Assembly: GCA_017301975.1 (NCBI GenBank) | Contig: JAFLEI010000022.1 | Span: 1 to 64,000, forward strand | Length of the DNA stretch: 64,000 nucleotides | Direction: 5' to 3' | Source: Verrucomicrobiota bacterium | GTDB taxonomy: Bacteria > Verrucomicrobiota > Verrucomicrobiia > Verrucomicrobiales > Verrucomicrobiaceae | Shown here: piece by piece, positions 1 through 64,000 of the stretch | How the letters are laid out: each line of letters opens with the position of its first letter | Numbering within the stretch: position 1 is the stretch's first letter | Made by a program: the position numbers and the translations under genes | The notes under the pieces: generated by a model | Seen by the model: the letters and a program-made list of their open reading frames with translations, nothing else | What the model was told of the DNA's origin: nothing | The model's database searches: none

Positions 1-123
1 CATGCGGACCGTGACAGGCTGCGTCACGACGCGGAGCTAGCGGCTTCGTTTGCCACCCGGTTCACGCCGGAGCGTTATCGGGCCATGGTGGGGGATTTGT
101 TCAAAGAGTTGTTGAGGGGATGA
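1..123 (+). CDS. Glycosyltransferase, C-terminal end only (cut by window edge)
   Basis: An open frame runs from base 1 to a TGA at 121-123 and encodes 40 residues ending in [11 protein letters not shown]. The pattern FTPERYRAMVGDLFKELL resembles the last helix of GT4 glycosyltransferases, where a conserved F/Y-E-R-Y region closes the second Rossmann domain. Its stop overlaps the start of the next gene (ATGA), so it is probably translationally coupled to the polysaccharide cluster that follows. The family call rests on the tail and the context only. Confidence 0.5.
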   Translation, partial: HADRDRLRHDAELAASFATRFTPERYRAMVGDLFKELLRG

Positions 124-1244
124 AAGTTCTGCAAATTGTTCCGCGCGTGCCTCCCGCGGTCTGTGGCATCGGAGACTATTCATGGCTCCTAGCACGAGCA
201 TTGCGTGACGGCCATGACATCCACAGCAGTTTTTTATCCGCTGGAACGAACAGGACGCAGCCTGAGGGAGAGACGGAGTTTCCGGTGTTCCGGCTGCCGC
301 AGCTCACGACCTCAGCGTTGGCCGATTTCATGGCCACCAAGGTTGGCGAATATGACGCCGTCATTCTCCACATGTCGCCCTATGGCTATCAAAAGCGTGG
401 CGTGCCGCTCTGGCTTGCCGCTGCCTGGCAGGAGTTGTCACGCATGAGGGATGCTCCGCGCCTCGTCACCATGTTCCACGAACTGCATGCGTCAGGTCCG
501 GTGAACAGCTCCGCCTTCTGGCTGCAACCGTTGCAAAAGCATGTTCTGGGTATCATTGCACGTGCTTCGGACGGCCTGCGCACCAATCGCGAGGCCTATG
601 CCGGGTGGTTGCGCGGTGTCTCCGCTCTGAAGTCCCCGCAAGTCAGGGTGCTTCCGGTGTTCTCTAACCTAGGCGAACCCTCGGTATTGCCGGATTGGGA
701 AACTCGCGATGATGCGATGGCATTGTTCGCCTGGGGTATCCACAGCGGCGAGAGCCTGGATGATGTGGTGCGCAAGGCCGCCTCCTGGGGGCGGCGGTTT
801 GGGATGCAGCGACTGCATTTGATCGGTGGGAAGCAGTTCCAAGTGCCGAAGGATTTGGAATTGGATGTCAAGCTACATGGGTTCATGGAAGTGGCAGAGG
901 TCTCTGCGCTCCTCGGTTCCTGCCGCATGGCCTACACGGCCTATAGCCCCCAGCATTTTGGGAAGTCCGGATTGATGGCTGCCTTTGCGGCGCATGGGCT
1001 GGCGGTGATTACTCAGGGGCGGCTTCCATTGCTGCCGGATGGCTTGATCGATGGACTGAATATCCTCAATGAGCATTCTCTGCCGGACACTTTCCGTTGT
1101 GGCAGCAAAAGCCTGGCAATGATCGGAATGAAACTGCGATCATGGTACGACAATCACTCTTTGGCCGCAAACACCAAAAGTTACGCCGGGCAGATCCATG
1201 CGCTGGAGTTGGACGAAAGGAAGGGTAAGATTCCGTTATGTTGA
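120..1244 (+). CDS. Glycosyltransferase, GT4-like
   Basis: This 374-residue protein opens with [21 protein letters not shown], the beta-strand plus glycine-rich loop typical of the acceptor domain of GT-B glycosyltransferases. A second Rossmann half follows from about residue 200, with a strand at [17 protein letters not shown] and a donor-site-like stretch near [32 protein letters not shown]. It lacks a textbook E-x7-E donor motif, so the GT4 subfamily is uncertain. The start overlaps the previous stop by ATGA, and its end overlaps the next gene by 7 bases. It probably adds a sugar to a lipid-linked repeat unit in the cytoplasm; donor and acceptor are unknown. Confidence 0.7.
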
Positions 1245-1834
1245 CTTTGTTCGGCCATCTCTGGAAAAATCGCGACAGAGCGCCTCTGGGCGGCGACTGC
1301 TTCAAAAGCTGGGGCAAACGTCTGCAGCAGTTGCCCAATCTGCTCAAACAGGGGTGGTTTCATGCCAGGCTGAGCCGCCGAGGCGCCACGGTTCATCCGA
1401 TGGTGTTTTTATCGGATGCCCGGCAGATTTCAGGACAGTTGCACAAGCTGACCATTGGCGAGCACTGTTTTGTAGGCCGCGCCGAACTGGCCGTGCATGC
1501 ACCACTGACCTTGGGGGCCTGCGTCTGTATCAATGATGGGGTGAAGATCCTGACGGCCAGTCATGACGTGACTGATTCTGAGTGGCGGACCGTGGCAAAA
1601 CCCATCGTCATCGAGGACCATGTATGGATCGCCACCAATGCGCTTATTCTGCCAGGTGTGACCTTGGGGCGTGGGGCAGTGGTGGCCGCCGGAGCTGTGG
1701 TCGTCAATGATGTGCCACCGCTGGGGATTGTTGCTGGCAATCCGGCACGTTTGCTGGATAAGTGCCGGGTGAGTCATCTGGACTACCAGCCCACGCATTC
1801 TCTGGCTTTGTTTCGCGCCTGGCTTTCGCGCTAG
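1238..1834 (+). CDS. Hexapeptide-repeat O-acetyltransferase, WcaF-like
   Basis: This 198-residue protein has a left-handed beta-helix in its C-terminal half. Repeats such as [18 protein letters not shown] and [19 protein letters not shown] run to the closing NPARLL signature of the WcaF/NodL/CysE acetyltransferase family. ASHDVTD carries the expected catalytic histidine. The N-terminal 60 residues ([16 protein letters not shown], then [15 protein letters not shown]) are less conserved. It overlaps the upstream glycosyltransferase by 7 bases. The likely role is transfer of acetyl from acetyl-CoA to a sugar of the surface polysaccharide; the exact sugar cannot be read from the sequence. Confidence 0.85.
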
Positions 1835-1858
1835 TTTTACTTTGACTACATTTCTGAC

Positions 1859-3328
1859 ATGACAGGTATCGTTCTCGCAGCCAAACTGCCCCTCACCACG
1901 CTGCTTATGCTTGGTGGGTTTGTCGCCCTACTGATCATTGGCTGGAGCTACGCTAATTGGCGTGCCGCAGTGAAAGTCGCTTTTGTGGCGGTGCTGCTGG
2001 AGGGTGCGATCCGCAAATGGCTGCTTCCAAGTGGCGAGGAATTGGTTTACTTCCTCAAAGATATCTTTTTGGTGGGGGCTTATCTGAGATTTTATCTGTC
2101 GCCTGATCCTGAACTGCGGACCTTGCGGCTGCGGGTTCCTGGGACGCTGATCTTTCTGCTCTGCTCCGCAGTCTCTTTCAGCGCTTTGAATCCAAACATT
2201 GGTTCTCCACTGCTGGCCGCTTACGGCGTAAAGATTTACTTCATGTATTTGCCGCTGACTTTCATGATGCCCTACTTGTTTAGAACTCAGCAGGAACTGC
2301 TGCGGCAGCTCACTTGGTACGTTCTGCTGGCTGTGCCCATTTGCCTTCTTGGAGTGCTTCAATTCAAATCGGACCGATTCAGCATGATCAACACGTTTGC
2401 ATCAGGCATGGGGGAGACTGGGGCTGTGGGATTTGGTGTGGGGGATCGAGCGCGAGTCACTGGCACCTTTTCATACATCAGCGGGCACACCACTTTTGTC
2501 GTTGTTTTCTACATCCTTTCTGTGGTGCTATTGACTCTAAAGGAGACTCCCAGAAAATGGTTGATCATCTTTGTCGTAGTGCCACTCCTAGCAGGCAACG
2601 CCCTCATGGGTGGTTCGCGCGCTTCGATGGTGAGCATTGCCTTTGTGACTTTTGGTTTCGCGTTGGCAGCCATGGGCGGGCGCCTGGGGACCGCTCGCAA
2701 TTTTGTCATAACTTTGGTGGTCGGTGGAGTGCTGGCGTTGGCTGGGGGAGTTTATTTCTTTGCTGATGCTTTGGTACACTTTGAAGCGCGCGCAAAAGGG
2801 GCTGAGACAGTGAAAGGCCGTGTCATGGACCACCCGTTGGCGGCTTTGGAACTTGCAGTGAAGGAAGGGGGGCTCTTTGGGTATGGCATTGGCACAGCTC
2901 ATTCGGCAACCGCGGCCATTCGTAAAAAACTGGGTATTTTGCCCCTGAAGAAAGCAGTGCCAGGCATGGATAATGAGCTGGGTCAAATCTTTGCCGAACT
3001 GGGGCTGTTCGGTTTCCTGGGCTGGTATGGCCTGCGAATCCTCCTGCTTTGGCTCAACTGGCGTGCGTTCTTGACTTCTCCGCCCGGTGTCATTCGAGCG
3101 ATATGCCTGGCGGCGGTACTCATTCAGTTTCCACACATTGTCATGTCTGTGGTTTACAACCATACCGCGAACTTTTTCATTTTTGCTCTCTCGGGGGTTG
3201 GCTTGATTCCCTTGCTGGAAATGAGATTGCAGCGGCGGTTTGTTCCGCTCGGAAGAGGTGCTGGCACCGATCCGTCTCAAAGGAGTGCTGCCGTGAGTAC
3301 GAAAAACACCCTCCGCCAGAGGCATTAA
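1859..3328 (+). CDS. O-antigen polymerase/ligase-like membrane protein
   Basis: This 489-residue protein is very hydrophobic. It has about ten membrane segments, the first at residues 8-30 (LPLTTLLMLGGFVALLIIGW) and the last near residues 410-455. A large hydrophilic loop around residues 310-370 carries VKEGGLFGYGIGTAHS, as in Wzy/WaaL-type proteins where the periplasmic loop holds the active site. The Wzy_C-like pattern G-x-G-x-G before DNELGQIFAELGLFG supports this. It lies between an acetyltransferase and a GT2 gene. It could polymerise repeat units or ligate chains to lipid A core; these functions cannot be separated by sequence alone. Confidence 0.75.
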   Translation: MTGIVLAAKLPLTTLLMLGGFVALLIIGWSYANWRAAVKVAFVAVLLEGAIRKWLLPSGEELVYFLKDIFLVGAYLRFYLSPDPELRTLRLRVPGTLIFLLCSAVSFSALNPNIGSPLLAAYGVKIYFMYLPLTFMMPYLFRTQQELLRQLTWYVLLAVPICLLGVLQFKSDRFSMINTFASGMGETGAVGFGVGDRARVTGTFSYISGHTTFVVVFYILSVVLLTLKETPRKWLIIFVVVPLLAGNALMGGSRASMVSIAFVTFGFALAAMGGRLGTARNFVITLVVGGVLALAGGVYFFADALVHFEARAKGAETVKGRVMDHPLAALELAVKEGGLFGYGIGTAHSATAAIRKKLGILPLKKAVPGMDNELGQIFAELGLFGFLGWYGLRILLLWLNWRAFLTSPPGVIRAICLAAVLIQFPHIVMSVVYNHTANFFIFALSGVGLIPLLEMRLQRRFVPLGRGAGTDPSQRSAAVSTKNTLRQRH

Positions 3329-3360
3329 CGACGGTGTTTCAAAGATGATGACCGGATTTC

Positions 3361-4269
3361 ATGAGTGATTCCGATAAATGTCCGGTCACGGCCATCGTGC
3401 CTGCGTGTCGGCGGCCGGAAAAACTTTTGGAAACACTCCGGCGAATCCAAGCCTGTCGTCCTGCACCGGCTGAAATCTTGGTGGGTGTGGATGGCGGTGC
3501 TCCTGTGATCGTGGACGCCGTACGGGCGTTCGACCCAGGCATTCGGATTCTCACCAGTAACAAACTGCTGGGCCCTGGCGGGTCGCGCAACGAATTGCTG
3601 GCAGCCGCTGCGAGCGAACTGGTGGCCAACTTTGATGATGATTCATTCCCCGCACACCCTGACTACTTTGGCCGGGTGATGGGGCTTGCCGAGCATTTTC
3701 CCACTGCCGCGATGTTCAGTGCCGCCAGTCACGCCCAGGAATGGCAAAGTCTGGATTTTCAACGGATCGCAGTCCCTTCCGGCTGCGGATGCGTGTTTCG
3801 CCGAAGCTGGTTTCAGCGCACCCGAGGTTTTGTGCCGTTGCCGATCGCCTACAACATGGAGGAGGTGGACATCGGGCTGCAACTGCATGCGTTGGGCGGA
3901 ATGATCGTTCACGATCCGCTGCTGCGGGTGTTGCATGATAATGTCCCCAAGAAAGAGGTGGATGCTAACATCAATGCTCACGTGCTGGCGAATACAGCTT
4001 TGTTTTCCTATCTGTGTTTTCCTGCCTGGCTCTGGCCGGTGGGAGCTTTGAGCGTGTTGAACCGTCTCGTCCTGCTTTTTCGCTGGGGGTGGACTGCAGG
4101 CATTCTGGAAGGACTGCGCATGCTGCCTGACTATCTGCAAAAGCACAAACAAGACCGCCGCGAGATCAACGGTTCGAGCGTTTTTTCCTGGCTGTTGTTG
4201 AAACGCCGGCCGGAAAATCTAGGCGATGCGCGAACGTTGTCTGGCGGTGCTCCATCTTTATTAAAATGA
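3361..4269 (+). CDS. Glycosyltransferase family 2
   Basis: This 302-residue GT-A protein begins VTAIVPACRRPEKLLETL, the nucleotide-binding strand of GT2 enzymes. VGVDGG at about residue 41 and the metal-binding FDDDSF at about residue 91 give the DxD-type site. NMEEVDIGLQLHALGG at about residue 166 matches the E-D/E-x-D catalytic region. A hydrophobic segment near residue 220 (LFSYLCFPAWLWPVGAL) may hold it at the membrane. It starts 33 bases after the polymerase gene and probably shares its transcript. Donor specificity is not readable. Confidence 0.85.
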   Translation: MSDSDKCPVTAIVPACRRPEKLLETLRRIQACRPAPAEILVGVDGGAPVIVDAVRAFDPGIRILTSNKLLGPGGSRNELLAAAASELVANFDDDSFPAHPDYFGRVMGLAEHFPTAAMFSAASHAQEWQSLDFQRIAVPSGCGCVFRRSWFQRTRGFVPLPIAYNMEEVDIGLQLHALGGMIVHDPLLRVLHDNVPKKEVDANINAHVLANTALFSYLCFPAWLWPVGALSVLNRLVLLFRWGWTAGILEGLRMLPDYLQKHKQDRREINGSSVFSWLLLKRRPENLGDARTLSGGAPSLLK

Positions 4270-4282
4270 TCTTCTTTCAACC

Positions 4283-5068
4283 ATGAAACTGTCCCACGTG
4301 CTGGCTCGAATGTTTTACCCATATGGGAAAAGTCGCACTGTGGTGCGCGGTCCCCTGAAAGGATTCAAGTTCGTAGTTACACCTGGAATGGGCGTTACCT
4401 ATGCTTTCGGCAGTGACAGCATCAATTGGAGATTTCTCGCCAGTTGTGTGAACCCAGGCGATGTGGTTTACGATGTCGGAGGGAATTGCGGGCAGATGGC
4501 ACTTTATTTTTCTGCGTGGTCGGGTCTCGCAGGCGCTGTCTATACCTTCGAACCTGCTTTCCATAATCTGGAAATTCTGCGTAAGAACGTTCAATTGAAC
4601 CAAATGCACAATGTTGAGATCGTTGCTGCAGCCGTGGCGGCTGACTCACAATCACACATCTTCTGCTTCGACCCGGTGTGTCATACGATGGGAACCCTTC
4701 GTGACGCGATGGTCAGATCCGAAGCGGGGACAACCACCTTTGAAGTCCCTTGTGTGACATTGGATGAGTTCCTCGCTAGTGGTAAACGTCCACCCGAAGT
4801 GATCAAAATTGATGTGGAAGGCTCTGGACTTGGAGTCATTGAAGGAGCATGCAAGTTGATCGAGACACATTTGCCGAAGATTTATTTTGAGCTGCATGCA
4901 GCGGATGAAAATGCTCGGGAACTTCAGGCTGTACGAATGTTGCGGGACCGCTGGGGCTATCGATTGTTTGATTTGAAAGGCATCGAGCAGAAGAATCCCG
5001 CCCCCATGTGGGGCGATGCTTTGTGGTGTGTGCCTCGCAACGAAGTCAAGACGAGGACTGTCACATAA
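4283..5068 (+). CDS. FkbM family methyltransferase
   Basis: This 261-residue protein has the class I SAM-binding motif VVYDVGGNCGQMALYFSAW, motif II TFEPAFHNLEILRKNV, and the FkbM signature PEVIKIDVEGSGLGVIEGA. FkbM-type enzymes O-methylate sugars or polyketides; here the neighbours point to sugar O-methylation within the polysaccharide. It starts 13 bases after the GT2 gene. A second, distinct FkbM gene follows after 132 bases with no gene between. Confidence 0.88.
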   Translation: MKLSHVLARMFYPYGKSRTVVRGPLKGFKFVVTPGMGVTYAFGSDSINWRFLASCVNPGDVVYDVGGNCGQMALYFSAWSGLAGAVYTFEPAFHNLEILRKNVQLNQMHNVEIVAAAVAADSQSHIFCFDPVCHTMGTLRDAMVRSEAGTTTFEVPCVTLDEFLASGKRPPEVIKIDVEGSGLGVIEGACKLIETHLPKIYFELHAADENARELQAVRMLRDRWGYRLFDLKGIEQKNPAPMWGDALWCVPRNEVKTRTVT

Positions 5069-5200
5069 ATAAATGACTCGAAGCACAATCATGCATTGGA
5101 TGCAGAGTATCTTATGGGCCGTTGCTCGAATGGTGATGAGTTGCCGCACCAAAACTAGGGATGTCCGAAGATGTCTGAAAACAGGAGTCATTAATAGGAG

Positions 5201-6025
5201 GTGATTTCCGCATTCATCCATGCCCTCAATGAAGGGCGGCAGGCCGCGCAGCAGGCTGCAGATGACACGTCAGCAAGGCGACTGCGGGCTGATTTTTTCT
5301 GGAGCCGACTGCTGCGTCTGGTGCTTCTGCCGGGCTACAATCAAGTCCGGCGGGTGAGCCTCTGTGGCATGAAAATGAGCTATAGATTCAATCGAGGTGA
5401 TTTGCAGAGCTTACGAGAGGTGTTTCTAGAAGAGGTGTACGCCTGCGATCTCCCCTTTGCCCCGCGAACCATTCTCGATTTGGGGGCCAATATCGGCCTT
5501 GCATCGATCTGGTTCTCCGGGCGTTTCGGTCTCTGTCCTCCCCCTGAGCTCTCTCTACTGGCAGTGGAGCCCGTTCCAGAGAATGCGGCGGTGGTGGAGA
5601 TGAACTTCCGTGACAATCACATTTTCGGAGAAGTGGTTCGGGCTGCGGCGGGTCAATCATCCGGAGAGGCATGGTTTGAAGCGCCGGCTGAATCCAACCT
5701 TGGACGGCTCTCCAGCAAAGCCGCCCCGGACCCAGGTCTTCGTGTGCCGGTCGTGGGCATTCGCGAACTGCTGCATCGCTTCCCCGGTGGTTTGGTCGAT
5801 CTGGTGAAGATGGACATCGAAGGTGGCGAAGAGGACCTGCTTGGACATGACACGGACTGGCTCGACGGTGTGAAGGCACTCATCGTCGAATGGCATGATG
5901 ACAAGGCAGATTCACGTCCGCTCATACGAAATGTCGAGTCAGCCGGATTTCACCATCAGCGAATCAATACTGCGCACCAAGATAATCTGAGCCTTTTTGT
6001 CCGGCAGAGTCATCTTTCGTTATGA
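5201..6025 (+). CDS. FkbM family methyltransferase (second copy)
   Basis: This 274-residue protein carries the SAM motif TILDLGANIGLASIWFSGRF at about residue 87, then LLAVEPVPENAAVVEMNF and the FkbM core DLVKMDIEGGEEDLL. It is clearly diverged from the neighbour at 4283, so this is not a recent tandem copy. The start is a GTG directly after an in-frame TAG, and an AGGAG Shine-Dalgarno abuts the GTG with no spacer. No other in-frame start occurs before residue 57, so the start is forced but its initiation is unusual. The likely role is O-methylation of a different sugar position. Confidence 0.85.
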   Translation: MISAFIHALNEGRQAAQQAADDTSARRLRADFFWSRLLRLVLLPGYNQVRRVSLCGMKMSYRFNRGDLQSLREVFLEEVYACDLPFAPRTILDLGANIGLASIWFSGRFGLCPPPELSLLAVEPVPENAAVVEMNFRDNHIFGEVVRAAAGQSSGEAWFEAPAESNLGRLSSKAAPDPGLRVPVVGIRELLHRFPGGLVDLVKMDIEGGEEDLLGHDTDWLDGVKALIVEWHDDKADSRPLIRNVESAGFHHQRINTAHQDNLSLFVRQSHLSL

Positions 6026-6065
6026 ATTGCTGCCTGAAACGCGCACCGGCCAGATGTGAGACCGA

Positions 6066-8348
6066 ATGAATTTGGAGATGTCAGACAGTCCGCCGCTGCC
6101 GGCAGTCTTCGTGTCGAAAATACCTTCCCCTTATATGGTGGAGTTATTCGACGAGTTGGCGCGCCAGGGCAGATGTGTACCTTTTGTAATTTATCTAAGC
6201 GGAGCCATCCCTGACCGCCCTTGGGATCGCCTGCCGATCCATCATGAGCATCTTATTCTTGATGCTACGCATGGTGGTTGGGGGGAGGGCATGCGAAGGG
6301 TTTTGGCGGCACCTTTGGTGGTGTTTTCCTATTACACACATCCATTTGCTCTCATTGCCTTGCATCGCCGCGCTCTGACAGGGGGGGGCATGGTTTATTG
6401 GGGTGAACGGCCGGGATTCATGCGCCTCGGTCGTCTGGGGCGGTTTATGCGGCGTTTTTTGCTGTACCCGCTCCGCAGGCCTCAGGTTCCGATTTGGGGG
6501 GTGGGTGAGTTTGGGCTGGAAGGATATAGGCGCGAGTTTGGTGTTGCGCGAACGTATCTCAATCTGCCTTATGCTTCAGACCTGCAGCCCCATCTTGCAG
6601 TCACTCGTCAGAAGAAAAATGCCGGAGAGGAGCTGAGATTCGTGTTTTCAGGCGCCTTTGTGCCACGTAAGGGAGTCATCCGCCTCGCCCACGCTTTTGT
6701 CACGCTGGCGCAGGAAAATGCTCGCGTCAGGTTGGTGCTGCTGGGAGACGGTCCGCTGAGAGAGAGGCTGGCGCATATTCTGGAGCCGGTTGCAGGCCAA
6801 GTCACCTGGAAGGGCTTTGTCAAATGGCACGATCTGCCTGAGGCCTACGCCGCAGGGGATATTCTCTGTCTGCCTTCGCGGTACGATGGCTGGGGTATGG
6901 TTGTGGTAGAGGCCTTGGCCGCTGGGATGCCGGTGATCGCGACCACTCAAGTCGGTGCCGCGCGTGAACTCGTCAGGCCGGGTGAAACCGGCTGGTTGGT
7001 GCCGCCCAATGATGAGGCGGCGTTGCTGGGCGCATTGCGGGCGGCTGCTTCTGTCGATGTCGCGCTTTTGTCGAAAATGGGCGCGCTATGCAGGGGCTCC
7101 GCCGCCGGGCATGACGTGAAGCCGAGGGCGGAAAAGCTGGCAGAGGCGGCTGAGGATGTCTTCCGGCAGAATGGGATTGTCCATAAGCGACTACAGACTC
7201 GCCGTGTACTGCCTCGACGTGTGGTGCTTCTTGCCAACTACCTTCCTGACAAGCAGTTCAGCATGCAGCGTTACGCGGCCTTGCTTGAACGTGGGCTGGT
7301 CTCCGAAGGGCTGGATGTGACCACGATCAGGCCTCCTGTTCTTGCTGGGCGCCTGCTGTCGGCGTTCCGCGTTTTCCACAAGCCGCTCGGGTTCATAGAC
7401 AAGTTCATCTTCTTTCCCTTCGCACTGCGTGTGTTATCTATGAAGCGTTCAGTCCGTGATAGCGAGTTGGTACATCTTCTGGATCAGGGAAATGGCGTGT
7501 ATCTTCAGGCTCTCGCTGGTGTCCGCCATCTTGTCACCTGTCACGATTTGATTGCCGCGAAGGCTGGTTCTGGCAGGTCCGCATCTCTCCTTTCTGCGGG
7601 GCTGGTCGGCAAGGAGTCGGCCTATCAGAAAATGAATTTGGACGCGCTTTCGAAAGCCGCTTGGTACGCATGCATCTCTGAAGCCACGCGCGAAGACTGT
7701 GTCCAGGTGCTCAGGGTGCCCCGCGAGCGCTGTGAGGTCATCTACAATCCTCTGGATCCTTTTTTTCTCCAGCCAGCAGGAGGACTGCCGGATGATTTTC
7801 CTCCGCGCTATTTCATTCATGTGGGCAACTCCAGCTGGTACAAAAACCGCCCAGGACTTTTTCGAATTTATGCGGAGCTGCGCAAACTGGGTTGTGAAAT
7901 GCCACTTGTGTTGATGGGAGATGCCGTCACGGCTGAGGAAAAAAAATGGATGCGCCGTCTCGAAATCGAGCCGCATGTGATCATTGTCGTCCAGCCAAGT
8001 GATGCTGCGATTCGTGCCGCCTATGCGCATGCTGCTGCTTTGATTTTTCCCTCGCTCGAAGAAGGGTTTGGCTGGCCGGTGCTGGAGGCCATGGCACAGG
8101 GGTGTCCGGTATTTACCACCCATTTTCGGCCCATGACAGAGGCGGGTGGAGGCGCCGCCTTTTACATCGATCCGAGTGCTCCCTCCGCTGCGGCGGCTGA
8201 GATCATACTTCAGCTCGGCAAGGGCGGACGTGACGCTGCTTCAGTGGCAGCGCGTAAAGAGCACGCAGCGGGCTTTACGATGGAGCGTTTCATCAAAGGC
8301 TACCTGGATCTTTACGAGAAGATCATGGCCTCAAAGATCGCAGAGTAA
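6066..8348 (+). CDS. Tandem two-domain GT4 glycosyltransferase
   Basis: This 760-residue protein is two complete GT-B units in one chain. Domain 1 (about 10-375) has FSGAFVPRKGVIRLAHAF and the donor-site block PSRYDGWGMVVVEALAAGMP. Domain 2 (about 385-755) has YFIHVGNSSWYKNRPGLF and PSLEEGFGWPVLEAMAQGCP. Each carries its own E-x7-E motif, so both halves look catalytically competent. They could add two successive sugars or alternate in a repeat. The stop overlaps the next gene start by one base (TAATG). About 13 residues (MNLEMSDSPPLPA) precede the first strand. Confidence 0.9.
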   Translation: MNLEMSDSPPLPAVFVSKIPSPYMVELFDELARQGRCVPFVIYLSGAIPDRPWDRLPIHHEHLILDATHGGWGEGMRRVLAAPLVVFSYYTHPFALIALHRRALTGGGMVYWGERPGFMRLGRLGRFMRRFLLYPLRRPQVPIWGVGEFGLEGYRREFGVARTYLNLPYASDLQPHLAVTRQKKNAGEELRFVFSGAFVPRKGVIRLAHAFVTLAQENARVRLVLLGDGPLRERLAHILEPVAGQVTWKGFVKWHDLPEAYAAGDILCLPSRYDGWGMVVVEALAAGMPVIATTQVGAARELVRPGETGWLVPPNDEAALLGALRAAASVDVALLSKMGALCRGSAAGHDVKPRAEKLAEAAEDVFRQNGIVHKRLQTRRVLPRRVVLLANYLPDKQFSMQRYAALLERGLVSEGLDVTTIRPPVLAGRLLSAFRVFHKPLGFIDKFIFFPFALRVLSMKRSVRDSELVHLLDQGNGVYLQALAGVRHLVTCHDLIAAKAGSGRSASLLSAGLVGKESAYQKMNLDALSKAAWYACISEATREDCVQVLRVPRERCEVIYNPLDPFFLQPAGGLPDDFPPRYFIHVGNSSWYKNRPGLFRIYAELRKLGCEMPLVLMGDAVTAEEKKWMRRLEIEPHVIIVVQPSDAAIRAAYAHAAALIFPSLEEGFGWPVLEAMAQGCPVFTTHFRPMTEAGGGAAFYIDPSAPSAAAAEIILQLGKGGRDAASVAARKEHAAGFTMERFIKGYLDLYEKIMASKIAE

Positions 8349-9610
8349 TGTCCACGAAACCTCTCATGAGAGTGCTGCACACCATTCATTCTCTAAATCC
8401 ATTACATGGTGGAACATCCTATGGATTGAGAGGAATGGTCGAGGGATTGTTGAAAAAGGGGGTGGAGACAGAGATCCTGGTTTTGGACCACGAAACCAGC
8501 CCATGGCTTGCCGCATGGCCTTGCAAGGTTCATGCGGCTGGCCGTGGCATCGGACGCTTTGGCTACAATAAAAAATTCGACGCCATGCTGGCGCGGATCG
8601 TGAACAATTTTGACGTGGCAGTTGTACATGGTCTCTGGCAGTATCATGGCCTGGCCACGCGACGAGCGTGTCTAAAAGCAGGGGTTCCCTACGCGGTGTT
8701 TCCACATGGTATGCTCGATGAATGGTTCTCCAAGGCTTACGCCCGAAAGCATCTGCTGAAGCAGATTTACTGGAGGTGTGTGGAAAACAGGGTTTTGCGA
8801 GACGCCGCCGTTGTCTTTTTTACCACGGATGAAGAGTTTGAATCGGGGCGGGATACCTTTTCTCCTTTTGCTGTTCGTCCAGCCATCGCTCCATTCGGCA
8901 TTCAATTGCCAGCGCATACGTCCCAAGAGTTTAGTGCTGCGTTCCATCGACGCGTTCCAGGTTTCTTGGGGAAGCGCACCCTGCTTTTTCTCAGCCGGAT
9001 TCATCCCAAAAAAGGTTGTGATCTGCTGATCGAGGGGTTTGCCCGCTGGCACGCCACCTTGCCTTCGGAAAGCCAGAATGACTGGCATTTGCGAATCGTC
9101 GGTCCGTCAGACTCTGACGGCTTTCTGGAACATTTGAGATCCATGGCTGCCGCGCATCGATTGGTGGAGCGTGGAATGATCACCTTTGTCGGGAATGTAA
9201 GTGGCGAGGATAAATGGCAGGAGATCAGCCAAGCAGATGCACTGATTCTGCCTTCTCACCAGGAAAATTTTGGCGTCGTTATTGCAGAAGCTCTCGCTTG
9301 TGGTGTGCCGGTGCTTATTTCAAACAAGGTCAATGGATGGCATGCCATTCAGGAGTCTGGTGCAGGTTTGGTGGAGCAGGACACGGTGGAGGGGGTGGTT
9401 AAACTGATCCAGCGCTGGGAAAGACTGAGTGCAGATGAGGTCGCTTGCATGCACCGTGCCGCCAGTAAGTATTTTGCTGGACGAATGTCATCAGACATTG
9501 GCGCACAGGCATTCTGCAGCATCGTTCAAGATCTAGGGACGGAGAAGCATCTGCAAAGATTTAGCACGGAAGTTGAGGCCCGGAATCGTCCGCGCCCTGA
9601 AGGGGCCTGA
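8348..9610 (+). CDS. Glycosyltransferase family 4
   Basis: This 420-residue GT4 enzyme begins VLHTIHSLNPLHGGTSYGLRG, the acceptor-domain loop for GT4. The donor domain has LFLSRIHPKKGCDLLIEGF at about residue 215 and PSHQENFGVVIAEALACGVP with its E-x7-E motif at about residue 300. The end after residue 395 (EVEARNRPRPEGA) is low-complexity. The start overlaps the stop of the two-domain glycosyltransferase by one base, so the two are probably co-translated. Confidence 0.9.
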   Translation: MSTKPLMRVLHTIHSLNPLHGGTSYGLRGMVEGLLKKGVETEILVLDHETSPWLAAWPCKVHAAGRGIGRFGYNKKFDAMLARIVNNFDVAVVHGLWQYHGLATRRACLKAGVPYAVFPHGMLDEWFSKAYARKHLLKQIYWRCVENRVLRDAAVVFFTTDEEFESGRDTFSPFAVRPAIAPFGIQLPAHTSQEFSAAFHRRVPGFLGKRTLLFLSRIHPKKGCDLLIEGFARWHATLPSESQNDWHLRIVGPSDSDGFLEHLRSMAAAHRLVERGMITFVGNVSGEDKWQEISQADALILPSHQENFGVVIAEALACGVPVLISNKVNGWHAIQESGAGLVEQDTVEGVVKLIQRWERLSADEVACMHRAASKYFAGRMSSDIGAQAFCSIVQDLGTEKHLQRFSTEVEARNRPRPEGA

Positions 9611-9674
9611 CGGTCCCGCATGTATGAGCCTAGAGAAAATTCAATTGAGAGCTGAAGTCGTTTCTTTGTCTGCC

Positions 9675-10454
9675 ATGCAACTTTCCCCGATCACCCCATT
9701 GATCCTCACCTGGAACGAGGAGCGGAACCTGCGCCGCTGCCTGGAGCGCCTGCGCTGGGCACGCGAGGTGGTGATCGTGGACAGCGGCAGCGGGGACGCG
9801 ACAGAGGCGATCGCGGCAGAGTTTCCGAATGTCCGTTTCGTCACCCGCGCCTTCGATGATCATACGACGCAGTGGAATTACGGCGTGAATGCGGTGCAGA
9901 CGACCTGGGTGCTCTCTCTCGACGCGGACTATGTCCTCGGTGAGGCTTTTGAGCAGGAACTGGCTGCGCTGCCGCAGGAGCCGGACTGCGATGCCTTCTT
10001 TGCCGGATTTCGCTATCTGATTTACGGCAGGCCGCTGCGGGCGTGCCTGTATCCGCCGCGGGCGGTGTTGTTCCGCAAAGACCGCTGCAGCTACCGGCCG
10101 GACGGGCATACGCAGTTGCTGCATGTTCCGGGAAGGAGCGGCATGCTGAACACGCGCATCGACCATGATGACCGCAAGCCTCTCTCCCGCTGGTTTTCCT
10201 CCCAGGACAAGTACGCCAGGCTCGAGGCGGAGAAGCTGCTGGCGCTGCCTGCTGCGGAGATGCACCTGCAGGACCGCATCCGCCGCACCATGATCCTGGG
10301 ACCGTTCGTGGTATTCGCCTACACGCTTCTCGTTCGTGGTGCCCTGCTGGACGGCTGGCACGGGTGGTTCTATGCCTTGCAACGCACGCTTGCGGAGCTG
10401 ATCCTTTCCCTCCGGCTATTGGAGAAACGCCTGACGCAAAACTCCAACGACTGA
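9675..10454 (+). CDS. Glycosyltransferase family 2, WaaE/KdtX-like
   Basis: With the ATG at 9675 this is a 259-residue protein starting [20 protein letters not shown]. An upstream ATG at 9573 would extend it by 34 residues with no family resemblance and into the previous gene, so I prefer the internal start. [16 protein letters not shown] and LSLDADYVL (DxD) are GT2 hallmarks, and [13 protein letters not shown] is typical of the WaaE subfamily (lipopolysaccharide core beta-1,4-glucosyltransferases). A hydrophobic stretch near residue 210 may bind the membrane. It precedes gmd by 13 bases. Confidence 0.82.
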
Positions 10455-10467
10455 ACATCTCGAAAAC

Positions 10468-11475
10468 ATGAAAAAAGCACTCATCACCGGCATTACAGGC
10501 CAAGACGGTTCGTATCTGGCGGAGCTGCTGCTGGGGAAGGGGTATGAGGTGCACGGCGTCATTCGCCGCTCCTCCAGTTTCAACACGGGGCGGATTGATC
10601 ACATCTACCAGGATCCGCATGTGGACGGGGCGCGGTTGATTCTGCATTATGGCGATCTGGCTGACGCCGTGCAGATGGTAAAGCTGCTGTATGAACTGCA
10701 GCCGGATGAAATCTACAACCTGGGGGCGCAGTCGCATGTGAAGGTGTCGTTCGACATCCCGGAGTACACCGGGGATGTGGACGGGCTGGGCACGTTGCGC
10801 ATTCTGGAGGCCATCCGTGAATCGGGACTGATGAAAAAGACACGTTTTTACCAGGCCTCATCGTCGGAGATGTTCGGCAAGGTTCAGGAGGTTCCGCAGA
10901 CGGAGAAGACGCCGTTCTGGCCGCGCTCGCCATATGGTTGCGCGAAGGTCTTCGCTCACTGGCTGACGGTGAACTACCGGGAGAGCTACGGGCTGCATGC
11001 TTCCAGCGGCATCCTGTTCAATCATGAATCGCCGCGCCGCGGGGAGACGTTTGTCACACGCAAGATCACCCGGGCGGCAACGCGCATTAAAATGGGCCTG
11101 CAGGACAAGCTGCACCTTGGAAATCTCGATGCGAAGCGCGACTGGGGCTTTGCCGGCGAGTATGTGGAGATGATGTGGCTCATGCTCCAGCAGGAGAAGC
11201 CGGATGACTACGTCATTGCGACGAATGAAACCCACAGCGTTCGCGAGTTTTGCCAGGAGGCATTCTCTCTGCTCGGGCTCGACTGGGAGCAATACGTGAT
11301 GCATGACGCCCGCTACGAGCGTCCGGCCGAGGTGGATCTGCTCATCGGCGATCCGGCGAAAGCACGCAAACAGCTTGGCTGGGAGCCGAAAGTGAGGTTC
11401 AAAGAGCTGGTGAAAAAAATGGTGGACGCCGATCTCAAGCTGGCTGAACACGAAGCGAAAGTGAAACTCCTCTGA
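10468..11475 (+). CDS. gmd: GDP-mannose 4,6-dehydratase
   Basis: This 335-residue short-chain dehydrogenase converts GDP-D-mannose to GDP-4-keto-6-deoxymannose. [19 protein letters not shown] is the NADP-binding glycine loop. [16 protein letters not shown] carries the catalytic Ser/Glu, and [12 protein letters not shown] the catalytic Tyr-x3-Lys pair. [18 protein letters not shown] is diagnostic of GMD. Length matches the usual 340-370 closely. The next gene starts 3 bases after the stop and supplies the following step. Confidence 0.96.
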
Positions 11476-11478
11476 AGC

Positions 11479-12417
11479 ATGATGAAGCTGTTTATTTCCG
11501 GTCACACAGGCATGGTGGGAAGCGCGCTGGTTCGGCGTTTCCAGAAGGAGGCTGGTGTCACCATCGTCACGCGCACCCGGAAGGAACTCAATCTGTCTGA
11601 TCAGGCGGCGGTCGCGGCATTTTATCAGACTGAAAAGCCTGATTCTGCGATCATCGCGGCTGGTAAAGTGGGAGGCATTCACGCCAACAGCACCTATCCC
11701 GCCGAGTTCATCTATGAAAATCTGGCCATTGCGACGAACTGCATCCACGGCGCCTACAAGGCCGGGGTGAAGCGCCTCCTGTTCTTGGGCAGTTCCTGCA
11801 TTTACCCCAAGCTGGCACCCCAGCCAATGCCTGAAGAGTGCCTGCTGACCTCGGCGTTGGAGCCGACCAACGAAGCCTATGCCATCGCCAAAATCGCGGG
11901 GCTGAAAATGGCTGAATATTATCGCAAGCAGTATGGCGTGGTCTATCACTCGGCCATGCCGACGAATCTGTACGGCCCTAATGATAACTACCATCTGCAG
12001 AATTCCCATGTGATGCCGGCGCTGATCAGGCGCTTTCATGAGGCGAAAATGACGGCGCTGCCCGAAGTGGTCGCCTGGGGCACCGGCAGGCCTCAACGCG
12101 AGTTCCTGCATGCGGACGACCTGGCGGACGCCTGCGCTTTTTTGCTTCAACTGGAAGACCCGCCGGATTTGGTCAATGTGGGCTGCGGAACGGATGTGAC
12201 GATTCGTGAACTCGTGGAAATGGTCGCCGAAGTGGTGGGTTACAAAGGTCAGATTGTCTGGGACAAATCCAAGCCCGATGGCACACCGCGCAAGCTGCTG
12301 GACACCACGCGCTTGAACCAGCTCGGCTGGCAGCCACGCATTTCCCTCAGGGACGGTCTGGCGCAAACCTATGCGTCGTTCATGGAGGAGATGCAGTCCA
12401 ACCGGCTGCGCGGTTAG
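11479..12417 (+). CDS. fcl: GDP-L-fucose synthase
   Basis: This 312-residue epimerase/reductase turns the Gmd product into GDP-L-fucose using [25 protein letters not shown] is the Rossmann loop. [19 protein letters not shown] and [14 protein letters not shown] hold the Ser and Tyr-x3-Lys catalytic residues, and [11 protein letters not shown] is the family signature. ATGATG at 11479 gives two possible starts. Together with gmd it shows that the polysaccharide, or another surface glycan, probably contains fucose. Confidence 0.96.
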
Positions 12418-12511
12418 GGGTGCCGTTGCGGGCATCTGCGATCTCGCTTTCGGCAGGCGCTTCTGTGCGCCGCTCTTTATTCTGCGGTAGGAATTGCTGT
12501 CTTCCCCAATC

Positions 12512-13729
12512 ATGAAAGTGCTCCTGCTCAACCAGTGCTTTCATCCGGACCATGTGGCCACGGCCCAGCATCTCACGGACCTGGCGCATGAACTGATCCG
12601 ATGCGGCCATCAGGTCACGGTGGTGGCGGCTTCGCGGGGGTATGACAATCCTGCCATTCGCTATCCCGTGCGTGAGACGTGGCGCGGTATTGATATCCGC
12701 CGCATCTGGACGCCGGGACTGGGCAAGCAGGCCAAGTGGCGGCGGTTGGTGGATTTCGCGATCTTCTGGGGCAATGCGAAGCGCATTCTATTTTTCCTAC
12801 CTCGGCAGGATGTCACGGTCTGCCTGACCTCCCCTCCGCTCATCTCCACGCTGGGCACGGTCGTGGCAAAGCTCAAAGGCGGCGCGGTGGTGCCTTGGGT
12901 GATGGATTTGAACCCGGATGAAGCCGTGGCCGCCGGCTGGTTGAAGGCCGGCGGCATCGTTGAGCGCACGCTCACGGCCATCCAAAACTGGAGCTTCATG
13001 CGTGCCTCACGCATCATCGCGCTGGATCGCTTCATGGCGCAGCGCCTGATGGCCAAAGGCGTGAGCGCCGAGGTCATCCACACCGATGCGCCTTGGTCAC
13101 ACGATCAGGCGGTGCAATACGATGTCGCGGCGCGTGAGGCCTTTCGTGCGGAGCACGGGCTCGCGGACAAATTCGTGGTCATGTACTCCGGCAATCACAG
13201 CCCCTGCCATCCGCTGGATGCGGTGCTGGCGGCGGCGGCTGAGATGCAGGGCGATGAGCGGCTGCACTTCTTGTTTGTCGGCGGTGGCAGCGAGTTCAAA
13301 AAGGTGCAGGCCTTTGCCCGGGCGCAGGCTCTCAAAAACATCACCTGCCTGCCCTATCAACCCATGGAGAAGCTCTCGGGTTCGCTCTCAGCTGCTGATC
13401 TGCATCTCGTGGTCATGGGAGATCCATTTGTAGGCATCGTGCATCCGTGCAAGATATACAACATCCTCACGCTGGGCATTCCGTTTCTCTTCATCGGTCC
13501 GGATCAAAGCCATGGCGCTGATCTGGCGCGAAGGCTCAACAATCCGGCCCAGGGGCGTGTGGCGCACAACGGGGACGTGCCTGCCATCGTGCAGCAGATC
13601 CGTGACGCGATGGCTCTGGGGCCGCAGCCGGTGAACGCCGCCGCCCAGGCTCTCGGCGCGGAGTTTTCCCACTCCGTGCTGTGCCCCCGGCTGGTGCGCG
13701 TCATTGAGCAGGCTGCAGCACGGTCGTAG
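12512..13729 (+). CDS. Glycosyltransferase family 4, WbuB-like
   Basis: With the ATG at 12512 this is a 405-residue protein starting MKVLLLNQCFHPDHVATAQHLTDLA, typical of WbuB-type fucosyl/GlcNAc transferases. VVMYSGNHSPCHPLDAVL at about residue 220 opens the donor domain, and LHLVVMGDPFVGIVHPCKIYNIL replaces the usual E-x7-E region with the HPCK pattern of this subfamily. It follows fcl by 94 bases, so it is the last gene of the cluster and a candidate L-fucosyltransferase by context only. Confidence 0.82.
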   Translation: MKVLLLNQCFHPDHVATAQHLTDLAHELIRCGHQVTVVAASRGYDNPAIRYPVRETWRGIDIRRIWTPGLGKQAKWRRLVDFAIFWGNAKRILFFLPRQDVTVCLTSPPLISTLGTVVAKLKGGAVVPWVMDLNPDEAVAAGWLKAGGIVERTLTAIQNWSFMRASRIIALDRFMAQRLMAKGVSAEVIHTDAPWSHDQAVQYDVAAREAFRAEHGLADKFVVMYSGNHSPCHPLDAVLAAAAEMQGDERLHFLFVGGGSEFKKVQAFARAQALKNITCLPYQPMEKLSGSLSAADLHLVVMGDPFVGIVHPCKIYNILTLGIPFLFIGPDQSHGADLARRLNNPAQGRVAHNGDVPAIVQQIRDAMALGPQPVNAAAQALGAEFSHSVLCPRLVRVIEQAAARS

Positions 13730-13879
13730 GATGGGTGCGGCGACAGCCCACCCGTCCATGAGCGTGCTGCAAACACGCGGGCCTGCGGTCGTCCTCGCAG
13801 TCGGGCGGTTTGGCGGAGGGGGCTGGGGGCGTTGCGATGTCATCGACGCCAAACACGCCCAACCTACGTGAAGAGTTGT

Positions 13880-14962
13880 CTATGGAGCAGGCTGAAGCAC
13901 GCGCTTGATCAGTTCGTAGCTGGCGAAGCGCTCGGCGTCTGGGAAGTCGTGCTCTGAGTCGGGGTGGGCGATTTGCAGGTTTGACTCCGCCTTGTGCAGC
14001 CTGAACAAGGGCAGAGCTGCGTCCGCGATGCGATCCACGCTCTGCCAGCCGAAGTTCGCATCCCGCAGCGGTGCATTCACAAACACATGGCGCGGGGCGA
14101 GGCAGGCGATGAGCTCGTAGTGGTCCCACGGGCAGTCCTGCGGATGGCCAAGATAGTCCGCCATGCGCAGCATGTAGCGCTCCTGAATGTAGCCCTGGAT
14201 GTTGCCGCCTTTGTAGTCGAGCAGGGAATCAAAGCCGCAGCTTGAGACGATGACCTGGATGCGCTCATCGAAGACAGCGGTGAAGATGGCATTATGCCCG
14301 CCCAAGGAGTGACCGATGGCGGCGTAGCCGTGCGAGTGATCGACGTACGGGAGGGAGTCCAGGTAGTCGAGCCCGCGCAAGTTGTCCCAAATGGCCTTCA
14401 TCGTGCCGCTGGGCATGTGCAGCGCTTTCAAGTCGGGCTGATAATCGGCCAGGAGAGGGTAGCTCGGAGACAGCGTGACGAAGCCACGCTCCGCCGGCTC
14501 CTGCGCGTACTGCCGGTGGGGCTTGCCGCCGAGACCCACGACGACTTTGAAGCCGATCTTATTCTCCGTGGGGTGCAGGCAGAGCACGGCGGGGGCTTTT
14601 GTTCCTGCGAGGGCCGCTTTGGGAATGCAAAGATAGGCTGTGACCTTGCCGCCGGGCTGGGAGGTGTAGGTGATGAGCCTCCGCACATAGCTGCCGCAGT
14701 CGGATTCCTCCAGCGTCTGCGGGTCCAGCGCGCAGCGCATTGCAGAGCCGGGCAGGAGACCTGCCACCTGCTGAAAGCCGGCCAGCGCGTCCTCACGGCG
14801 GGAGGTCCATTCAGCGGTGCTGGTGGCGATCTTTCTCGTGCCATCCTTCGCGTGGTATTCGAGGAGGTTCGTGCGGCTCAGACCGCGTAGCGGTGGAATG
14901 TCCTCCGCGTGGGCGAGGCAGGGCAGGGCGAGGGCAAACAAAACGCGGCGCATGTCAATCAT
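13880..14962 (-). CDS. Secreted alpha/beta hydrolase (esterase-like)
   Basis: This 360-residue protein has an N-terminal signal peptide (RRVLFALALPCLAHAEDIPP) that should be cleaved after AHA. The fold is of the acetyl-xylan-esterase/dienelactone-hydrolase type: KAPAVLCLHPTENKIG is the first strand and oxyanion loop, AAIGHSLGGHNAIF the G-x-S-x-G nucleophile elbow at about residue 225, and a late HPDSEHDFP the likely catalytic histidine. Substrate is unknown, with carbohydrate esters likely. It lies 34 bases downstream of the Zn peptidase on the same strand and converges on the glycosyltransferase gene. A second ATG at 14953 is equally good as start. Confidence 0.78.
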   Translation of the reverse strand: MIDMRRVLFALALPCLAHAEDIPPLRGLSRTNLLEYHAKDGTRKIATSTAEWTSRREDALAGFQQVAGLLPGSAMRCALDPQTLEESDCGSYVRRLITYTSQPGGKVTAYLCIPKAALAGTKAPAVLCLHPTENKIGFKVVVGLGGKPHRQYAQEPAERGFVTLSPSYPLLADYQPDLKALHMPSGTMKAIWDNLRGLDYLDSLPYVDHSHGYAAIGHSLGGHNAIFTAVFDERIQVIVSSCGFDSLLDYKGGNIQGYIQERYMLRMADYLGHPQDCPWDHYELIACLAPRHVFVNAPLRDANFGWQSVDRIADAALPLFRLHKAESNLQIAHPDSEHDFPDAERFASYELIKRVLQPAP

Positions 14963-14996
14963 ACGCCGCGTCAGAGGGTTTTGTTAGCGGTCCAGT

Positions 14997-15692
14997 TCAA
15001 TCATCCCGGCGACCGCCGCCGAGCAGGAGCATGGCATAGTAGAGGAAGGTGCCCAGGGCGCTGATGAAGGCGGCCACATAGGTCAGTGCGGCGGCGTCCA
15101 GCACCTTGCTCATGGCGGCGGTTTCCTCGCCGGGAGCCACGGCTCCGGTGCTGGCCAGCACGCGCTTGGCACGGGCCGTGGCGTCAAACTCCACCGGCAG
15201 CGTGACGAGCTGAAACAGCATCACCACGCCAAAGCACAGGGCTAGGATCGGCAGGGCGATCTTGGGCGCAAAGTAGAGCAGGCCAAAGCCGACGAAGGGA
15301 ATGATCTGCCCGGCGATGGTGGTGATGCCCACCGCCGCCATGCGCCACTGCAGCGGCGCGTAGAGCTGCTGGTGCTGAATGGCGTGGCCGCACTCATGCG
15401 CCGCCACCCCCAGCGCGGCAACATTGGTGCCGTAGTAGTTCTCCTCGCTGAGCATAAGCTGCTTGTTCGCGGGATCGTAATGGTCGCTGAGCTGCCCGCG
15501 GATCGGGCTGATGCTGACATCTCGGATGCCGTTGATGTCCAGAATCCGCTGCGCGATCTCCGCGCCGGAGAGTCCTGAGCGCGCCGGTACCTGGGAGTAG
15601 CGGGCATAGGCGCTCTTCACACGCCATGAGGCGAAGACAGACAGAGTCATGGTGCCAAAAAACAGCAGGAGGTAGAGGGGATCAAAGTACAT
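14997..15692 (-). CDS. Zinc-dependent membrane peptidase, YugP family
   Basis: This 231-residue integral membrane protein has the zincin motif AAHECGHAIQH at about residue 93, with two zinc histidines and the catalytic glutamate. Hydrophobic segments lie at residues 3-20, 118-160 and 205-225. LPVEFDATARAKRVL near residue 170 is the second conserved block of the family and supplies the third ligand region. The targets of this family are poorly known. Confidence 0.9.
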   Translation of the reverse strand: MYFDPLYLLLFFGTMTLSVFASWRVKSAYARYSQVPARSGLSGAEIAQRILDINGIRDVSISPIRGQLSDHYDPANKQLMLSEENYYGTNVAALGVAAHECGHAIQHQQLYAPLQWRMAAVGITTIAGQIIPFVGFGLLYFAPKIALPILALCFGVVMLFQLVTLPVEFDATARAKRVLASTGAVAPGEETAAMSKVLDAAALTYVAAFISALGTFLYYAMLLLGGGRRDD

Positions 15693-15830
15693 GAGTTTGA
15701 ACGGGGTTTGCCATTAAATACGCACCCCGCGCCGTTTTGGAAAGCACACGGGCATTGCAAAACTGCGCGTAGTTTGTCACACAAAATCCCATGTTGCTTC
15801 CCCACGCGCCTGCGATTGAGTCCGTCATTC

Positions 15831-16565
15831 ATGGAAACCGACCTCAAATCTCCCGCCTCGGCCTCGGAGCCGATCGTCTGCCGCGTCACACCCTGGTACT
15901 ACCGCCGCATGGGCATGCTGGCCGGGCTCTTCCTGGTTTTCGGCCTCGTGTTTCTTTATGATGGGATCTGGGGCTATCCCGCAAAGGTCGTCATCGCACA
16001 GGAGAAGGAAAAGTTCATGAAGGAGTTTCTGCCCTCGTTTGAGGCTGCGAAGAAAGAGGGGCGCCTGACGCAGTGGATGGAGGATGCCAAAGCCAGGGGC
16101 ATGCCCACAGGCGTGGACGGCGACTCCCCCCGCTGGAAAACTTACGCAGCGAAGAAGGGCTGGGAGGAAGAGCCCAAGCTCTACAGCCAGCGCGAGATCA
16201 CCGAGCAGTTTTACTGGGCTTACGGCTGCTTTGCCGGCGCGTTGATCGTTTGCATTCTCATTCTGCTCAATCGTGGCAAGACACTGCGTGCGGAGGCCGA
16301 CCACTGGGTGTCTCCTGAAGGGGTGAAGATTCGTTATGCCGATGTCTTTCGCGTGGACAAGCGCAAGTGGGAGCACAAGGGTCTGGCATATGCCTGGTAT
16401 CGCTTCCAAGGCGGCGCAGAAAAACGTGCGGTGTTTGATGATCTGAAATACGGCGGCGCAGACAAAGTTTTGGAGCGCCTGCTGGCCTGCTTCAGTGGTG
16501 AATTGATCGAAAAAGTTGGCGAATCTGAGACCGCCGAATCCACATCTGCAGAGGTGGAAAAATAA
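15831..16565 (+). CDS. Hypothetical two-TM membrane protein
   Basis: I do not recognise the family. With the ATG at 15831 the protein is 244 residues; the open frame extends upstream, but those residues show no sign of coding. It has two predicted membrane helices (LAGLFLVFGLVFLYDGIWGY at about 26-45, and YGCFAGALIVCILILL around 125-140), a charged loop between them rich in K and E, and a C-terminal domain that looks like a small PH-like or DUF3592-type beta domain (VRHADHW-type start, WYRFQGGAEKRAVFDDLKYGG). Proteins with this design occur next to acpP in related bacteria only as an inference; the context gives no function. Confidence 0.6.
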   Translation: METDLKSPASASEPIVCRVTPWYYRRMGMLAGLFLVFGLVFLYDGIWGYPAKVVIAQEKEKFMKEFLPSFEAAKKEGRLTQWMEDAKARGMPTGVDGDSPRWKTYAAKKGWEEEPKLYSQREITEQFYWAYGCFAGALIVCILILLNRGKTLRAEADHWVSPEGVKIRYADVFRVDKRKWEHKGLAYAWYRFQGGAEKRAVFDDLKYGGADKVLERLLACFSGELIEKVGESETAESTSAEVEK

Positions 16566-16659
16566 TGGCACCACATTCAGTTTGAAAAAGGCGGGAATTT
16601 CCCCTTGCCAAAGCAAATGCAGCCGCTAAAGCTCCGCCCCATCCCAACACCCCCAATCT

Positions 16660-16899
16660 ATGGCTGAAAACATCACAGAAAAAGTTAGAGACATCATCGT
16701 TGAACAGCTTGGCGTGAATCCCGAGCAGGTCACCCAGGAAGCCAAGTTCATCGAAGATCTCGGTGCCGACTCCCTCGACACCGTTGAACTGGTGATGGCC
16801 TTCGAAGAAGAATTCGGCATCGACGTCCCTGACGAAGAAGCCGAGAAGCTTCAGTCCGTGGGCGACGTCGTCCGCTACGTCGAAGAAAACGCCGAGTAA
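16660..16899 (+). CDS. acpP: Acyl carrier protein
   Basis: This 79-residue acidic protein carries fatty-acyl intermediates on a phosphopantetheine arm. The attachment serine is in [15 protein letters not shown], and [16 protein letters not shown] is the second conserved helix region. [11 protein letters not shown] is the standard first helix. Size is normal (E. coli AcpP is 78). It stands alone rather than beside fabF or fabG. A clear hairpin terminator follows 28 bases after the stop. Confidence 0.98.
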
Positions 16900-16927
16900 T
16901 ACCGGTCTTTTTTAGAACATTCGAAAC

Positions 16928-16958
16928 AGCCAGGCGGTTCATTCCGCTTGGCTTTTTT
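16928..16958 (+). terminator. Rho-independent terminator of acpP
   Basis: The arms AGCCAGGCGG (16928-16937) and CCGCTTGGCT (16944-16953) form a 10-bp stem with one G-U pair and a six-base loop. A run of T follows immediately at 16953-16958. Confidence 0.88.
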
Positions 16959-17024
16959 GTTGTTGGGTTGTGCGATGCGATAATAGGCCGGATTCTGCCA
17001 AGCGCATGTGGAGCGGGAGCATCC

Positions 17025-17148
17025 TGCTCGATCAGGTGCTCTACAGCCCCAGCAAGCGCCCCTTCACTTGGGCGGGACAAAGGCCGGCCGATCACGGGGC
17101 TGTTTGGCTTATCAGGGACTTGGCGCAGGCTGGAAAGTCCGGCAGGAG
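17025..17148 (+). pseudogene. Duplicated 3' end of a DUF1501 gene
   Basis: The bases 17025-17108 encode LDQVLYSPSKRPFT and, after a frameshift, DKGRPITGLFG, nearly the same as the last 30 residues of the complete DUF1501 gene at 20960-22255 (LDQVLYSPSKRPFT-VADKGRPITELFG). The match goes on past the stop position: the TGA is lost, but GGAAAG-CCGGCAGGAG follows in both places. So a segment of about 120 bp that spans the gene end and its 3' flank exists twice in opposite orientation. A small hairpin (GAGCA-TCC-TGCTC, 17017-17029) sits on the upstream break. Confidence 0.85.
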
Positions 17149-17339
17149 GCGGTGGCGTGCAGCTTCCCGCGGGGGGGGGGGCGTCCTGGTCCCCGTTTGG
17201 GAAAAGTGCTGGGTGAACGCGGAGCACCGGGTGCGGCGGAGGACGTGGCGCTGGGTAACGTGGAACGGAGTGCGTGCGCGGAGCGTGAGGGGCCAGGATG
17301 GTCCTACTAGTGCCCAACCACCCAGCGCCTCTGGCAGGA

Positions 17340-17381
17340 GAGGGATCATCCTGATCCCTCAACGCTCCGCGTTCACCCAGC
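17340..17381. repeat. Hairpin module A plus 19-base flank
   Basis: GAGGGATCA-TCC-TGATCCCTC (17340-17360) is a perfect 9-bp hairpin. It is followed by the flanking module CGCTCCGCGTTCACCCAGC (17363-17381). The same hairpin with its flank recurs at 33602-33645 with a few substitutions, and the flank alone recurs in reverse complement at 20832-20850 and, one base shorter, at 17208-17225. Confidence 0.85.
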
Positions 17382-17481
17382 ACTCTTCTCGAGACGGGAC
17401 CGAGGGTCCAATGCAGTCGCGTGCGCGAAGAAGAATGCCGCGTCTCGTCAGCGCGGGACGGAGCGCGTGCGCGGAGCGTGA

Positions 17482-17551
17482 GGGACCAGGATGGTCCCAC
17501 TCCTTCCAAACCAATCCGCGCCTCCCGCAGGAGCGGGAGCATCCTGCTCCC
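17482..17551. repeat. Two hairpin modules with covarying arms
   Basis: Two hairpins lie here: GGGACCA-GGA-TGGTCCC (17482-17498) and GGGAGCA-TCC-TGCTCCC (17535-17551). They differ at the fifth arm position (C versus G), and the opposite arm changes to match, so pairing is kept. The bases after the second one (CAACGCTCCGCGATCACTCAG) are a variant of the 19-base flank. A relaxed copy (GGCCA-GGA-TGGTCC) is at 17291-17304. Confidence 0.85.
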
Positions 17552-17771
17552 ACAACGCTCCGCGATCACTCAGCACTCCGCTCCTCCCCGCGTTTTTGCT
17601 TTCATCGTGCGCGACGCTCCTCCTTTACACGACGCTCTGCCACCCCAACTGGCACCAAGTTGATCCCACTCCTTCCAAGCGATCGAGCGCCTCACCACTC
17701 CACAATCCCACCTCAGCGGCACGGCATGACCCTCTTGACCCTTCCCCCACCACCGCCTCGCGGTGCGATGC

Positions 17772-18095
17772 TCAGAACCTCAGCACAAACTCGCCTTCCT
17801 TCTGCAGGTGCAGGCGGTCACGGGCGGCCATTTCGAGGTAGGCGTTGTCGTTTTTGATCCACTCCATGCGGCGCAGGAGCTTGTCACGGTCGGATTGCAG
17901 CACATCGCGCTGCCCCTTGAGCTGCTCAAGTTTCACGCGCATCGCGTTCTGCGTGTCGATGGGGTTGTCACACAGGACATACACCACGGGCACAATGAGC
18001 AGCAGCAGAACGAAACGGGCCACCTTGAGGAATGCGCGCACCCAGCCTTCCCAGCGGGACTGGGGTTCGGATGCGCGCACTTCTCGGTAGTTCAT
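17772..18095 (-). CDS. ftsB: Septum formation initiator, FtsB/DivIC family
   Basis: This 107-residue single-pass protein belongs to the divisome subcomplex with FtsL and FtsQ. One membrane helix (residues about 25-42, VARFVLLLLIVPVVYVLC) is followed by a coiled coil (MRVKLEQLKGQRDVLQSDRDKLLRRMEWI) and the family tail AYLEMAARDRLHLQKEGEFVLRF. It lies 11 bases downstream of eno on the same strand, an arrangement known from many bacteria, so the two are probably co-transcribed. A short GC hairpin without a T run follows the stop. Confidence 0.88.
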   Translation of the reverse strand: MNYREVRASEPQSRWEGWVRAFLKVARFVLLLLIVPVVYVLCDNPIDTQNAMRVKLEQLKGQRDVLQSDRDKLLRRMEWIKNDNAYLEMAARDRLHLQKEGEFVLRF

Positions 18096-18106
18096 CGGGT
18101 CTTGAA

Positions 18107-19648
<1,542 letters not shown>

Positions 19649-19783
19649 TCATGCGCCTCCCAACTCAGGGCAGCGTGAACGGATAGATGACAGCAAGGCC
19701 GGGAAAACGGCGATGTTCCGCGTGACGACGGTCTGACACTGGGCGAGAGCCGTGGCCGCGATCAGACTGTCCATCACAGTCAG
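19649..19783 (-). pseudogene. C-terminal remnant of a PIN-domain (VapC-like) toxin
   Basis: Read on the minus strand, 19651-19774 encodes MDSLIAATALAQCQTVVTRNIAVF and a tail to a TGA at 19649-19651. D-S-L-I-A-A-T-A-L and V-T-R-N form the last acidic-residue helix and closing strand of VapC-type PIN toxins. A stop lies in frame just before the fragment (near 19783), so the first two thirds of the gene, with the other acidic active-site residues, is gone. No antitoxin partner is visible. The fragment cannot be functional on its own. Confidence 0.72.
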
Positions 19784-19804
19784 TGCTTACGCCTTGGTAG
19801 AACA

Positions 19805-20199
19805 CCTCGCGCAGTTAGCCATCAATTACGTCTGGCCCATCATCGTCGTGCTGCACGAGAACCCCTCCGGCTTTGAAACCGGCAAGACCCGCGGCCACCT
19901 CGGCAGCCAGCTCGCGCGATGACGCCCTGCGCTTCGCCTGGTCCGTCCCTGACGGCATGCACATGACCGTGGAGCCGGAGACCAAGGAAATCAAAGCCGA
20001 GGTCGCACGCACAGCGGAGTAGCCCGAGTGCCGGGCGGTGTTTGCGGGGCATGTGGGGGAGATTTCGTACTGCGACCAGAGACGGCTGATTGTCACCCGG
20101 GCAGACGTATCAGCATCAAGCGCGAAACGCCGCATCAAGCACTGGCTGGCCATCGGGTTGATCAAGCAAGGATCCACGGGAAACTATCTTCGCACGTGA
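19805..20199 (+). pseudogene. Broken RepA-like (AAA_25) ATPase of a mobile element
   Basis: Three frames of the plus strand carry pieces in the right order. First, IIVVLHENPSGFETGKTRGHL at 19839-19901, matching the LHENP...TRGHLGSQL block of RepA/AAA_25 helicase-like ATPases. It ends in a TGA at about 19919 where the frame must shift. Next, a linker (DDALRFAWSVPDGMHMTVEP) ends in a TAG near 20020. Last, a winged-helix tail (SASSAKRRIKHWLAIGLIKQ) ends at a TGA at 20197-20199. The N-terminal Walker A half is missing. Such genes sit in integrative elements. Assignment is by pattern recognition only. Confidence 0.65.
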
Positions 20200-20207
20200 T
20201 GAGAAAA

Positions 20208-20363
20208 TGGGTTCAAGGTTCACGTGGGTTCAAACCGGGTTCAAAGTGTCATTTGAACCCGCCGGAGGAGTGGGTTCATGGGTTCATACCCTATATATAT
20301 ATAGGGTATGAACCCATGAACCCAGACCCGAACCCAATGGGTGATACCGAATGATACCAGAAC
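20208..20363. repeat. Cluster of GGGTTC / GAACCC motifs
   Basis: Within about 155 bases there are five GGGTTC (four of them followed by A in the form GGGTTCA) and four GAACCC, plus a partial copy at each end. They occur as direct and inverted copies around the 54-bp palindrome at 20271-20324. The cluster starts 9 bases after the end of the broken RepA-like ATPase gene. This recalls iterons or a protein-binding array of a replication or excision module. Confidence 0.75.
20271..20324. repeat. Perfect 54-bp palindrome
   Basis: Arms of 21 bases (TGGGTTCATGGGTTCA + TACCC and its complement) flank a self-complementary (TA)6 core. The pairing is perfect over all 54 bases. Each arm contains two GGGTTCA units. 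It could extrude as a cruciform, since the core is AT-only. There is no T run, so a terminator is unlikely. Confidence 0.92.
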
Positions 20364-20927
20364 CCACCGCTGATGCCCCCGCAGAAGCAAGCCCCACCGG
20401 AAGAGGAAGGACAGGCCACCCGTTGAAAAGGTCCCAGGCCCCCATGGCCTGCAGGCGTTCTTGAAGCCGGGTGGATGGCAAGGAGCGGGATCATCCTGGC
20501 CGGGTCGCGGAGCGCGAGGCTCGCTTGGCAAGGAGGTCAGGCCTCCGGCCTGACTGTGGACAGAGGCTTCCAGCCTTTCAGGGTTTGGGCGATGGCGTTA
20601 GCGCTGGGTGGGAAGCCAAAGGCGGGACGCCTCGATCCGCTGACAGGCGGGGACGCCTGTCCTCCGGGGGGGGATGCGGGCGCTGGGTGGTTTGGAAGGA
20701 GTGGGACCATCTTGGTCCCTCACGCTCCGCTCGCGTCCTCCGTCCCGCGCTGGCAAGGCGCGGCTTGCTTCTTCGCGCACGCATCTGCCTTCGCCGGTTC
20801 ATGGACGATCGCGCCCTGGGGTCGGAAGAGCGCTGGGTGAACGCGGAGCGCTGTGGGACCAGGATGGTCCCACTCCTGCTTGGAGGCGCTGGCACGTTTA
20901 TCATGCCGGAGGCGCTGCGTGGTCCCA
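20364..20927. repeat. Gene-free mosaic of hairpin repeats (second block)
   Basis: Perfect hairpins include GTCAGGCC-TCC-GGCCTGAC (20536-20554), GACAGGCG-GGGA-CGCCTGTC (20642-20661), GGGACCA-TCT-TGGTCCC (20703-20719) and TGTGGGACCA-type 20853-20873 (GTGGGACCA-GGA-TGGTCCCAC). A decayed member is at about 20487. The 19-base flank GCTGGGTGAACGCGGAGCG is at 20832-20850. The first 100 bases (20364-20470) hold nothing recognisable. Open frames here are mosaic and do not resemble genes. Confidence 0.75.
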
Positions 20928-20959
20928 CTCCTGCCGGGCTTTCCGAACCGTTACACTTC

Positions 20960-22255
20960 TCAGCCAAACAGCTCCGTGATTGGCCTGCCCTTGTCAGCAA
21001 CCGTAAACGGGCGCTTGCTCGGGCTGTACAGCACCTGATCCAGCGGAATGCCGAGGCCGTAGGCGATGGTGGCGTTGAAATCGGGGATCGTCACCGGATT
21101 GACGGCGGCTTCCAGACCCGTGTCATCCGTGGCACCATAGACCTGGCCGCCGCGAATGCCGCCGCCCGCCATCAGGCAGGAGAAGCCGCGTGCGTGGTGG
21201 TCGCGGCCATCATTGGCGTTGATCTCCGGAGTGCGGCCAAATTCGGTTGCCAGTACGACCATGGTATCTTGTAGCAGGCCGTGGGATTCCAGATCCTGCA
21301 GCAGGGTGCTGAGGGCGGAGTCCAGTTCATCGCACAATTCGGGGACGCGGGTGAAGTTGGCATTGTGGGTGTCCCAGCTGCCGAAGGAGACTTCCACAAA
21401 GCGCACGCCGTGTTCCACCAAGCGGCGTGCCAGCAGGCAGCCCTGGCCGAAGCGGTCGGGGCCGTACTTGTTGCGCAGGGCCTCGGGCTCCGCGCTGAGG
21501 TCAAAGGCGGCGAGCTCCTCGCTCTTCATCATCTTGAGGGCGTCGTCGTACATGTCGGCGTAGGCGCGCACGTTTTTGACGTTGTAGGTCTCGGCAAACT
21601 GGCGGTCGAGCTGCTTGGCGACGCTGAGGCGGCTGTTGAAGCGCTCCTCGGTGAACCACTGGTTGGTTTTCACGTTGTTGATGCCGCTTTCGGGGTCGTT
21701 GATCATCAGCGGCGCGAAGCGGCTCTCAAAGAACCCGGCGCCGGGATGGCGGCTGTCGTTGCCGATCATGACGCTGCCCGGGAGCGTGGGATTGCCCCGG
21801 TCCTGAAACTTCTGCAGCCACGCGCCCATGGAGGGATGGCGGATGCTGCTGCGCATGGTGTAGCTGGTGTGCTGGTAGTAGTTGCCCTGCTCATGTGCGC
21901 CCTGCGTCGTCATCATGCTGCGGATCACCGCCAGCTTGTCCATCTGCCGGGCGATCAGGGGGATGTTGTTGGACACGCGGATGCCATCCACATTGGTGTT
22001 CATGACCTTGGTCAGGCCCATCACGTCCGGCTTTTCGGGCTTCGGGTCAAAGGTGTCCAGGTGGCTCATCCCCCCGTTCATGTAGAGATAGATCACATTG
22101 CGCGCAGTCGCGGCCTGTTTCAGTGGCGAGGCTCCCTGCCCAGGAGCGGCGAGAATGCGGGAGCCGAAGTGCGCGGCGGTGCTGACACCGAGGAATGTCT
22201 TGGCGGCACCGGAGACAAATGCACGGCGGCTGAGATCGTGGCGGAGAGGGTTCAT
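20960..22255 (-). CDS. DUF1501 domain protein, Tat-exported
   Basis: This 431-residue protein belongs to the DUF1501 family, which is abundant in Planctomycetes and Verrucomicrobia and related to sulfatase/alkaline-phosphatase folds. The N-terminus MNPLRHDLSRRAFVSGAAKTFLG is a twin-arginine signal. NVIYLYMNGGMSHLDTFDPKP at about residue 50 holds the conserved metal-site region. SFGSWDTHNANF and ATEFGRTPEIN (about 300 and 340) are family hallmarks, and the C-terminus is LDQVLYSPSKRPFT...ELFG. Usually it sits next to a DUF1549/DUF1553 gene; here that partner is 18 kb away at 39997. The function is not known. Confidence 0.93.
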   Translation of the reverse strand: MNPLRHDLSRRAFVSGAAKTFLGVSTAAHFGSRILAAPGQGASPLKQAATARNVIYLYMNGGMSHLDTFDPKPEKPDVMGLTKVMNTNVDGIRVSNNIPLIARQMDKLAVIRSMMTTQGAHEQGNYYQHTSYTMRSSIRHPSMGAWLQKFQDRGNPTLPGSVMIGNDSRHPGAGFFESRFAPLMINDPESGINNVKTNQWFTEERFNSRLSVAKQLDRQFAETYNVKNVRAYADMYDDALKMMKSEELAAFDLSAEPEALRNKYGPDRFGQGCLLARRLVEHGVRFVEVSFGSWDTHNANFTRVPELCDELDSALSTLLQDLESHGLLQDTMVVLATEFGRTPEINANDGRDHHARGFSCLMAGGGIRGGQVYGATDDTGLEAAVNPVTIPDFNATIAYGLGIPLDQVLYSPSKRPFTVADKGRPITELFG

Positions 22256-22370
22256 AAGAGGGCGCGATATGGGGGTATGCGCCCTTTAACGCGGGCAGGC
22301 GGCGGTCTTATCACGGGATTCACATTCTTTGTTCCACGCACGCGGTGTCGCCCAGGGCAGCGGCCTGCTC

Positions 22371-24857
22371 TCACTTGCCTTCAGCTTTTTCCGCCGGGGC
22401 GCTTTCGTAAACCAGCACGGGAATCCGATCATAGGTGATGAAGGCGGCCTGCAGGATGTCCGCGGATTCAAATTCTGGCTTGCCCGTGGGCCTCCACACG
22501 CCCAGCAGACGTGCCGACCCATCAGGGAGCACGAGGCGGGCGGTGGTTTTTGCTGGGTGGTAATCGGTGAGCGGCAGTTCCAGCCTGCGGCCCTGCGTAT
22601 CTACCAAGGCGGCACGGTTTTCCTTGGGCTCAGCGGTGTGAAATTCGGCCGCTGCCGTGAGATCCACGGTGGAGCCATCGGACATCACCTGGGGCTGCAC
22701 CTCCATGAGAAATCCGGTTTTGCGCATGTCCTGGCCGTGGTCGAGATTCGGGCCGAGGCTGCTGAGGGCCGTGTGCTCCACCACGGCCTCCGAAGTGGCG
22801 CTGAAGCCAGAGCGTGTTTCGATGTGGGAAGTGCCGAGATGCTTCACCTCGACGGCGGCGAGCAGCCGCTCCATCTCTGGGCGGTGGTCGCTGTGCGTGG
22901 AGACCTCCGCCATCAGGCGGCGGATCAGGGCTCCCGGCGCCTGCACGACATGCGTGGTGAAAACGAGCGCGAGCGGGGGGGAGGAATCGCAGCCGACCCC
23001 GATGAAGGCCTCGGCCATTTCCACCTGATTGCGTTGATGGCGCATGATGAGCAGGTTTCCCCTGGGATTGAAGTGGGCACTGGCCCCGGTGGGAAAAGCG
23101 ATTCCCACCTCCTCCAGAATTTGCTGCGCGGTTTTGGCACCGCCGGCCATGTCTGGCGGCACCCTCAGGGCGCGGGTGATCCACTCTTTTTCATCCGGCA
23201 GCGGCACGGTTCCGCTGAAGTGCACGGGCGGGTCCTTGCGCGGCTGGGTTTGTGCCACCACATCGCCATGCAGAAAGGTGGCCCAGAGCACCTCTTCTCC
23301 TGCGGCCTGCCCGGTGGGCTTCCAGAGCGTAAGCAGCCGGGTGCCGCCATCGGCCAGGGTGAATCCCGTTTGCACATGCGCGGCATGGAAATCCGTGCGC
23401 GGAAACTCAACCTTGTTCTCGGACGCAGGCGCATGAAACTCCTGCAGCCTCTGTTCGGGCGGTGCGGTGCCCAGCTCATAGTCCACCGCCACCGTGATGC
23501 TGTGCGCGTCTGCGCTGATCAAGGGCTCCAGGGAAAGCCGCGAGCCTGAGGAGTGCCTTTCAAATTCCACCGCTGGCCGGCCCTTGCCATCGCTGTCAAA
23601 AGTGGTGGGGCAGGCGCATTCGCGCACGGCGCTGATCTCCGCCTTGTGGCCGGACTGCGCCTCAAGGCTGTGGCTGTCGATGAACGAGACCTCGCCGCGT
23701 GCCGCCGCAGTTTCCACCTCACGCCACAGGGCCGCGTGGTCGCTGGCGGTGGTGCCTTTAGCGGCCAGCGCACGAAGAAAGGGTGCCGGAGCCTGCACGG
23801 TGTGCAGCGTGAAGAAGGCGGTGCGCGGGGGCGGACTCTGTATATCGGCCTCCCGCGCTTCCTCCGCAGGTGTGCGGGCCTCCGTGGCTTGTTCCGGCGG
23901 GGCGGCAGGCGGGGCGATTTTCACCATGGCCACAGGCTGCGCACGCACGGTGATGAAGGCAATCCACAGCAGATCAGCGTTCTCCGCGCTGAGGCCGACG
24001 TCGGGCTTCGCGATGCCGAGGATCTTGGTGTCTCCATTGAAAAGAGACATTCCAGAGCTGAAGGCAACGCTGCGCACCTCCGCTGTGGGTGGCTGCCATG
24101 GCGTACCGCCCAGCGGGTCACCCACACTGCGCGGTCGCATGGGCGGTGGGGCAGGGTGAAGATTCAGCTTTGTGCTGAGGGTGATCTCCGGTCGGCTCCA
24201 GGCCCCAAAGGCGGCCTCCATCTCCAGCCGCAGTCCGGTCGGGTGCCAGTCCACGGTCAGCGCAGGGCGGCCCGCATCATCCAGACTCATCCCGGCCTTC
24301 GCCTGCTTGCGCACGGTCTCCGTGCTGCCGTAAGTGCCGGAGCCCGATTCCAGCCAGGCATCGGCGACCACGCGTACGCCCGCCTCTGGCCGCTGCGACT
24401 GCGCCAGCAGGGACTCCAGCTCGCTGATCGCACTCATTTTACGGGAGGCTGCGGCATTGATCTTACGGATCAGCTTGCCCGGGCCTTCGAAGACCGTGGC
24501 ATGCGTCACGAGGGTACGCGGTCCCATCTGAATCTGCTCCTCCACCAGCTGGGCGACGAGAGCCAGATTTTCCGGTGTGTTCACCACCACCAGGCGGTTG
24601 CTCGATTCATGAAACCTGGACCACGCGCCTGCGGGAAAGGGAATGCCCCAGTCTTCCAGCATCTCCTGGCTGGTGCGGCGCTGCAGCGGTGTCTGTGGAT
24701 CGGTGCGGTGGCCCGCGAAGCTGAGGAAATTGAGCGGCGTTTCGTAGAGGCGCCGTTGCATCGTCGGCACAGGCGGGCTGCTCTCGGCCGCCGGCGCATA
24801 GCCTCCCATCAGCATCCAGCCAGCCAGCAGCAGGCACCGCACATGTGCATCTTTCAT
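22371..24857 (-). CDS. Secreted protein with threefold internal repeat
   Basis: I do not recognise a named family for this 828-residue protein. A signal peptide (VRCLLLAGWMLMGGYAPAAES) leads to three related units of about 230 residues. Units 1 and 3 begin with a secretin-N-like block: SQEMLEDWGIPFPAGAWSRF and AQQILEEVGIAFPTGASAHF, each followed by a strand with VVVNTPENL or IMRHQRNQV. Each unit then has a (T)xxxVxAPgxLIR helix, an S/A-rich middle, and a terminal L-x-x-G-x-x-R/T-x-L-x-x-W-x-P-T-G motif before an A-F-I-T strand. Unit 2 lacks the secretin-like block. The repeat of the N-domain fold suggests a periplasmic or outer-membrane scaffold. Confidence 0.75.
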   Translation of the reverse strand: MKDAHVRCLLLAGWMLMGGYAPAAESSPPVPTMQRRLYETPLNFLSFAGHRTDPQTPLQRRTSQEMLEDWGIPFPAGAWSRFHESSNRLVVVNTPENLALVAQLVEEQIQMGPRTLVTHATVFEGPGKLIRKINAAASRKMSAISELESLLAQSQRPEAGVRVVADAWLESGSGTYGSTETVRKQAKAGMSLDDAGRPALTVDWHPTGLRLEMEAAFGAWSRPEITLSTKLNLHPAPPPMRPRSVGDPLGGTPWQPPTAEVRSVAFSSGMSLFNGDTKILGIAKPDVGLSAENADLLWIAFITVRAQPVAMVKIAPPAAPPEQATEARTPAEEAREADIQSPPPRTAFFTLHTVQAPAPFLRALAAKGTTASDHAALWREVETAAARGEVSFIDSHSLEAQSGHKAEISAVRECACPTTFDSDGKGRPAVEFERHSSGSRLSLEPLISADAHSITVAVDYELGTAPPEQRLQEFHAPASENKVEFPRTDFHAAHVQTGFTLADGGTRLLTLWKPTGQAAGEEVLWATFLHGDVVAQTQPRKDPPVHFSGTVPLPDEKEWITRALRVPPDMAGGAKTAQQILEEVGIAFPTGASAHFNPRGNLLIMRHQRNQVEMAEAFIGVGCDSSPPLALVFTTHVVQAPGALIRRLMAEVSTHSDHRPEMERLLAAVEVKHLGTSHIETRSGFSATSEAVVEHTALSSLGPNLDHGQDMRKTGFLMEVQPQVMSDGSTVDLTAAAEFHTAEPKENRAALVDTQGRRLELPLTDYHPAKTTARLVLPDGSARLLGVWRPTGKPEFESADILQAAFITYDRIPVLVYESAPAEKAEGK

Positions 24858-24930
24858 TTACGCAAAATACCGGAGGAGGGCGGCGATTGTCGAGAATGAT
24901 CTCTTCCTCACGGCGGTCTTTTCATGCCGG

Positions 24931-26892
24931 TCAGCCCGGCGCCCTTCTCCCAAACTTCCGCTCCAGCTCCGCCGTGGAAATCTGCACCAGAGTGGGCCGG
25001 CCGTGGGGGCAGCAGTAGGGCATCTCGCAGGCGAAGAGGTCTTTCAGCAGGGCCTGCATCTCAGGGATGGAGAGCACGTCGTTGCTTTTCACCGAGGCGC
25101 GGCAGGCGATGGTGGCGATGGCGTCTTCGCTCAGGCGCAGGCTGGAGGATTTGGTGCTCAGGCTGCTGAGTTCTTCGATCACTTGATCCAGCCATGCGGC
25201 GGGATCATCCGTCTTCAAAAAGGAGGGCAGGGTTTCCACTTTGAAAATGTTTGGACCGAAGGGCTCGATCTCGATGCCCAGCCGGTTGAGCGAGGCGAGA
25301 TTCTGCTTGAGCAAGTCGGCGTCACGGGGCGTGGTCTGCAGCGTGACGGGCAGCAGCAGGCGCTGGCAGGGCACACCGCCGGACTCGATGGCGCGACGGA
25401 ATTTCTCGAAGTTTACCCGCTCATGCGCGGCGTGCTGATCCATGAGCACGAGGCCCTCTTTGCCTTCCATCAGCACATACAGCTTTTGCAGCACGCCGAT
25501 GATGCGGTACTCCGGTGGCGCGGCGGGTTCGGCGGGGGCAGGGGCATTGGCCTCTTGTTGCTCTTCTTGTTCCTGCGGTGCTTCGTTGTCGGCCTGCACT
25601 TCGTCCGTGGATGTCTCCGCTCTTGCCACCTGCGGCAAAACTGCGGCTGAATTGCGTCCCGCGGCGATGCGCTCCAGCACGTCCGCCACGCGATGGGAGA
25701 CGGCGGGCTGCGGGACCTCGGGCGCTGGGGTGGCGGCACGCGCGGTGGAGGGCGCTGGCGGGAGGGTGCGCAGCGGCGCGGTGGAGGGCGCCACGGGCAT
25801 GGCAAACTGCTCCTGGCGGCTGTCTGGTACCAGCGGAATACGCGTCGCCGCCGGGCCGGTCGGCACGGTGCGCGCTGCTGCATGACCTGTGGGCAGCTTG
25901 GCCGCGTTCTCCAGCGTGTGGCTCACGCAGCGGGAGATGGCGTCGCGCACGCTGTGGCCGTCATGAAAGCGCACCTCCTTTTTGGCCGGATGCACGTTCA
26001 CATCAAACGCATGCGGATCCATCTGAATGAACAGGAAGGTCACCGGATGCTGCCCCTTCATAAGCGCGGTGTGATAGCCCTCCCGCAAGCCGTAGGAGAT
26101 GCTGGCGCTCTCGATGGGGCGGCCGTTCAGATACGTGGTCTGCATCTGCCTGTTGGAACGGCTCATGCCCGGTCCGCCGATGTAGCCGGAGACTGTGATG
26201 CCATGCCAGGTGGCTTCCTCCACCTTGAGCAGGCGGGAGGCCAGTTCGTCCCCCACCAGTCCGCGAATGCGCTCCAGCATGTCGCGCGTGGCCGGCAGGT
26301 GCAGCACCAGTTCGCCATTGTGCGTGAGGGTGAAGGCCGTCTGTGGATTGGCGATGGCATGCAGCCGCAGCTGCTGCTCCACATGGGCAAACTCTGTGTT
26401 CTCCGTGCGCAAGAATTTACGTCGCGCGGGCACATTGAAAAACAACGAGCGCGCCTCGATTACCGTGCCTGGGGCGCCGCCGTGGTCGCGCACCGCCACC
26501 ATCTTGCCGCCGTTCACCTCGATCTCCGTGCCCACCAGCGCGGATTTTTCACGGGTGGCAAGCCGGAAGCGCGACACGCTGGCGATGCTGGGCAGTGCCT
26601 CTCCGCGAAATCCGAAAGTGTGGATCGCGCCGAGGTCCTCCTTGGTCCGTATCTTGCTGGTGGCATGGCGCTCCAGACACAGCATGGCGTCCTCCCTGTC
26701 CATCCCGCTTCCATCATCGACAATGCGAATCATCGCGATGCCGCCGCGCTGGGCATGCACCTCGATGTGGTGGGCTCCGGCGTCCAAGCTGTTCTCCACC
26801 AGTTCGCGGACCAAAGCGGCCGGCCGCTCCACGACCTCGCCTGCCGCCACCTGGCTGGCGAGTGCGTCTGGAAGAATGCGTATTTTAGCCAT
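24931..26892 (-). CDS. mutL: DNA mismatch repair protein MutL
   Basis: With the ATG at 26892 (MAKIRILPDALASQVAAGEV) this is a 653-residue GHKL ATPase. RELVENSLDAGA, IVDDGSGM and TFGFRGEALPSIA are the N-terminal ATP-binding motifs. A proline- and alanine-rich linker (about 345-470) separates it from the dimerisation domain. That domain carries DQHAAHERVNFE at about residue 500, matching DQHA-x2-E-x4-E, plus ACRASVKSND and CPHGRP. These are the metal-binding endonuclease motifs, so this is a nicking MutL of the MutH-independent type. A 41-residue upstream extension in the same frame is unlikely to be translated. Confidence 0.95.
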   Translation of the reverse strand: MAKIRILPDALASQVAAGEVVERPAALVRELVENSLDAGAHHIEVHAQRGGIAMIRIVDDGSGMDREDAMLCLERHATSKIRTKEDLGAIHTFGFRGEALPSIASVSRFRLATREKSALVGTEIEVNGGKMVAVRDHGGAPGTVIEARSLFFNVPARRKFLRTENTEFAHVEQQLRLHAIANPQTAFTLTHNGELVLHLPATRDMLERIRGLVGDELASRLLKVEEATWHGITVSGYIGGPGMSRSNRQMQTTYLNGRPIESASISYGLREGYHTALMKGQHPVTFLFIQMDPHAFDVNVHPAKKEVRFHDGHSVRDAISRCVSHTLENAAKLPTGHAAARTVPTGPAATRIPLVPDSRQEQFAMPVAPSTAPLRTLPPAPSTARAATPAPEVPQPAVSHRVADVLERIAAGRNSAAVLPQVARAETSTDEVQADNEAPQEQEEQQEANAPAPAEPAAPPEYRIIGVLQKLYVLMEGKEGLVLMDQHAAHERVNFEKFRRAIESGGVPCQRLLLPVTLQTTPRDADLLKQNLASLNRLGIEIEPFGPNIFKVETLPSFLKTDDPAAWLDQVIEELSSLSTKSSSLRLSEDAIATIACRASVKSNDVLSIPEMQALLKDLFACEMPYCCPHGRPTLVQISTAELERKFGRRAPG

Positions 26893-26926
26893 GAATTTCG
26901 ATAAAGTGCGGGATGGGAGGCGTAGC

Positions 26927-26954
26927 TTGTACCACAACCCGGAAATGTTATCTT
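26927..26954 (+). promoter_or_regulatory. Candidate promoter for the IscA-like gene
   Basis: TTGTAC (26927-26932) and TATCTT (26949-26954) are 16 bases apart in the 136-base gap between divergent mutL and the IscA-type gene. It is a fair match to a sigma70-type promoter but has no independent support. Confidence 0.35.
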
Positions 26955-27028
26955 GGATGCCTGATGGGGATTTGCAATCTCCGTGCTTCTCGGCCATCAG
27001 ACACAAGCCCTCCATTGTCTCCTTTCAC

Positions 27029-27361
27029 ATGATTTCTCTCACCTCCAGCGCCGTCGAACATCTCAAATCCCTCATCGCGGAAAAGAACGCCGATGAGGGC
27101 ACCGGGCTGCGCCTGCGGGTGGAGAAGGGCGGCTGCGCCGGCATGCAGTATGTCATGGGCCTGGACCAAGCCAAATCCGATGACGAAGTGCAGTCGCAGG
27201 GCGGTGTCTCGATTATTATCGATCATGAGAGTCTGGGCTACCTCCGCGGCTGCCAGATTGACTACGTCGATTCGCTGGCGGATGCCGGATTCAAGCTGAC
27301 CAATCCCAATGCCGCCCGCAGTTGCGGCTGCGGCACCTCCTTTGAACCTCAGACTACCTGA
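27029..27361 (+). CDS. A-type iron-sulfur carrier (IscA/ErpA family)
   Basis: This 110-residue protein starts at the ATG 27029 (MISLTSSAVEHLKSLIAEK). It has the three family cysteines: one in EKGGCAGMQYVMGLD, and the C-terminal pair in ARSCGCGTSF. RVEKGGCAGMQY and the SLxYLxGxxIDYVDSL region are conserved. Members pass Fe-S clusters to target enzymes. It is divergent from mutL and alone, without the isc or suf operon nearby. Choice between IscA, ErpA and SufA cannot be made from this sequence. Confidence 0.93.
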   Translation: MISLTSSAVEHLKSLIAEKNADEGTGLRLRVEKGGCAGMQYVMGLDQAKSDDEVQSQGGVSIIIDHESLGYLRGCQIDYVDSLADAGFKLTNPNAARSCGCGTSFEPQTT

Positions 27362-27511
27362 ATCTAAGCCTCACATTCATTGACTCCCTTGGCCAATATT
27401 GAAGCAATCTTGCTGCCAACTTATTCACAAAATTTCCTTTTCAAATTCCCTCCATATTGTAGAATTTGAACATTCCTATCTTATAAATACTAAAATTTTC
27501 GCAAAACTGTC

Positions 27512-28306
27512 ATGCAAATCCGATTTTTGAGCGACGGCAATGAGTACCGTTCTTACGGTGGCGGGAGCTTTTCCAAGAAGAAAGACTCCGGTGGCATTTT
27601 CTGGTGGACCATTCTCATCACTTTGCTGATGGGCTTTGCCACCTTTTGCTGGTTCTTCAGCATCATGGTGTTCGCTCACCCTGAAAAACCATTCAATTAC
27701 CGCGTGCTCGCACGTTTCGACAAGCTCGATCCCCTTCGCAAGTTTACCAACTACACCGTGCCGCAGGGCAAGTTCCTTCCTGCGCGTGATCTGCTGGCCG
27801 AGTTCTATGCATTCAATCACGAACAGCTCGCGGTGAAAAATGATCTTCTCAAGCGCTCCTACATCCGCAACTACAAGCAGGAGCAGCCTCTCTATGTGAA
27901 GGGCGCTTTTCAGGTGATCAATGCCCGTCCGCTCACCGCGAACGATGTCATCACTGAAGGCTGGGTGGTGCGCGCACGTTCCGCAGACATCGAAGACGTG
28001 GACATCGAAATCGTGCTTCCTGGCAACAAGGACAAGGCTGATCCCTATCAAGTGGGTGATTCCTTGGTTCTTGATCAAAAGAGCACCTTCGCAGCAGCGC
28101 TGCATGTTCAGAAGTTTGATCAGGAGCGTGTCTGTGTCACTCTCATGCCTCTCGCTTATCAGGGCTTTGCAACCAAGGCCGGGGCGCAGTTCAAAATGAC
28201 CCCGCCCGCCAAGCTCAACATGGATGCCTACTGGCCCCTCACACGTGATCCAGGCGCCGCCGTTCTTGAAAGCAGCGCCCCCAAGGTCGTGTCCAAGCAA
28301 GGCTGA
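27512..28306 (+). CDS. Hypothetical membrane-anchored protein
   Basis: I do not recognise this family. The 264-residue protein has a cytoplasmic N-terminus (GGGSFSKKKDSGG), one membrane helix at about 29-53 (IFWWTILITLLMGFATFCWFF), and a 200-residue exported part. The latter starts HPEKPFNYRVLARFDKLDPL and includes a conserved-looking RDLLAEFYAFNHEQLAVKNDLLKRSYIRNY helix region and a beta-rich C-terminal half with EIVLPGNKDKADPYQVGD. It starts after an AT-rich leader and ends in a strong terminator, so it is a single-gene unit. Good coding composition supports it as real. Confidence 0.7.
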   Translation: MQIRFLSDGNEYRSYGGGSFSKKKDSGGIFWWTILITLLMGFATFCWFFSIMVFAHPEKPFNYRVLARFDKLDPLRKFTNYTVPQGKFLPARDLLAEFYAFNHEQLAVKNDLLKRSYIRNYKQEQPLYVKGAFQVINARPLTANDVITEGWVVRARSADIEDVDIEIVLPGNKDKADPYQVGDSLVLDQKSTFAAALHVQKFDQERVCVTLMPLAYQGFATKAGAQFKMTPPAKLNMDAYWPLTRDPGAAVLESSAPKVVSKQG

Positions 28307-28330
28307 GCATCGATTCATTCATCTCTGAAA

Positions 28331-28358
28331 AGCGGAAGGCGCCCCCTTCCGCTTTTTT
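28331..28358 (+). terminator. Rho-independent terminator
   Basis: AGCGGAAGG (28331-28339) pairs perfectly with CCTTCCGCT (28345-28353), leaving a five-base loop. A run of six T starts at 28353. It lies 25 bases after the stop of the membrane-anchored protein gene. Confidence 0.92.
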
Positions 28359-28420
28359 GTTCCTGGAGCTGAATGCTCTCCAATGACATGGAAAGCTATA
28401 TCAGGGTCGATATAAGTAGA

Positions 28421-28687
28421 ATGTGGTATGCTGGCGCGCTCGCAGCTCTGATATGGAGTGCGGTCGCGCAGTGAGGGACGAACGCAGCTGCCGCTTTCGA
28501 CGTGAAGGATGGTGCACGCATACTCAGGGAGCTTCAAACGCGGGAGCCTGTGAACTTCCACCCGCCCATCACCCCAAGCCCACCACGAGACGCACGAATG
28601 CGGCAGCTTTACCCTTCCGAGGTTGCGCAGCGGCACTCCAAATTCCCGCTGGGCGCTTCTGGGCTTGAACTTGAAACTCCGCCCTGA
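28421..28687 (+). pseudogene. Possible small secreted protein gene with in-frame stop
   Basis: The frame from ATG 28421 gives MWYAGALAALIWSAVAQ, which looks like a signal peptide, then a TGA at 28472-28474, then GTNAAAAFDVKDGARILREL and more in the same frame to a TGA at 28685-28687. If real, a secreted protein of about 88 residues is interrupted just after its signal peptide. No relative is recognised, and codon use is only moderately coding-like. The surrounding 0.5 kb (28359-28822) shows nothing else. Confidence 0.35.
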
Positions 28688-28822
28688 GATCAAGCAAAGA
28701 AAAAGCACAGAAAACGGAACGAGAATTTGACTGCCCCGCCGCCACTTGCCCACCATTCGCTCCCTTTAAATTTCAAACCTCTCCCACCTTGCATCCGCCA
28801 CGGTTCACGCCATTAGCAAAGC

Positions 28823-29932
28823 ATGCCTGATGACTACACACCCGCCACCATCGCCGACGTCCGGCGTTTGCGTGACACCCTGGATCAGCAGGGAAAAAAA
28901 CTGGTCTTCACCAATGGCTGCTTCGATCTCCTGCACGCAGGCCATGTGCGCTACCTTGAGCAGGCGCGTGCCCTCGGAGATGCCATGGTGGTCGCCTTGA
29001 ATTCAGATGAGTCCGTGCGCCAGCTCAAAGGCCCGGATCGTCCGCTCAATCCCGAGCACGATCGTGCGGAGGTGATGTCCGCGCTGCGTGCTGTGGATGC
29101 CGTCGTCGTGTTCGATGATGAACGCGCCACCTCCCTCATCGAAGCCATCCGCCCTCATGTGTATGCGAAAGGCGGTGACTACACCGTCGAGTCCCTCAAT
29201 CGTGAAGAACGCACCGCCCTGGAGGAGGCTGGCGCGCAGATCTGCATCCTGCCACTCGTCCCCGGGCGCTCCACCACGAAGACCATTAACAAGATGCAGG
29301 CGGGTGATTCCGGCGCACCAGGAAGCGGCCTGCTGCGTCTCGCCGTGCTGGGCTCCGGTGCTGGGTCCAACCTGCGCGCCATCATCGCCGCCATCCAAGC
29401 GAACACCCTGCGGGCTGAAATCGCCATCACGCTCAGCGATCAGGCTGACTCAGGCTTTCGTGAAATCGCCCGCTCGGCGGGGCTGCCGGCGCTGTATGTG
29501 AACGGGGGTGACAATCCTCGCCGCCTCAGCGAAGCGGCGCAGAAAGAAATCTTCGAACACCTGGAGCGTGCACGCGTGGATGTCGTCGTGCTCGCTGGAT
29601 TCATGCGCATTCTCAAAGAGCCTGTGATCAGCGCGTATGCAGGTCGCATTGTGAACGTGCACCCGTCGCTGCTGCCGAAATTCAAAGGGGCCAATGCGCC
29701 CCAGCTTGCCATCGATGAAGGCGAGCTGGAAACCGGCTGCACCGTGCACCTCGTCACTGCGGAGATTGATGGCGGGCGCATTCTCGGCCAGGCCACGGTG
29801 CCCGTAAACATCGGCGACACAGCGGAGACGCTGCATGCGCGGATCAAGGTCGAGGAGCACAAGCTGCTGCCGCATGTGCTGAATGAATGGCGTGAACGTG
29901 GTCTGCCCGTGCGAGGTGCGGGGGCGTCATGA
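28823..29932 (+). CDS. Fusion: heptose-1-P adenylyltransferase (HldE-C) + PurN
   Basis: This 369-residue protein joins two enzymes. Residues 1-160 are a nucleotidyltransferase of the RfaE2/HldE C-terminal type: VFTNGCFDLLHAGHVRYLEQA contains the HxGH motif, and KGGDYTVESLNREER and GRSTTKTINKM are family marks. It would activate D-glycero-beta-D-manno-heptose 1-phosphate for LPS core. Residues 168-365 are a glycinamide ribonucleotide formyltransferase (PurN): GSNLRAIIAAI, AGFMRILK, NVHPSLLPKF and GCTVHLV are present. Both halves look intact. No pathway links heptose activation and purine synthesis. It overlaps the helicase start by ATGA. Confidence 0.88.
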   Translation: MPDDYTPATIADVRRLRDTLDQQGKKLVFTNGCFDLLHAGHVRYLEQARALGDAMVVALNSDESVRQLKGPDRPLNPEHDRAEVMSALRAVDAVVVFDDERATSLIEAIRPHVYAKGGDYTVESLNREERTALEEAGAQICILPLVPGRSTTKTINKMQAGDSGAPGSGLLRLAVLGSGAGSNLRAIIAAIQANTLRAEIAITLSDQADSGFREIARSAGLPALYVNGGDNPRRLSEAAQKEIFEHLERARVDVVVLAGFMRILKEPVISAYAGRIVNVHPSLLPKFKGANAPQLAIDEGELETGCTVHLVTAEIDGGRILGQATVPVNIGDTAETLHARIKVEEHKLLPHVLNEWRERGLPVRGAGAS

Positions 29933-31935
29933 GCGGCTTCACCGGAACACTCAACCCGCAGCAGCGCGAGGCCGCCACGACCATCAATGGTCCGCTGCTC
30001 ATTCTCGCAGGTGCGGGCACCGGGAAGACACGCGTGCTCACCGCGCGCATCAGCTACATGGTGAACGAGGGCATCAACCCCAAGAACATCCTCTCCGTCA
30101 CCTTCACCAACAAGGCGGCCAATGAAATGCGCGAGCGTATCAAAGGCATGGTCCGCGACGGCCTGGGCAAAAAGGTCGTGGTGGGCACCTTCCATGCGTT
30201 TTGTGTTCGCCTGCTGCGCGAGTTTGCCGAGCACGTGGGCTACAAAAACAACTTCGCCATCTACAGTCAGGGCGAGCAGGAGACGCTGATCAAGCGCGTG
30301 CTGCAGACCCTGCTGGTGAAGGACGAGACGCTGGACCCCAGCATGGCGCTCTCACGCATCAGCAAAGCGAAGAACGCCGGCGAAGGGCTGGGAGATCCCA
30401 AGGAAAGTCTCGATGCCGCTGTCATGGAAAAGTACATGGACGAGATGCGCGGGCTGAACGTGATGGACTTCGATGACCTCATCATCCTCGGCGTTCGTCT
30501 GCTGGAAGAAAACGCCCAGGTGCGTGCCACGGTGCAGAGCCGCCACCACTATGTGATGGTGGACGAATTCCAGGACACCAACTCACTGCAGATGCGACTG
30601 CTGCGTGCCTTGGTGCCCGCGCCGTACAACGTCTGCGTGGTGGGAGATGACGACCAGTCCATCTACGGCTGGCGCGGTGCGGAGATCACCAACATCACCG
30701 AGTTCGAAAACTTCTTCCCCAACCCGCATGTGGTGAAGCTGGAGGAAAACTACCGCAGCACCACGCCCATCCTGCACACGGCGAACAGCCTCATCAAAAA
30801 CAACGTGGGCCGCCGCCCCAAGTCCCTGTGGAGCCGCAACAACGGCAGCGATCTGGTGCGCCTCATTGCCAACGAAGATGACAAGGAGGAGGCGGACATG
30901 ATTGCCAAGGAAGTGGAGACTGCTCACTTCGCGAACAAGCAGCCGCTGGAGGAATTCGCCGTGCTCTTCCGCACCAACGATCAGTCGCGCGTGCTGGAGC
31001 AGGCCTTCCGCCAGCGCAAGATCGCCTACCGTGTGGTCGGTGCGCGCAGCTTCTTTGACCGGCGTGAGGTGAAGGACATTGTGAGTTATCTCTCGGTACT
31101 GCACAATCCGCACGATGACATGGCGCTGCTGCGCATTTTAAACACCCCCACACGCGGCATCGGCAGCGCCACCGCCGAGCTCGCGCGTGAGCGCAGCATG
31201 GAGAAGCACCACAGCATCTGGGTGGCGCTGTGCGACGAGGAATTCCTGCGCCAGATCCCCGAGAAGGGGCGCAATGCCATTCGCCTTTTCACCGCGCTCA
31301 TCGTCAAATACTCCGGCCCGGCCAGCACCCCTGGCACCAATCTCGTGGACATGACGCAGGCCCTGATTCTTGAGACCGGCTACATGGAGCATCTCAAAAA
31401 AGCCGCCAAGGAGCCGGAAGATTTTGCCGGCTGGGAAAACGGCATCAATGAACTGTTCAAGAGCATGACCAATCATGCCGAGCGCGACCGCGCCAGCGGC
31501 CTCGCGGGTTTCCTGGATGAAGTCAGCCTCAATGACGAGCGTGAAGAAAAGGACGACATCGAAAAGAAAAAAGGCGTGTGCCTGATCACCATGCACGCTT
31601 CCAAGGGACTCGAATTTCCCGTCGTCTTTCTTCCCGGCATGGAGCAGGGCATCCTGCCGCACAAGCGCAGCTTTGACGAAGGTCGTGTGGATGAAGAGCG
31701 CCGCCTCTTTTATGTGGGCATCACCCGTGCCAAGCAGAAGCTCACCCTCAGCCACACGCGCACACGCATGAAGTGGGGCAAAAAGCAGAGCAACATGCCC
31801 AGCACTTTCCTCAAGGAGCTTGACCGCAAATACGTGGAGGAGCTCGACTACACCAAGCACATGAACGAAACCACGACGCAGGAGGAAAACACCAACTTCT
31901 TCTCCGGCCTGCGCGCCATGCTGGCGGACAAGTAA
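29929..31935 (+). CDS. ATP-dependent DNA helicase, UvrD/Rep/PcrA type
   Basis: This 668-residue superfamily I helicase opens with the Q-motif NPQQREAA and Walker A GAGTGKTRVL at about residue 27. DEFQDTNSLQ is the Walker B, DDQSIYGWRGA motif III, and ENYRSTTPILHTAN motif IV. TMHASKGLEFPVVFLPGMEQG and VGITRAKQKLTLSH are motifs V and VI. The length is near Rep (about 670) and shorter than PcrA or UvrD. Rep, PcrA and UvrD cannot be told apart by motif. It overlaps the fusion gene start-to-stop, and tgt follows, giving a three-gene unit. Confidence 0.94.
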   Translation: MSGFTGTLNPQQREAATTINGPLLILAGAGTGKTRVLTARISYMVNEGINPKNILSVTFTNKAANEMRERIKGMVRDGLGKKVVVGTFHAFCVRLLREFAEHVGYKNNFAIYSQGEQETLIKRVLQTLLVKDETLDPSMALSRISKAKNAGEGLGDPKESLDAAVMEKYMDEMRGLNVMDFDDLIILGVRLLEENAQVRATVQSRHHYVMVDEFQDTNSLQMRLLRALVPAPYNVCVVGDDDQSIYGWRGAEITNITEFENFFPNPHVVKLEENYRSTTPILHTANSLIKNNVGRRPKSLWSRNNGSDLVRLIANEDDKEEADMIAKEVETAHFANKQPLEEFAVLFRTNDQSRVLEQAFRQRKIAYRVVGARSFFDRREVKDIVSYLSVLHNPHDDMALLRILNTPTRGIGSATAELARERSMEKHHSIWVALCDEEFLRQIPEKGRNAIRLFTALIVKYSGPASTPGTNLVDMTQALILETGYMEHLKKAAKEPEDFAGWENGINELFKSMTNHAERDRASGLAGFLDEVSLNDEREEKDDIEKKKGVCLITMHASKGLEFPVVFLPGMEQGILPHKRSFDEGRVDEERRLFYVGITRAKQKLTLSHTRTRMKWGKKQSNMPSTFLKELDRKYVEELDYTKHMNETTTQEENTNFFSGLRAMLADK

Positions 31936-31954
31936 CCGCGTGCCGCTGCGTTCC

Positions 31955-33616
31955 ATGTCGCCCTCCCGTCTCAATTTCCAGCTCGATGCCCAGACCAGCG
32001 ACTCCCGTGCCCGCGCCACCACGTTTCACACGCTGCATGGCACCATCCAGTCGCCGCTCTTCATGCCCGTGGGCACACAGGCCACGGTGAAGGCGCAAAC
32101 GCAGGAGTCCCTCCACACCTCCGGCTCACAGATCCTTCTCGCCAACACCTACCACCTCCTGCTGCGTCCCGGCCCCGATGTCTTCACCAAGCTCGGAGGC
32201 ATTCACCGCTTCATGAACTGGCCCGGCTCCGTGCTCACGGACTCCGGCGGTTATCAGATCTTCTCGCTGCCGCACTCGCGCTCCATGACAGAGAAGGGGG
32301 CCGTTTTTCAAAGCTACGTCGATGGCCAGCGCATCCTCCTCAGCCCGGAACTCAGCATTCAAACGCAGCGCGCCATCGGCAGCGACATCATGATGGTGCT
32401 CGACCAGTGCATCCCATCCACCGCCGATGAAAAAACAACTCGCGCCGCCCTGCAGATTACCCAGCGCTGGGCCGTTCGCAGTCTCGCAGCGCGTGAAGAC
32501 TCACCTCAGTCCATGTTTGGCATCGTGCAGGGCGCGCTCTATCCGCATCTCCGTCGCGAGAGCGCCGAGGGCCTGATGCAGATCGACTTTGACGGCTTCG
32601 CCATCGGCGGTCTCGCCGTGGGGGAAGAGAAAAACGAGCGCGAAGACGTGTGCGAACTCACCGCCGCCCTGTTTCCATCTGATCGCCCACGCTACCTCAT
32701 GGGCGTCGGCACGCCGGTGGATGTGCTGGAGGCCGTGCACCGTGGCGTGGACATGTTCGACTGCATCATCCCCACGCAAGTCGCCAAACGCGGCACCGCC
32801 TTCACTTCCCGCGGCATCGTGGAGCTGCGCCGCTCCGTGTACAAATTCAGCGAGGACCGCCTCGATCCCACCTGCACCTGCCCGGTGTGCGCCACACACA
32901 GCCGCGCTTATCTGCACCACCTTACCAAGACGCAGGAGCCGCTGGGCTGGACTCTCGTCGGCCAGCACAACATCCACTTCTACCACCAGCTCATGCGCGA
33001 GATCCGCCAGAGCATCCTCGAAGACCGCTTCCTCCCGCTCTACCGCGAACGCCGCGAGATCCTACAGATCGAAGACGTGGACCATCCCGTCACGCATCCG
33101 AAACGCACCTCCACCAAAGTGCACCACGAAGGCGACTACGAACTCCACGGCCAGCCCCCCGCCATCCTGCACACGACTTCGCTTCGTATCATCCCCACCA
33201 CCCCGCAGCTCGATCCCGCCATCGAGTCCCAGGTCGTCCAACTCCTCCGTCAGCCCGCAGATTCACCGCCGCTCGTCGTCTGGGACACTCATCTCGATGC
33301 CGCCGCCACCGCCATCGCTCTCATTCTCCTCTACGAAGCCGCCAAAGGCCCTCTCCGTCCCCTCCATCTCGTCAGCTTCAGCGCCGATCTCTCCCCGCTG
33401 CGCCTCGCCCTCCATCACAAGCGCCACTTCCCCTACCTCCGCCACGGCGCCGCCGACACCCTTATCCGCCGCGACGCCTGGGAATCCCGCTACTGCCCCG
33501 GCCTCAAGTGGACCCTCATCCACGGCTCACACGCCGACATGCAGGCGCAGGCACCCGCAGCGGATGTTGTCGTGGAAAGTACTCACGAGCTCCCGGCAGG
33601 AGAGGGATCATCCTGA
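31955..33616 (+). CDS. tgt: tRNA-guanine transglycosylase with truncated MnmC-like tail
   Basis: Residues 1-375 are a complete bacterial TGT, which swaps G34 for preQ1 in His, Asp, Asn and Tyr tRNAs. FMPVGTQATVKAQTQ, LTDSGGYQIFSLPH, and the zinc site in DPTCTCPVCATHSRAYLHHL are seen. Residues about 385-540 are a second domain: LVVWDTHLDAAATAIALILLY, LHLVSFSADLSPLRLAL and LKWTLIHGSHADMQ fit the MnmC/DUF752 SAM-methyltransferase fold. It stops just before the expected D-P-F-S acidic motif, at the edge of repeat DNA, and the last 13 residues (ESTHELPAGEGSS) are repeat-derived. I chose ATG 31955 over GTG 31940. Confidence 0.9.
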   Translation: MSPSRLNFQLDAQTSDSRARATTFHTLHGTIQSPLFMPVGTQATVKAQTQESLHTSGSQILLANTYHLLLRPGPDVFTKLGGIHRFMNWPGSVLTDSGGYQIFSLPHSRSMTEKGAVFQSYVDGQRILLSPELSIQTQRAIGSDIMMVLDQCIPSTADEKTTRAALQITQRWAVRSLAAREDSPQSMFGIVQGALYPHLRRESAEGLMQIDFDGFAIGGLAVGEEKNEREDVCELTAALFPSDRPRYLMGVGTPVDVLEAVHRGVDMFDCIIPTQVAKRGTAFTSRGIVELRRSVYKFSEDRLDPTCTCPVCATHSRAYLHHLTKTQEPLGWTLVGQHNIHFYHQLMREIRQSILEDRFLPLYRERREILQIEDVDHPVTHPKRTSTKVHHEGDYELHGQPPAILHTTSLRIIPTTPQLDPAIESQVVQLLRQPADSPPLVVWDTHLDAAATAIALILLYEAAKGPLRPLHLVSFSADLSPLRLALHHKRHFPYLRHGAADTLIRRDAWESRYCPGLKWTLIHGSHADMQAQAPAADVVVESTHELPAGEGSS

Positions 33617-33745
33617 TCCCTCAACGCGCCGCGTTCATCCAGCCCCCCGCGCTACCCAACGCCGAACGTCCCGCCTTACCCAGCGCTTCCAAACTGGGAC
33701 CAAGATGGTCCCCCTCCTGCCAAGCCATCCAGCGCCTCGTGCGCT
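33576..33745. repeat. Repeat block that truncates the tgt tail
   Basis: It starts AAAGTACTCACGAGCTC (33576-33592), the opening of the 47.4-kb element family. Then comes GGCAGGAG, the hairpin GAGGGATCA-TCC-TGATCCCTC (33602-33622), a variant of the 19-base flank, and GGGACCA-AGA-TGGTCCC (33696-33712) followed by CCTCCTGCC. The tgt reading frame ends within it at 33616. Confidence 0.87.
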
Positions 33746-33748
33746 GCC

Positions 33749-34006
33749 TCACTTCGTGACATCAATGTCATGCGTCTTCGGCTCAGCCTTCCCATCCGTC
33801 CCCTTGCGCCGCAAAAAATGCCCGATGTCCACGCCGAAGTAGGCCAGGCAGATAATCAAGAGCGCCGTCGCCGCCGCTTCATCCAGATTGCCAAAAATGG
33901 GGATGTTGTCCGGAATGAATTCCGCCACACCGAATCCGATGTTCAGCAGGTAAAGCGCCGACACAATGCCCGAGCAGAGCACCAGAATATCGCGGATCAG
34001 TTTCAT
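33749..34006 (-). CDS. Small membrane protein, DUF1232-like
   Basis: This 85-residue protein has two membrane helices: residues 7-27 and about 46-62 (AAATALLIICLAYFGVDIG). IPDNIPIFGNLDEAAATALL resembles the DUF1232/YkvA core (D-x-I-P-x-x-I-P-x-x-G-x-L-D). The C-terminus is hydrophilic (RRKGTDGKAEPKTHDIDV). The function is unknown. It converges on tgt across the repeat block. Confidence 0.72.
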   Translation of the reverse strand: MKLIRDILVLCSGIVSALYLLNIGFGVAEFIPDNIPIFGNLDEAAATALLIICLAYFGVDIGHFLRRKGTDGKAEPKTHDIDVTK

Positions 34007-34153
34007 AGAGAAGGGAAGGGGGGCGGAGGCTGGTTTATTGTGTCCGCAGTTCGCTCCTCATGCTAAAACATCCTTGAGCAAATTTTGGAATCGCAGGGCC
34101 GAGCCGAGGTGGTCCTCGGGTTGACGGCTGATTCACCCACCCCACGTTGCCTC

Positions 34154-34546
34154 ATGAACCTCGAACAAATCGACCATCTTGCCCTGCGCTGCGCTTCTTT
34201 GGAAACGACGAAGGACTGGTACATCCACACCCTGGGATTCGAGCACGTCTATCCCGGCCACGGCGGCGGCGTCCCCATCTTCCTGCGCCTCGGCACCACC
34301 TTCCTCACGCTGTTTCCGCAGAAGGAAAACGACCCACCCTCCAAGAATGGCCAGGCCTGGCATCTCGCCCTCCGCGCCGCTACGCATGCGGACTTTCTAG
34401 CCGCACAAACCGAACTCGAATCCAAGGGCATCTCCTTCCAGTTCCGCGATCACGAAATCTCCCACTCGATTTACTTCTCGGATCCCGATGGTTATTTGCT
34501 GGAGATCACGACTTATGATCTGCCGAAAGCGCCCAATCATCCGTGA
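34154..34546 (+). CDS. VOC (glyoxalase/bleomycin-resistance) family protein
   Basis: With ATG 34154 (MNLEQIDHLALRCASLETTK) this is a 130-residue protein of the vicinal-oxygen-chelate fold. IDHLALRCASLETTKDWYIH is the first beta-alpha module with the metal-ligand histidine. GQAWHLALRAATHADF and SIYFSDPDGYLLEITTY are the second module, with the closing E. Substrate cannot be told. An open frame continues 23 residues upstream without family similarity. Confidence 0.85.
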   Translation: MNLEQIDHLALRCASLETTKDWYIHTLGFEHVYPGHGGGVPIFLRLGTTFLTLFPQKENDPPSKNGQAWHLALRAATHADFLAAQTELESKGISFQFRDHEISHSIYFSDPDGYLLEITTYDLPKAPNHP

Positions 34547-34590
34547 TGGGGGACTCCTGCTCGCAACAACTATTCCTGACCTTCACTACA

Positions 34591-34992
34591 ATGGAATCCA
34601 ACCCGTTACCGACAATCGGTCGCATTCAATTCTCCGTGGCGCGGGCGGTCATTCTCTTGCTCGCGGCATATTCAGCCACCCTCTGGCTCCTCATGGAAAG
34701 AGCCACGGATTGGGGTGCTCTTCTGGAGAGTTACCGGCATGAGTATGCTGGTGGTGGCAGCATGGCATTCCGCACTTTCGATGGCAGGTGCTTCGTCTCT
34801 CTGGCCATTCCCTGGGGCCTGTTTGTCTATCCTTCAGCTCTGATTGCCGCACTGTCATTCCTTGCTGCAGCTTCTCACTCCAGTTCGACCCGGCAACGAA
34901 TCTGCAGACTCTCTCTGTGCGCCGCCATGTTCGCAATTCTCATGCGATTTTTCTTCCTCGGCGTTGCAAGCTGCTCGCTTGGCAGCCTCTGA
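34591..34992 (+). CDS. Hypothetical three-TM membrane protein
   Basis: I do not recognise this family. With ATG 34591 the protein has 133 residues; a start at 34543 would add 16 residues. Three hydrophobic segments occur: about 11-30 (VARAVILLLAAYSATLWLLM), 66-90 and 110-127. It lies 44 bases after the VOC gene on the same strand and may share its transcript. Nothing around it gives a job. Confidence 0.55.
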   Translation: MESNPLPTIGRIQFSVARAVILLLAAYSATLWLLMERATDWGALLESYRHEYAGGGSMAFRTFDGRCFVSLAIPWGLFVYPSALIAALSFLAAASHSSSTRQRICRLSLCAAMFAILMRFFFLGVASCSLGSL

Positions 34993-34994
34993 AG

Positions 34995-35020
34995 TGTTGC
35001 AGGCACGCACGCCTGCAACA
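34995..35020. repeat. Perfect inverted repeat, 10-bp arms
   Basis: TGTTGCAGGC (34995-35004) and GCCTGCAACA (35011-35020) surround a six-base ACGCAC centre. There is no following T run. It sits between the stop of the membrane protein gene and the 3' end of glnS, so it may act as a bidirectional terminator, or belong to the intergenic palindrome class. Confidence 0.8.
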
Positions 35021-35102
35021 GAAGGTTCCATGGTATGACATCAAGAAAGCAGACCCATTGAGTCCGCAATTGGCCTGCAAACTCTCACGCTATGGCACGC
35101 TC

Positions 35103-36803
<1,701 letters not shown>

Positions 36804-36914
36804 GGAGGGCGGAGTTTGGGCCGAAAGTTTAAAGTTCAAAGAACAAAGTTCACCTGAACCTGAACTCTGTTCGCAGTTGCACAGGCACGGAATCCGTTGT
36901 TTTTCCCCGGAACC

Positions 36915-38225
36915 ATGTCCCATCCCGCCCCAGCGCCCACGCATCTTGACATCTCAAAGCTCGGCGAGCCCATTTACCGTGGCTCCGTTCAGAATCTCTA
37001 CGCCGTGCCGGACCATCCTGGCTACGTCGTTTGCGAGACCACTCCCGCAGGCTCCGTCTTCGATGTCGGCTCCATCTTCAACATCGAAGGCAACGACCTG
37101 AACCGCGCCATCTTCCGCCACGCCATGTACTCCCGCCTCGCCAGCCCTGAGACCTGGCAGCGCGTGAAAACCGCCATCGAAAACACCCCGATGGACGCCT
37201 CCTGGCGCAAGGAACTCCTCACCGGCCCCATGGAAACCATGCTGGAGCACGGCGCAGCCACCCACCACATCGGCATGGTGGATGCCGTGACGGGTGAGAT
37301 CGTCCGCACTGGACTTCCTGAACATCCGAGCTGCTACAATGTCGTGCGCCGCTTCCCGGTGATGCACCCCCCTCAGCGCCATCTGCTGGGCACCCACGTC
37401 TTTGACTACGCCCAGTTCCATCAGAGCGCCACCTACGTCGTGCCCCTGGAGTACATCGTGCGCTTCGGCGTCACCAGCGGCTCGTCCATTTTAAAGAAAT
37501 ACCAAGGCCTCAGCGAATCGGCCAAGCGCAGCTACGAGCAGGAGCTCGGCCTCTCCAAGCCCATGGGCGTGTGGGAAATGCTGGAGCGCCCCATCTATGA
37601 CCTCACCAGCAAATACGAGCCTGAAGACCGAGCCGTGAGCAAGCAGGAGGCCCTCATGATGTCCGGCCTCAGCAGCGATGACTTCCTTCACACCGTCAAG
37701 CTGGCCATCCTCGGCGGCTGGGCCGTGCGCGAACTGCTGGAAAGCGCAGGTCTCCTCCTCTGGGACCTCAAATGGGAATTCGCCGTGGATCGCGAGGAAC
37801 TGCTCTTTGTCGATACCATCGACGCCGATTCCTTCCGTGGAACCACCTTCCTCGATGTGGAAGGTCGCAAGCTGGTCATTCACTACAACAAGCAGGCCAT
37901 GCGCGACTACTACCGCCTTGTGCATCCAGATTGGTACGCCGGCATCAATGAAGCCAAGACCCAGGCGCAGAAGATCGGCAAGCCCTTCAAACAGGTGCTC
38001 AAAGCCGGGCAGGCCGACGGCAAATGGCCGCAGACCCCTGTGGTGGACATGGAGTTCCTCGATTTGCAGGCCCGCAAAACCGCTCTCATCCGTCAGCACG
38101 TCGCCTCAGAGCGTGATGCCGCAGAGATCCGCGCTGATCTGGAAGCCGCCGGCGTGGCTGAAGTGGAGTTCTACCGCCAGCGCGGTTTGCTGGGTGATTT
38201 GCTCTCGGCAAATGCGGTGAGTTAA
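36915..38225 (+). CDS. purC: Divergent SAICAR synthetase (PurC-like)
   Basis: This 436-residue protein resembles phosphoribosylaminoimidazole-succinocarboxamide synthase, which adds aspartate to CAIR in purine synthesis. IYRGSVQNLYAVPDHPG parallels the ATP loop, VVPLEYIVRFGVTSGSSI the V-x-R-N-x-A-A-G-S block, and PIYDLTSKYE and LLLWDLKWEFA the LxDxKLEF region. DTIDADSFR stands for the D-E-F-S-P-D-S-R metal site. The protein is longer than usual, with divergent motifs (e.g. F-G-V-T-S-G replaces N-R-A-A-G-S). It could be a second enzyme of the fold. ATG 36915 is chosen over 36897. Confidence 0.75.
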   Translation: MSHPAPAPTHLDISKLGEPIYRGSVQNLYAVPDHPGYVVCETTPAGSVFDVGSIFNIEGNDLNRAIFRHAMYSRLASPETWQRVKTAIENTPMDASWRKELLTGPMETMLEHGAATHHIGMVDAVTGEIVRTGLPEHPSCYNVVRRFPVMHPPQRHLLGTHVFDYAQFHQSATYVVPLEYIVRFGVTSGSSILKKYQGLSESAKRSYEQELGLSKPMGVWEMLERPIYDLTSKYEPEDRAVSKQEALMMSGLSSDDFLHTVKLAILGGWAVRELLESAGLLLWDLKWEFAVDREELLFVDTIDADSFRGTTFLDVEGRKLVIHYNKQAMRDYYRLVHPDWYAGINEAKTQAQKIGKPFKQVLKAGQADGKWPQTPVVDMEFLDLQARKTALIRQHVASERDAAEIRADLEAAGVAEVEFYRQRGLLGDLLSANAVS

Positions 38226-38254
38226 AAACTCTTCAAAATCAGTGCCAAAAACAC

Positions 38255-38282
38255 TTGCGTGATGGATGGGAACGTTTATCCA
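38255..38282 (+). promoter_or_regulatory. Candidate promoter of the two tRNA genes
   Basis: TTGCGT (38255-38260) and TATCCA (38277-38282) are 16 bases apart, with a GC-rich stretch after the -10 as seen in stringently controlled stable-RNA promoters. The tRNA-Asn 5' end is 36 bases downstream. The -10 match is weak. Confidence 0.35.
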
Positions 38283-38317
38283 TCTCGCCCCCTTCTTCGG
38301 GAGCGGGAAAAAGTGAT

Positions 38318-38392
38318 TCCTGAGTAGCTCAGCGGTAGAGCGGGTGGCTGTTAACCACTAGGTCGTAGGTTCGAACCCTACCTCAGGAGCCA
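38318..38392 (+). tRNA. tRNA-Asn (GTT)
   Basis: The acceptor arm TCCTGAG (38318-38324) pairs with CTCAGGA (38382-38388), followed by discriminator G and an encoded CCA (38390-38392). The anticodon loop CTGTTAA has GTT at 38350-38352. The T loop GTTCGAACC is standard. All arms fold normally. NAC/NAT decoding with G34 makes it a substrate for the upstream-encoded TGT in the queuosine pathway. Confidence 0.97.
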
Positions 38393-38400
38393 TCGTCAAT

Positions 38401-38475
<75 letters not shown>

Positions 38476-38490
38476 CGATAACCCCCACAC

Positions 38491-38952
38491 GTGGTTGGCA
38501 TCATCGCAGTGAAAAACTCCATTGCCTATCTTTTCGCCATTCTTGGCTTGGCACTTTCCGTCACGAACGCGTCTGCCGTCGTCAATGTTCTTTGGAACGG
38601 GATCGCCTCCTCCCGGGCACTCATGAGCTCGTCTGAAGGCGATCCATCTCATCTGAGTGCCATTGCAGGAGAAACGATCATCGCCGTCGCAAGTCACGGG
38701 CTCCTCGCCATCGTTCCCACGGCATTGCTGTACATGGCGCTCACCGGCTTCCGTCTTCGCCAGCGCTGGTTCTATTCATGCGCCCGTATGGCTGCTGTTT
38801 ACTTTCTTTTCGTGCCGCCTTTTGCCACGGTTTACGGAATCATTTTGCTCGTCGCTCTACGCCGCCGGAAGTCAGAGTTTGCTTCAAATGCCCACGCAGC
38901 ACCGCCATCCCAATCCGCGCCCTCCCCGCCGGACTTGAATCCCAAAGCGTAG
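38491..38952 (+). CDS. Hypothetical membrane protein
   Basis: I do not recognise this family. The frame starts at a GTG (38491), 15 bases after the tRNA-Met, and gives 153 residues. Three or four membrane segments are likely: about 8-30 (IAYLFAILGLALSVTNASA), 58-85 and 100-122. The C-terminal tail is proline-rich (HAAPPSQSAPSPPDLNPKA). The first in-frame ATG comes only near residue 44, so the start is uncertain. It ends 49 bases before hemB. Confidence 0.45.
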   Translation: MVGIIAVKNSIAYLFAILGLALSVTNASAVVNVLWNGIASSRALMSSSEGDPSHLSAIAGETIIAVASHGLLAIVPTALLYMALTGFRLRQRWFYSCARMAAVYFLFVPPFATVYGIILLVALRRRKSEFASNAHAAPPSQSAPSPPDLNPKA

Positions 38953-39001
38953 CGTTTCCCCATTTGCCCTCCGTCAGCTCTCCCGCGTATATTGAGTGGT
39001 G

Positions 39002-39976
39002 ATGAACCTTCCGATCCGCCCCCGCCGCAACCGTCAGTCTCCCTCCATTCGTGATCTCGTTCGCGAAACGGAACTCACGCCGGGCCATTTGATCTACCCG
39101 CTCTTCCTTCAGGAAGGCAGCGAAAACACGCCCATCGCCTCCATGCCTGGCTGCACGCGCTGGAGCATCGATGGCCTGGTCAAAGAAGCCGGCGAAGCGC
39201 ACGCACTCGGCGTCCCCGCCGTCGTACTCTTCCCCCGCATCCCTGATGAATTGAAAACCCGTGGAGCTGAAGCTTGCCATGCAGACGACGGCCTCGTCCC
39301 GCGTGCCATCCGCGCGCTCAAAAGCGCCCACCCTACGCTGACTGTCATTACCGATGTCGCGCTCGATCCCTACAACAGCGACGGCCACGACGGCCTCGTG
39401 ACCGATGATGGCCGCATCTTGAACGACGAAACCGTCGCAGTCCTCTGCCAGCAGGCGCTCTGCCACGCACGCGCCGGTGCGGACATCGTCTCTCCCAGCG
39501 ACATGATGGACGGCCGCGTCGCCGCCCTGCGTTCCGCACTCGATGCCGCCGGCTTTCAGGCCGTCTCCATCATGAGCTACACCGCCAAGTATGCCAGCGC
39601 CTACTACGGCCCCTTCCGTGGCGCACTGGACTCCGCCCCCAAAGCCGGAGACAAGAAGACCTACCAGATGGACCCTGCCAATGCTCGCGAAGCCCTTCGT
39701 GAAGCCGCGCTCGATGAAGCCGAAGGCGCAGACATTCTCATGGTCAAGCCCGCAGGCCCATACCTCGATATCATCGCCAAGCTCCGCGCCGCCACCACGC
39801 TGCCTATCGCCGCGTATCAGGTCAGCGGCGAATATTTGATGATCAAAGCCGGTGCCGCTGGCGGCTGGATCGATGAAACGAAAATCATGCACGAATCCCT
39901 CATCGGCATTCGCCGCGCCGGCGCGGACATGATTCTGACCTACTTCGCCAAACAGTGGTCGGCAGCCTGGCGCTGA
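39002..39976 (+). CDS. hemB: Delta-aminolevulinic acid dehydratase (porphobilinogen synthase)
   Basis: This 324-residue enzyme condenses two 5-aminolevulinates in heme synthesis. Schiff-base lysines lie in MSYTAKYASAYYGPF and DILMVKPAGPYLDI. The metal region reads DVALDPYNSDGHDG: the three zinc cysteines of the E. coli type (C-x-C...C) are replaced by A, D and D, as in the Mg/metal-independent class from Pseudomonas aeruginosa. So this is probably a zinc-independent HemB. ATG 39002 is chosen over two GTG codons at 38996 and 38999. It converges on the next gene with 20 bases between. Confidence 0.96.
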   Translation: MNLPIRPRRNRQSPSIRDLVRETELTPGHLIYPLFLQEGSENTPIASMPGCTRWSIDGLVKEAGEAHALGVPAVVLFPRIPDELKTRGAEACHADDGLVPRAIRALKSAHPTLTVITDVALDPYNSDGHDGLVTDDGRILNDETVAVLCQQALCHARAGADIVSPSDMMDGRVAALRSALDAAGFQAVSIMSYTAKYASAYYGPFRGALDSAPKAGDKKTYQMDPANAREALREAALDEAEGADILMVKPAGPYLDIIAKLRAATTLPIAAYQVSGEYLMIKAGAAGGWIDETKIMHESLIGIRRAGADMILTYFAKQWSAAWR

Positions 39977-39996
39977 GGACCTGAGCGCCCAACCGG

Positions 39997-42858
39997 TTAA
40001 TCCAAGAATCGAAACTCCGGCGTGGACCACAGCGTCTGGATGAAGCGCGCCCAGAGGTCTCGCACGTCATCCTCGCTGGCATTCCCAGACTGGCTGGATT
40101 CGAGGAACTCGTGGACTTGAGTCTGCTCCTTCTCCGTGGGGCTGCGCTGCAAGGAATTCAGGAACGCGGTCTCGATTCGTTTGCCGGTCTCGGGCGATGA
40201 CTTGAGCACCACATCGGCAGCATTGCGCGCCTGCTCGATGACCTTTGGAGAGTTCATTAGAAAGAGCGCCTGCGTGGCCACGGTGCTGGTGGTGCGCTGG
40301 GCGATGGGCTGGTTGATGTCCGCAAAATCGAAGACTTCAAACAGCGGATGGCGCACATTGCGAAAAGCGGCCGTGTACAGGCTGCGACGCGTGTCGAGGA
40401 ACTGATAGCCGTACTCGATGTTCTGAATCTTCTGATCATTGGCATCCACCGCTTTGACTTCGCTGACACCGGGTCCGCCAAAGGTGCGATCCAAGGTGCC
40501 TGCGGCGGTCAGCATGGCATCCCGCAGGCACTCGGCATCCAAGCGTTTGCGGTTCATGTGGCTCAGAAGGCGGTTGTCCGGATCCATCGCATGCTGAGCC
40601 GCAGAAGTCGCACTCGTGGAGGCCATGCGATACGTGCGGCTCATCACCATCTGCTTCACCAGATGCTTCAGGCTCCATCCGTCTTCGATGAACTTGAGGG
40701 CGAGATAATCGAGCAGTTCAGGATGGCTTGGGACTTCCCCAGTCGAGCCAAAGTTGTCCGTGGTGCGGACGATCCCAGCGCCAAAAAGCCAGTGCCAGAC
40801 ACGATTGACCATGATGCGCGCCGTCAGCGGATTCTCGCGGGAGGTGATCCATTGCGCCAGTTCCAGCCGACCGCTCGCCTCGGCGGGAACGCCAGGCACC
40901 TTGCCATGGAGGGCCGCCTGAATGAAGCCCCTCGGCACGCTGGCTCCTAGATTGCGAACGCTGCCGCGAATGTGAATCTTGGCATCTTCGGGCGCGCTGT
41001 CATCCGCCACGGACATGGCTTCGGGGCGGTCAGGGATGTCCTTTTGCAGGGCCTTGAGTTCTTTCTCAAGTTCGGCGAGACGCTGCTTGAGCTTGATCGC
41101 AGTGGTGGATTCTTTTTTGACCGCCGGTTCCACGAGGGTTTCATCTGCAGGAACAAACTGCACCGCATCAATGGTCACGTAACCCTGCGAGCCCGCATTG
41201 GAGATCAGTACAAAGCCCTGCCCATTGGCCTCAAAGCGATAGGTGCCCAGTGTGGCAAACTGCAGCCCCTTGAGCGAGTCCGTGGTCATCTTCACACCTT
41301 TCAGCTCCTCGCCGTCCGCATGCAGGATGGTGGCCGTGGCGCTCTCAGCGCGGTTGGGTCCGGCATTAAAAGCCACACGCACCTCGTACCGTCCGGTCTT
41401 CGGAATCTTCGGAGTGAAGGTGATGGTCTTCTCGCCCTTGCCTTCATTGTGGTCACTGAGATAGCCTGCGCCGATGTAGGGCGCATAGCTGGTGGACTGC
41501 TTCCAAAAGCCGACTTTCTGCGCGGCGCTGTCATCCACCACGATGCCTGGCAGATCGCTCAAGGCGATGTTTTTGCGCTTTCTTAGATCGGCGCTGCCGG
41601 CATCCCGCAGGTCGTCTTTGAGCGCGGCAATTTGCTCCTTGAGCGCATTGACCTGCTGTTCGTGCTTCTGCTGCGCGACTTCCGCCTCGCCGTCCAGCGG
41701 CAGCGGGGTGTCGATCCAATGCGCGACGTTGTCGGTATAATTTTTGAGCGTCTTGGTGCTGCGCAGAATGCCCGCCAGCGCGTAGTAGTCCCGTGCCGAG
41801 ATGGGATCAAACTTGTGATCATGGCAGCGTGCGCAGCCGATCGTGAGGCCGAGGAAGGCGCGGCCCATCGTGTCGAGCTGTTCATCCACGATGTCCATGC
41901 GCAGCATGCCTTTGTCCTGCTCCTCGTAGTTGGTGGGACCGAGCGCGAGGAATCCCGTGGCCGTGACCTGACGGCGGCGCGCGGCGGAGTCTGTGGCAGG
42001 CAGGAGATCCCCCGCCAGATGCTCAGTGATCATGCGATCCACTGCCACATTGTCACGAATCGATTCGATCACGTAATCCCGGAAACGCCACGCATCTTTG
42101 AAGGGCAGGGAACGACCGCCGCCGGAGGACTCTGCAAACCGGGTGATGTCCAGCCAGTGTGAGGCAAATCGCTCCGCAAAAGCACTGGAGGCAAGCAGTT
42201 CGTCCACGCGCTTCTCATACGCCTGCGGCACCAGCGGCGCAGGCTGGGACAGGTCCGGCGGCAGTCCCGTGAGGTCAAAGGCCAGCCTGCGCTGCAAAAT
42301 GGAAGTGCTGGCATCTGGTGCTGGCGCGAGCTGGTTGGCCTCCAGTTTCGCAAGGATGAATCGGTCGATGTCATTCGCAGGCCATGCGGTGTTTTTCACT
42401 ATCGGCACTGGCGTGGCCTTGGGCGGCTGAAAGGACCAAAAACTGGCATCGGCACGGGCGGACTTCGATTTGCCGCCGCTGCTGGCCACGTCGTCGCGCG
42501 GGTCTGGCGCGCCAGATTCGATCCAGCTCTTCAGATCGGCGAGTTCGCTGTCCTTGAGCTTGCGCTTGGGCGGCATCCGTAGATCTCGGTCCGCATAGCT
42601 CACCGCCTGCCAGAGCTTGCTATCGGCGAGCTTGCCAGGGACCAGCGCCGGGCCTGAATCGCCGCCTGCTTGCCACCCGGCGCGGGAGTCGAGTCGCAGG
42701 CCGCCCTTCTGTTTGTCGGGGCCGTGACAGTCGATGCAGTTGGCGATGAGCAGCGGGCGGATGCGCTGCTCAAAATGCGTCATGTCCGCGGCATTGGCGG
42801 CTGCGGTCAGTGAAGCAAGAACGAGGGCGCGTCGGATCATCTGGGAGTGCAGAGGCAA
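39997..42858 (-). CDS. Planctomycete-type cytochrome c / DUF1549 / DUF1553 protein
   Basis: This 953-residue secreted protein has a signal peptide (IRRALVLASLTAAANAADM), then a cytochrome motif CIDCHG at about residue 37 with downstream M for axial ligation (DRDLRMPPKRKL). DUF1549 follows (ANDIDRFILAKLEANQLAPAP, then HWLDITRFAESSGG). An inserted jelly-roll-like region at about 470-575 (TGRYEVRVAFNAGPNRAES, YVTIDAVQFVPAD) resembles golvesin/xanthan-lyase domains. A coiled coil (about 580-610) precedes DUF1553 (NPLTARIMVNRVWHWLFG, LDYLALKFIEDGWSLKHLVKQMV). DUF1501 partners are usually adjacent; here the only one is at 20960. Biochemical function is unknown. Confidence 0.93.
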   Translation of the reverse strand: MPLHSQMIRRALVLASLTAAANAADMTHFEQRIRPLLIANCIDCHGPDKQKGGLRLDSRAGWQAGGDSGPALVPGKLADSKLWQAVSYADRDLRMPPKRKLKDSELADLKSWIESGAPDPRDDVASSGGKSKSARADASFWSFQPPKATPVPIVKNTAWPANDIDRFILAKLEANQLAPAPDASTSILQRRLAFDLTGLPPDLSQPAPLVPQAYEKRVDELLASSAFAERFASHWLDITRFAESSGGGRSLPFKDAWRFRDYVIESIRDNVAVDRMITEHLAGDLLPATDSAARRRQVTATGFLALGPTNYEEQDKGMLRMDIVDEQLDTMGRAFLGLTIGCARCHDHKFDPISARDYYALAGILRSTKTLKNYTDNVAHWIDTPLPLDGEAEVAQQKHEQQVNALKEQIAALKDDLRDAGSADLRKRKNIALSDLPGIVVDDSAAQKVGFWKQSTSYAPYIGAGYLSDHNEGKGEKTITFTPKIPKTGRYEVRVAFNAGPNRAESATATILHADGEELKGVKMTTDSLKGLQFATLGTYRFEANGQGFVLISNAGSQGYVTIDAVQFVPADETLVEPAVKKESTTAIKLKQRLAELEKELKALQKDIPDRPEAMSVADDSAPEDAKIHIRGSVRNLGASVPRGFIQAALHGKVPGVPAEASGRLELAQWITSRENPLTARIMVNRVWHWLFGAGIVRTTDNFGSTGEVPSHPELLDYLALKFIEDGWSLKHLVKQMVMSRTYRMASTSATSAAQHAMDPDNRLLSHMNRKRLDAECLRDAMLTAAGTLDRTFGGPGVSEVKAVDANDQKIQNIEYGYQFLDTRRSLYTAAFRNVRHPLFEVFDFADINQPIAQRTTSTVATQALFLMNSPKVIEQARNAADVVLKSSPETGKRIETAFLNSLQRSPTEKEQTQVHEFLESSQSGNASEDDVRDLWARFIQTLWSTPEFRFLD

Positions 42859-42881
42859 ACGAGACGCCTGTGAAACCTCTT

Positions 42882-43589
42882 TCAGGCCGTGAATCGCAGA
42901 ATGTAATGCTGCCCGTAGCGGCCGATAAGTTGCGGCTCGGACAGCTCCGCTTGTTTTGCCATCTGTGTCAGGTCCTCCAGCGTCTCAGGAAAGTCGTAGG
43001 CAGAGACGTGGGAGCACGCCTCTTCCAGATGCTCGGGCAGAACTTCCGTCCATTGCGTGCGCATGAAGTTGAGGTAGCCGTCCAGGTACTGCTCGCGTGT
43101 CTGGCCGTCCTCACGCACGACATCCACCAGAATAAACTGCCCCCGGGGAGCAAGGCGCTCGGCGCAGGCGCTGAAGAGGCGCTGCTTTCCTGCGGCATCC
43201 AAATGATGCACGGCAAAACCGCTGAAAATGATGTCAAAAGCCGAGTCCGTATCCTCCACCGCCTTCAGCATATCCTTATGGTGCAGCCCTGTGTTGGCGA
43301 TGCCGTTCAAGTAAGTGCGCGCTTCATCCAGCGCGGAGGCGGAGAGATCCACCCCATCATAGCTGGCCGGCGGGGCGCTTTGCAGGCAGGGGGCCAGGAA
43401 GCGTGCGTTGCCGCAGCCAAGATCCAGAATGTGATAGTCCCCCTGCGCATGGCGCTGCTTTAGCACTTCGGAGACGTGGCCGTAGATCTCCTGGTGAAAC
43501 ATGTAGTTCTTCTCGGAGATGGCGTCGTAGAGAGTCCAGGCTTTGCGAAAGAGGGCGGTGTTATCTTCTTGAGTGAGGGGAAGGCTCAT
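42882..43589 (-). CDS. Class I SAM-dependent methyltransferase
   Basis: This 235-residue protein carries motif I HILDLGCGNARFLAP at about residue 55, motif II YDGVDLSASALDEA, and motif IV AFDIIFSGFAVHHLD. Post-motif region QFILVDVVREDGQT completes the fold. The substrate is not evident. It follows the DUF1553 gene upstream by 23 bases in the same direction (that gene is downstream of it), so the two may be co-transcribed. Confidence 0.85.
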   Translation of the reverse strand: MSLPLTQEDNTALFRKAWTLYDAISEKNYMFHQEIYGHVSEVLKQRHAQGDYHILDLGCGNARFLAPCLQSAPPASYDGVDLSASALDEARTYLNGIANTGLHHKDMLKAVEDTDSAFDIIFSGFAVHHLDAAGKQRLFSACAERLAPRGQFILVDVVREDGQTREQYLDGYLNFMRTQWTEVLPEHLEEACSHVSAYDFPETLEDLTQMAKQAELSEPQLIGRYGQHYILRFTA

Positions 43590-43726
43590 GTTTTGTGAAA
43601 TAGGGCAGTCGTGCGATCATAGCGGCGTTGTCGTTGATAGGCCCCATAAACCGACACGATCGCACACAAGCCTTGTTCATCCGTCCTAGGTTGACCAGCA
43701 ACCAGAAAAAGGGAAGAGCCTTCACG

Positions 43727-43745
43727 CCACCCTCCCGGAGGGTGG
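43727..43745. repeat. Perfect palindrome, intergenic
   Basis: CCACCCTCC-C-GGAGGGTGG, odd-centred like the other palindromes of this window. It lies in the 192 bases between the methyltransferase start and the end of the small lipoprotein gene. I see no gene in that gap. Confidence 0.8.
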
Positions 43746-43781
43746 AGAAATCCGCAGGCCTGCGTTCCCTTGCAACGAGCC

Positions 43782-44024
43782 TCAATAAGGCCGGGGCACA
43801 ATGATGTGACCACCGGCATGAGGGCGATACCAAACCCCGCGATGCTGATAGTACCGCACGTGATTATGATAATAAGGTCGTGCACCGACCGGCACAGCCA
43901 CTGGGCGGACAACCGGACGGACAATCGGACCGCCGACCACTGGTCTGCGGTAGGGAGGGCCAACAACGCAGGCAGACAGGCTGAGCAATACGACGGCAGA
44001 GCAGAGCAAAGGGTGGAGTTTCAT
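43782..44024 (-). CDS. Small proline/tyrosine-rich lipoprotein
   Basis: This 80-residue protein begins MKLHPLLCSAVVLLSLSACVVG, with a lipobox (L-S-A-C) for lipidation of Cys19. The mature part is rich in P, R, V, Y and H (RPVVRPVAVPV, YYHNHVRYYQHRGVWYRP), the type found in small outer-membrane or surface lipoproteins. Function unknown. The opposite-strand gene region upstream of the adenylate-forming enzyme overlaps it only in unused leader. Confidence 0.72.
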   Translation of the reverse strand: MKLHPLLCSAVVLLSLSACVVGPPYRRPVVGGPIVRPVVRPVAVPVGARPYYHNHVRYYQHRGVWYRPHAGGHIIVPRPY

Positions 44025-44165
44025 AGTGTGGAAGTCTTATTGACGCACCTTTGGGCGGTTCCGCTGAAAAAATATTCACGGCGGATTGATCGAAAGGCTG
44101 TGATTTCCACTTTCGTTTACTGCCGCCCGTTTCACAGTCCCCGCTCTCATCCCCACGTTCCGTCC

Positions 44166-45227
44166 ATGACTCCAGCCGAAGCCAAAACCCAACTCGACAC
44201 CCAAGTCCGCGAAATCATCAACTGGCATTTCTCGCCAGAAACCGGCTGCCCCTTCTGGCTCGACTGGTCCAAAAAGAATTTCGATCCCCGTGGCAAGGTG
44301 AACAGCTACGAGGACATCGTGGCCAATTTCCCTCACTTTGAGGATGAATGGCTACGCGATCTCCAGCCGGAAGTCTGGGTGCCTGCCGCCTTCAAGGGCA
44401 AGCCCTTCAACATCTTCGAAACCGGCGGCACCACCGGCATGCCCAAGCAGCGCATCGGCTGGAACGACTTCCGCGTCGATTACGAAGAATTCAGCCACAA
44501 GCTCGACGACAAGCATTTCCCGCCGGGTGAAGCCTGGATCATGGTCGGCCCCACCGGCCCCCGCCGCCTGCGCCTCGCCGTGGAGCATCTCGCCAATTAT
44601 CGCGGCAGCTCCTGCTACTTCGTGGATCTCGACCCCCGCTTCGTGAAGAAGGCCATCTCCAACAAGCAGTTCGACGTGGCCCGCCAGTACATGGACCATG
44701 TGATCGATCAGGCTGTGCTCATCCTGAAGAACCGCAAAATCTCCGCCATCTTCACCACCCCCAAGCTCCTTGAAGCCCTCGCCGAAAAGGTGGATCTCTA
44801 TTCCGTCGGCATCCGCGGCTGCTTCGTCGGCGGTACGACCATGACGCCTCAGTACGTGCGCTTCATCGTCGAAGAGGTGCTGGAAAACCGCATCGGCTTC
44901 TACCCCACCTACGGCAACACCCTCATGGGCCTCGCCGCCAGCGTGCCGCTCACTCCGGAAGACAATTTCTCCATCACTTACTACGCCCCACAGCCCCGCG
45001 CCGTGCTCCGCGTCGTCGATCCCAAGAACACCGACCAGACCGTCGAATACGACGCCTGGGGCCGCGTGGAGCTCACCACCCTCACCAAGGAATTCTTCAT
45101 GCCCCGTTTCCTGGAGCGCGACGAAGCCATGCGCCGCCGCCCTCGCGCGCCGTATGCCTGGGACGGCGTGGCCGACGTCCGCCCCTTTGGAGCGATGGAG
45201 AAAACCATCGTGGAAGGCGTGTACTAA
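44166..45227 (+). CDS. PaaK-like adenylate-forming enzyme, short form
   Basis: This 353-residue protein has the P-loop FETGGTTGMPKQRIGW of acyl-CoA ligases at about residue 80, RGCFVGGTTMTPQYVRF and YPTYGNTLMGLA as the later A-motifs, and a late DAWGRVELTTLTKEF. It resembles the PaaK/PhCoA family but is shorter (usual 430) and lacks most of the C-terminal lid domain. The aspartate of that domain (EYDAWGRVELT) is present. It precedes plsX-fabH by 160 bases and a terminator, so it is not in one transcript with them. Substrate probably a carboxylic acid, unknown. ATG 44166 is picked because the 132 upstream codons have no similarity. Confidence 0.8.
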   Translation: MTPAEAKTQLDTQVREIINWHFSPETGCPFWLDWSKKNFDPRGKVNSYEDIVANFPHFEDEWLRDLQPEVWVPAAFKGKPFNIFETGGTTGMPKQRIGWNDFRVDYEEFSHKLDDKHFPPGEAWIMVGPTGPRRLRLAVEHLANYRGSSCYFVDLDPRFVKKAISNKQFDVARQYMDHVIDQAVLILKNRKISAIFTTPKLLEALAEKVDLYSVGIRGCFVGGTTMTPQYVRFIVEEVLENRIGFYPTYGNTLMGLAASVPLTPEDNFSITYYAPQPRAVLRVVDPKNTDQTVEYDAWGRVELTTLTKEFFMPRFLERDEAMRRRPRAPYAWDGVADVRPFGAMEKTIVEGVY

Positions 45228-45255
45228 GCACTCCCTCACTGTCACCTTTTTCCTC

Positions 45256-45292
45256 CCGGGGGTGCATCGTCTGCACCCCCGGTTTGTTTTTG
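45256..45292 (+). terminator. Rho-independent terminator
   Basis: CCGGGGGTGCA (45256-45266) pairs perfectly over 11 bases with TGCACCCCCGG (45272-45282); the loop is TCGTC. TTTGTTTTTG follows. It ends the transcript of the adenylate-forming enzyme gene. Confidence 0.95.
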
Positions 45293-45388
45293 TCATCCAC
45301 GGGCAAAAACTCCCGTTTGCATTCCCCGTATCGCACGCTTTAAGACTTGTCTCCCGATACTCTTGAAGACTCTCACGCAACCGCAGGA

Positions 45389-46411
45389 ATGAAGATCGCA
45401 CTGGACGTCATGGGGGGCGATTTCGCCCCGCAAAACCCCATCGGCGGAGTCAAACTCGCCCTCGAGTCGCTGCCCGCCATCACCAAGCTGTTTTTGGTGG
45501 GCAATCCTGCCGCCATTGAGCAGGAACTCCAGAAGCAGGGCATCTCCAGCTCCAAACTGGAAATCGTCCCCGCCAGCCAGGTCGTGGAAATGTCCGACAG
45601 CGGCATCGACGCCGTGCGCAAGAAAAAGGACAGCTCCATCAGCGTGGCCGTGGACATGGTCAAAGACGGCCGGGCGGATGCCGTCGTCAGCGCCGGGCAC
45701 ACCGGAGCCGCCGTCACCGCCTCGCTGATCAAGATGCGTACCCTCACGCACATCGAGCGGCCCGCCATCGCCGCGATCATGCCGTCCCTGACCAAGCACT
45801 GGCTGCTCATCGATGCCGGTGCCAATCCCGACAGTGAACCCTCCCATTTGGTCCAAAACGCCATCATGGGCAGCGCCTTTGCCCGCCACGTGCTGGGCCG
45901 TGACAACCCGACCGTCGGCCTCATGTCCAACGGCACCGAGGAAGAAAAAGGCAATGCCCTGTGCAAAGAGACCAGCAAACTGCTGCGCCACACCGCTGGC
46001 TTGAACTTCATCGGCAACGTCGAAGGCCATGATGTCTGGGAAACTCCGCCAGACGTCGTCGTTTGCGACGGCTTCACCGGCAATGTCATTTTGAAAAACG
46101 CCGAAGCGCTGGCCCACACCATCTTTAGCATGGTGAAGAGCGAAATTAAGAGCGGTTTCTGGACGAAAATCGGCGGCCTCCTTGCCAAACCCGCCTTCAA
46201 ACGCGTCCATTACCGCACCAATCCCGACGAGGTCGGCGGCATGCCGCTGCTCGGCCTTCGCGGCATCACCATCATCTCCCATGGCAGTGCATCTCCGCTT
46301 GCCATGAAGAACGCCATCCGTCAGGCTTGCGAATCCATCCAACATCAGGTGGGGCCTCACATCGAAGCCGCCGCCACCGCCCATTCCATTTCCCTCCATG
46401 CCCGCTCCTAG
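45389..46411 (+). CDS. plsX: Phosphate acyltransferase PlsX
   Basis: This 340-residue enzyme makes acyl-phosphate from acyl-ACP for phospholipid synthesis. IALDVMGGDFAPQNPIGG is the diagnostic N-terminus. VSAGHTGAAVTAS and CDGFTGNVILKNAEALAH are further family blocks. A 14-residue extension to a GTG/ATG at 45347 has no similarity, so I begin at ATG 45389. It overlaps fabH by 14 bases, the classical plsX-fabH unit. Confidence 0.97.
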   Translation: MKIALDVMGGDFAPQNPIGGVKLALESLPAITKLFLVGNPAAIEQELQKQGISSSKLEIVPASQVVEMSDSGIDAVRKKKDSSISVAVDMVKDGRADAVVSAGHTGAAVTASLIKMRTLTHIERPAIAAIMPSLTKHWLLIDAGANPDSEPSHLVQNAIMGSAFARHVLGRDNPTVGLMSNGTEEEKGNALCKETSKLLRHTAGLNFIGNVEGHDVWETPPDVVVCDGFTGNVILKNAEALAHTIFSMVKSEIKSGFWTKIGGLLAKPAFKRVHYRTNPDEVGGMPLLGLRGITIISHGSASPLAMKNAIRQACESIQHQVGPHIEAAATAHSISLHARS

Positions 46412-47414
46412 TTCCCAGCCCTTTTGCGCCTCCAGCATCATCGGCACAGGCAGTTACATGCCTGAAAAAGTGCTGACCAACGAAGACCTTTCCAAGATTG
46501 TCGACACCTCGGACGAGTGGATCACCTCCCGAACCGGCATCAAAGAGCGCCGCATCGCCGCGCCAGAGCAGGCCACCAGTGATCTCGCTTCCGAAGCTGC
46601 ACGCCGTGCCATGGCCAGCGCCGGAGTGGCCCCGGAGGAAATCCAGCTCATCATCGTCGCCACTGTCACGGCGGACATGTTCTTCCCCTCCACGGCCTGC
46701 TTCGTGCAGAAGAAGATTGGAGCCGTGAATGCCGTCTGCTTTGACATCTCGGCCGCCTGTTCCGGCTTTCTTTACGCTCTGCAGGTCGCACGCCATTTCA
46801 TCAACACCGGCAACCGCACCACCGCGCTCGTCATCGGCGCGGAAAAACTCAGCAGCCTCATCAATTGGAAAGACCGCAACACCTGCGTCCTCTTTGGCGA
46901 TGGTGCCGGAGCTGTGGTCATTCGCCGGGCCGATGAGTCCGTCGAAGCCCCCGGCCGCGTTCTGTCCACGGTCATGGGCACGGACGGCACCCTCGCGGAC
47001 GTCCTCAAGGTTCCAGGTGGCGGCTCCGCCTGCCCGATTACCCCCGAAAACGTCGAGTCGCATCCCAACACCATCCACATGGAAGGGCGCGAAACCTTCA
47101 AGCATGCCGTCACCCGCATGCTGGAGGCCTCTCAGCAGGCTTTGGAAATCGCCGGCCTGACCGCAGCGGATGTGTCCCTCGTCATTCCTCATCAGGCCAA
47201 TGCGCGCATCATCAGCGCCATCGCCGAACGCCTGAACCTGCCGCTGGACCGTGTGTTCATGAATCTGGACAAATACGGCAACACCAGCGCCGCCACCATC
47301 CCCGTCGCTCTCGACGAAGCCAACAAGGCCGGCCGCCTCCAAAAGGGCGATGTCGTCCTACTCGTCGCCTTCGGCGGCGGCTTCACCTGGGCCAGTTCCG
47401 TGGTGCGGTGGTAA
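46398..47414 (+). CDS. fabH: 3-oxoacyl-ACP synthase III
   Basis: This 338-residue condensing enzyme starts fatty-acid chains from acetyl-CoA and malonyl-ACP. The catalytic cysteine is C121 in FDISAACSGFLYAL, the histidine is in IPHQANARI, and the asparagine in KYGNTSAATIP. It sits directly behind plsX and overlaps its 3' end by 14 bases. acpP lies 30 kb upstream rather than in this operon. The sequence is complete and standard. Confidence 0.97.
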   Translation: MPAPSSQPFCASSIIGTGSYMPEKVLTNEDLSKIVDTSDEWITSRTGIKERRIAAPEQATSDLASEAARRAMASAGVAPEEIQLIIVATVTADMFFPSTACFVQKKIGAVNAVCFDISAACSGFLYALQVARHFINTGNRTTALVIGAEKLSSLINWKDRNTCVLFGDGAGAVVIRRADESVEAPGRVLSTVMGTDGTLADVLKVPGGGSACPITPENVESHPNTIHMEGRETFKHAVTRMLEASQQALEIAGLTAADVSLVIPHQANARIISAIAERLNLPLDRVFMNLDKYGNTSAATIPVALDEANKAGRLQKGDVVLLVAFGGGFTWASSVVRW

Positions 47415-47417
47415 GAC

Positions 47418-47573
47418 AAAGTACTCGTGAGCTTTAGCTCACTCAGGAAAACCGTACGTATCCCACAGCCCATTCGTCCGCCTTCAGGCCGAATGATTGA
47501 GTGCTTGCCGGTTCGGGACTGCGCTGGGTGCGCGAATGATTCCCAGAGCGAGCTAAAGCTCACGACTACTTTC
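47418..47573. mobile_element. MITE-like element with ~32-bp terminal inverted repeats
   Basis: Left end AAAGTACTCGTGAGCTTTAG... (from 47418) and right end ...CTAAAGCTCACGACTACTTT (to 47573) are near-perfect inverted copies over about 32 bases. Each end contains the palindrome TGAGCT-TT-AGCTCA (47428-47441 on the left). The 156-bp unit has no coding capacity. A third, partial copy is at 57237-57272 and a fragment opens the repeat block at 33576. It fills the gap between fabH and proB. No clear target-site duplication is seen, and no transposase is in the window. Confidence 0.72.
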
Positions 47574-47628
47574 ACTTTCCACCTCCCAGCACCCCGCCAT
47601 ATTCGCCGCCCCTCGTTTCCCCTGACTC

Positions 47629-48405
47629 ATGGCCTCCAAGCGCATCGTTCTTAAATTCGGCTCCGGCATTCTCACGCGCAAAGACGCGCCTGAACCCGAT
47701 CCGGTGCAACTGCGCAAACTCGTCGAGGCCGTCGCACTGCTGAAGCGTGCCGGTCACTCCGTCGTCGTCGTCAGCAGCGGGGCCGTGGCCTCCGGTTTGA
47801 AGCCGCTGGATTTCAGCCAACGTCCCTCCGATGTGACCACCCTTCAGGCGCTAGCCGCTGTGGGTCAGACCCACCTCATGCACGCCTACGAATCGCTCCT
47901 GCGGGATCACGGCCTGCACGTCGCCCAGTTGCTCGTCACTCACGAAGACTTCGAAAACGCCGACCGCTCCCCCCGCGTCAAAGCCGTGCTCGAACGCCTC
48001 ATGGAGTTCTCTCAGGTGGTCCCCGTCATCAATGAAAACGACTCCGTCGCCATCGAAGAACTGCGCTACGGCGACAACGACAAGCTCTCCTCCCGCGTCG
48101 CCCGCTTCTGGGGCGCTGACGTGCTCATCCTCCTCACCAGCGCCCCCGGCCTTCTGCGCGACATGAAAAAGCCCGAGGAAGGTCCGATCCCCATCGTCGA
48201 AGATGTCGATGCGGTGATCCACCACGCCGAAGAGGAGAAATCCGCCCTCGGCACCGGTGGCATGATCTCCAAGCTGCGCGCCGTGCAAGACGCCGTTCAC
48301 GGTGGTGTGGAGTGCATCATCGCCTCGGGCCGTCATGCCGAGCAGATCCCGGGACTGATCGATGGACACGGCATTTGTACGCGTTTTCCCGCCTCACGTT
48401 CGTAA
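47629..48405 (+). CDS. proB: Glutamate 5-kinase without PUA domain
   Basis: This 258-residue amino-acid kinase phosphorylates glutamate, the first step to proline. IVLKFGSGILTR and VVVVSSGAVASGLKPL are the phosphate and substrate loops. VPVINENDSVAIEELRYGDND and LLTSAPGLLRDM are the ProB-specific region. ALGTGGMISKLRAVQDAV is the ATP-site loop. The protein ends before the C-terminal PUA domain of the E. coli form (367 residues), as in many short ProB enzymes. It is followed by purU after 11 bases; proA is not in the window. Confidence 0.95.
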   Translation: MASKRIVLKFGSGILTRKDAPEPDPVQLRKLVEAVALLKRAGHSVVVVSSGAVASGLKPLDFSQRPSDVTTLQALAAVGQTHLMHAYESLLRDHGLHVAQLLVTHEDFENADRSPRVKAVLERLMEFSQVVPVINENDSVAIEELRYGDNDKLSSRVARFWGADVLILLTSAPGLLRDMKKPEEGPIPIVEDVDAVIHHAEEEKSALGTGGMISKLRAVQDAVHGGVECIIASGRHAEQIPGLIDGHGICTRFPASRS

Positions 48406-48416
48406 CCTGATTCACC

Positions 48417-49277
48417 ATGGCCTCCTCTGACATCGCGACACTTCTCATCCACTGCCCGGACCGTCCTGGACTCGTGCATGATGTGACCGGTTTTATCTTC
48501 TCGCACCAGGGGAACATCATCGATCTTCAGCAGCACATCGACCCGGACCAGAACGCCTTTTTCATGCGCCTCGAATGGAGCCTGGAAAACTTCACGCTCG
48601 ATAATGAAGAGATCGAATCACGTCTGCAGCCCATGGCACGCCGCCATGAAATGCAGATGCGCCTCAGCTTCGCCAGCCAGCGCAAACGCATCGCCCTCTT
48701 CGTCACCAAGGAGAATCACTGCCTCTACGATCTCCTCGCCCGCCATGAATCCGGCGACCTTCCCGTGGACATCCCGCTCATCGTTGCCAATCACGAAACC
48801 CTGCGGCCTGCGGCGGAGCGCTTCGGCATCCCGTTTCATCATTTCCCCATCACCAAGGAAAACAAGCTGGCGCAGGAGGCCGCTCAGATTGAGCTGCTTC
48901 GCCAGCACCGCATCGACACCGTCGTGCTCGCCCGCTACATGCAGATCATCAGCCCCGCGATGATTGCGGAGTTTCCGCATCGGATTCTCAACATTCATCA
49001 CAGCTTCCTGCCTGCCTTCGTCGGAGCCAAGCCCTACCATCAGGCCTTCCAGCGCGGCGTGAAGATCATTGGTGCCACCAGCCACTACGTCACTGCGGAC
49101 CTCGACGAAGGTCCCATCATCCATCAGGACGTCATGCGCGTCAGCCACGAGGACAGCGTCCACGACCTCGTCCGCCTCGGCCGCGATCTGGAGAAAACCG
49201 TCCTCGCCAAAGCGCTTTGGTGGCACGTCCGTGATCGAGTGCTGGTGTTCAAAAACAAGACCGTCGTCTTTGATTAA
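48417..49277 (+). CDS. purU: Formyltetrahydrofolate deformylase
   Basis: This 286-residue enzyme releases formate from 10-formyl-THF. It has an N-terminal ACT domain (TLLIHCPDRPGLVHDVTGFI) and a C-terminal PurN-like hydrolase domain. RKRIALFVTKENHCLYDLL, LARYMQIISPAMI and NIHHSFLPAFVGAKPYHQA are the family core, with the H and D of the active site in IIGATSHYVTADLDEGPII. It shares the C-terminal fold with the PurN half of the fusion at 28823. It lies 11 bases after proB. Confidence 0.96.
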   Translation: MASSDIATLLIHCPDRPGLVHDVTGFIFSHQGNIIDLQQHIDPDQNAFFMRLEWSLENFTLDNEEIESRLQPMARRHEMQMRLSFASQRKRIALFVTKENHCLYDLLARHESGDLPVDIPLIVANHETLRPAAERFGIPFHHFPITKENKLAQEAAQIELLRQHRIDTVVLARYMQIISPAMIAEFPHRILNIHHSFLPAFVGAKPYHQAFQRGVKIIGATSHYVTADLDEGPIIHQDVMRVSHEDSVHDLVRLGRDLEKTVLAKALWWHVRDRVLVFKNKTVVFD

Positions 49278-49309
49278 GACGCTCTGGAAAGCCGCCAGTC
49301 TGCGCCGGC

Positions 49310-50965
49310 CTACTTCTTGTTCGTCTTCGTTCCGCCCGCTTTGGAACTCGTCGATTTTGCGGCTGCCTTGGAGTCGCCGGACTTAGAAGGCTCTGCCGTG
49401 GGTTCGATTGGGGTGAGAATGATCGGTGCCGTGGCCGGTTGGGGCAGGGGAGGGGCCATGGCCGGCGGTGTTGCTGGTGGTGCGGTAATCGTTCCCGGTG
49501 TGCCAGGGGTGACTGCATCGTTGGTGGCGGGTGTGGTGACGGCTGGCGGAGCAGCGGGTGGAGGCTCCGGTTTCTTGAACGGATCTTCCCAGGTGTGCAG
49601 CTCAAAGCCCGCACCCACGCCGCCGACTTCACCCAGCAGCGCCAGGCATTTTTCCCGCCATTTGGCTAAATCTGGCGCGCTGCGTTCTTTTTCAGCCGTG
49701 CCGGGGAAGATGAGGTAGGTGACCTTGAGATCGCTCTCGGGCCTGATGTAGGGCGTGGCCTTGGGATTGATGGTTTTGGCCATTCGCAGCGAAGCTTCGC
49801 CCATTTTGAAGCTGGGGCCATAGTCGCCGCAGATGGCAGGATAGATCTTGCCTTCGTGAATGACGGCGGCGTAGTCGCCGATCTGCGGCGTGAATTTGTT
49901 CTGATCGGCATAGCCTCTGAACAGCAGCGAGATCACGATGAAGGGGTCTTTGTCCGCGATGAGGCTGCTGCGCACCTTGAAGTCGGCGACCTCGAGCTTG
50001 AGTTGGTCGATCATGACCTTGAGTTCGCGATTGCGTGAAGAACTCAGACCCTTTTTGGCATACTCATCCTGGGCTTTTTGCAGGCGGTCCTCCCATTTGG
50101 CGAGCAACGGGTTCGGGTTTTTAGTCGTCTTCGCCCACGCATAGCTGGTGAAGGGCTGGTAGTAGTCGGAAAGGTAGATGTACTCGTCCAGCGTTGGCAT
50201 CCGGTCGCCGTCAGACCCGTCTGCCACCACATCCATCTCGGACTGAACCAGCAGCGCACGGCGCTGTGTGGTTGGGTGAGTCAGTTCGAGGATCGTCTCA
50301 GTGTCGTAAAAATTGTGACGATCCAGGATTCGGCTGAGGCGTGTCAGGTCGTTCTGCACCCGGTTGGTTTTGTTCTCGTACAGCTTGTGGTAGAAGCCGC
50401 TCACCTTCGCCGCAGGCAGCATGACCTCGAGCCCGGGCAGGATGCCGGGCAGGTTTTTGTTGATGCGGGAGAGTTCGTCCAGCGTCTGGTTCGCCTTTGG
50501 CACACGGATGCTGAGCTGAAACTCCGCCTTGTACGCTTCGGGATCAAGCCGTTCCAGGCTGGCAAAACTGCCTTGTTCAGTGATCAGGTTTGTTTTGACC
50601 GTGATGCCGTTGAAAAGCGTGGCCACATCGACGTCCTTGCGAGGGATGAATTTTTCCGGCAGCGGCGGCTGAACTTCACGGATGACCTCCTTGGTCACTT
50701 CTCTGACCACGGGAACTTCTTTGATCACATCGCGCAACACGTCACGCGTGACGATGCGCTCCTTGGTGGTCCGTGCAGAAGTAAAAATGTCCTGAATGCC
50801 TTTTTTGATCTTCCCGGCGAAAGGGGTGAATGGCAGCACCAGCGCGATGACCAGGGAGAACAGAAACAGCAGGCGGATGAGCGAGCCAAAACAGCCGCGC
50901 TTTTGGCGCTGGGTTCCTGGCAGGGGCGGGGTATCCGTGGCGGGCATGGGAGGTTCCGAAGACAT
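49310..50965 (-). CDS. Membrane-anchored GH75 (chitosanase)-like protein
   Basis: This 551-residue protein has one membrane helix (about 27-48, LIRLLFLFSLVIALVLPFTPF) after a proline-rich cytoplasmic start, then a coil region (IVTRDVLRDVIKEVPVVREV). Residues about 255-420 resemble glycoside hydrolase family 75: MDVVADGSDGDRM, and IGDYAAVIHEGKIYPAICGD followed by GPSFKMGEASLRMA. The Asp and Glu there correspond to the GH75 catalytic pair. The C-terminus is P/A/T/K-rich (KPEPPPAAPPAVTTPAT). It is the last gene of a gtrA-trmL-lolD-line of minus-strand genes. Confidence 0.75.
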   Translation of the reverse strand: MSSEPPMPATDTPPLPGTQRQKRGCFGSLIRLLFLFSLVIALVLPFTPFAGKIKKGIQDIFTSARTTKERIVTRDVLRDVIKEVPVVREVTKEVIREVQPPLPEKFIPRKDVDVATLFNGITVKTNLITEQGSFASLERLDPEAYKAEFQLSIRVPKANQTLDELSRINKNLPGILPGLEVMLPAAKVSGFYHKLYENKTNRVQNDLTRLSRILDRHNFYDTETILELTHPTTQRRALLVQSEMDVVADGSDGDRMPTLDEYIYLSDYYQPFTSYAWAKTTKNPNPLLAKWEDRLQKAQDEYAKKGLSSSRNRELKVMIDQLKLEVADFKVRSSLIADKDPFIVISLLFRGYADQNKFTPQIGDYAAVIHEGKIYPAICGDYGPSFKMGEASLRMAKTINPKATPYIRPESDLKVTYLIFPGTAEKERSAPDLAKWREKCLALLGEVGGVGAGFELHTWEDPFKKPEPPPAAPPAVTTPATNDAVTPGTPGTITAPPATPPAMAPPLPQPATAPIILTPIEPTAEPSKSGDSKAAAKSTSSKAGGTKTNKK

Positions 50966-51010
50966 ACGCGTGCAGAAGTTTAATCTCGTTTCAGCGCCAA
51001 GGCGGGTGCA

Positions 51011-51688
51011 TCAACCTTCTTCAAGGCGGCCCTCTTTGAGAAGCAGGCGGCGGTCTCCGCGCTTGGCCAGAGTTTGATCATGCGTGACGACGATGAGTGT
51101 TTTTTTGGCCTCATCGACCACTTGCATCAGCATGTCGATCACGCCACTGCCGGTGCTCGCATCGAGGTTCCCGGTGGGTTCGTCGGCGTAGATGATTCCG
51201 GGGTTGTTGATGAGCGCGCGGGCGATCGCGACTCGCTGCTGTTCCCCGCCGGAAAGTTCGGTGGGCAGGTGCTGAAGTCGTGCGCTGAGCCCCACCTTGT
51301 CCAGCAGTTCACGGGCGCGTGCCTCTCCCTTTTTGCCGCCGATCATGGCTGGCAGCATCACATTTTCCAGCGCGGTGAGTTCCGGCAGCAGGAAGTAATG
51401 CTGAAACACAAATCCCATGACTTCATTGCGTGTGCGTGCCCGCTCCGCCGCCGCAGCCTGATACAGCGAGCGGCCATGCACCAGCACATCGCCCGAAGTG
51501 GGCTGCTCCAGTCCGCCGAGGACGTAGAGCAGAGTGGTTTTCCCTGCACCCGACTGGCCGCATAGAAACACCTTTTCACCGGCGGCGACTTCAACATTGA
51601 CGCCCCGCAGCACAGGCAGTTCATGCCCGGCAAGGTGGTAGGTGCGATGCACATCGTGTGCGGCGAGTGGGGCTGCTTGCTGGCTCAT
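51011..51688 (-). CDS. lolD: ABC transporter ATPase, LolD-like
   Basis: With ATG 51688 this is a 225-residue ATPase of the LolD/MacB type, which powers release of lipoproteins from the inner membrane. Walker A is GQSGAGKTTLLYVLGG, the signature LSGGEQQRVAIARAL, Walker B IIYADEPTGNLD, and H-loop VVTHDQ. No LolC/E permease is in the window, so it must pair with a gene elsewhere, or serve another MacB-like exporter. It is 38 bases downstream of trmL on the same strand. Confidence 0.88.
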   Translation of the reverse strand: MSQQAAPLAAHDVHRTYHLAGHELPVLRGVNVEVAAGEKVFLCGQSGAGKTTLLYVLGGLEQPTSGDVLVHGRSLYQAAAAERARTRNEVMGFVFQHYFLLPELTALENVMLPAMIGGKKGEARARELLDKVGLSARLQHLPTELSGGEQQRVAIARALINNPGIIYADEPTGNLDASTGSGVIDMLMQVVDEAKKTLIVVTHDQTLAKRGDRRLLLKEGRLEEG

Positions 51689-51726
51689 GTAGATTGGGGT
51701 GTACGCTCCGCAGATGCCACGCGGCG

Positions 51727-52188
51727 TCAAGGCATGATGCCCGCCTGCGCACGTTGTCTGAACGTTTCATACATCACGATGCCCGCCGCCGTGGCGAGGT
51801 TCAGGCTCCGTGTGCCTTGCATGGGGATGCGCAGGCAGTGCTCCGCCTGGATCACCGTGGTCGGGATGCCACGCGTCTCAGGGCCGAAGACGAGGAAAAT
51901 CTCCGCCGTCGTGAGGTCGGCCTCCCAGTAGGTCTGTTCCCCCTGGCATTCGATGAACCAGCAGGCCGCCTCCGCAGGCATCGCCGCCGCCAGCTCTTCC
52001 CAGCTCTCCCAGACACGCACATCCACCTCCGCCCAGTAGTCCAGACCGGCCCGCTTGAGCTGCTTGTCATCAAGGCTGAAGCCGAGCGGCTTGATCAAAT
52101 GCAGCCGCGCATTCGTGGCCAGGCACAGCCGCCCGATGGCACCCGTGTTGTGCGGAATCTCCGGCTGAAAGAGGACGACGTTCAGCAT
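51727..52188 (-). CDS. trmL: tRNA (cytidine/uridine-34-2'-O)-methyltransferase
   Basis: This 153-residue SPOUT methyltransferase modifies the wobble base of two tRNA-Leu. LNVVLFQPEIPHNTGAIGRLC is the N-terminus. FLVFGPETRGIPTTV and IPMQGTRSLNLATAAGIVMYE are motifs 2 and 3 of the trefoil knot. Length matches the E. coli enzyme (157). It starts seven bases after the GtrA-family gene and precedes lolD. Confidence 0.94.
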   Translation of the reverse strand: MLNVVLFQPEIPHNTGAIGRLCLATNARLHLIKPLGFSLDDKQLKRAGLDYWAEVDVRVWESWEELAAAMPAEAACWFIECQGEQTYWEADLTTAEIFLVFGPETRGIPTTVIQAEHCLRIPMQGTRSLNLATAAGIVMYETFRQRAQAGIMP

Positions 52189-52194
52189 GGGGCC

Positions 52195-52704
52195 TCAGCC
52201 TTTGAAGACGAAAAGTTTTCGACAGATGAAATTCACCAGGGTGGACGAAACGATCAGCATCAGCTGGGCGGTCAAGGTGCTGATGCCATACCACTTGATG
52301 AGATACGGCCCGGAAAGCAGGCCAATGGCGAACCCAGTTGAGCTGACTACCGAAAAGTAAAAGAACTCCAGCACCCGGTGATGCCGCCCAGGGGTGAATA
52401 CCCACAGAGAATTGGTCACGTAGGCAAAGATGTTGCCAAAGAAAAAGGCGATGATGTTGTTGTAGATGCTGTGCACCGCACGCACCTCATCGGTCACGCC
52501 ACTGCTGACCAGGGCTGGATACATGCCCCACCTGGACAGGGCATAAAAGATCGTCGTCGTGAGGGTCAGCGAGCCTATGCCACAGATGCCATACTTGATG
52601 AACTGGATCAGCGGATGCGTGTCACGCGTGTTCAGACGCACCAGAATTGAACGCCAGTCGTTCTCACGAAAAAATAGAAAAGCCTCACCGATTTTTGACA
52701 TCAT
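52195..52704 (-). CDS. GtrA family membrane protein
   Basis: This 169-residue protein has four membrane segments, starting LIQFIKYGICGIGSLTLTTTIFYALSRWG at about residue 33. YNNIIAFFFGNIFAYVTNSLWVF and the closing ISTLTAQLMLIVSSTLVNFICRKLFVF are GtrA/DPMS-synthase-type patterns (the N-R-x-F-V-F ending is C-R-K-L-F-V-F). GtrA proteins help flip undecaprenyl-linked sugars, so it may connect to surface glycan synthesis. It is the first gene of the trmL-lolD unit. Confidence 0.9.
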   Translation of the reverse strand: MMSKIGEAFLFFRENDWRSILVRLNTRDTHPLIQFIKYGICGIGSLTLTTTIFYALSRWGMYPALVSSGVTDEVRAVHSIYNNIIAFFFGNIFAYVTNSLWVFTPGRHHRVLEFFYFSVVSSTGFAIGLLSGPYLIKWYGISTLTAQLMLIVSSTLVNFICRKLFVFKG

Positions 52705-52755
52705 CAGGTGAGGCTCTCCGGGGATCGTTGCTCCGCAAGCAAAGATGCGATGCGT

Positions 52756-53073
52756 TTAGTAGTAGTGGTAGTTGCCGTTGCGGTCGTAGTAGCCTTGCTG
52801 TTGCTGACGTCCACGGTAGCCCTGCTGCTGGCCTTGGTAGTATTGCTGCTGGTTGCGCTGGTCACGGGAATTGCCAATGGCATTGCCACCCAGGGCACCG
52901 AGGCCGGCACCGATGGCGGCACCTTCCAATCCACGACCGCTTTGATTGCCGATGATACCACCGACGGCAGCGCCGCCGAGTGCGCCAATCACGGAGCCTG
53001 TTTGAGCATTAGGGCCGGATGCGCATGAAACCAGCGAAAGGGCGGTGAGGGTTGCGAGGAGAGTTTTTTTCAT
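52756..53073 (-). CDS. Glycine-zipper lipoprotein
   Basis: This 105-residue protein begins MKKTLLATLTALSLVSCAS, a lipobox (L-V-S-C). GSVIGALGGAAVGGIIGNQSG, GLEGAAIGAGLGALGGNAIG is a glycine-zipper domain (Gly-x3-Gly repeats), as in YMGG/OmpA-Slp-like outer-membrane proteins. A Q/Y-rich tail (RNQQQYYQGQQQGYRGRQQQ) follows. It lies 39 bases downstream of a shorter paralogue on the same strand. Confidence 0.85.
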   Translation of the reverse strand: MKKTLLATLTALSLVSCASGPNAQTGSVIGALGGAAVGGIIGNQSGRGLEGAAIGAGLGALGGNAIGNSRDQRNQQQYYQGQQQGYRGRQQQQGYYDRNGNYHYY

Positions 53074-53112
53074 ATTGAGGTCAATGGATAGGATGGATCA
53101 GACGGGAGTTGT

Positions 53113-53349
53113 TTAATAGTAGTAACCACGGCGACGGTCACGGGCATTGCCAATTGCGTTGCCACCCAGGGCTCCGAGCGCACCGCCAATGGCAGCGCCT
53201 TCCAGGCCACGACCGCTTTGAGATCCGATGATCCCACCGACGGCAGCGCCGCCGAGGCCGCCAATAACAGCCCCCTGTTGGGCGCCCGGGCCGGTGGCGC
53301 AGGATGAAAACGTGGCAGCAGTGATGATGGAGAGGATGATGTGTTTCAT
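53113..53349 (-). CDS. Glycine-zipper lipoprotein (short paralogue)
   Basis: This 78-residue protein begins MKHIILSIITAATFSSCATG, with lipobox F-S-S-C, then the glycine-zipper GAVIGGLGGAAVGGIIGSQSG, GLEGAAIGGALGALGGNAIG, ending RDRRRGYYY. It is the closest relative of the gene after it, and the two are a tandem duplication with different tails. A bidirectional promoter with 53555 is possible in the 205-base gap. Confidence 0.85.
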   Translation of the reverse strand: MKHIILSIITAATFSSCATGPGAQQGAVIGGLGGAAVGGIIGSQSGRGLEGAAIGGALGALGGNAIGNARDRRRGYYY

Positions 53350-53554
53350 AATAGTGTGATTGTTGTGATCAAGCAGACTGCTTTGTCGTTAAATAGGCTC
53401 TAATTGTTCATAAAGAAAAGCGAAATCCTGCAACTAAAGGTCATGTTAGCACCTATAATACGCAGCACGCCATATCTCCGGCCTGCTCCGGCTTTCTTTA
53501 TTTGACGTACATTCTGCCAGCGGTTACAAACCTGTTCCCCCTCCAACTTTCTCT

Positions 53555-54169
53555 ATGCACGTGCGTTTCTTTCTTCGTTGCCTGTTTGCCGTTTCCCTTC
53601 TCAGCCTCACCGCTTTGCCGGTTCAGGCAGAGCAGCTGCCCTTGGATCACCCCTGCGCCGCCTTGGTGAAGAAGTATCTCACTGCGGTCGTCCAGCAGGA
53701 CTGGAAAACCGCATCCCAGATGCTGGTGCCTTCCTCCTTGGAGCGTCGTCAGCGTGAAACGGTCAACATCATCAAGTCCGCTCCCACCATGTCTGACGAG
53801 GAGAACATGCTCTCCGGTTACAATGTGAAAGGCGTTAGCGAACTGGAAAAAATGACCCCCCAGGAATTCTATCAGATCGACCGCGAAGCCTGGCACAAAA
53901 AACTCAAGCTCACCCCTGAAGCCACGAAGCGGAAGCAGGAGACCCTCAAGGTCATCGTGCTCGGCCTCGTTCAGGAAAAGGACAAGGGCTACGTCCACGC
54001 GACCGTCCGCACTTCCCAGGAAACGCTTACCGACAAGATCGAAGAACTCTTCCTCATCTCCTTCATCACCGATCCTGCCAATCCAAAAAATTGGCTCATT
54101 TCTCCTGAGATGAAGGACCGCCCTGTCATCACCCCGCTGGATGGCTCCGCACCGAAGGAAGACAAATAA
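53555..54169 (+). CDS. Hypothetical secreted protein
   Basis: I do not recognise this family. The 204-residue protein has a signal peptide (FLRCLFAVSLLSLTALPVQAEQ) with an A-Q-A cleavage site, then mostly alpha-helical sequence with LVKKYLTAVVQQDWKTASQML near the start, resembling the first helix of SnoaL/NTF2-like domains. MTPQEFYQIDREAWHKKL is a notable charged stretch. It ends three bases before the end of menE on the other strand. Confidence 0.65.
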   Translation: MHVRFFLRCLFAVSLLSLTALPVQAEQLPLDHPCAALVKKYLTAVVQQDWKTASQMLVPSSLERRQRETVNIIKSAPTMSDEENMLSGYNVKGVSELEKMTPQEFYQIDREAWHKKLKLTPEATKRKQETLKVIVLGLVQEKDKGYVHATVRTSQETLTDKIEELFLISFITDPANPKNWLISPEMKDRPVITPLDGSAPKEDK

Positions 54170-54172
54170 GTT

Positions 54173-55297
54173 TCACAGCAGCGTCCGCAGCTCGGCCAGC
54201 CTCACTTTGCCCAGTTCGCTGCGGGGGATGGCATCAAGAATGCGCATCTCTTGAATCTGCTCAAAAGGCCTCAACGATTCGTTGAGGCCTTTTTGCATCT
54301 TGGCGGCTTCACTGCCAGTCATGCCGCTCACGGCCAGCACCAGGCTGCTTCCCTTGCGGGGATCAGGGACATCGCAAACGGCGGCGTCAGCGGCAGTCAG
54401 GCCATGCCTGAGTCGCAGCGTCTCGATGCGGTCCTGGATTGGCCCCAGCGCCACGAGTTCGCCTAGGATCTTCACCATCCCCGTCTCTCTCCCAAGGAAG
54501 CGCAGGCGGCGTGTTCCATCCACTTCGCTGATCTCCACCCGGTCGCGTGTGCGCAGGCCCTCCGCCGGCATCGGCTCCCATCGCCAGCGGCCCTCCTCGC
54601 AGATCGCATAGCCCTGCGCCAGCGCGGGGCCGCTCACGCTCAGCACACCCTCCGCATCCGTGCGCACCTCCCAGATCGGCAGCACCTCCAGCGCGGCACC
54701 CGGGCGTGGCTGCACCGCCACGGTGGAGCCGGTCTCCGTCATCGCATAAGTGCGGTGCACCCTCCAGCCCAGGTCCAATGCCGCAGCCTCTAATTCGGTA
54801 TTCAATGCGCCGCCGCCCACCAGCACCGCCCGCATGGAGGCTGGTGCCCTCAGTTCTGCCGTCACGAGGTCAAAGATTTGCGTGGGCACCAGCGAGGCGA
54901 GCGTTGCGCCCAGATTTTCACACTTCTGCACAAACGCTGATGCATCCCATTTGCCTTCCATCCGTGTGATGGCGCTGCCGCTGAGATGCGCACGCGCCAG
55001 GACGCCGAAGCCACCCACATGATGAGTGGGCAGGGCCAGCAGCCAGTGGTCCTTGGCAGTGATGCCAAAGTGCTCATTCACCGCGCGCGCGGAAATCAGC
55101 AGCGCCTGTTTCGTGAGGCCCACCCATTTGCGCACGCCCTCCGTGCCGCTCGTTTGAAAGAAGCACCAGTCCTTCACCTCCATCTCTCGCAGCGCCATTT
55201 CGGCCAGTCCCGCGCCTTCAGACGTGTGTTCGGAAAGGGGCACGCACACGCTCCCGTCGGTCCACCATTCCGGTTCGATTTTCACAGCCGTCTCCAT
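54173..55297 (-). CDS. menE: o-Succinylbenzoate-CoA ligase
   Basis: This 374-residue adenylate-forming enzyme activates o-succinylbenzoate for menaquinone. FFQTSGTEGVRKWVGLTKQAL is the P-loop, LLALPTHHVGGFGVLARA the substrate strand, RAVLVGGGALN and HRTYAMTETGS the A5 region, and LRTRDRVEI the A7-type block. It is shorter than typical MenE (about 450), with a compact lid. The start overlaps the 3' end of menC by 16 bases, and both converge after menA. The call rests on this context more than on unique motifs. Confidence 0.88.
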   Translation of the reverse strand: METAVKIEPEWWTDGSVCVPLSEHTSEGAGLAEMALREMEVKDWCFFQTSGTEGVRKWVGLTKQALLISARAVNEHFGITAKDHWLLALPTHHVGGFGVLARAHLSGSAITRMEGKWDASAFVQKCENLGATLASLVPTQIFDLVTAELRAPASMRAVLVGGGALNTELEAAALDLGWRVHRTYAMTETGSTVAVQPRPGAALEVLPIWEVRTDAEGVLSVSGPALAQGYAICEEGRWRWEPMPAEGLRTRDRVEISEVDGTRRLRFLGRETGMVKILGELVALGPIQDRIETLRLRHGLTAADAAVCDVPDPRKGSSLVLAVSGMTGSEAAKMQKGLNESLRPFEQIQEMRILDAIPRSELGKVRLAELRTLL

Positions 55298-56241
55298 GGC
55301 AGTCCCTCCAGAACTTCGCCAAATCCCAACCCTCCTCCGCTGCGGTCCGCAGACAGATGGCCTCCGTGGGAGGTCACGCGCTCAAAGAACGCGTCCTTCT
55401 CAAACAGATGCTCCGTGCACAGTCCGCAGAAGTCCAGCGCCTGTCCCTCGGACAGTGCCACCGCCGCCTCATACGCCGCAAACATCTGCCCCAGCGCATG
55501 ATCCATCGCCGAAGTAAGCACCAGCGGATGCTCCGGGTGCCGCTGCGCCACGAGTCGCCAGTCACGCCGCGCCGGTTTTACCACCACCGCATCAAAGCCC
55601 TGAGTGCCGTCTCTCCATCCTTTGTCCAGCGCGAGCTTCACGCCCCAGCGCCGCCGCATGGCCTCCCACGCGTCCGCATCATACGGAAAGGGGTCTTCCA
55701 CGAAATCCAGCGCACGATACACGCGCAGCGGCATGAACTCGATGAACTTGCCAAATGTCAGCCGGTCCAGCACGCCGTTGAAATCCACGCGCAGCCGCAC
55801 GCCCTGCTCTTCAAACCGCTTCGCGCAGCCTTCGAGGAAGCGCGTGGTCTCTCCGTAGTTCGCAAACCCCTTCGCCTTGATCGCCGCCCAGCCTTCCGTC
55901 ACCACGCGCTCCATCTGCGCCTCCGTGTCCGTCGCAAAGCTCCATGAATAGTGGCTGCGCGGAATCTCCAGCCGCTCAAACAAACTCACGCCCGAACGCC
56001 GCGCCGCACCATCGATTTCGGCGCAGCGCAGCGCCATCGCCGTCACAGGCGTCGTGACTCCCTGGCTGAGCAGGCTCAGTTGCTCCTCCACCGGCGCATC
56101 GCCAAATTCCGGCCACGGATGCACGCAGCCATAGCCGCCATCCACGCAGATCAGAGCCCCTGCAAACACCCGTCGCATCGACACCGCATTCAGCGCCACC
56201 CCGCTGCGCAGGAGGTATTCGTGGACGTAAATGGAAGACAT
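55282..56241 (-). CDS. menC: o-Succinylbenzoate synthase
   Basis: This 319-residue member of the enolase superfamily dehydrates SHCHC to o-succinylbenzoate. KAKGFANY carries the first catalytic lysine, RLRVDFNGVLDRLTF the metal Asp, FVEDPFPYDADAW the Glu, and VVVKPARRDW the second lysine with ALDKGW. The product of the previous step and that of the next are encoded by menE (downstream, overlapping) and not by menD/F/H, which are absent here. It is divergent in length from E. coli MenC (320) only slightly. Confidence 0.88.
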   Translation of the reverse strand: MSSIYVHEYLLRSGVALNAVSMRRVFAGALICVDGGYGCVHPWPEFGDAPVEEQLSLLSQGVTTPVTAMALRCAEIDGAARRSGVSLFERLEIPRSHYSWSFATDTEAQMERVVTEGWAAIKAKGFANYGETTRFLEGCAKRFEEQGVRLRVDFNGVLDRLTFGKFIEFMPLRVYRALDFVEDPFPYDADAWEAMRRRWGVKLALDKGWRDGTQGFDAVVVKPARRDWRLVAQRHPEHPLVLTSAMDHALGQMFAAYEAAVALSEGQALDFCGLCTEHLFEKDAFFERVTSHGGHLSADRSGGGLGFGEVLEGLPWRRL

Positions 56242-56322
56242 GGGGAGGGCAGGGTGATTCGCTTCGGGGACAGGTCTTGTATGACTATACGACCTGAAGG
56301 GCCTGTTCCAGAACAGCCTTTC

Positions 56323-57219
56323 TCACCTCATCACATCGGCACTCTTCACAATCCCCCAGCACATCAGCCCCGCAAACATCAGCAGCTGCCCCCCGCTCAT
56401 TGCCAGCAGGCGGTTATGCCCCCGGCTGGGGGGCTCGGCGATCACCCGCCACGCCACAAAGAGCCCGAGAGGCAGCGTGATCAGCGGCAGCGTAAACGCA
56501 CGCGGCCAGCCCTGCTGAAACCAGTAAATTCCCGCCGCGTGTGCCGCGACAATGAGCAAGACAATCTCCACCCGCGCAAACCCCACGCCCAGTCGCACCG
56601 CGAGCGTCTTTTTGCCGCTTTGCCGGTCTTCCACCACATCGCGCAGGTTGTTGATGGCAATCAAGACCGTGCTCAGGCAGCCAATTTGAAACCCCGCCAC
56701 CACCGCCGCCTCATACCACTCGCCCGTTTGGACAAAGGCCGTACCCGTTACCGCCACAAAGCCGAAGAACAAAATCACAAACAGCTCCCCCAGCCCCCGA
56801 TACGCCAGTGGCATCGGGCCACCGGTGTAACCAAAACAGAAATACAGCGATGGAATGCCAATGAAAAGAATTGGCAGCCCCCGCGCCTCAAACAACGGCA
56901 CCGCCAGCAGTGTCGCCACCGCCAGCATCAGCCACGCCGCAAACTTCACCGTTCCCGGTGAAGCCGCACCACTGGCCGTGATGCGCCTCGGCCCGATTCG
57001 CGCCTCCGTGTCCGCCCCCTTGATCGAATCCAGCGCATCATTGAAAAAATTCGTCGCGATCTGCAGCGCCCCGCAGCTCCCCAGCGTGCAGAACGCCAGC
57101 CACCAGTCAAACGTCCCTGAAATCTTCGCTGCCAGCGCACAACCGACAACGACAGGCGCAATCGCCGCCCCCAGGGTTTTGGGGCGTGCTGCGGCGATCC
57201 AGTCGAAGAGATGAGGCAT
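56323..57219 (-). CDS. menA: 1,4-Dihydroxy-2-naphthoate polyprenyltransferase
   Basis: This 298-residue UbiA-family membrane enzyme adds the isoprenoid tail to DHNA. The first prenyl-diphosphate Asp motif is [14 protein letters not shown] at about residue 58, and the second is [22 protein letters not shown]. About eight membrane helices follow. It starts [19 protein letters not shown]. It lies 81 bases upstream of menC, so menA-menC-menE read as a unit in the minus direction. Confidence 0.93.
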
Positions 57220-57503
57220 AGGGAAGGGGGATGGAAAAAGTACTCCAGAGCTTTAGCTCGTTCTGGAATCGCGAGCCAATGCGTAACCGAACGACGAATG
57301 CAGAACCGAGCAAAGGCAATCAATGACGAATGACCACGCTTCCGCAAATCACTTCATCACTCGGACATCGGAACTGCAACCGCCAGCCCCAAGGTGCCGG
57401 GGTCTCCCGACCTCGCGCCGCTCAGGCAGTGGATTTTGCTTCGCGACAGTGCAATCTGACTCACAGCCCTCCAGACAAGGGTGGGAGACCCCACCTCCTT
57501 GGC
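57220..57503. other. Gap between menA and the PVC heme-protein gene
   Basis: The part next to menA holds a copy of the 47.4-kb element end (57237-57272). Inverted arms GGGGTCTCCC (57399-57408) and GGGAGACCCC (57483-57492) lie 74 bases apart. Nothing else is recognised. Confidence 0.5.
57237..57272. repeat. Partial copy of the 47.4-kb MITE-like end
   Basis: AAAGTACTCCAGAGCTTTAG and the following CTCGTTCTGGAAT match the right terminal arm of the element at 47418-47573 read inward, with about six differences. Only one end is present. Confidence 0.75.
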
Positions 57504-60449
57504 TCACTTGGGCATTTCCACCTGCCCGTTTGACATCAGGTAAGAGATCAGATTTTTCACATTCTCATCTCCCAGCGCGGAGAGCAGCCCTTCGGGCATC
57601 AGAGACATGGGCAGTTGCTCCTGTTTCACGATCTGCGTGCGCTCGATGGTCAGTCGCTCGGCAGGTGTCTGCACCGTCAGGGTGCGTTCCGTCTGCTCGG
57701 GAATCACGCCGGTGATGGTGCGCCCGTCCTTGAGATTGAGCACGCTCACGCGGAAATCCGCTGGCACCACCGCGCTTGGGTCCAGGATGTTTTCAAGCAG
57801 GTACTTCAGGTTGTGGCGATCACTGCCCGTCAGTTCGGGGCCAATGGCTCCGCCCTGCCCATAAAGCTTGTGGCAGGCACTGCACACGGCGGTGAAGATC
57901 ATGCGGCCTTTCGAGGGATCGGCTTTGGCCAGCGTGTCCTTGGTCAGGTAGCCTTCCCATTTGGCAAATTCGGCCTTCTTGGCCTCCGGCGTGTCGCGAA
58001 TCTCGCCCCAGGCTTCAGTGAGCAGCTTGTTCAGCGATTCATCACCCAGGCTGCGGATCTGCCGCGCCTGGAAAGGGGAGATGGCCGTCGTCGGCACTTT
58101 CTTCGCCTTGATCGCCTCCAGCAGCGCCTTCGCATAGCTAGGGCGGGAGGTCAGCGTGGCCACCGTCGCCGCCTGCTGCTCCTCGCTGCGGCCCGGCCAG
58201 GGATTGAGCATCGCCTTCGGAATGTTCGGATCATCATACGCCGCCAGCGCGTTGCGTGCCACGGTGCCCAGCACCTTGTCATTGATCAGCCCACGAATCA
58301 CCGGCAGCAGCTCCGGCTTCGCCGTGCGCGTGACACTCTTGAACGCATTCAGCCGCGCATTCGCATCACCCTCCGCGTTTTTCACGATCGCGATCAAATC
58401 ATCCGCAGCACGACCGCTGCCAAAGACCATGGAGAGGTTTTGTATGGTAGTCCCGGCTTTAGCCGGCTCTGGGGCGACACCTCGCACAAATTCATCCCAT
58501 CCCTTCGGCTTCTTGGCTGTGCTGAAGCCGTCCAGTCCGGCAGCAATGCCCGCCAGCACATCATCACGCACATCCTTCTGCTCCGTCATCAGCGCCACCA
58601 GCGCATCCACGGCTTCCGGTTTCGTCTCGATCATCTCCGCGATCCGCCGTGCCACCAGACGGCGGACGGTGGGCAGCTTCGCCTCTTTGATCAACTCCAC
58701 ACCCTTGAGCGGATCTGCCGCCATGGCAGGCTCGATGCCATACCAGATCATGAGCGGCTGCTGCCGGTCGTTGGCGTCTTCTTCGTGTTTCGCCAGCGCC
58801 GTGGCGATGGGCCAGCGAGATTCGAGGGGGAAGTTTTGAAGTGCAGAGGAGATGTGAAGGCGGACGAGACCGTCGGTATCATCCTTGGCCAGTTCGGTGA
58901 ACCGCTTCAGATACCAGGCGATATCCTCGTCTTCTGGACTGACATTTTCCGGAGCGCGGGGGCGCTTGTTCCAAACCAAATTGAATGCCTGAATCACATG
59001 CTTGTCCTTGTCCTTGGCTGAGAGGGCCATTCTAAAGAGCGCCTCGGCTCGCAGATCGTCCTCCTGATTTCGCATGGGATCTGCTCCCTCAAACCTGAGT
59101 CTGCGGTGCATTCTCGTCCACCAATTGTTCTTGAGGAGTTCGTCGGATGGGATGGTTTCGAGGCTGGCATAAGCCTTGGGCTCAATTTTCTTCTGTTCCC
59201 CATACACTATCTTGTAAATGCGTCCGCTCGTCCGGTGCACGCCGTCATTGTCATGGCACTCACCGCTGTCGCTCCAGTCGGACACGACCACATTGCCATC
59301 AGGGCAGGTCAGAAGGTCGATTCCACGGAACCATTTGTCCTTCGCCTGCATGAAATCGGGCGCATGCTTGCCCACGTAGCCGCAGCCCTGGCGCTCCAGA
59401 CGGTCTATGTTGATGCGGTTGCCGTGCAGGTTGCAGGTGAGCATGGCTCCCTCGTATTCCTTCGGCCAGACTCCACCTTGGTAAATGAGCATGCCCACGT
59501 GCGCGTGCCCGCCGCCGAGTTCGAGCGTCTTGTTGCTGATGCCCTTGCGGATGTCGCTCCAGCTTTCCGAACCATTGTCCCAGTGAAAATGATCCGCCGT
59601 TTGCTCGATCACCTCATACACATGGGGATTCAAATGCGTGCCAAACATCCGGCGGTAGTACGCGCCTGGAATCACATGCCACAGGTGGCCGATCACGGTG
59701 TTGATCATGAACAGTTCGCCATCGGCATTCCAGTCATGGCCCCAGGAGTTGGTGCCGCCATGCGCCACGGTTTCCAGAATCTTCAGTGTCGGGTGGTAGC
59801 GCCAGATGGCACAGTTCATCTTCACGCGTTTGTCCGCAGGCGTTCCCGGCGCGCCGACGCTTGAAGTGTCGGTGATGCCATGCCGTCCATACAGCCAGCC
59901 GTCCGGTCCCCAGCGCAGTCCATTCACGATGTTGTGACCGATGGTCTTCACATTGAATCCATCCAGCAGCACCTCCGGTTCGCCGTCGGGGATGTCATCG
60001 CCGTTGTTATCCGCGATGAAGCTCAGCGTGCCGTTGTGCAGCACCCACACGCCGCCGTAGCCGATCTCCACGCTGGTAAGGTACGCGCCGTTTTCCCAAA
60101 ACACCTTCCGCTCGTCATGCTTGCCGTCGCCGTTCTTGTCTTCCAGAATGATGATGCGGTCCCGCAGCTTCGTGTCCCAGCGCATGGGGTTCTCCGCGTA
60201 GGTGTAGTTTTCCGCCACCCACAGACGGCCTTTTTTGTCCCAGCTCATGGCGATCGGCTGCTGCACATCGGGCTCGGCGGCAAACACCACGCATTTAAAG
60301 CCCTTCGGCAGCTCCATCGTCCGCGCCACCTCTTCCGCCGGCATCGGGTCACCTTTTTCAGTGTTGAACGGTTTCGGGAACTCATCCGCCAAAGCAGCGA
60401 GAGTTGAAAAGGACAAGAATGACAGAAAGGCGGCGTGACGTATGCTCAT
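57504..60449 (-). CDS. PVC-type heme-binding CxxCH protein with propeller and HEAT repeats
   Basis: With ATG 60449 this is a 981-residue secreted protein. A signal peptide (RHAAFLSFLSFSTLAALADE) leads to a beta-propeller of the PQQ-/glucose-sorbosone-type dehydrogenase-like family (GFKCVVFAAEPDVQQPIAMSWD, GRLWVAENYTYAENP). A HEAT-like alpha-solenoid runs from about 450 to 830. The C-terminal cytochrome domain has CSACHKLYGQGGAIGPELTG at about 855. DPSAVVPADFRVSVLNLKDGR and LLSALGDENVKNLISYL are the closing family blocks. A periplasmic redox or sugar-oxidation role is possible. It is divergent from the next gene. Confidence 0.93.
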   Translation of the reverse strand: MSIRHAAFLSFLSFSTLAALADEFPKPFNTEKGDPMPAEEVARTMELPKGFKCVVFAAEPDVQQPIAMSWDKKGRLWVAENYTYAENPMRWDTKLRDRIIILEDKNGDGKHDERKVFWENGAYLTSVEIGYGGVWVLHNGTLSFIADNNGDDIPDGEPEVLLDGFNVKTIGHNIVNGLRWGPDGWLYGRHGITDTSSVGAPGTPADKRVKMNCAIWRYHPTLKILETVAHGGTNSWGHDWNADGELFMINTVIGHLWHVIPGAYYRRMFGTHLNPHVYEVIEQTADHFHWDNGSESWSDIRKGISNKTLELGGGHAHVGMLIYQGGVWPKEYEGAMLTCNLHGNRINIDRLERQGCGYVGKHAPDFMQAKDKWFRGIDLLTCPDGNVVVSDWSDSGECHDNDGVHRTSGRIYKIVYGEQKKIEPKAYASLETIPSDELLKNNWWTRMHRRLRFEGADPMRNQEDDLRAEALFRMALSAKDKDKHVIQAFNLVWNKRPRAPENVSPEDEDIAWYLKRFTELAKDDTDGLVRLHISSALQNFPLESRWPIATALAKHEEDANDRQQPLMIWYGIEPAMAADPLKGVELIKEAKLPTVRRLVARRIAEMIETKPEAVDALVALMTEQKDVRDDVLAGIAAGLDGFSTAKKPKGWDEFVRGVAPEPAKAGTTIQNLSMVFGSGRAADDLIAIVKNAEGDANARLNAFKSVTRTAKPELLPVIRGLINDKVLGTVARNALAAYDDPNIPKAMLNPWPGRSEEQQAATVATLTSRPSYAKALLEAIKAKKVPTTAISPFQARQIRSLGDESLNKLLTEAWGEIRDTPEAKKAEFAKWEGYLTKDTLAKADPSKGRMIFTAVCSACHKLYGQGGAIGPELTGSDRHNLKYLLENILDPSAVVPADFRVSVLNLKDGRTITGVIPEQTERTLTVQTPAERLTIERTQIVKQEQLPMSLMPEGLLSALGDENVKNLISYLMSNGQVEMPK

Positions 60450-60505
60450 AAACGAAAGTGGACCTTTCCAAACGCCCGGCTCGTACGCAATCTTCAAATC
60501 ATCCC

Positions 60506-62722
60506 ATGAAACACACCCTCTTTTCTCTTGTCGTGTTTTCCATGGTTTTTGGGGGACCTCTCACCGCTGCCCCCAAGGGAGCCGCCAGACCCAAAAGCCC
60601 CGCCTCCCTCACCGCAGCCGAACTCGCCGCGACCATCCGTCCCTCGCTGGTCAAAATCACCCAGATCGGCCGGGAGGGCACCGACGGCATCGGTTCCGGC
60701 TTCGTCGTGAGCGCTGACGGCCTCATCGCCACCAATTTGCATGTCATTGGCGAGGCCCGGCGGCTGCAAATCGAGATGCATGATGGAAAAACCCACGATG
60801 TGACCGTCGTCCAGGCCAGCGACAGCCATCACGATCTCGCCTTGCTCAAAATTGACGCCAAAGGACTCAAGCCTCTGCCCCTGGGAGATTCCAGCAAAGT
60901 CCGCCAGGGCGAACCCATCGTCGCCATGGGCGCTCCGGAAGGCCTGGGTTTCAGCATTGTACAGGGCGTGCTCTCTGCCACGCGCGAGGTGGATGGCCAG
61001 GAAATGCTGCAGGTGGCCGTGCCTATTGAGAAGGGCAACAGCGGCGGCCCGTTGCTCGACATGCAGGGGAACGTGCTGGGTCTGCTGACGCTGAAATCCC
61101 TCAAAACGGACAACCTCGGCTTTGCCATGCCGGTCAACGAACTCAAAATGCTCATCGAGAAGCCCAACCCGGTGCCCATGTCCCGCTGGCTGACCATTGG
61201 TGCGCTGAACCCGAAGCAGTGGCAGACCTATCTGGGCGCGCAGTGGACGCAGCATGCCGGCGTCATTCGCTCCGAGTTTCCCGGCGCTGGCTTCGGTGGT
61301 CGGGCGCTTTGCCTTTCCACCCAAAAAGTGCCCGAGGGCACCTTTGAGATCGCTGTGACGGTGCGGCTCGATGATGAGTCCGGTGCCGCCGGACTCACCT
61401 TTTGCTCGGATGGCGCGGACAAGCACTACGGCTTCTATGCCTCGGGGGGCAAAATGCGCCTCACCCGTTTTGACGGCCCGGATGTCTATTCCTGGACCAT
61501 CCTGGCCGATGTCCCGAGCGATGCCTACAAAGCCGGGGAATGGAACACTCTGCGTGTCCGGGTTGAGCCGGAGCGCATCGTCTGCTTTGTGAACGGGAAG
61601 CAGGCCATCGAAAGCGACGATGCCGGCCTGCGTGGTGGCGCAGCCGGTTTATGCAAATTCAGGACGACGGTGGCGCAGTTTCGCAATTTCCGTATCGGCA
61701 CCGATCTCGCTGAAAAGCCGCTGCAGCCCGAACTCGCCTCCCAGCTCCGCTCCAAGGTGGAGGAATACATCGCCGATTCAGCCACCGCCGACAAAACCCT
61801 CGACGGCCTGCTGGAAAACCCCGCCGCCGCCCGTCGCGTACTGGTGGAACAACGACGCAGGCTGGAGGAGGAGGCAGCAAAACTGCGCGAACTCGAGCAC
61901 GAACTGCACCGCCGCGCGATGACCAAGGAAATCCTCGCCGAGCTCGCCAAGCCTGAGCCGGAGATCAATCTGCTGCGCTGCGCCCTGCTGCTGGCGCGGC
62001 ATGACAATCCGGAGATCGACATCGCCACCTATCTCAACAGCTTCAAGGCCATGGTCCTGGATCTCAAGGACGATCCTGAAATCAGCAAGGGCACCATTCC
62101 GGCCGTCAAACGCCTCAACCGATACCTCTTTGAAGAGAACGGTTTTCACGGCAGCCGTGGCGACTACGGCAGCCGCTCCAACAGCTACCTCAACGAGGTC
62201 ATTGATGATCGCGAAGGCCTGCCCATCACATTGAGCCTGCTCTATGTCGAGCTTGCTTCCGCGCTCGGCGTGCAGGGGGTGTTTGGCGTTCCGCTCCCGG
62301 GCAAATTCATGGTGGGTTATCGCGAGGGGCCTGAAGGCGAACTCCAGCTCGTGGATGTCTTTGAGCACGGCAAGCTCGTCACGGTCGAACAGGCGGCCCT
62401 TGATCTTACCGAAGACGGTCATTTTCCGGAAGGCGCACTCGCCCCCACCACCAAGCAGGCCATTCTGCTGCGCAATCTGATGAGCAGCGTGTTTGATGAC
62501 AGCCGCTCCCTGCGCGAGTCGCTGCCCTATTTGAACCTTGTCCTTGCCATTGATCCCCAGTCCGCTGCCGAACGCCTCACCCGCGCCCAGATGCGCCAGC
62601 GTCTGGGAGAAAAAACAGGGGCTCGCGAAGACGTGACCTGGCTGATCAACAACTTCCCCGAAGACGGCCCGCCCGAGCTGATGCAACAGCTCGACCGCTG
62701 GCTGCAGTCGCTGCGGGACTAA
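60506..62722 (+). CDS. Fusion: trypsin-like protease + LamG-like + SirB1-like domain
   Basis: With ATG 60506 this 738-residue protein has a signal peptide (SLVVFSMVFGGPLTAAPKG). Residues 40-220 are a Deg-type serine protease without PDZ: catalytic triad H79 (ATNLHVIGEA), D110 (SHHDLALL) and S179 (EKGNSGGPLLD). Residues about 260-410 look like a DUF1080/LamG beta-sandwich (FEIAVTVRLDDESG, AGEWNTLRVRVEPERIVCFV). A helical linker follows, and residues about 500-650 match the SirB1/transglutaminase-like family (NRYLFEENGFHG, SYLNEVIDDREGLPITLSLL, LASALGVQG). The role is unknown; the architecture is unusual. Confidence 0.85.
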   Translation: MKHTLFSLVVFSMVFGGPLTAAPKGAARPKSPASLTAAELAATIRPSLVKITQIGREGTDGIGSGFVVSADGLIATNLHVIGEARRLQIEMHDGKTHDVTVVQASDSHHDLALLKIDAKGLKPLPLGDSSKVRQGEPIVAMGAPEGLGFSIVQGVLSATREVDGQEMLQVAVPIEKGNSGGPLLDMQGNVLGLLTLKSLKTDNLGFAMPVNELKMLIEKPNPVPMSRWLTIGALNPKQWQTYLGAQWTQHAGVIRSEFPGAGFGGRALCLSTQKVPEGTFEIAVTVRLDDESGAAGLTFCSDGADKHYGFYASGGKMRLTRFDGPDVYSWTILADVPSDAYKAGEWNTLRVRVEPERIVCFVNGKQAIESDDAGLRGGAAGLCKFRTTVAQFRNFRIGTDLAEKPLQPELASQLRSKVEEYIADSATADKTLDGLLENPAAARRVLVEQRRRLEEEAAKLRELEHELHRRAMTKEILAELAKPEPEINLLRCALLLARHDNPEIDIATYLNSFKAMVLDLKDDPEISKGTIPAVKRLNRYLFEENGFHGSRGDYGSRSNSYLNEVIDDREGLPITLSLLYVELASALGVQGVFGVPLPGKFMVGYREGPEGELQLVDVFEHGKLVTVEQAALDLTEDGHFPEGALAPTTKQAILLRNLMSSVFDDSRSLRESLPYLNLVLAIDPQSAAERLTRAQMRQRLGEKTGAREDVTWLINNFPEDGPPELMQQLDRWLQSLRD

Positions 62723-62728
62723 AAGTTG

Positions 62729-62785
62729 TCCAGTTGCGCCGCAACTGGAGGAAAAAATGGACCCGACCAGTTGCGGCGCAACTGG
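62729..62785. repeat. Two tandem odd-centred palindromes
   Basis: TCCAGTTGCG-C-CGCAACTGGA (62729-62749) and CCAGTTGCG-G-CGCAACTGG (62767-62785) share their arms and lie 17 bases apart, one inverted at the centre. They fill the space between two convergent stops. They could act as bidirectional terminators, but no T run follows. Confidence 0.92.
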
Positions 62786-62786
62786 A

Positions 62787-63626
62787 CTACTTAAATCCCG
62801 CCAGCCGCACTCCAAACAGCCACCGAAACGGCGGCTTCAGCGCCAGGGCCTTCCGCAGACCATGCGGCAGGAGGCTCAGCAGCTTTTCGCAAATCACTGC
62901 AGGCCAGGTGGGCAGCAGCATGAATTTGCCATGCCCGCCGAAAATGATGCGTGTTTTGGCAAAGCCAACCTGCCGGAAAAGCGCGGACAAATCCCCCACC
63001 GTGTATTCCTTGAGGTGAAACCCCTTCGCCTCCCGATCAATGATGCAACTGATGTCGTGCGGTCCGGTCAGGCGGCTGGGGGTGATGCAAAGATAGACGC
63101 CGCCGGGTGCCAGCGCGGTATAAAGGTGGCGCAACTGCTCCACGGCATCGTCTGGATGCAGGTGCTCCATCAACTGGTTGCTGTAGGCCACGTTCACGCT
63201 GCCCGGTTCCACAGGAATTGTGCTGCCGTCAGAGAGCACCAGCCGCAGGTTTTCCGGCAGCACGCGTTTGCGGGTGATCTCATCGGACACATCCACCGCC
63301 AGCACCTGGGAAACTTGTGCCGCCACCGTTTTGGCCAGCTCACAATCTCCCGGCCCAACTTCAAGGAACACCGTTTTCGGCGTCAAAAAGGGCGTCAGGA
63401 TCTCCATCTTCTCCGCCACATCGGCCGCCAGCCGTTCGGGGGAGGACTTGTTTGTGTGCTGCGGATGCGCAGGCACACGTTTGAAGAGTTCGTCATAGAC
63501 TTCCGAATAGAGCGTGCGGCGCTGTTCCTTGGTCGCATTTCGCAGCCGGTCCGCGAGTTCGCGCTCCACTTCATAGTGCTGGCGGAGCTGTTCCGGGGTG
63601 CGGGAATCGGTGACGGTGACGGGCAT
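62787..63626 (-). CDS. Class I SAM-dependent methyltransferase
   Basis: This 279-residue protein has motif I TVFLEVGPGDCELAKTVA at about residue 85, motif II VLAVDVSDEIT, and VNVAYSNQLMEHLHPDDAVE as motif IV. LAPGGVYLCITPSRLTGPHDI is the family-typical post-motif region of glycan- or lipid-methyltransferases. The C-terminus (AVICEKLLSLLPHGLRKALA) has hydrophobic helices that could bind the membrane. The substrate is unknown. It converges on the protease fusion gene. Confidence 0.84.
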   Translation of the reverse strand: MPVTVTDSRTPEQLRQHYEVERELADRLRNATKEQRRTLYSEVYDELFKRVPAHPQHTNKSSPERLAADVAEKMEILTPFLTPKTVFLEVGPGDCELAKTVAAQVSQVLAVDVSDEITRKRVLPENLRLVLSDGSTIPVEPGSVNVAYSNQLMEHLHPDDAVEQLRHLYTALAPGGVYLCITPSRLTGPHDISCIIDREAKGFHLKEYTVGDLSALFRQVGFAKTRIIFGGHGKFMLLPTWPAVICEKLLSLLPHGLRKALALKPPFRWLFGVRLAGFK

Positions 63627-63723
63627 GGGTGGCTAAAAGCTAAGCGCCAGATCCGGTTCAGGCAAGTGGCGTGCATGCACCAAGAGCTGGGGGCTGCCGG
63701 TCATCGCCCTCGCGCCGCCCCAC

Positions 63724-64000
63724 TCACTCGCTGACGAAGCGGTAGAACAGCAGCTTTTTGGACAAAGGCAGGAAGACCTTTCTGGCTGCGGCCTGATGAA
63801 CGGGATGAGCATTGTAGCGCTGGCGGGCGGCTTCGTCTTCAAAGCTGAGGATGAAACAGAGGTCATAACTGGTGTCTGAAAAAGGGCCGCCGATGCCATC
63901 GCTGCGCCCCACGCGCACCTGCTTGACCTCGGGGATGGAACAGCCAAAGGAATGCACGGCTTCGATGATTTTCTGCCGTTCCGCCTTGCTGCCTGAGTTC
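63724..64000 (-). CDS. Dabb (stress-responsive alpha/beta barrel) domain protein, partial
   Basis: The frame is open to the right edge, so the 5' end is missing. The visible 91 residues read KAERQKIIEAVHSFGCSIPEV, then VGRSDGIGG and a late YDLCFILSFEDEAARQRYNAH. This is the Dabb fold (a small dimeric alpha+beta barrel). Its usual length is about 95-105, so only a few residues are cut. A GTG at 63955 has no claim to be the start. Confidence 0.82.
   Translation of the reverse strand, partial: NSGSKAERQKIIEAVHSFGCSIPEVKQVRVGRSDGIGGPFSDTSYDLCFILSFEDEAARQRYNAHPVHQAAARKVFLPLSKKLLFYRFVSE

Follow-up and report, generated by a model that had tools for sequence, protein, structure and literature searches.

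SAM binding and methyl transfer by Escherichia coli MnmC are described as depending critically on Glu-101 and Asp-178, both of which are conserved in the Aquifex MnmC2 (PMC3648344). The MnmC2 reaction, the conversion of nm5s2U to mnm5s2U at U34, is performed in Bacillus by MnmM, and mnmM and mnmC are reported to be mutually exclusive (PMC9976899). No description of a TGT-MnmC2 fusion was found in the literature searched and the arrangement, which is found in several lineages of the Verrucomicrobiota, is apparently undescribed. The gene analysed here lies in a 64,000-nucleotide stretch of Verrucomicrobiota DNA (the window) and is a truncated member of this family. Very probably, the methyltransferase of the fusion was inactivated in a common ancestor of the Prosthecobacter group, where it left a constrained half-Rossmann appendage, and a MITE-like repeat came later and affected the tail only.

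The features of the locus are listed in Table 1. Bacterial TGTs insert preQ1 at G34 of tRNAs that have a GUN anticodon. The window protein scores 438.5 bits against the TIGR00430 equivalog (cut-off 306.75) and its core, matched by PF01702, contains the DSGGYQ motif, the FDC nucleophile region and the CxCxxC zinc motif, and was aligned to the Zymomonas TGT structures. The catalytic Asp (MFDC) and the substrate-pocket motifs DSGG and GGLAVGE are present and are nearly invariant across the family. The TGT core is intact, as the preliminary description of this DNA had held.

Table 1 Features of the fused tgt gene and of the repeat DNA at its 3′ end (window coordinates).
Feature	Position	Strand	Evidence or remarks
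tgt ORF	31940-33616	+	single open frame, GTG start, 558 aa
TGT catalytic core, residues 23-372	32006..33055	+	PF01702, E 1.4e-140
Eroded linker and N-terminal piece of MnmC2-like domain, residues 373-445	33056..33274	+	dN/dS 0.248
Retained half of Rossmann methyltransferase, residues 446-545, beta1 to beta4	33275..33574	+	alignment, AlphaFold, dN/dS
Last 13 codons and stop, ESTHELPAGEGSS*, written by repeat DNA	33575..33616	+	tail varies by subclade
Left terminal inverted repeat (TIR) of 74-76 bp MITE-like hairpin element; right end absent here	33576..33591	+	51 TIR sites
Second dispersed, often tandem repeat	33593..33738	+	~97 BLAST matches in own genome

Beyond the TGT, no Pfam match was found in the window protein and PF05430 was unmatched up to E 10. 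Alignment with its relatives, however, confirmed the earlier proposal that the gene extends past the TGT core into an MnmC-like domain and breaks off ahead of the catalytic motif. The missing motif had been given as D-P-F-S; a catalytic acidic motif is indeed absent, but full-length relatives read D-x-[FWY]-S, mostly D-F-F-S or D-M-F-S. In the linker and N-terminal piece, SGEIMH..PP..EA..LY has been lost, and columns that are invariant in the 46 full-length fusions are gone from the truncated clade. The SAM-binding Glu is replaced in the window protein (Ser481) and the chain stops ahead of the catalytic Asp of D-x-F-S, the final position in common with relatives being approximately residue 545 (base 33574). 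In the AlphaFold model residues 400-545 form a compact half-Rossmann sheet (pLDDT mostly 86-95), with strands at 445-449, 475-481, 522-528 and 543-545. Foldseek searches with both models gave TGT structures alone among the matches listed and did not inform on the C-terminal domain.

Orthologues were gathered from 56 related genomes and by scanning public genomes, and 84 were kept after duplicates and short fragments had been dropped: 46 full-length, 34 truncated and four cut by contig ends. The full-length fusions are approximately 670-710 residues long and keep the whole methyltransferase (n = 46; a few are clipped near the end by contigs). PF05430 was matched by all 22 of the full-length C-terminal domains sampled, and a profile of the full-length domain matched Aquifex MnmC2 (3vyw, E 1.4e-11) as well as the methyltransferase half of the E. 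coli and Yersinia MnmC. With the MnmC2 NCBIfam equivalog the full-length fusions score 59-64 bits, below the cut-off of 136, so they are relatives of MnmC2 whose exact substrate is not assured even where the domain is intact.

In a tree constructed from the TGT core alone, one branch (SH-aLRT 98) splits the 34 truncated proteins from all 46 full-length ones. All the truncated proteins come from the Prosthecobacter group, of which the cultured Brevifollis gellanilyticus (L086) is one member. The chain ends directly after beta-strand 4 in every truncated protein, followed by tails of approximately 5-40 residues which differ by subclade; the basal members L041, L014 and L015 have a common non-repeat tail, HQPLPGM. 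Four residues which are nearly or fully invariant in the full-length proteins, His419, Asn457, Glu481 and Phe531 (window numbering), occur in none of the 34, and Asp530 remains in 6% of them. Glu481 and the D-x-F-S Asp align with E. coli MnmC Glu-101 and Asp-178, respectively; the Asp was found in a single truncated protein (1/34), in an eroded tail where the alignment is doubtful. Trp514, Ser516, Trp524, His502 and Leu489, which are expected to be structural, are kept in all 34, and structural positions are 91-100% conserved in the truncated group. No relic of the catalytic half was detected up to 2.5 kb 3′ of the truncated genes by a search whose control matched 46/46 full-length loci, the best downstream candidate (E 0.008) covering 40 residues on the opposite strand. 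Together these data show that the methyltransferase was lost, with its motifs, in a single ancestral event. Further decay of the half-domain is seen in two members: in L103 it is strongly diverged and short-tailed, and in L060 an internal part around beta-strand 2 has been deleted in frame.

The 3′ end of the window gene lies in repeat DNA from base 33576, as previously noted, and the frame stops approximately 40 bases further on, at a TGA (33614-33616) inside the repeat. The terminal sequence AAAGTACTCNCGAGCT occurs at 51 sites in the genome at ≤1 mismatch, versus none for a reversed-pattern control. In the window the remainder of the MITE-like element is apparently replaced by the second repeat, for which BLAST matches are strongest over the hairpin segments 33593-33647 and 33696-33738. 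The two perfect hairpins of this second repeat, GAGGGATCATCCTGATCCCTC and GGGACCAAGATGGTCCC, lie at 33602-33622 and 33696-33712 with folding energies of -24.6 and -11.9 kcal/mol, respectively; no Rfam family was found at 33300-34100. The second repeat is also present in the window at 17333-17381 and 20679-20719. A MITE-like element lies near the gene end in five of the 34 truncated orthologues (the window, L032, L033, L034 and L040), and complete copies, AAAGTACTC..AGTACTTT, of 76 bp occupy the position seen in the window in L032 and L034, and one of 74 bp lies close by in L040. Elsewhere in the window there is a longer MITE-like element of 155 bp, with ends AAAGTACTC..ACTACTTT, at 47418-47572, and an additional MITE-like left end at 57237.

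The preliminary description attributed the truncation to this insertion, which would have cut an intact TGT-MnmC2 fusion in the window genome. The position of the element, which starts 2 bases past the last conserved codon and supplies the DNA in which the frame stops, speaks for such an event, but 29 of the 34 truncated orthologues lack the repeat and yet end approximately 5-40 residues from the same strand. The comparison with orthologues which had been proposed as a check was run: the near neighbours L035, L036, L008 and L009 are truncated without the repeat, and L035, which is close to the window in the core tree, has the identical end point. The catalytic and SAM residues are moreover gone clade-wide, including some that lie far ahead of the break, and the catalytic half is absent from up to 2.5 kb downstream of the truncated genes; a cut made by the repeat in this genome is highly improbable. 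As the repeat is present in the window and four close relatives only, and not in L035, it is later than the truncation and has rewritten only the last residues. The analysis shows that the repeat arrived late, and a mobile repeat that lies exactly at a break need not have caused it. A related explanation, that a mobile repeat, since erased, truncated the gene in the ancestor of the clade, is unlikely, even though the 3′ flank of the fused gene is repeat-rich and fast-changing in several genomes: the basal members L041, L014, L015 and L020 contain no trace of the known MITE-like element, and in the first three the tail is not repeat-derived. The original loss event is unseen; the ancestral frame could have been ended by a deletion, or by a repeat that inserted earlier.

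What the retained half-domain does can be approached from its rate of change. In simple pairwise counts over non-independent pairs of eight close relatives, dN/dS was 0.059 for the core (95% bootstrap 0.042-0.082) and 0.159 for the half-domain (95% 0.104-0.228), the latter approximately 2.7-fold above the former, with the linker higher still (Table 1); the values for full-length pairs were 0.031, 0.050 and 0.053 for core, linker and methyltransferase half-domain, respectively. The half-domain of the truncated proteins thus lies above both the core and its full-length counterpart and far below 1, so that constraint on it is relaxed yet strong. That constraint has been retained is shown by these values, and the remnant is best explained as a structural appendage; we infer that it packs against or stabilises the TGT or helps to hold the tRNA. 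The half-domain might instead be a roleless, decaying remnant with residual constraint, in a gene being trimmed toward the TGT core. The elevated ratios of half-domain and linker would fit such decay, as would the internal stretch gone in frame from L060 and the failure to find the fused gene in three fairly complete genomes of the same genus (G004, G009 and G021). The frame, however, is open through strand 4 with the invariant Trp and Ser positions in all 34 truncated genes sampled, and the upper bound of the dN/dS interval is far under 1; we consider decay a serious alternative, somewhat less probable than not.

Under the preferred reading, inactivation in the ancestor followed by retention of a structural appendage, a second TGT paralogue and an MnmC2-type tRNA-wobble methyltransferase would have fused to give the ancestral gene. 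In the common ancestor of the Prosthecobacter group the methyltransferase would then have lost its SAM-binding and catalytic residues, and the chain would have come to end after beta-strand 4; the non-catalytic half Rossmann fold would have stayed as an appendage of a TGT that is intact in other respects, with purifying selection still acting on it. The MITE-like repeat would have inserted afterwards, in a small subclade, altering the stop and the final residues and nothing else. The gene would then be a phylogenetically placed fused enzyme in which the second activity has gone but selection still acts on half of the fold, a tractable case of a pseudo-enzyme domain.

An intact MnmC2 elsewhere in the window genome, which the preliminary description had suggested looking for, was searched for and none was found. 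The sole PF05430 match in the genome (C12, 22.2 bits, at the cut-off) was rejected as an MnmC2 since it falls within a 532-residue ORF whose sequence suggests a membrane protein carrying a spermidine-synthase-like domain. The truncated relatives likewise contained no intact PF05430 enzyme at full score. MnmM, on the other hand, is encoded in the window genome (E 8.5e-42) and in nearly all genomes of the same genus, and MnmE was found throughout the genomes searched. Whether MnmM had simply displaced the fused domain was considered: MnmM is present in 1/59 genomes with an intact MnmC-type protein versus 45/230 others (Fisher p 2e-4), which suggested a simple exchange, but 24 of the 46 genomes with the full-length fusion have MnmM too, which weakens this reading. 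Coexistence was seen in 17/18 Opitutae-like (L063-L104), 7/11 Verrucomicrobiales-like and 0/17 Chthoniobacter/Spartobacteria-like genomes. Because MnmM coexists with intact fusions it does not by itself drive the loss, and its role may be at most permissive; we infer that MnmM, which almost all of these genomes encode, made loss of the methyltransferase tolerable. The occurrence of an MnmC2 relative and MnmM in one genome departs from the reported mutual exclusion (PMC9976899).

A free-standing TGT accompanies the fused gene in almost every genome, and the two paralogues differ in the anticodon-reader loop (window 32750-32795), which is TQVAKRG in the window protein versus TRxxRNG. The fused copies have TQVAKRG, TQVAQRG, SQLAQRG, NKVAQFG (Opitutae) or similar and the free-standing copies [TS]RxxR[NH]G; the first Arg of TRxxRNG is missing from all fused copies examined. 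By alignment, the arginines of TRxxRNG correspond to Arg286 and Arg289 of Zymomonas, which presumably read the anticodon loop of the tRNA. The altered loop may reflect a changed tRNA specificity or a division of labour, and the comparison points to a second TGT in the Verrucomicrobiota whose tRNA-reading loop is altered. In most of these Verrucomicrobiota the CxCxxC zinc motif is missing from the free-standing TGT (G000:C79:146048-147145 (L178), L179-L181, L215-L226 and L229) and present in the fused paralogue. A more extended proposal, which we hold only tentatively and rate as doubtful, is that the fused proteins constitute a distinct second TGT family of the Verrucomicrobiota, that the paralogues divide the work and that the Prosthecobacter TGT still needs its non-catalytic half-Rossmann module. 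With work divided in this way, the paralogues may act on different tRNAs or form a heterodimer, and the methyltransferase may act on a wobble base made by the partner.

Compared with known systems, the element at the gene end resembles MITEs and REP-like hairpin elements in being short (74-76 bp), with inverted terminal repeats and approximately 50 terminal sites in the genome; it differs in that the window copy retains the left end alone. MnmM (YtqB, PF06962) catalyses the same reaction as MnmC2 and is encoded in the window genome, but is an unrelated, free-standing protein of another family. The full-length relatives match most of the MnmC2 domain (Aquifex 3vyw; methyltransferase half of E. 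coli MnmC) and have its conserved Glu and D-x-F-S motifs, but are fused behind a TGT, where MnmC2 stands alone or before an FAD oxidase; the window copy further differs from MnmC2/MnmC(m) (DUF752, PF05430) in lacking the second half and any PF05430 match. With the bacterial queuine tRNA-ribosyltransferase TGT (TIGR00430/PF01702) the window protein shares an entire core, alignable to the Zymomonas and Thermotoga TGT structures, together with the catalytic Asp and the CxCxxC zinc motif. Unlike that enzyme, it is a second paralogue next to a free-standing TGT, it has a C-terminal extension, and its family carries the loop TQVAKRG or NKVAQFG in place of the TRxxRNG of ordinary TGTs.
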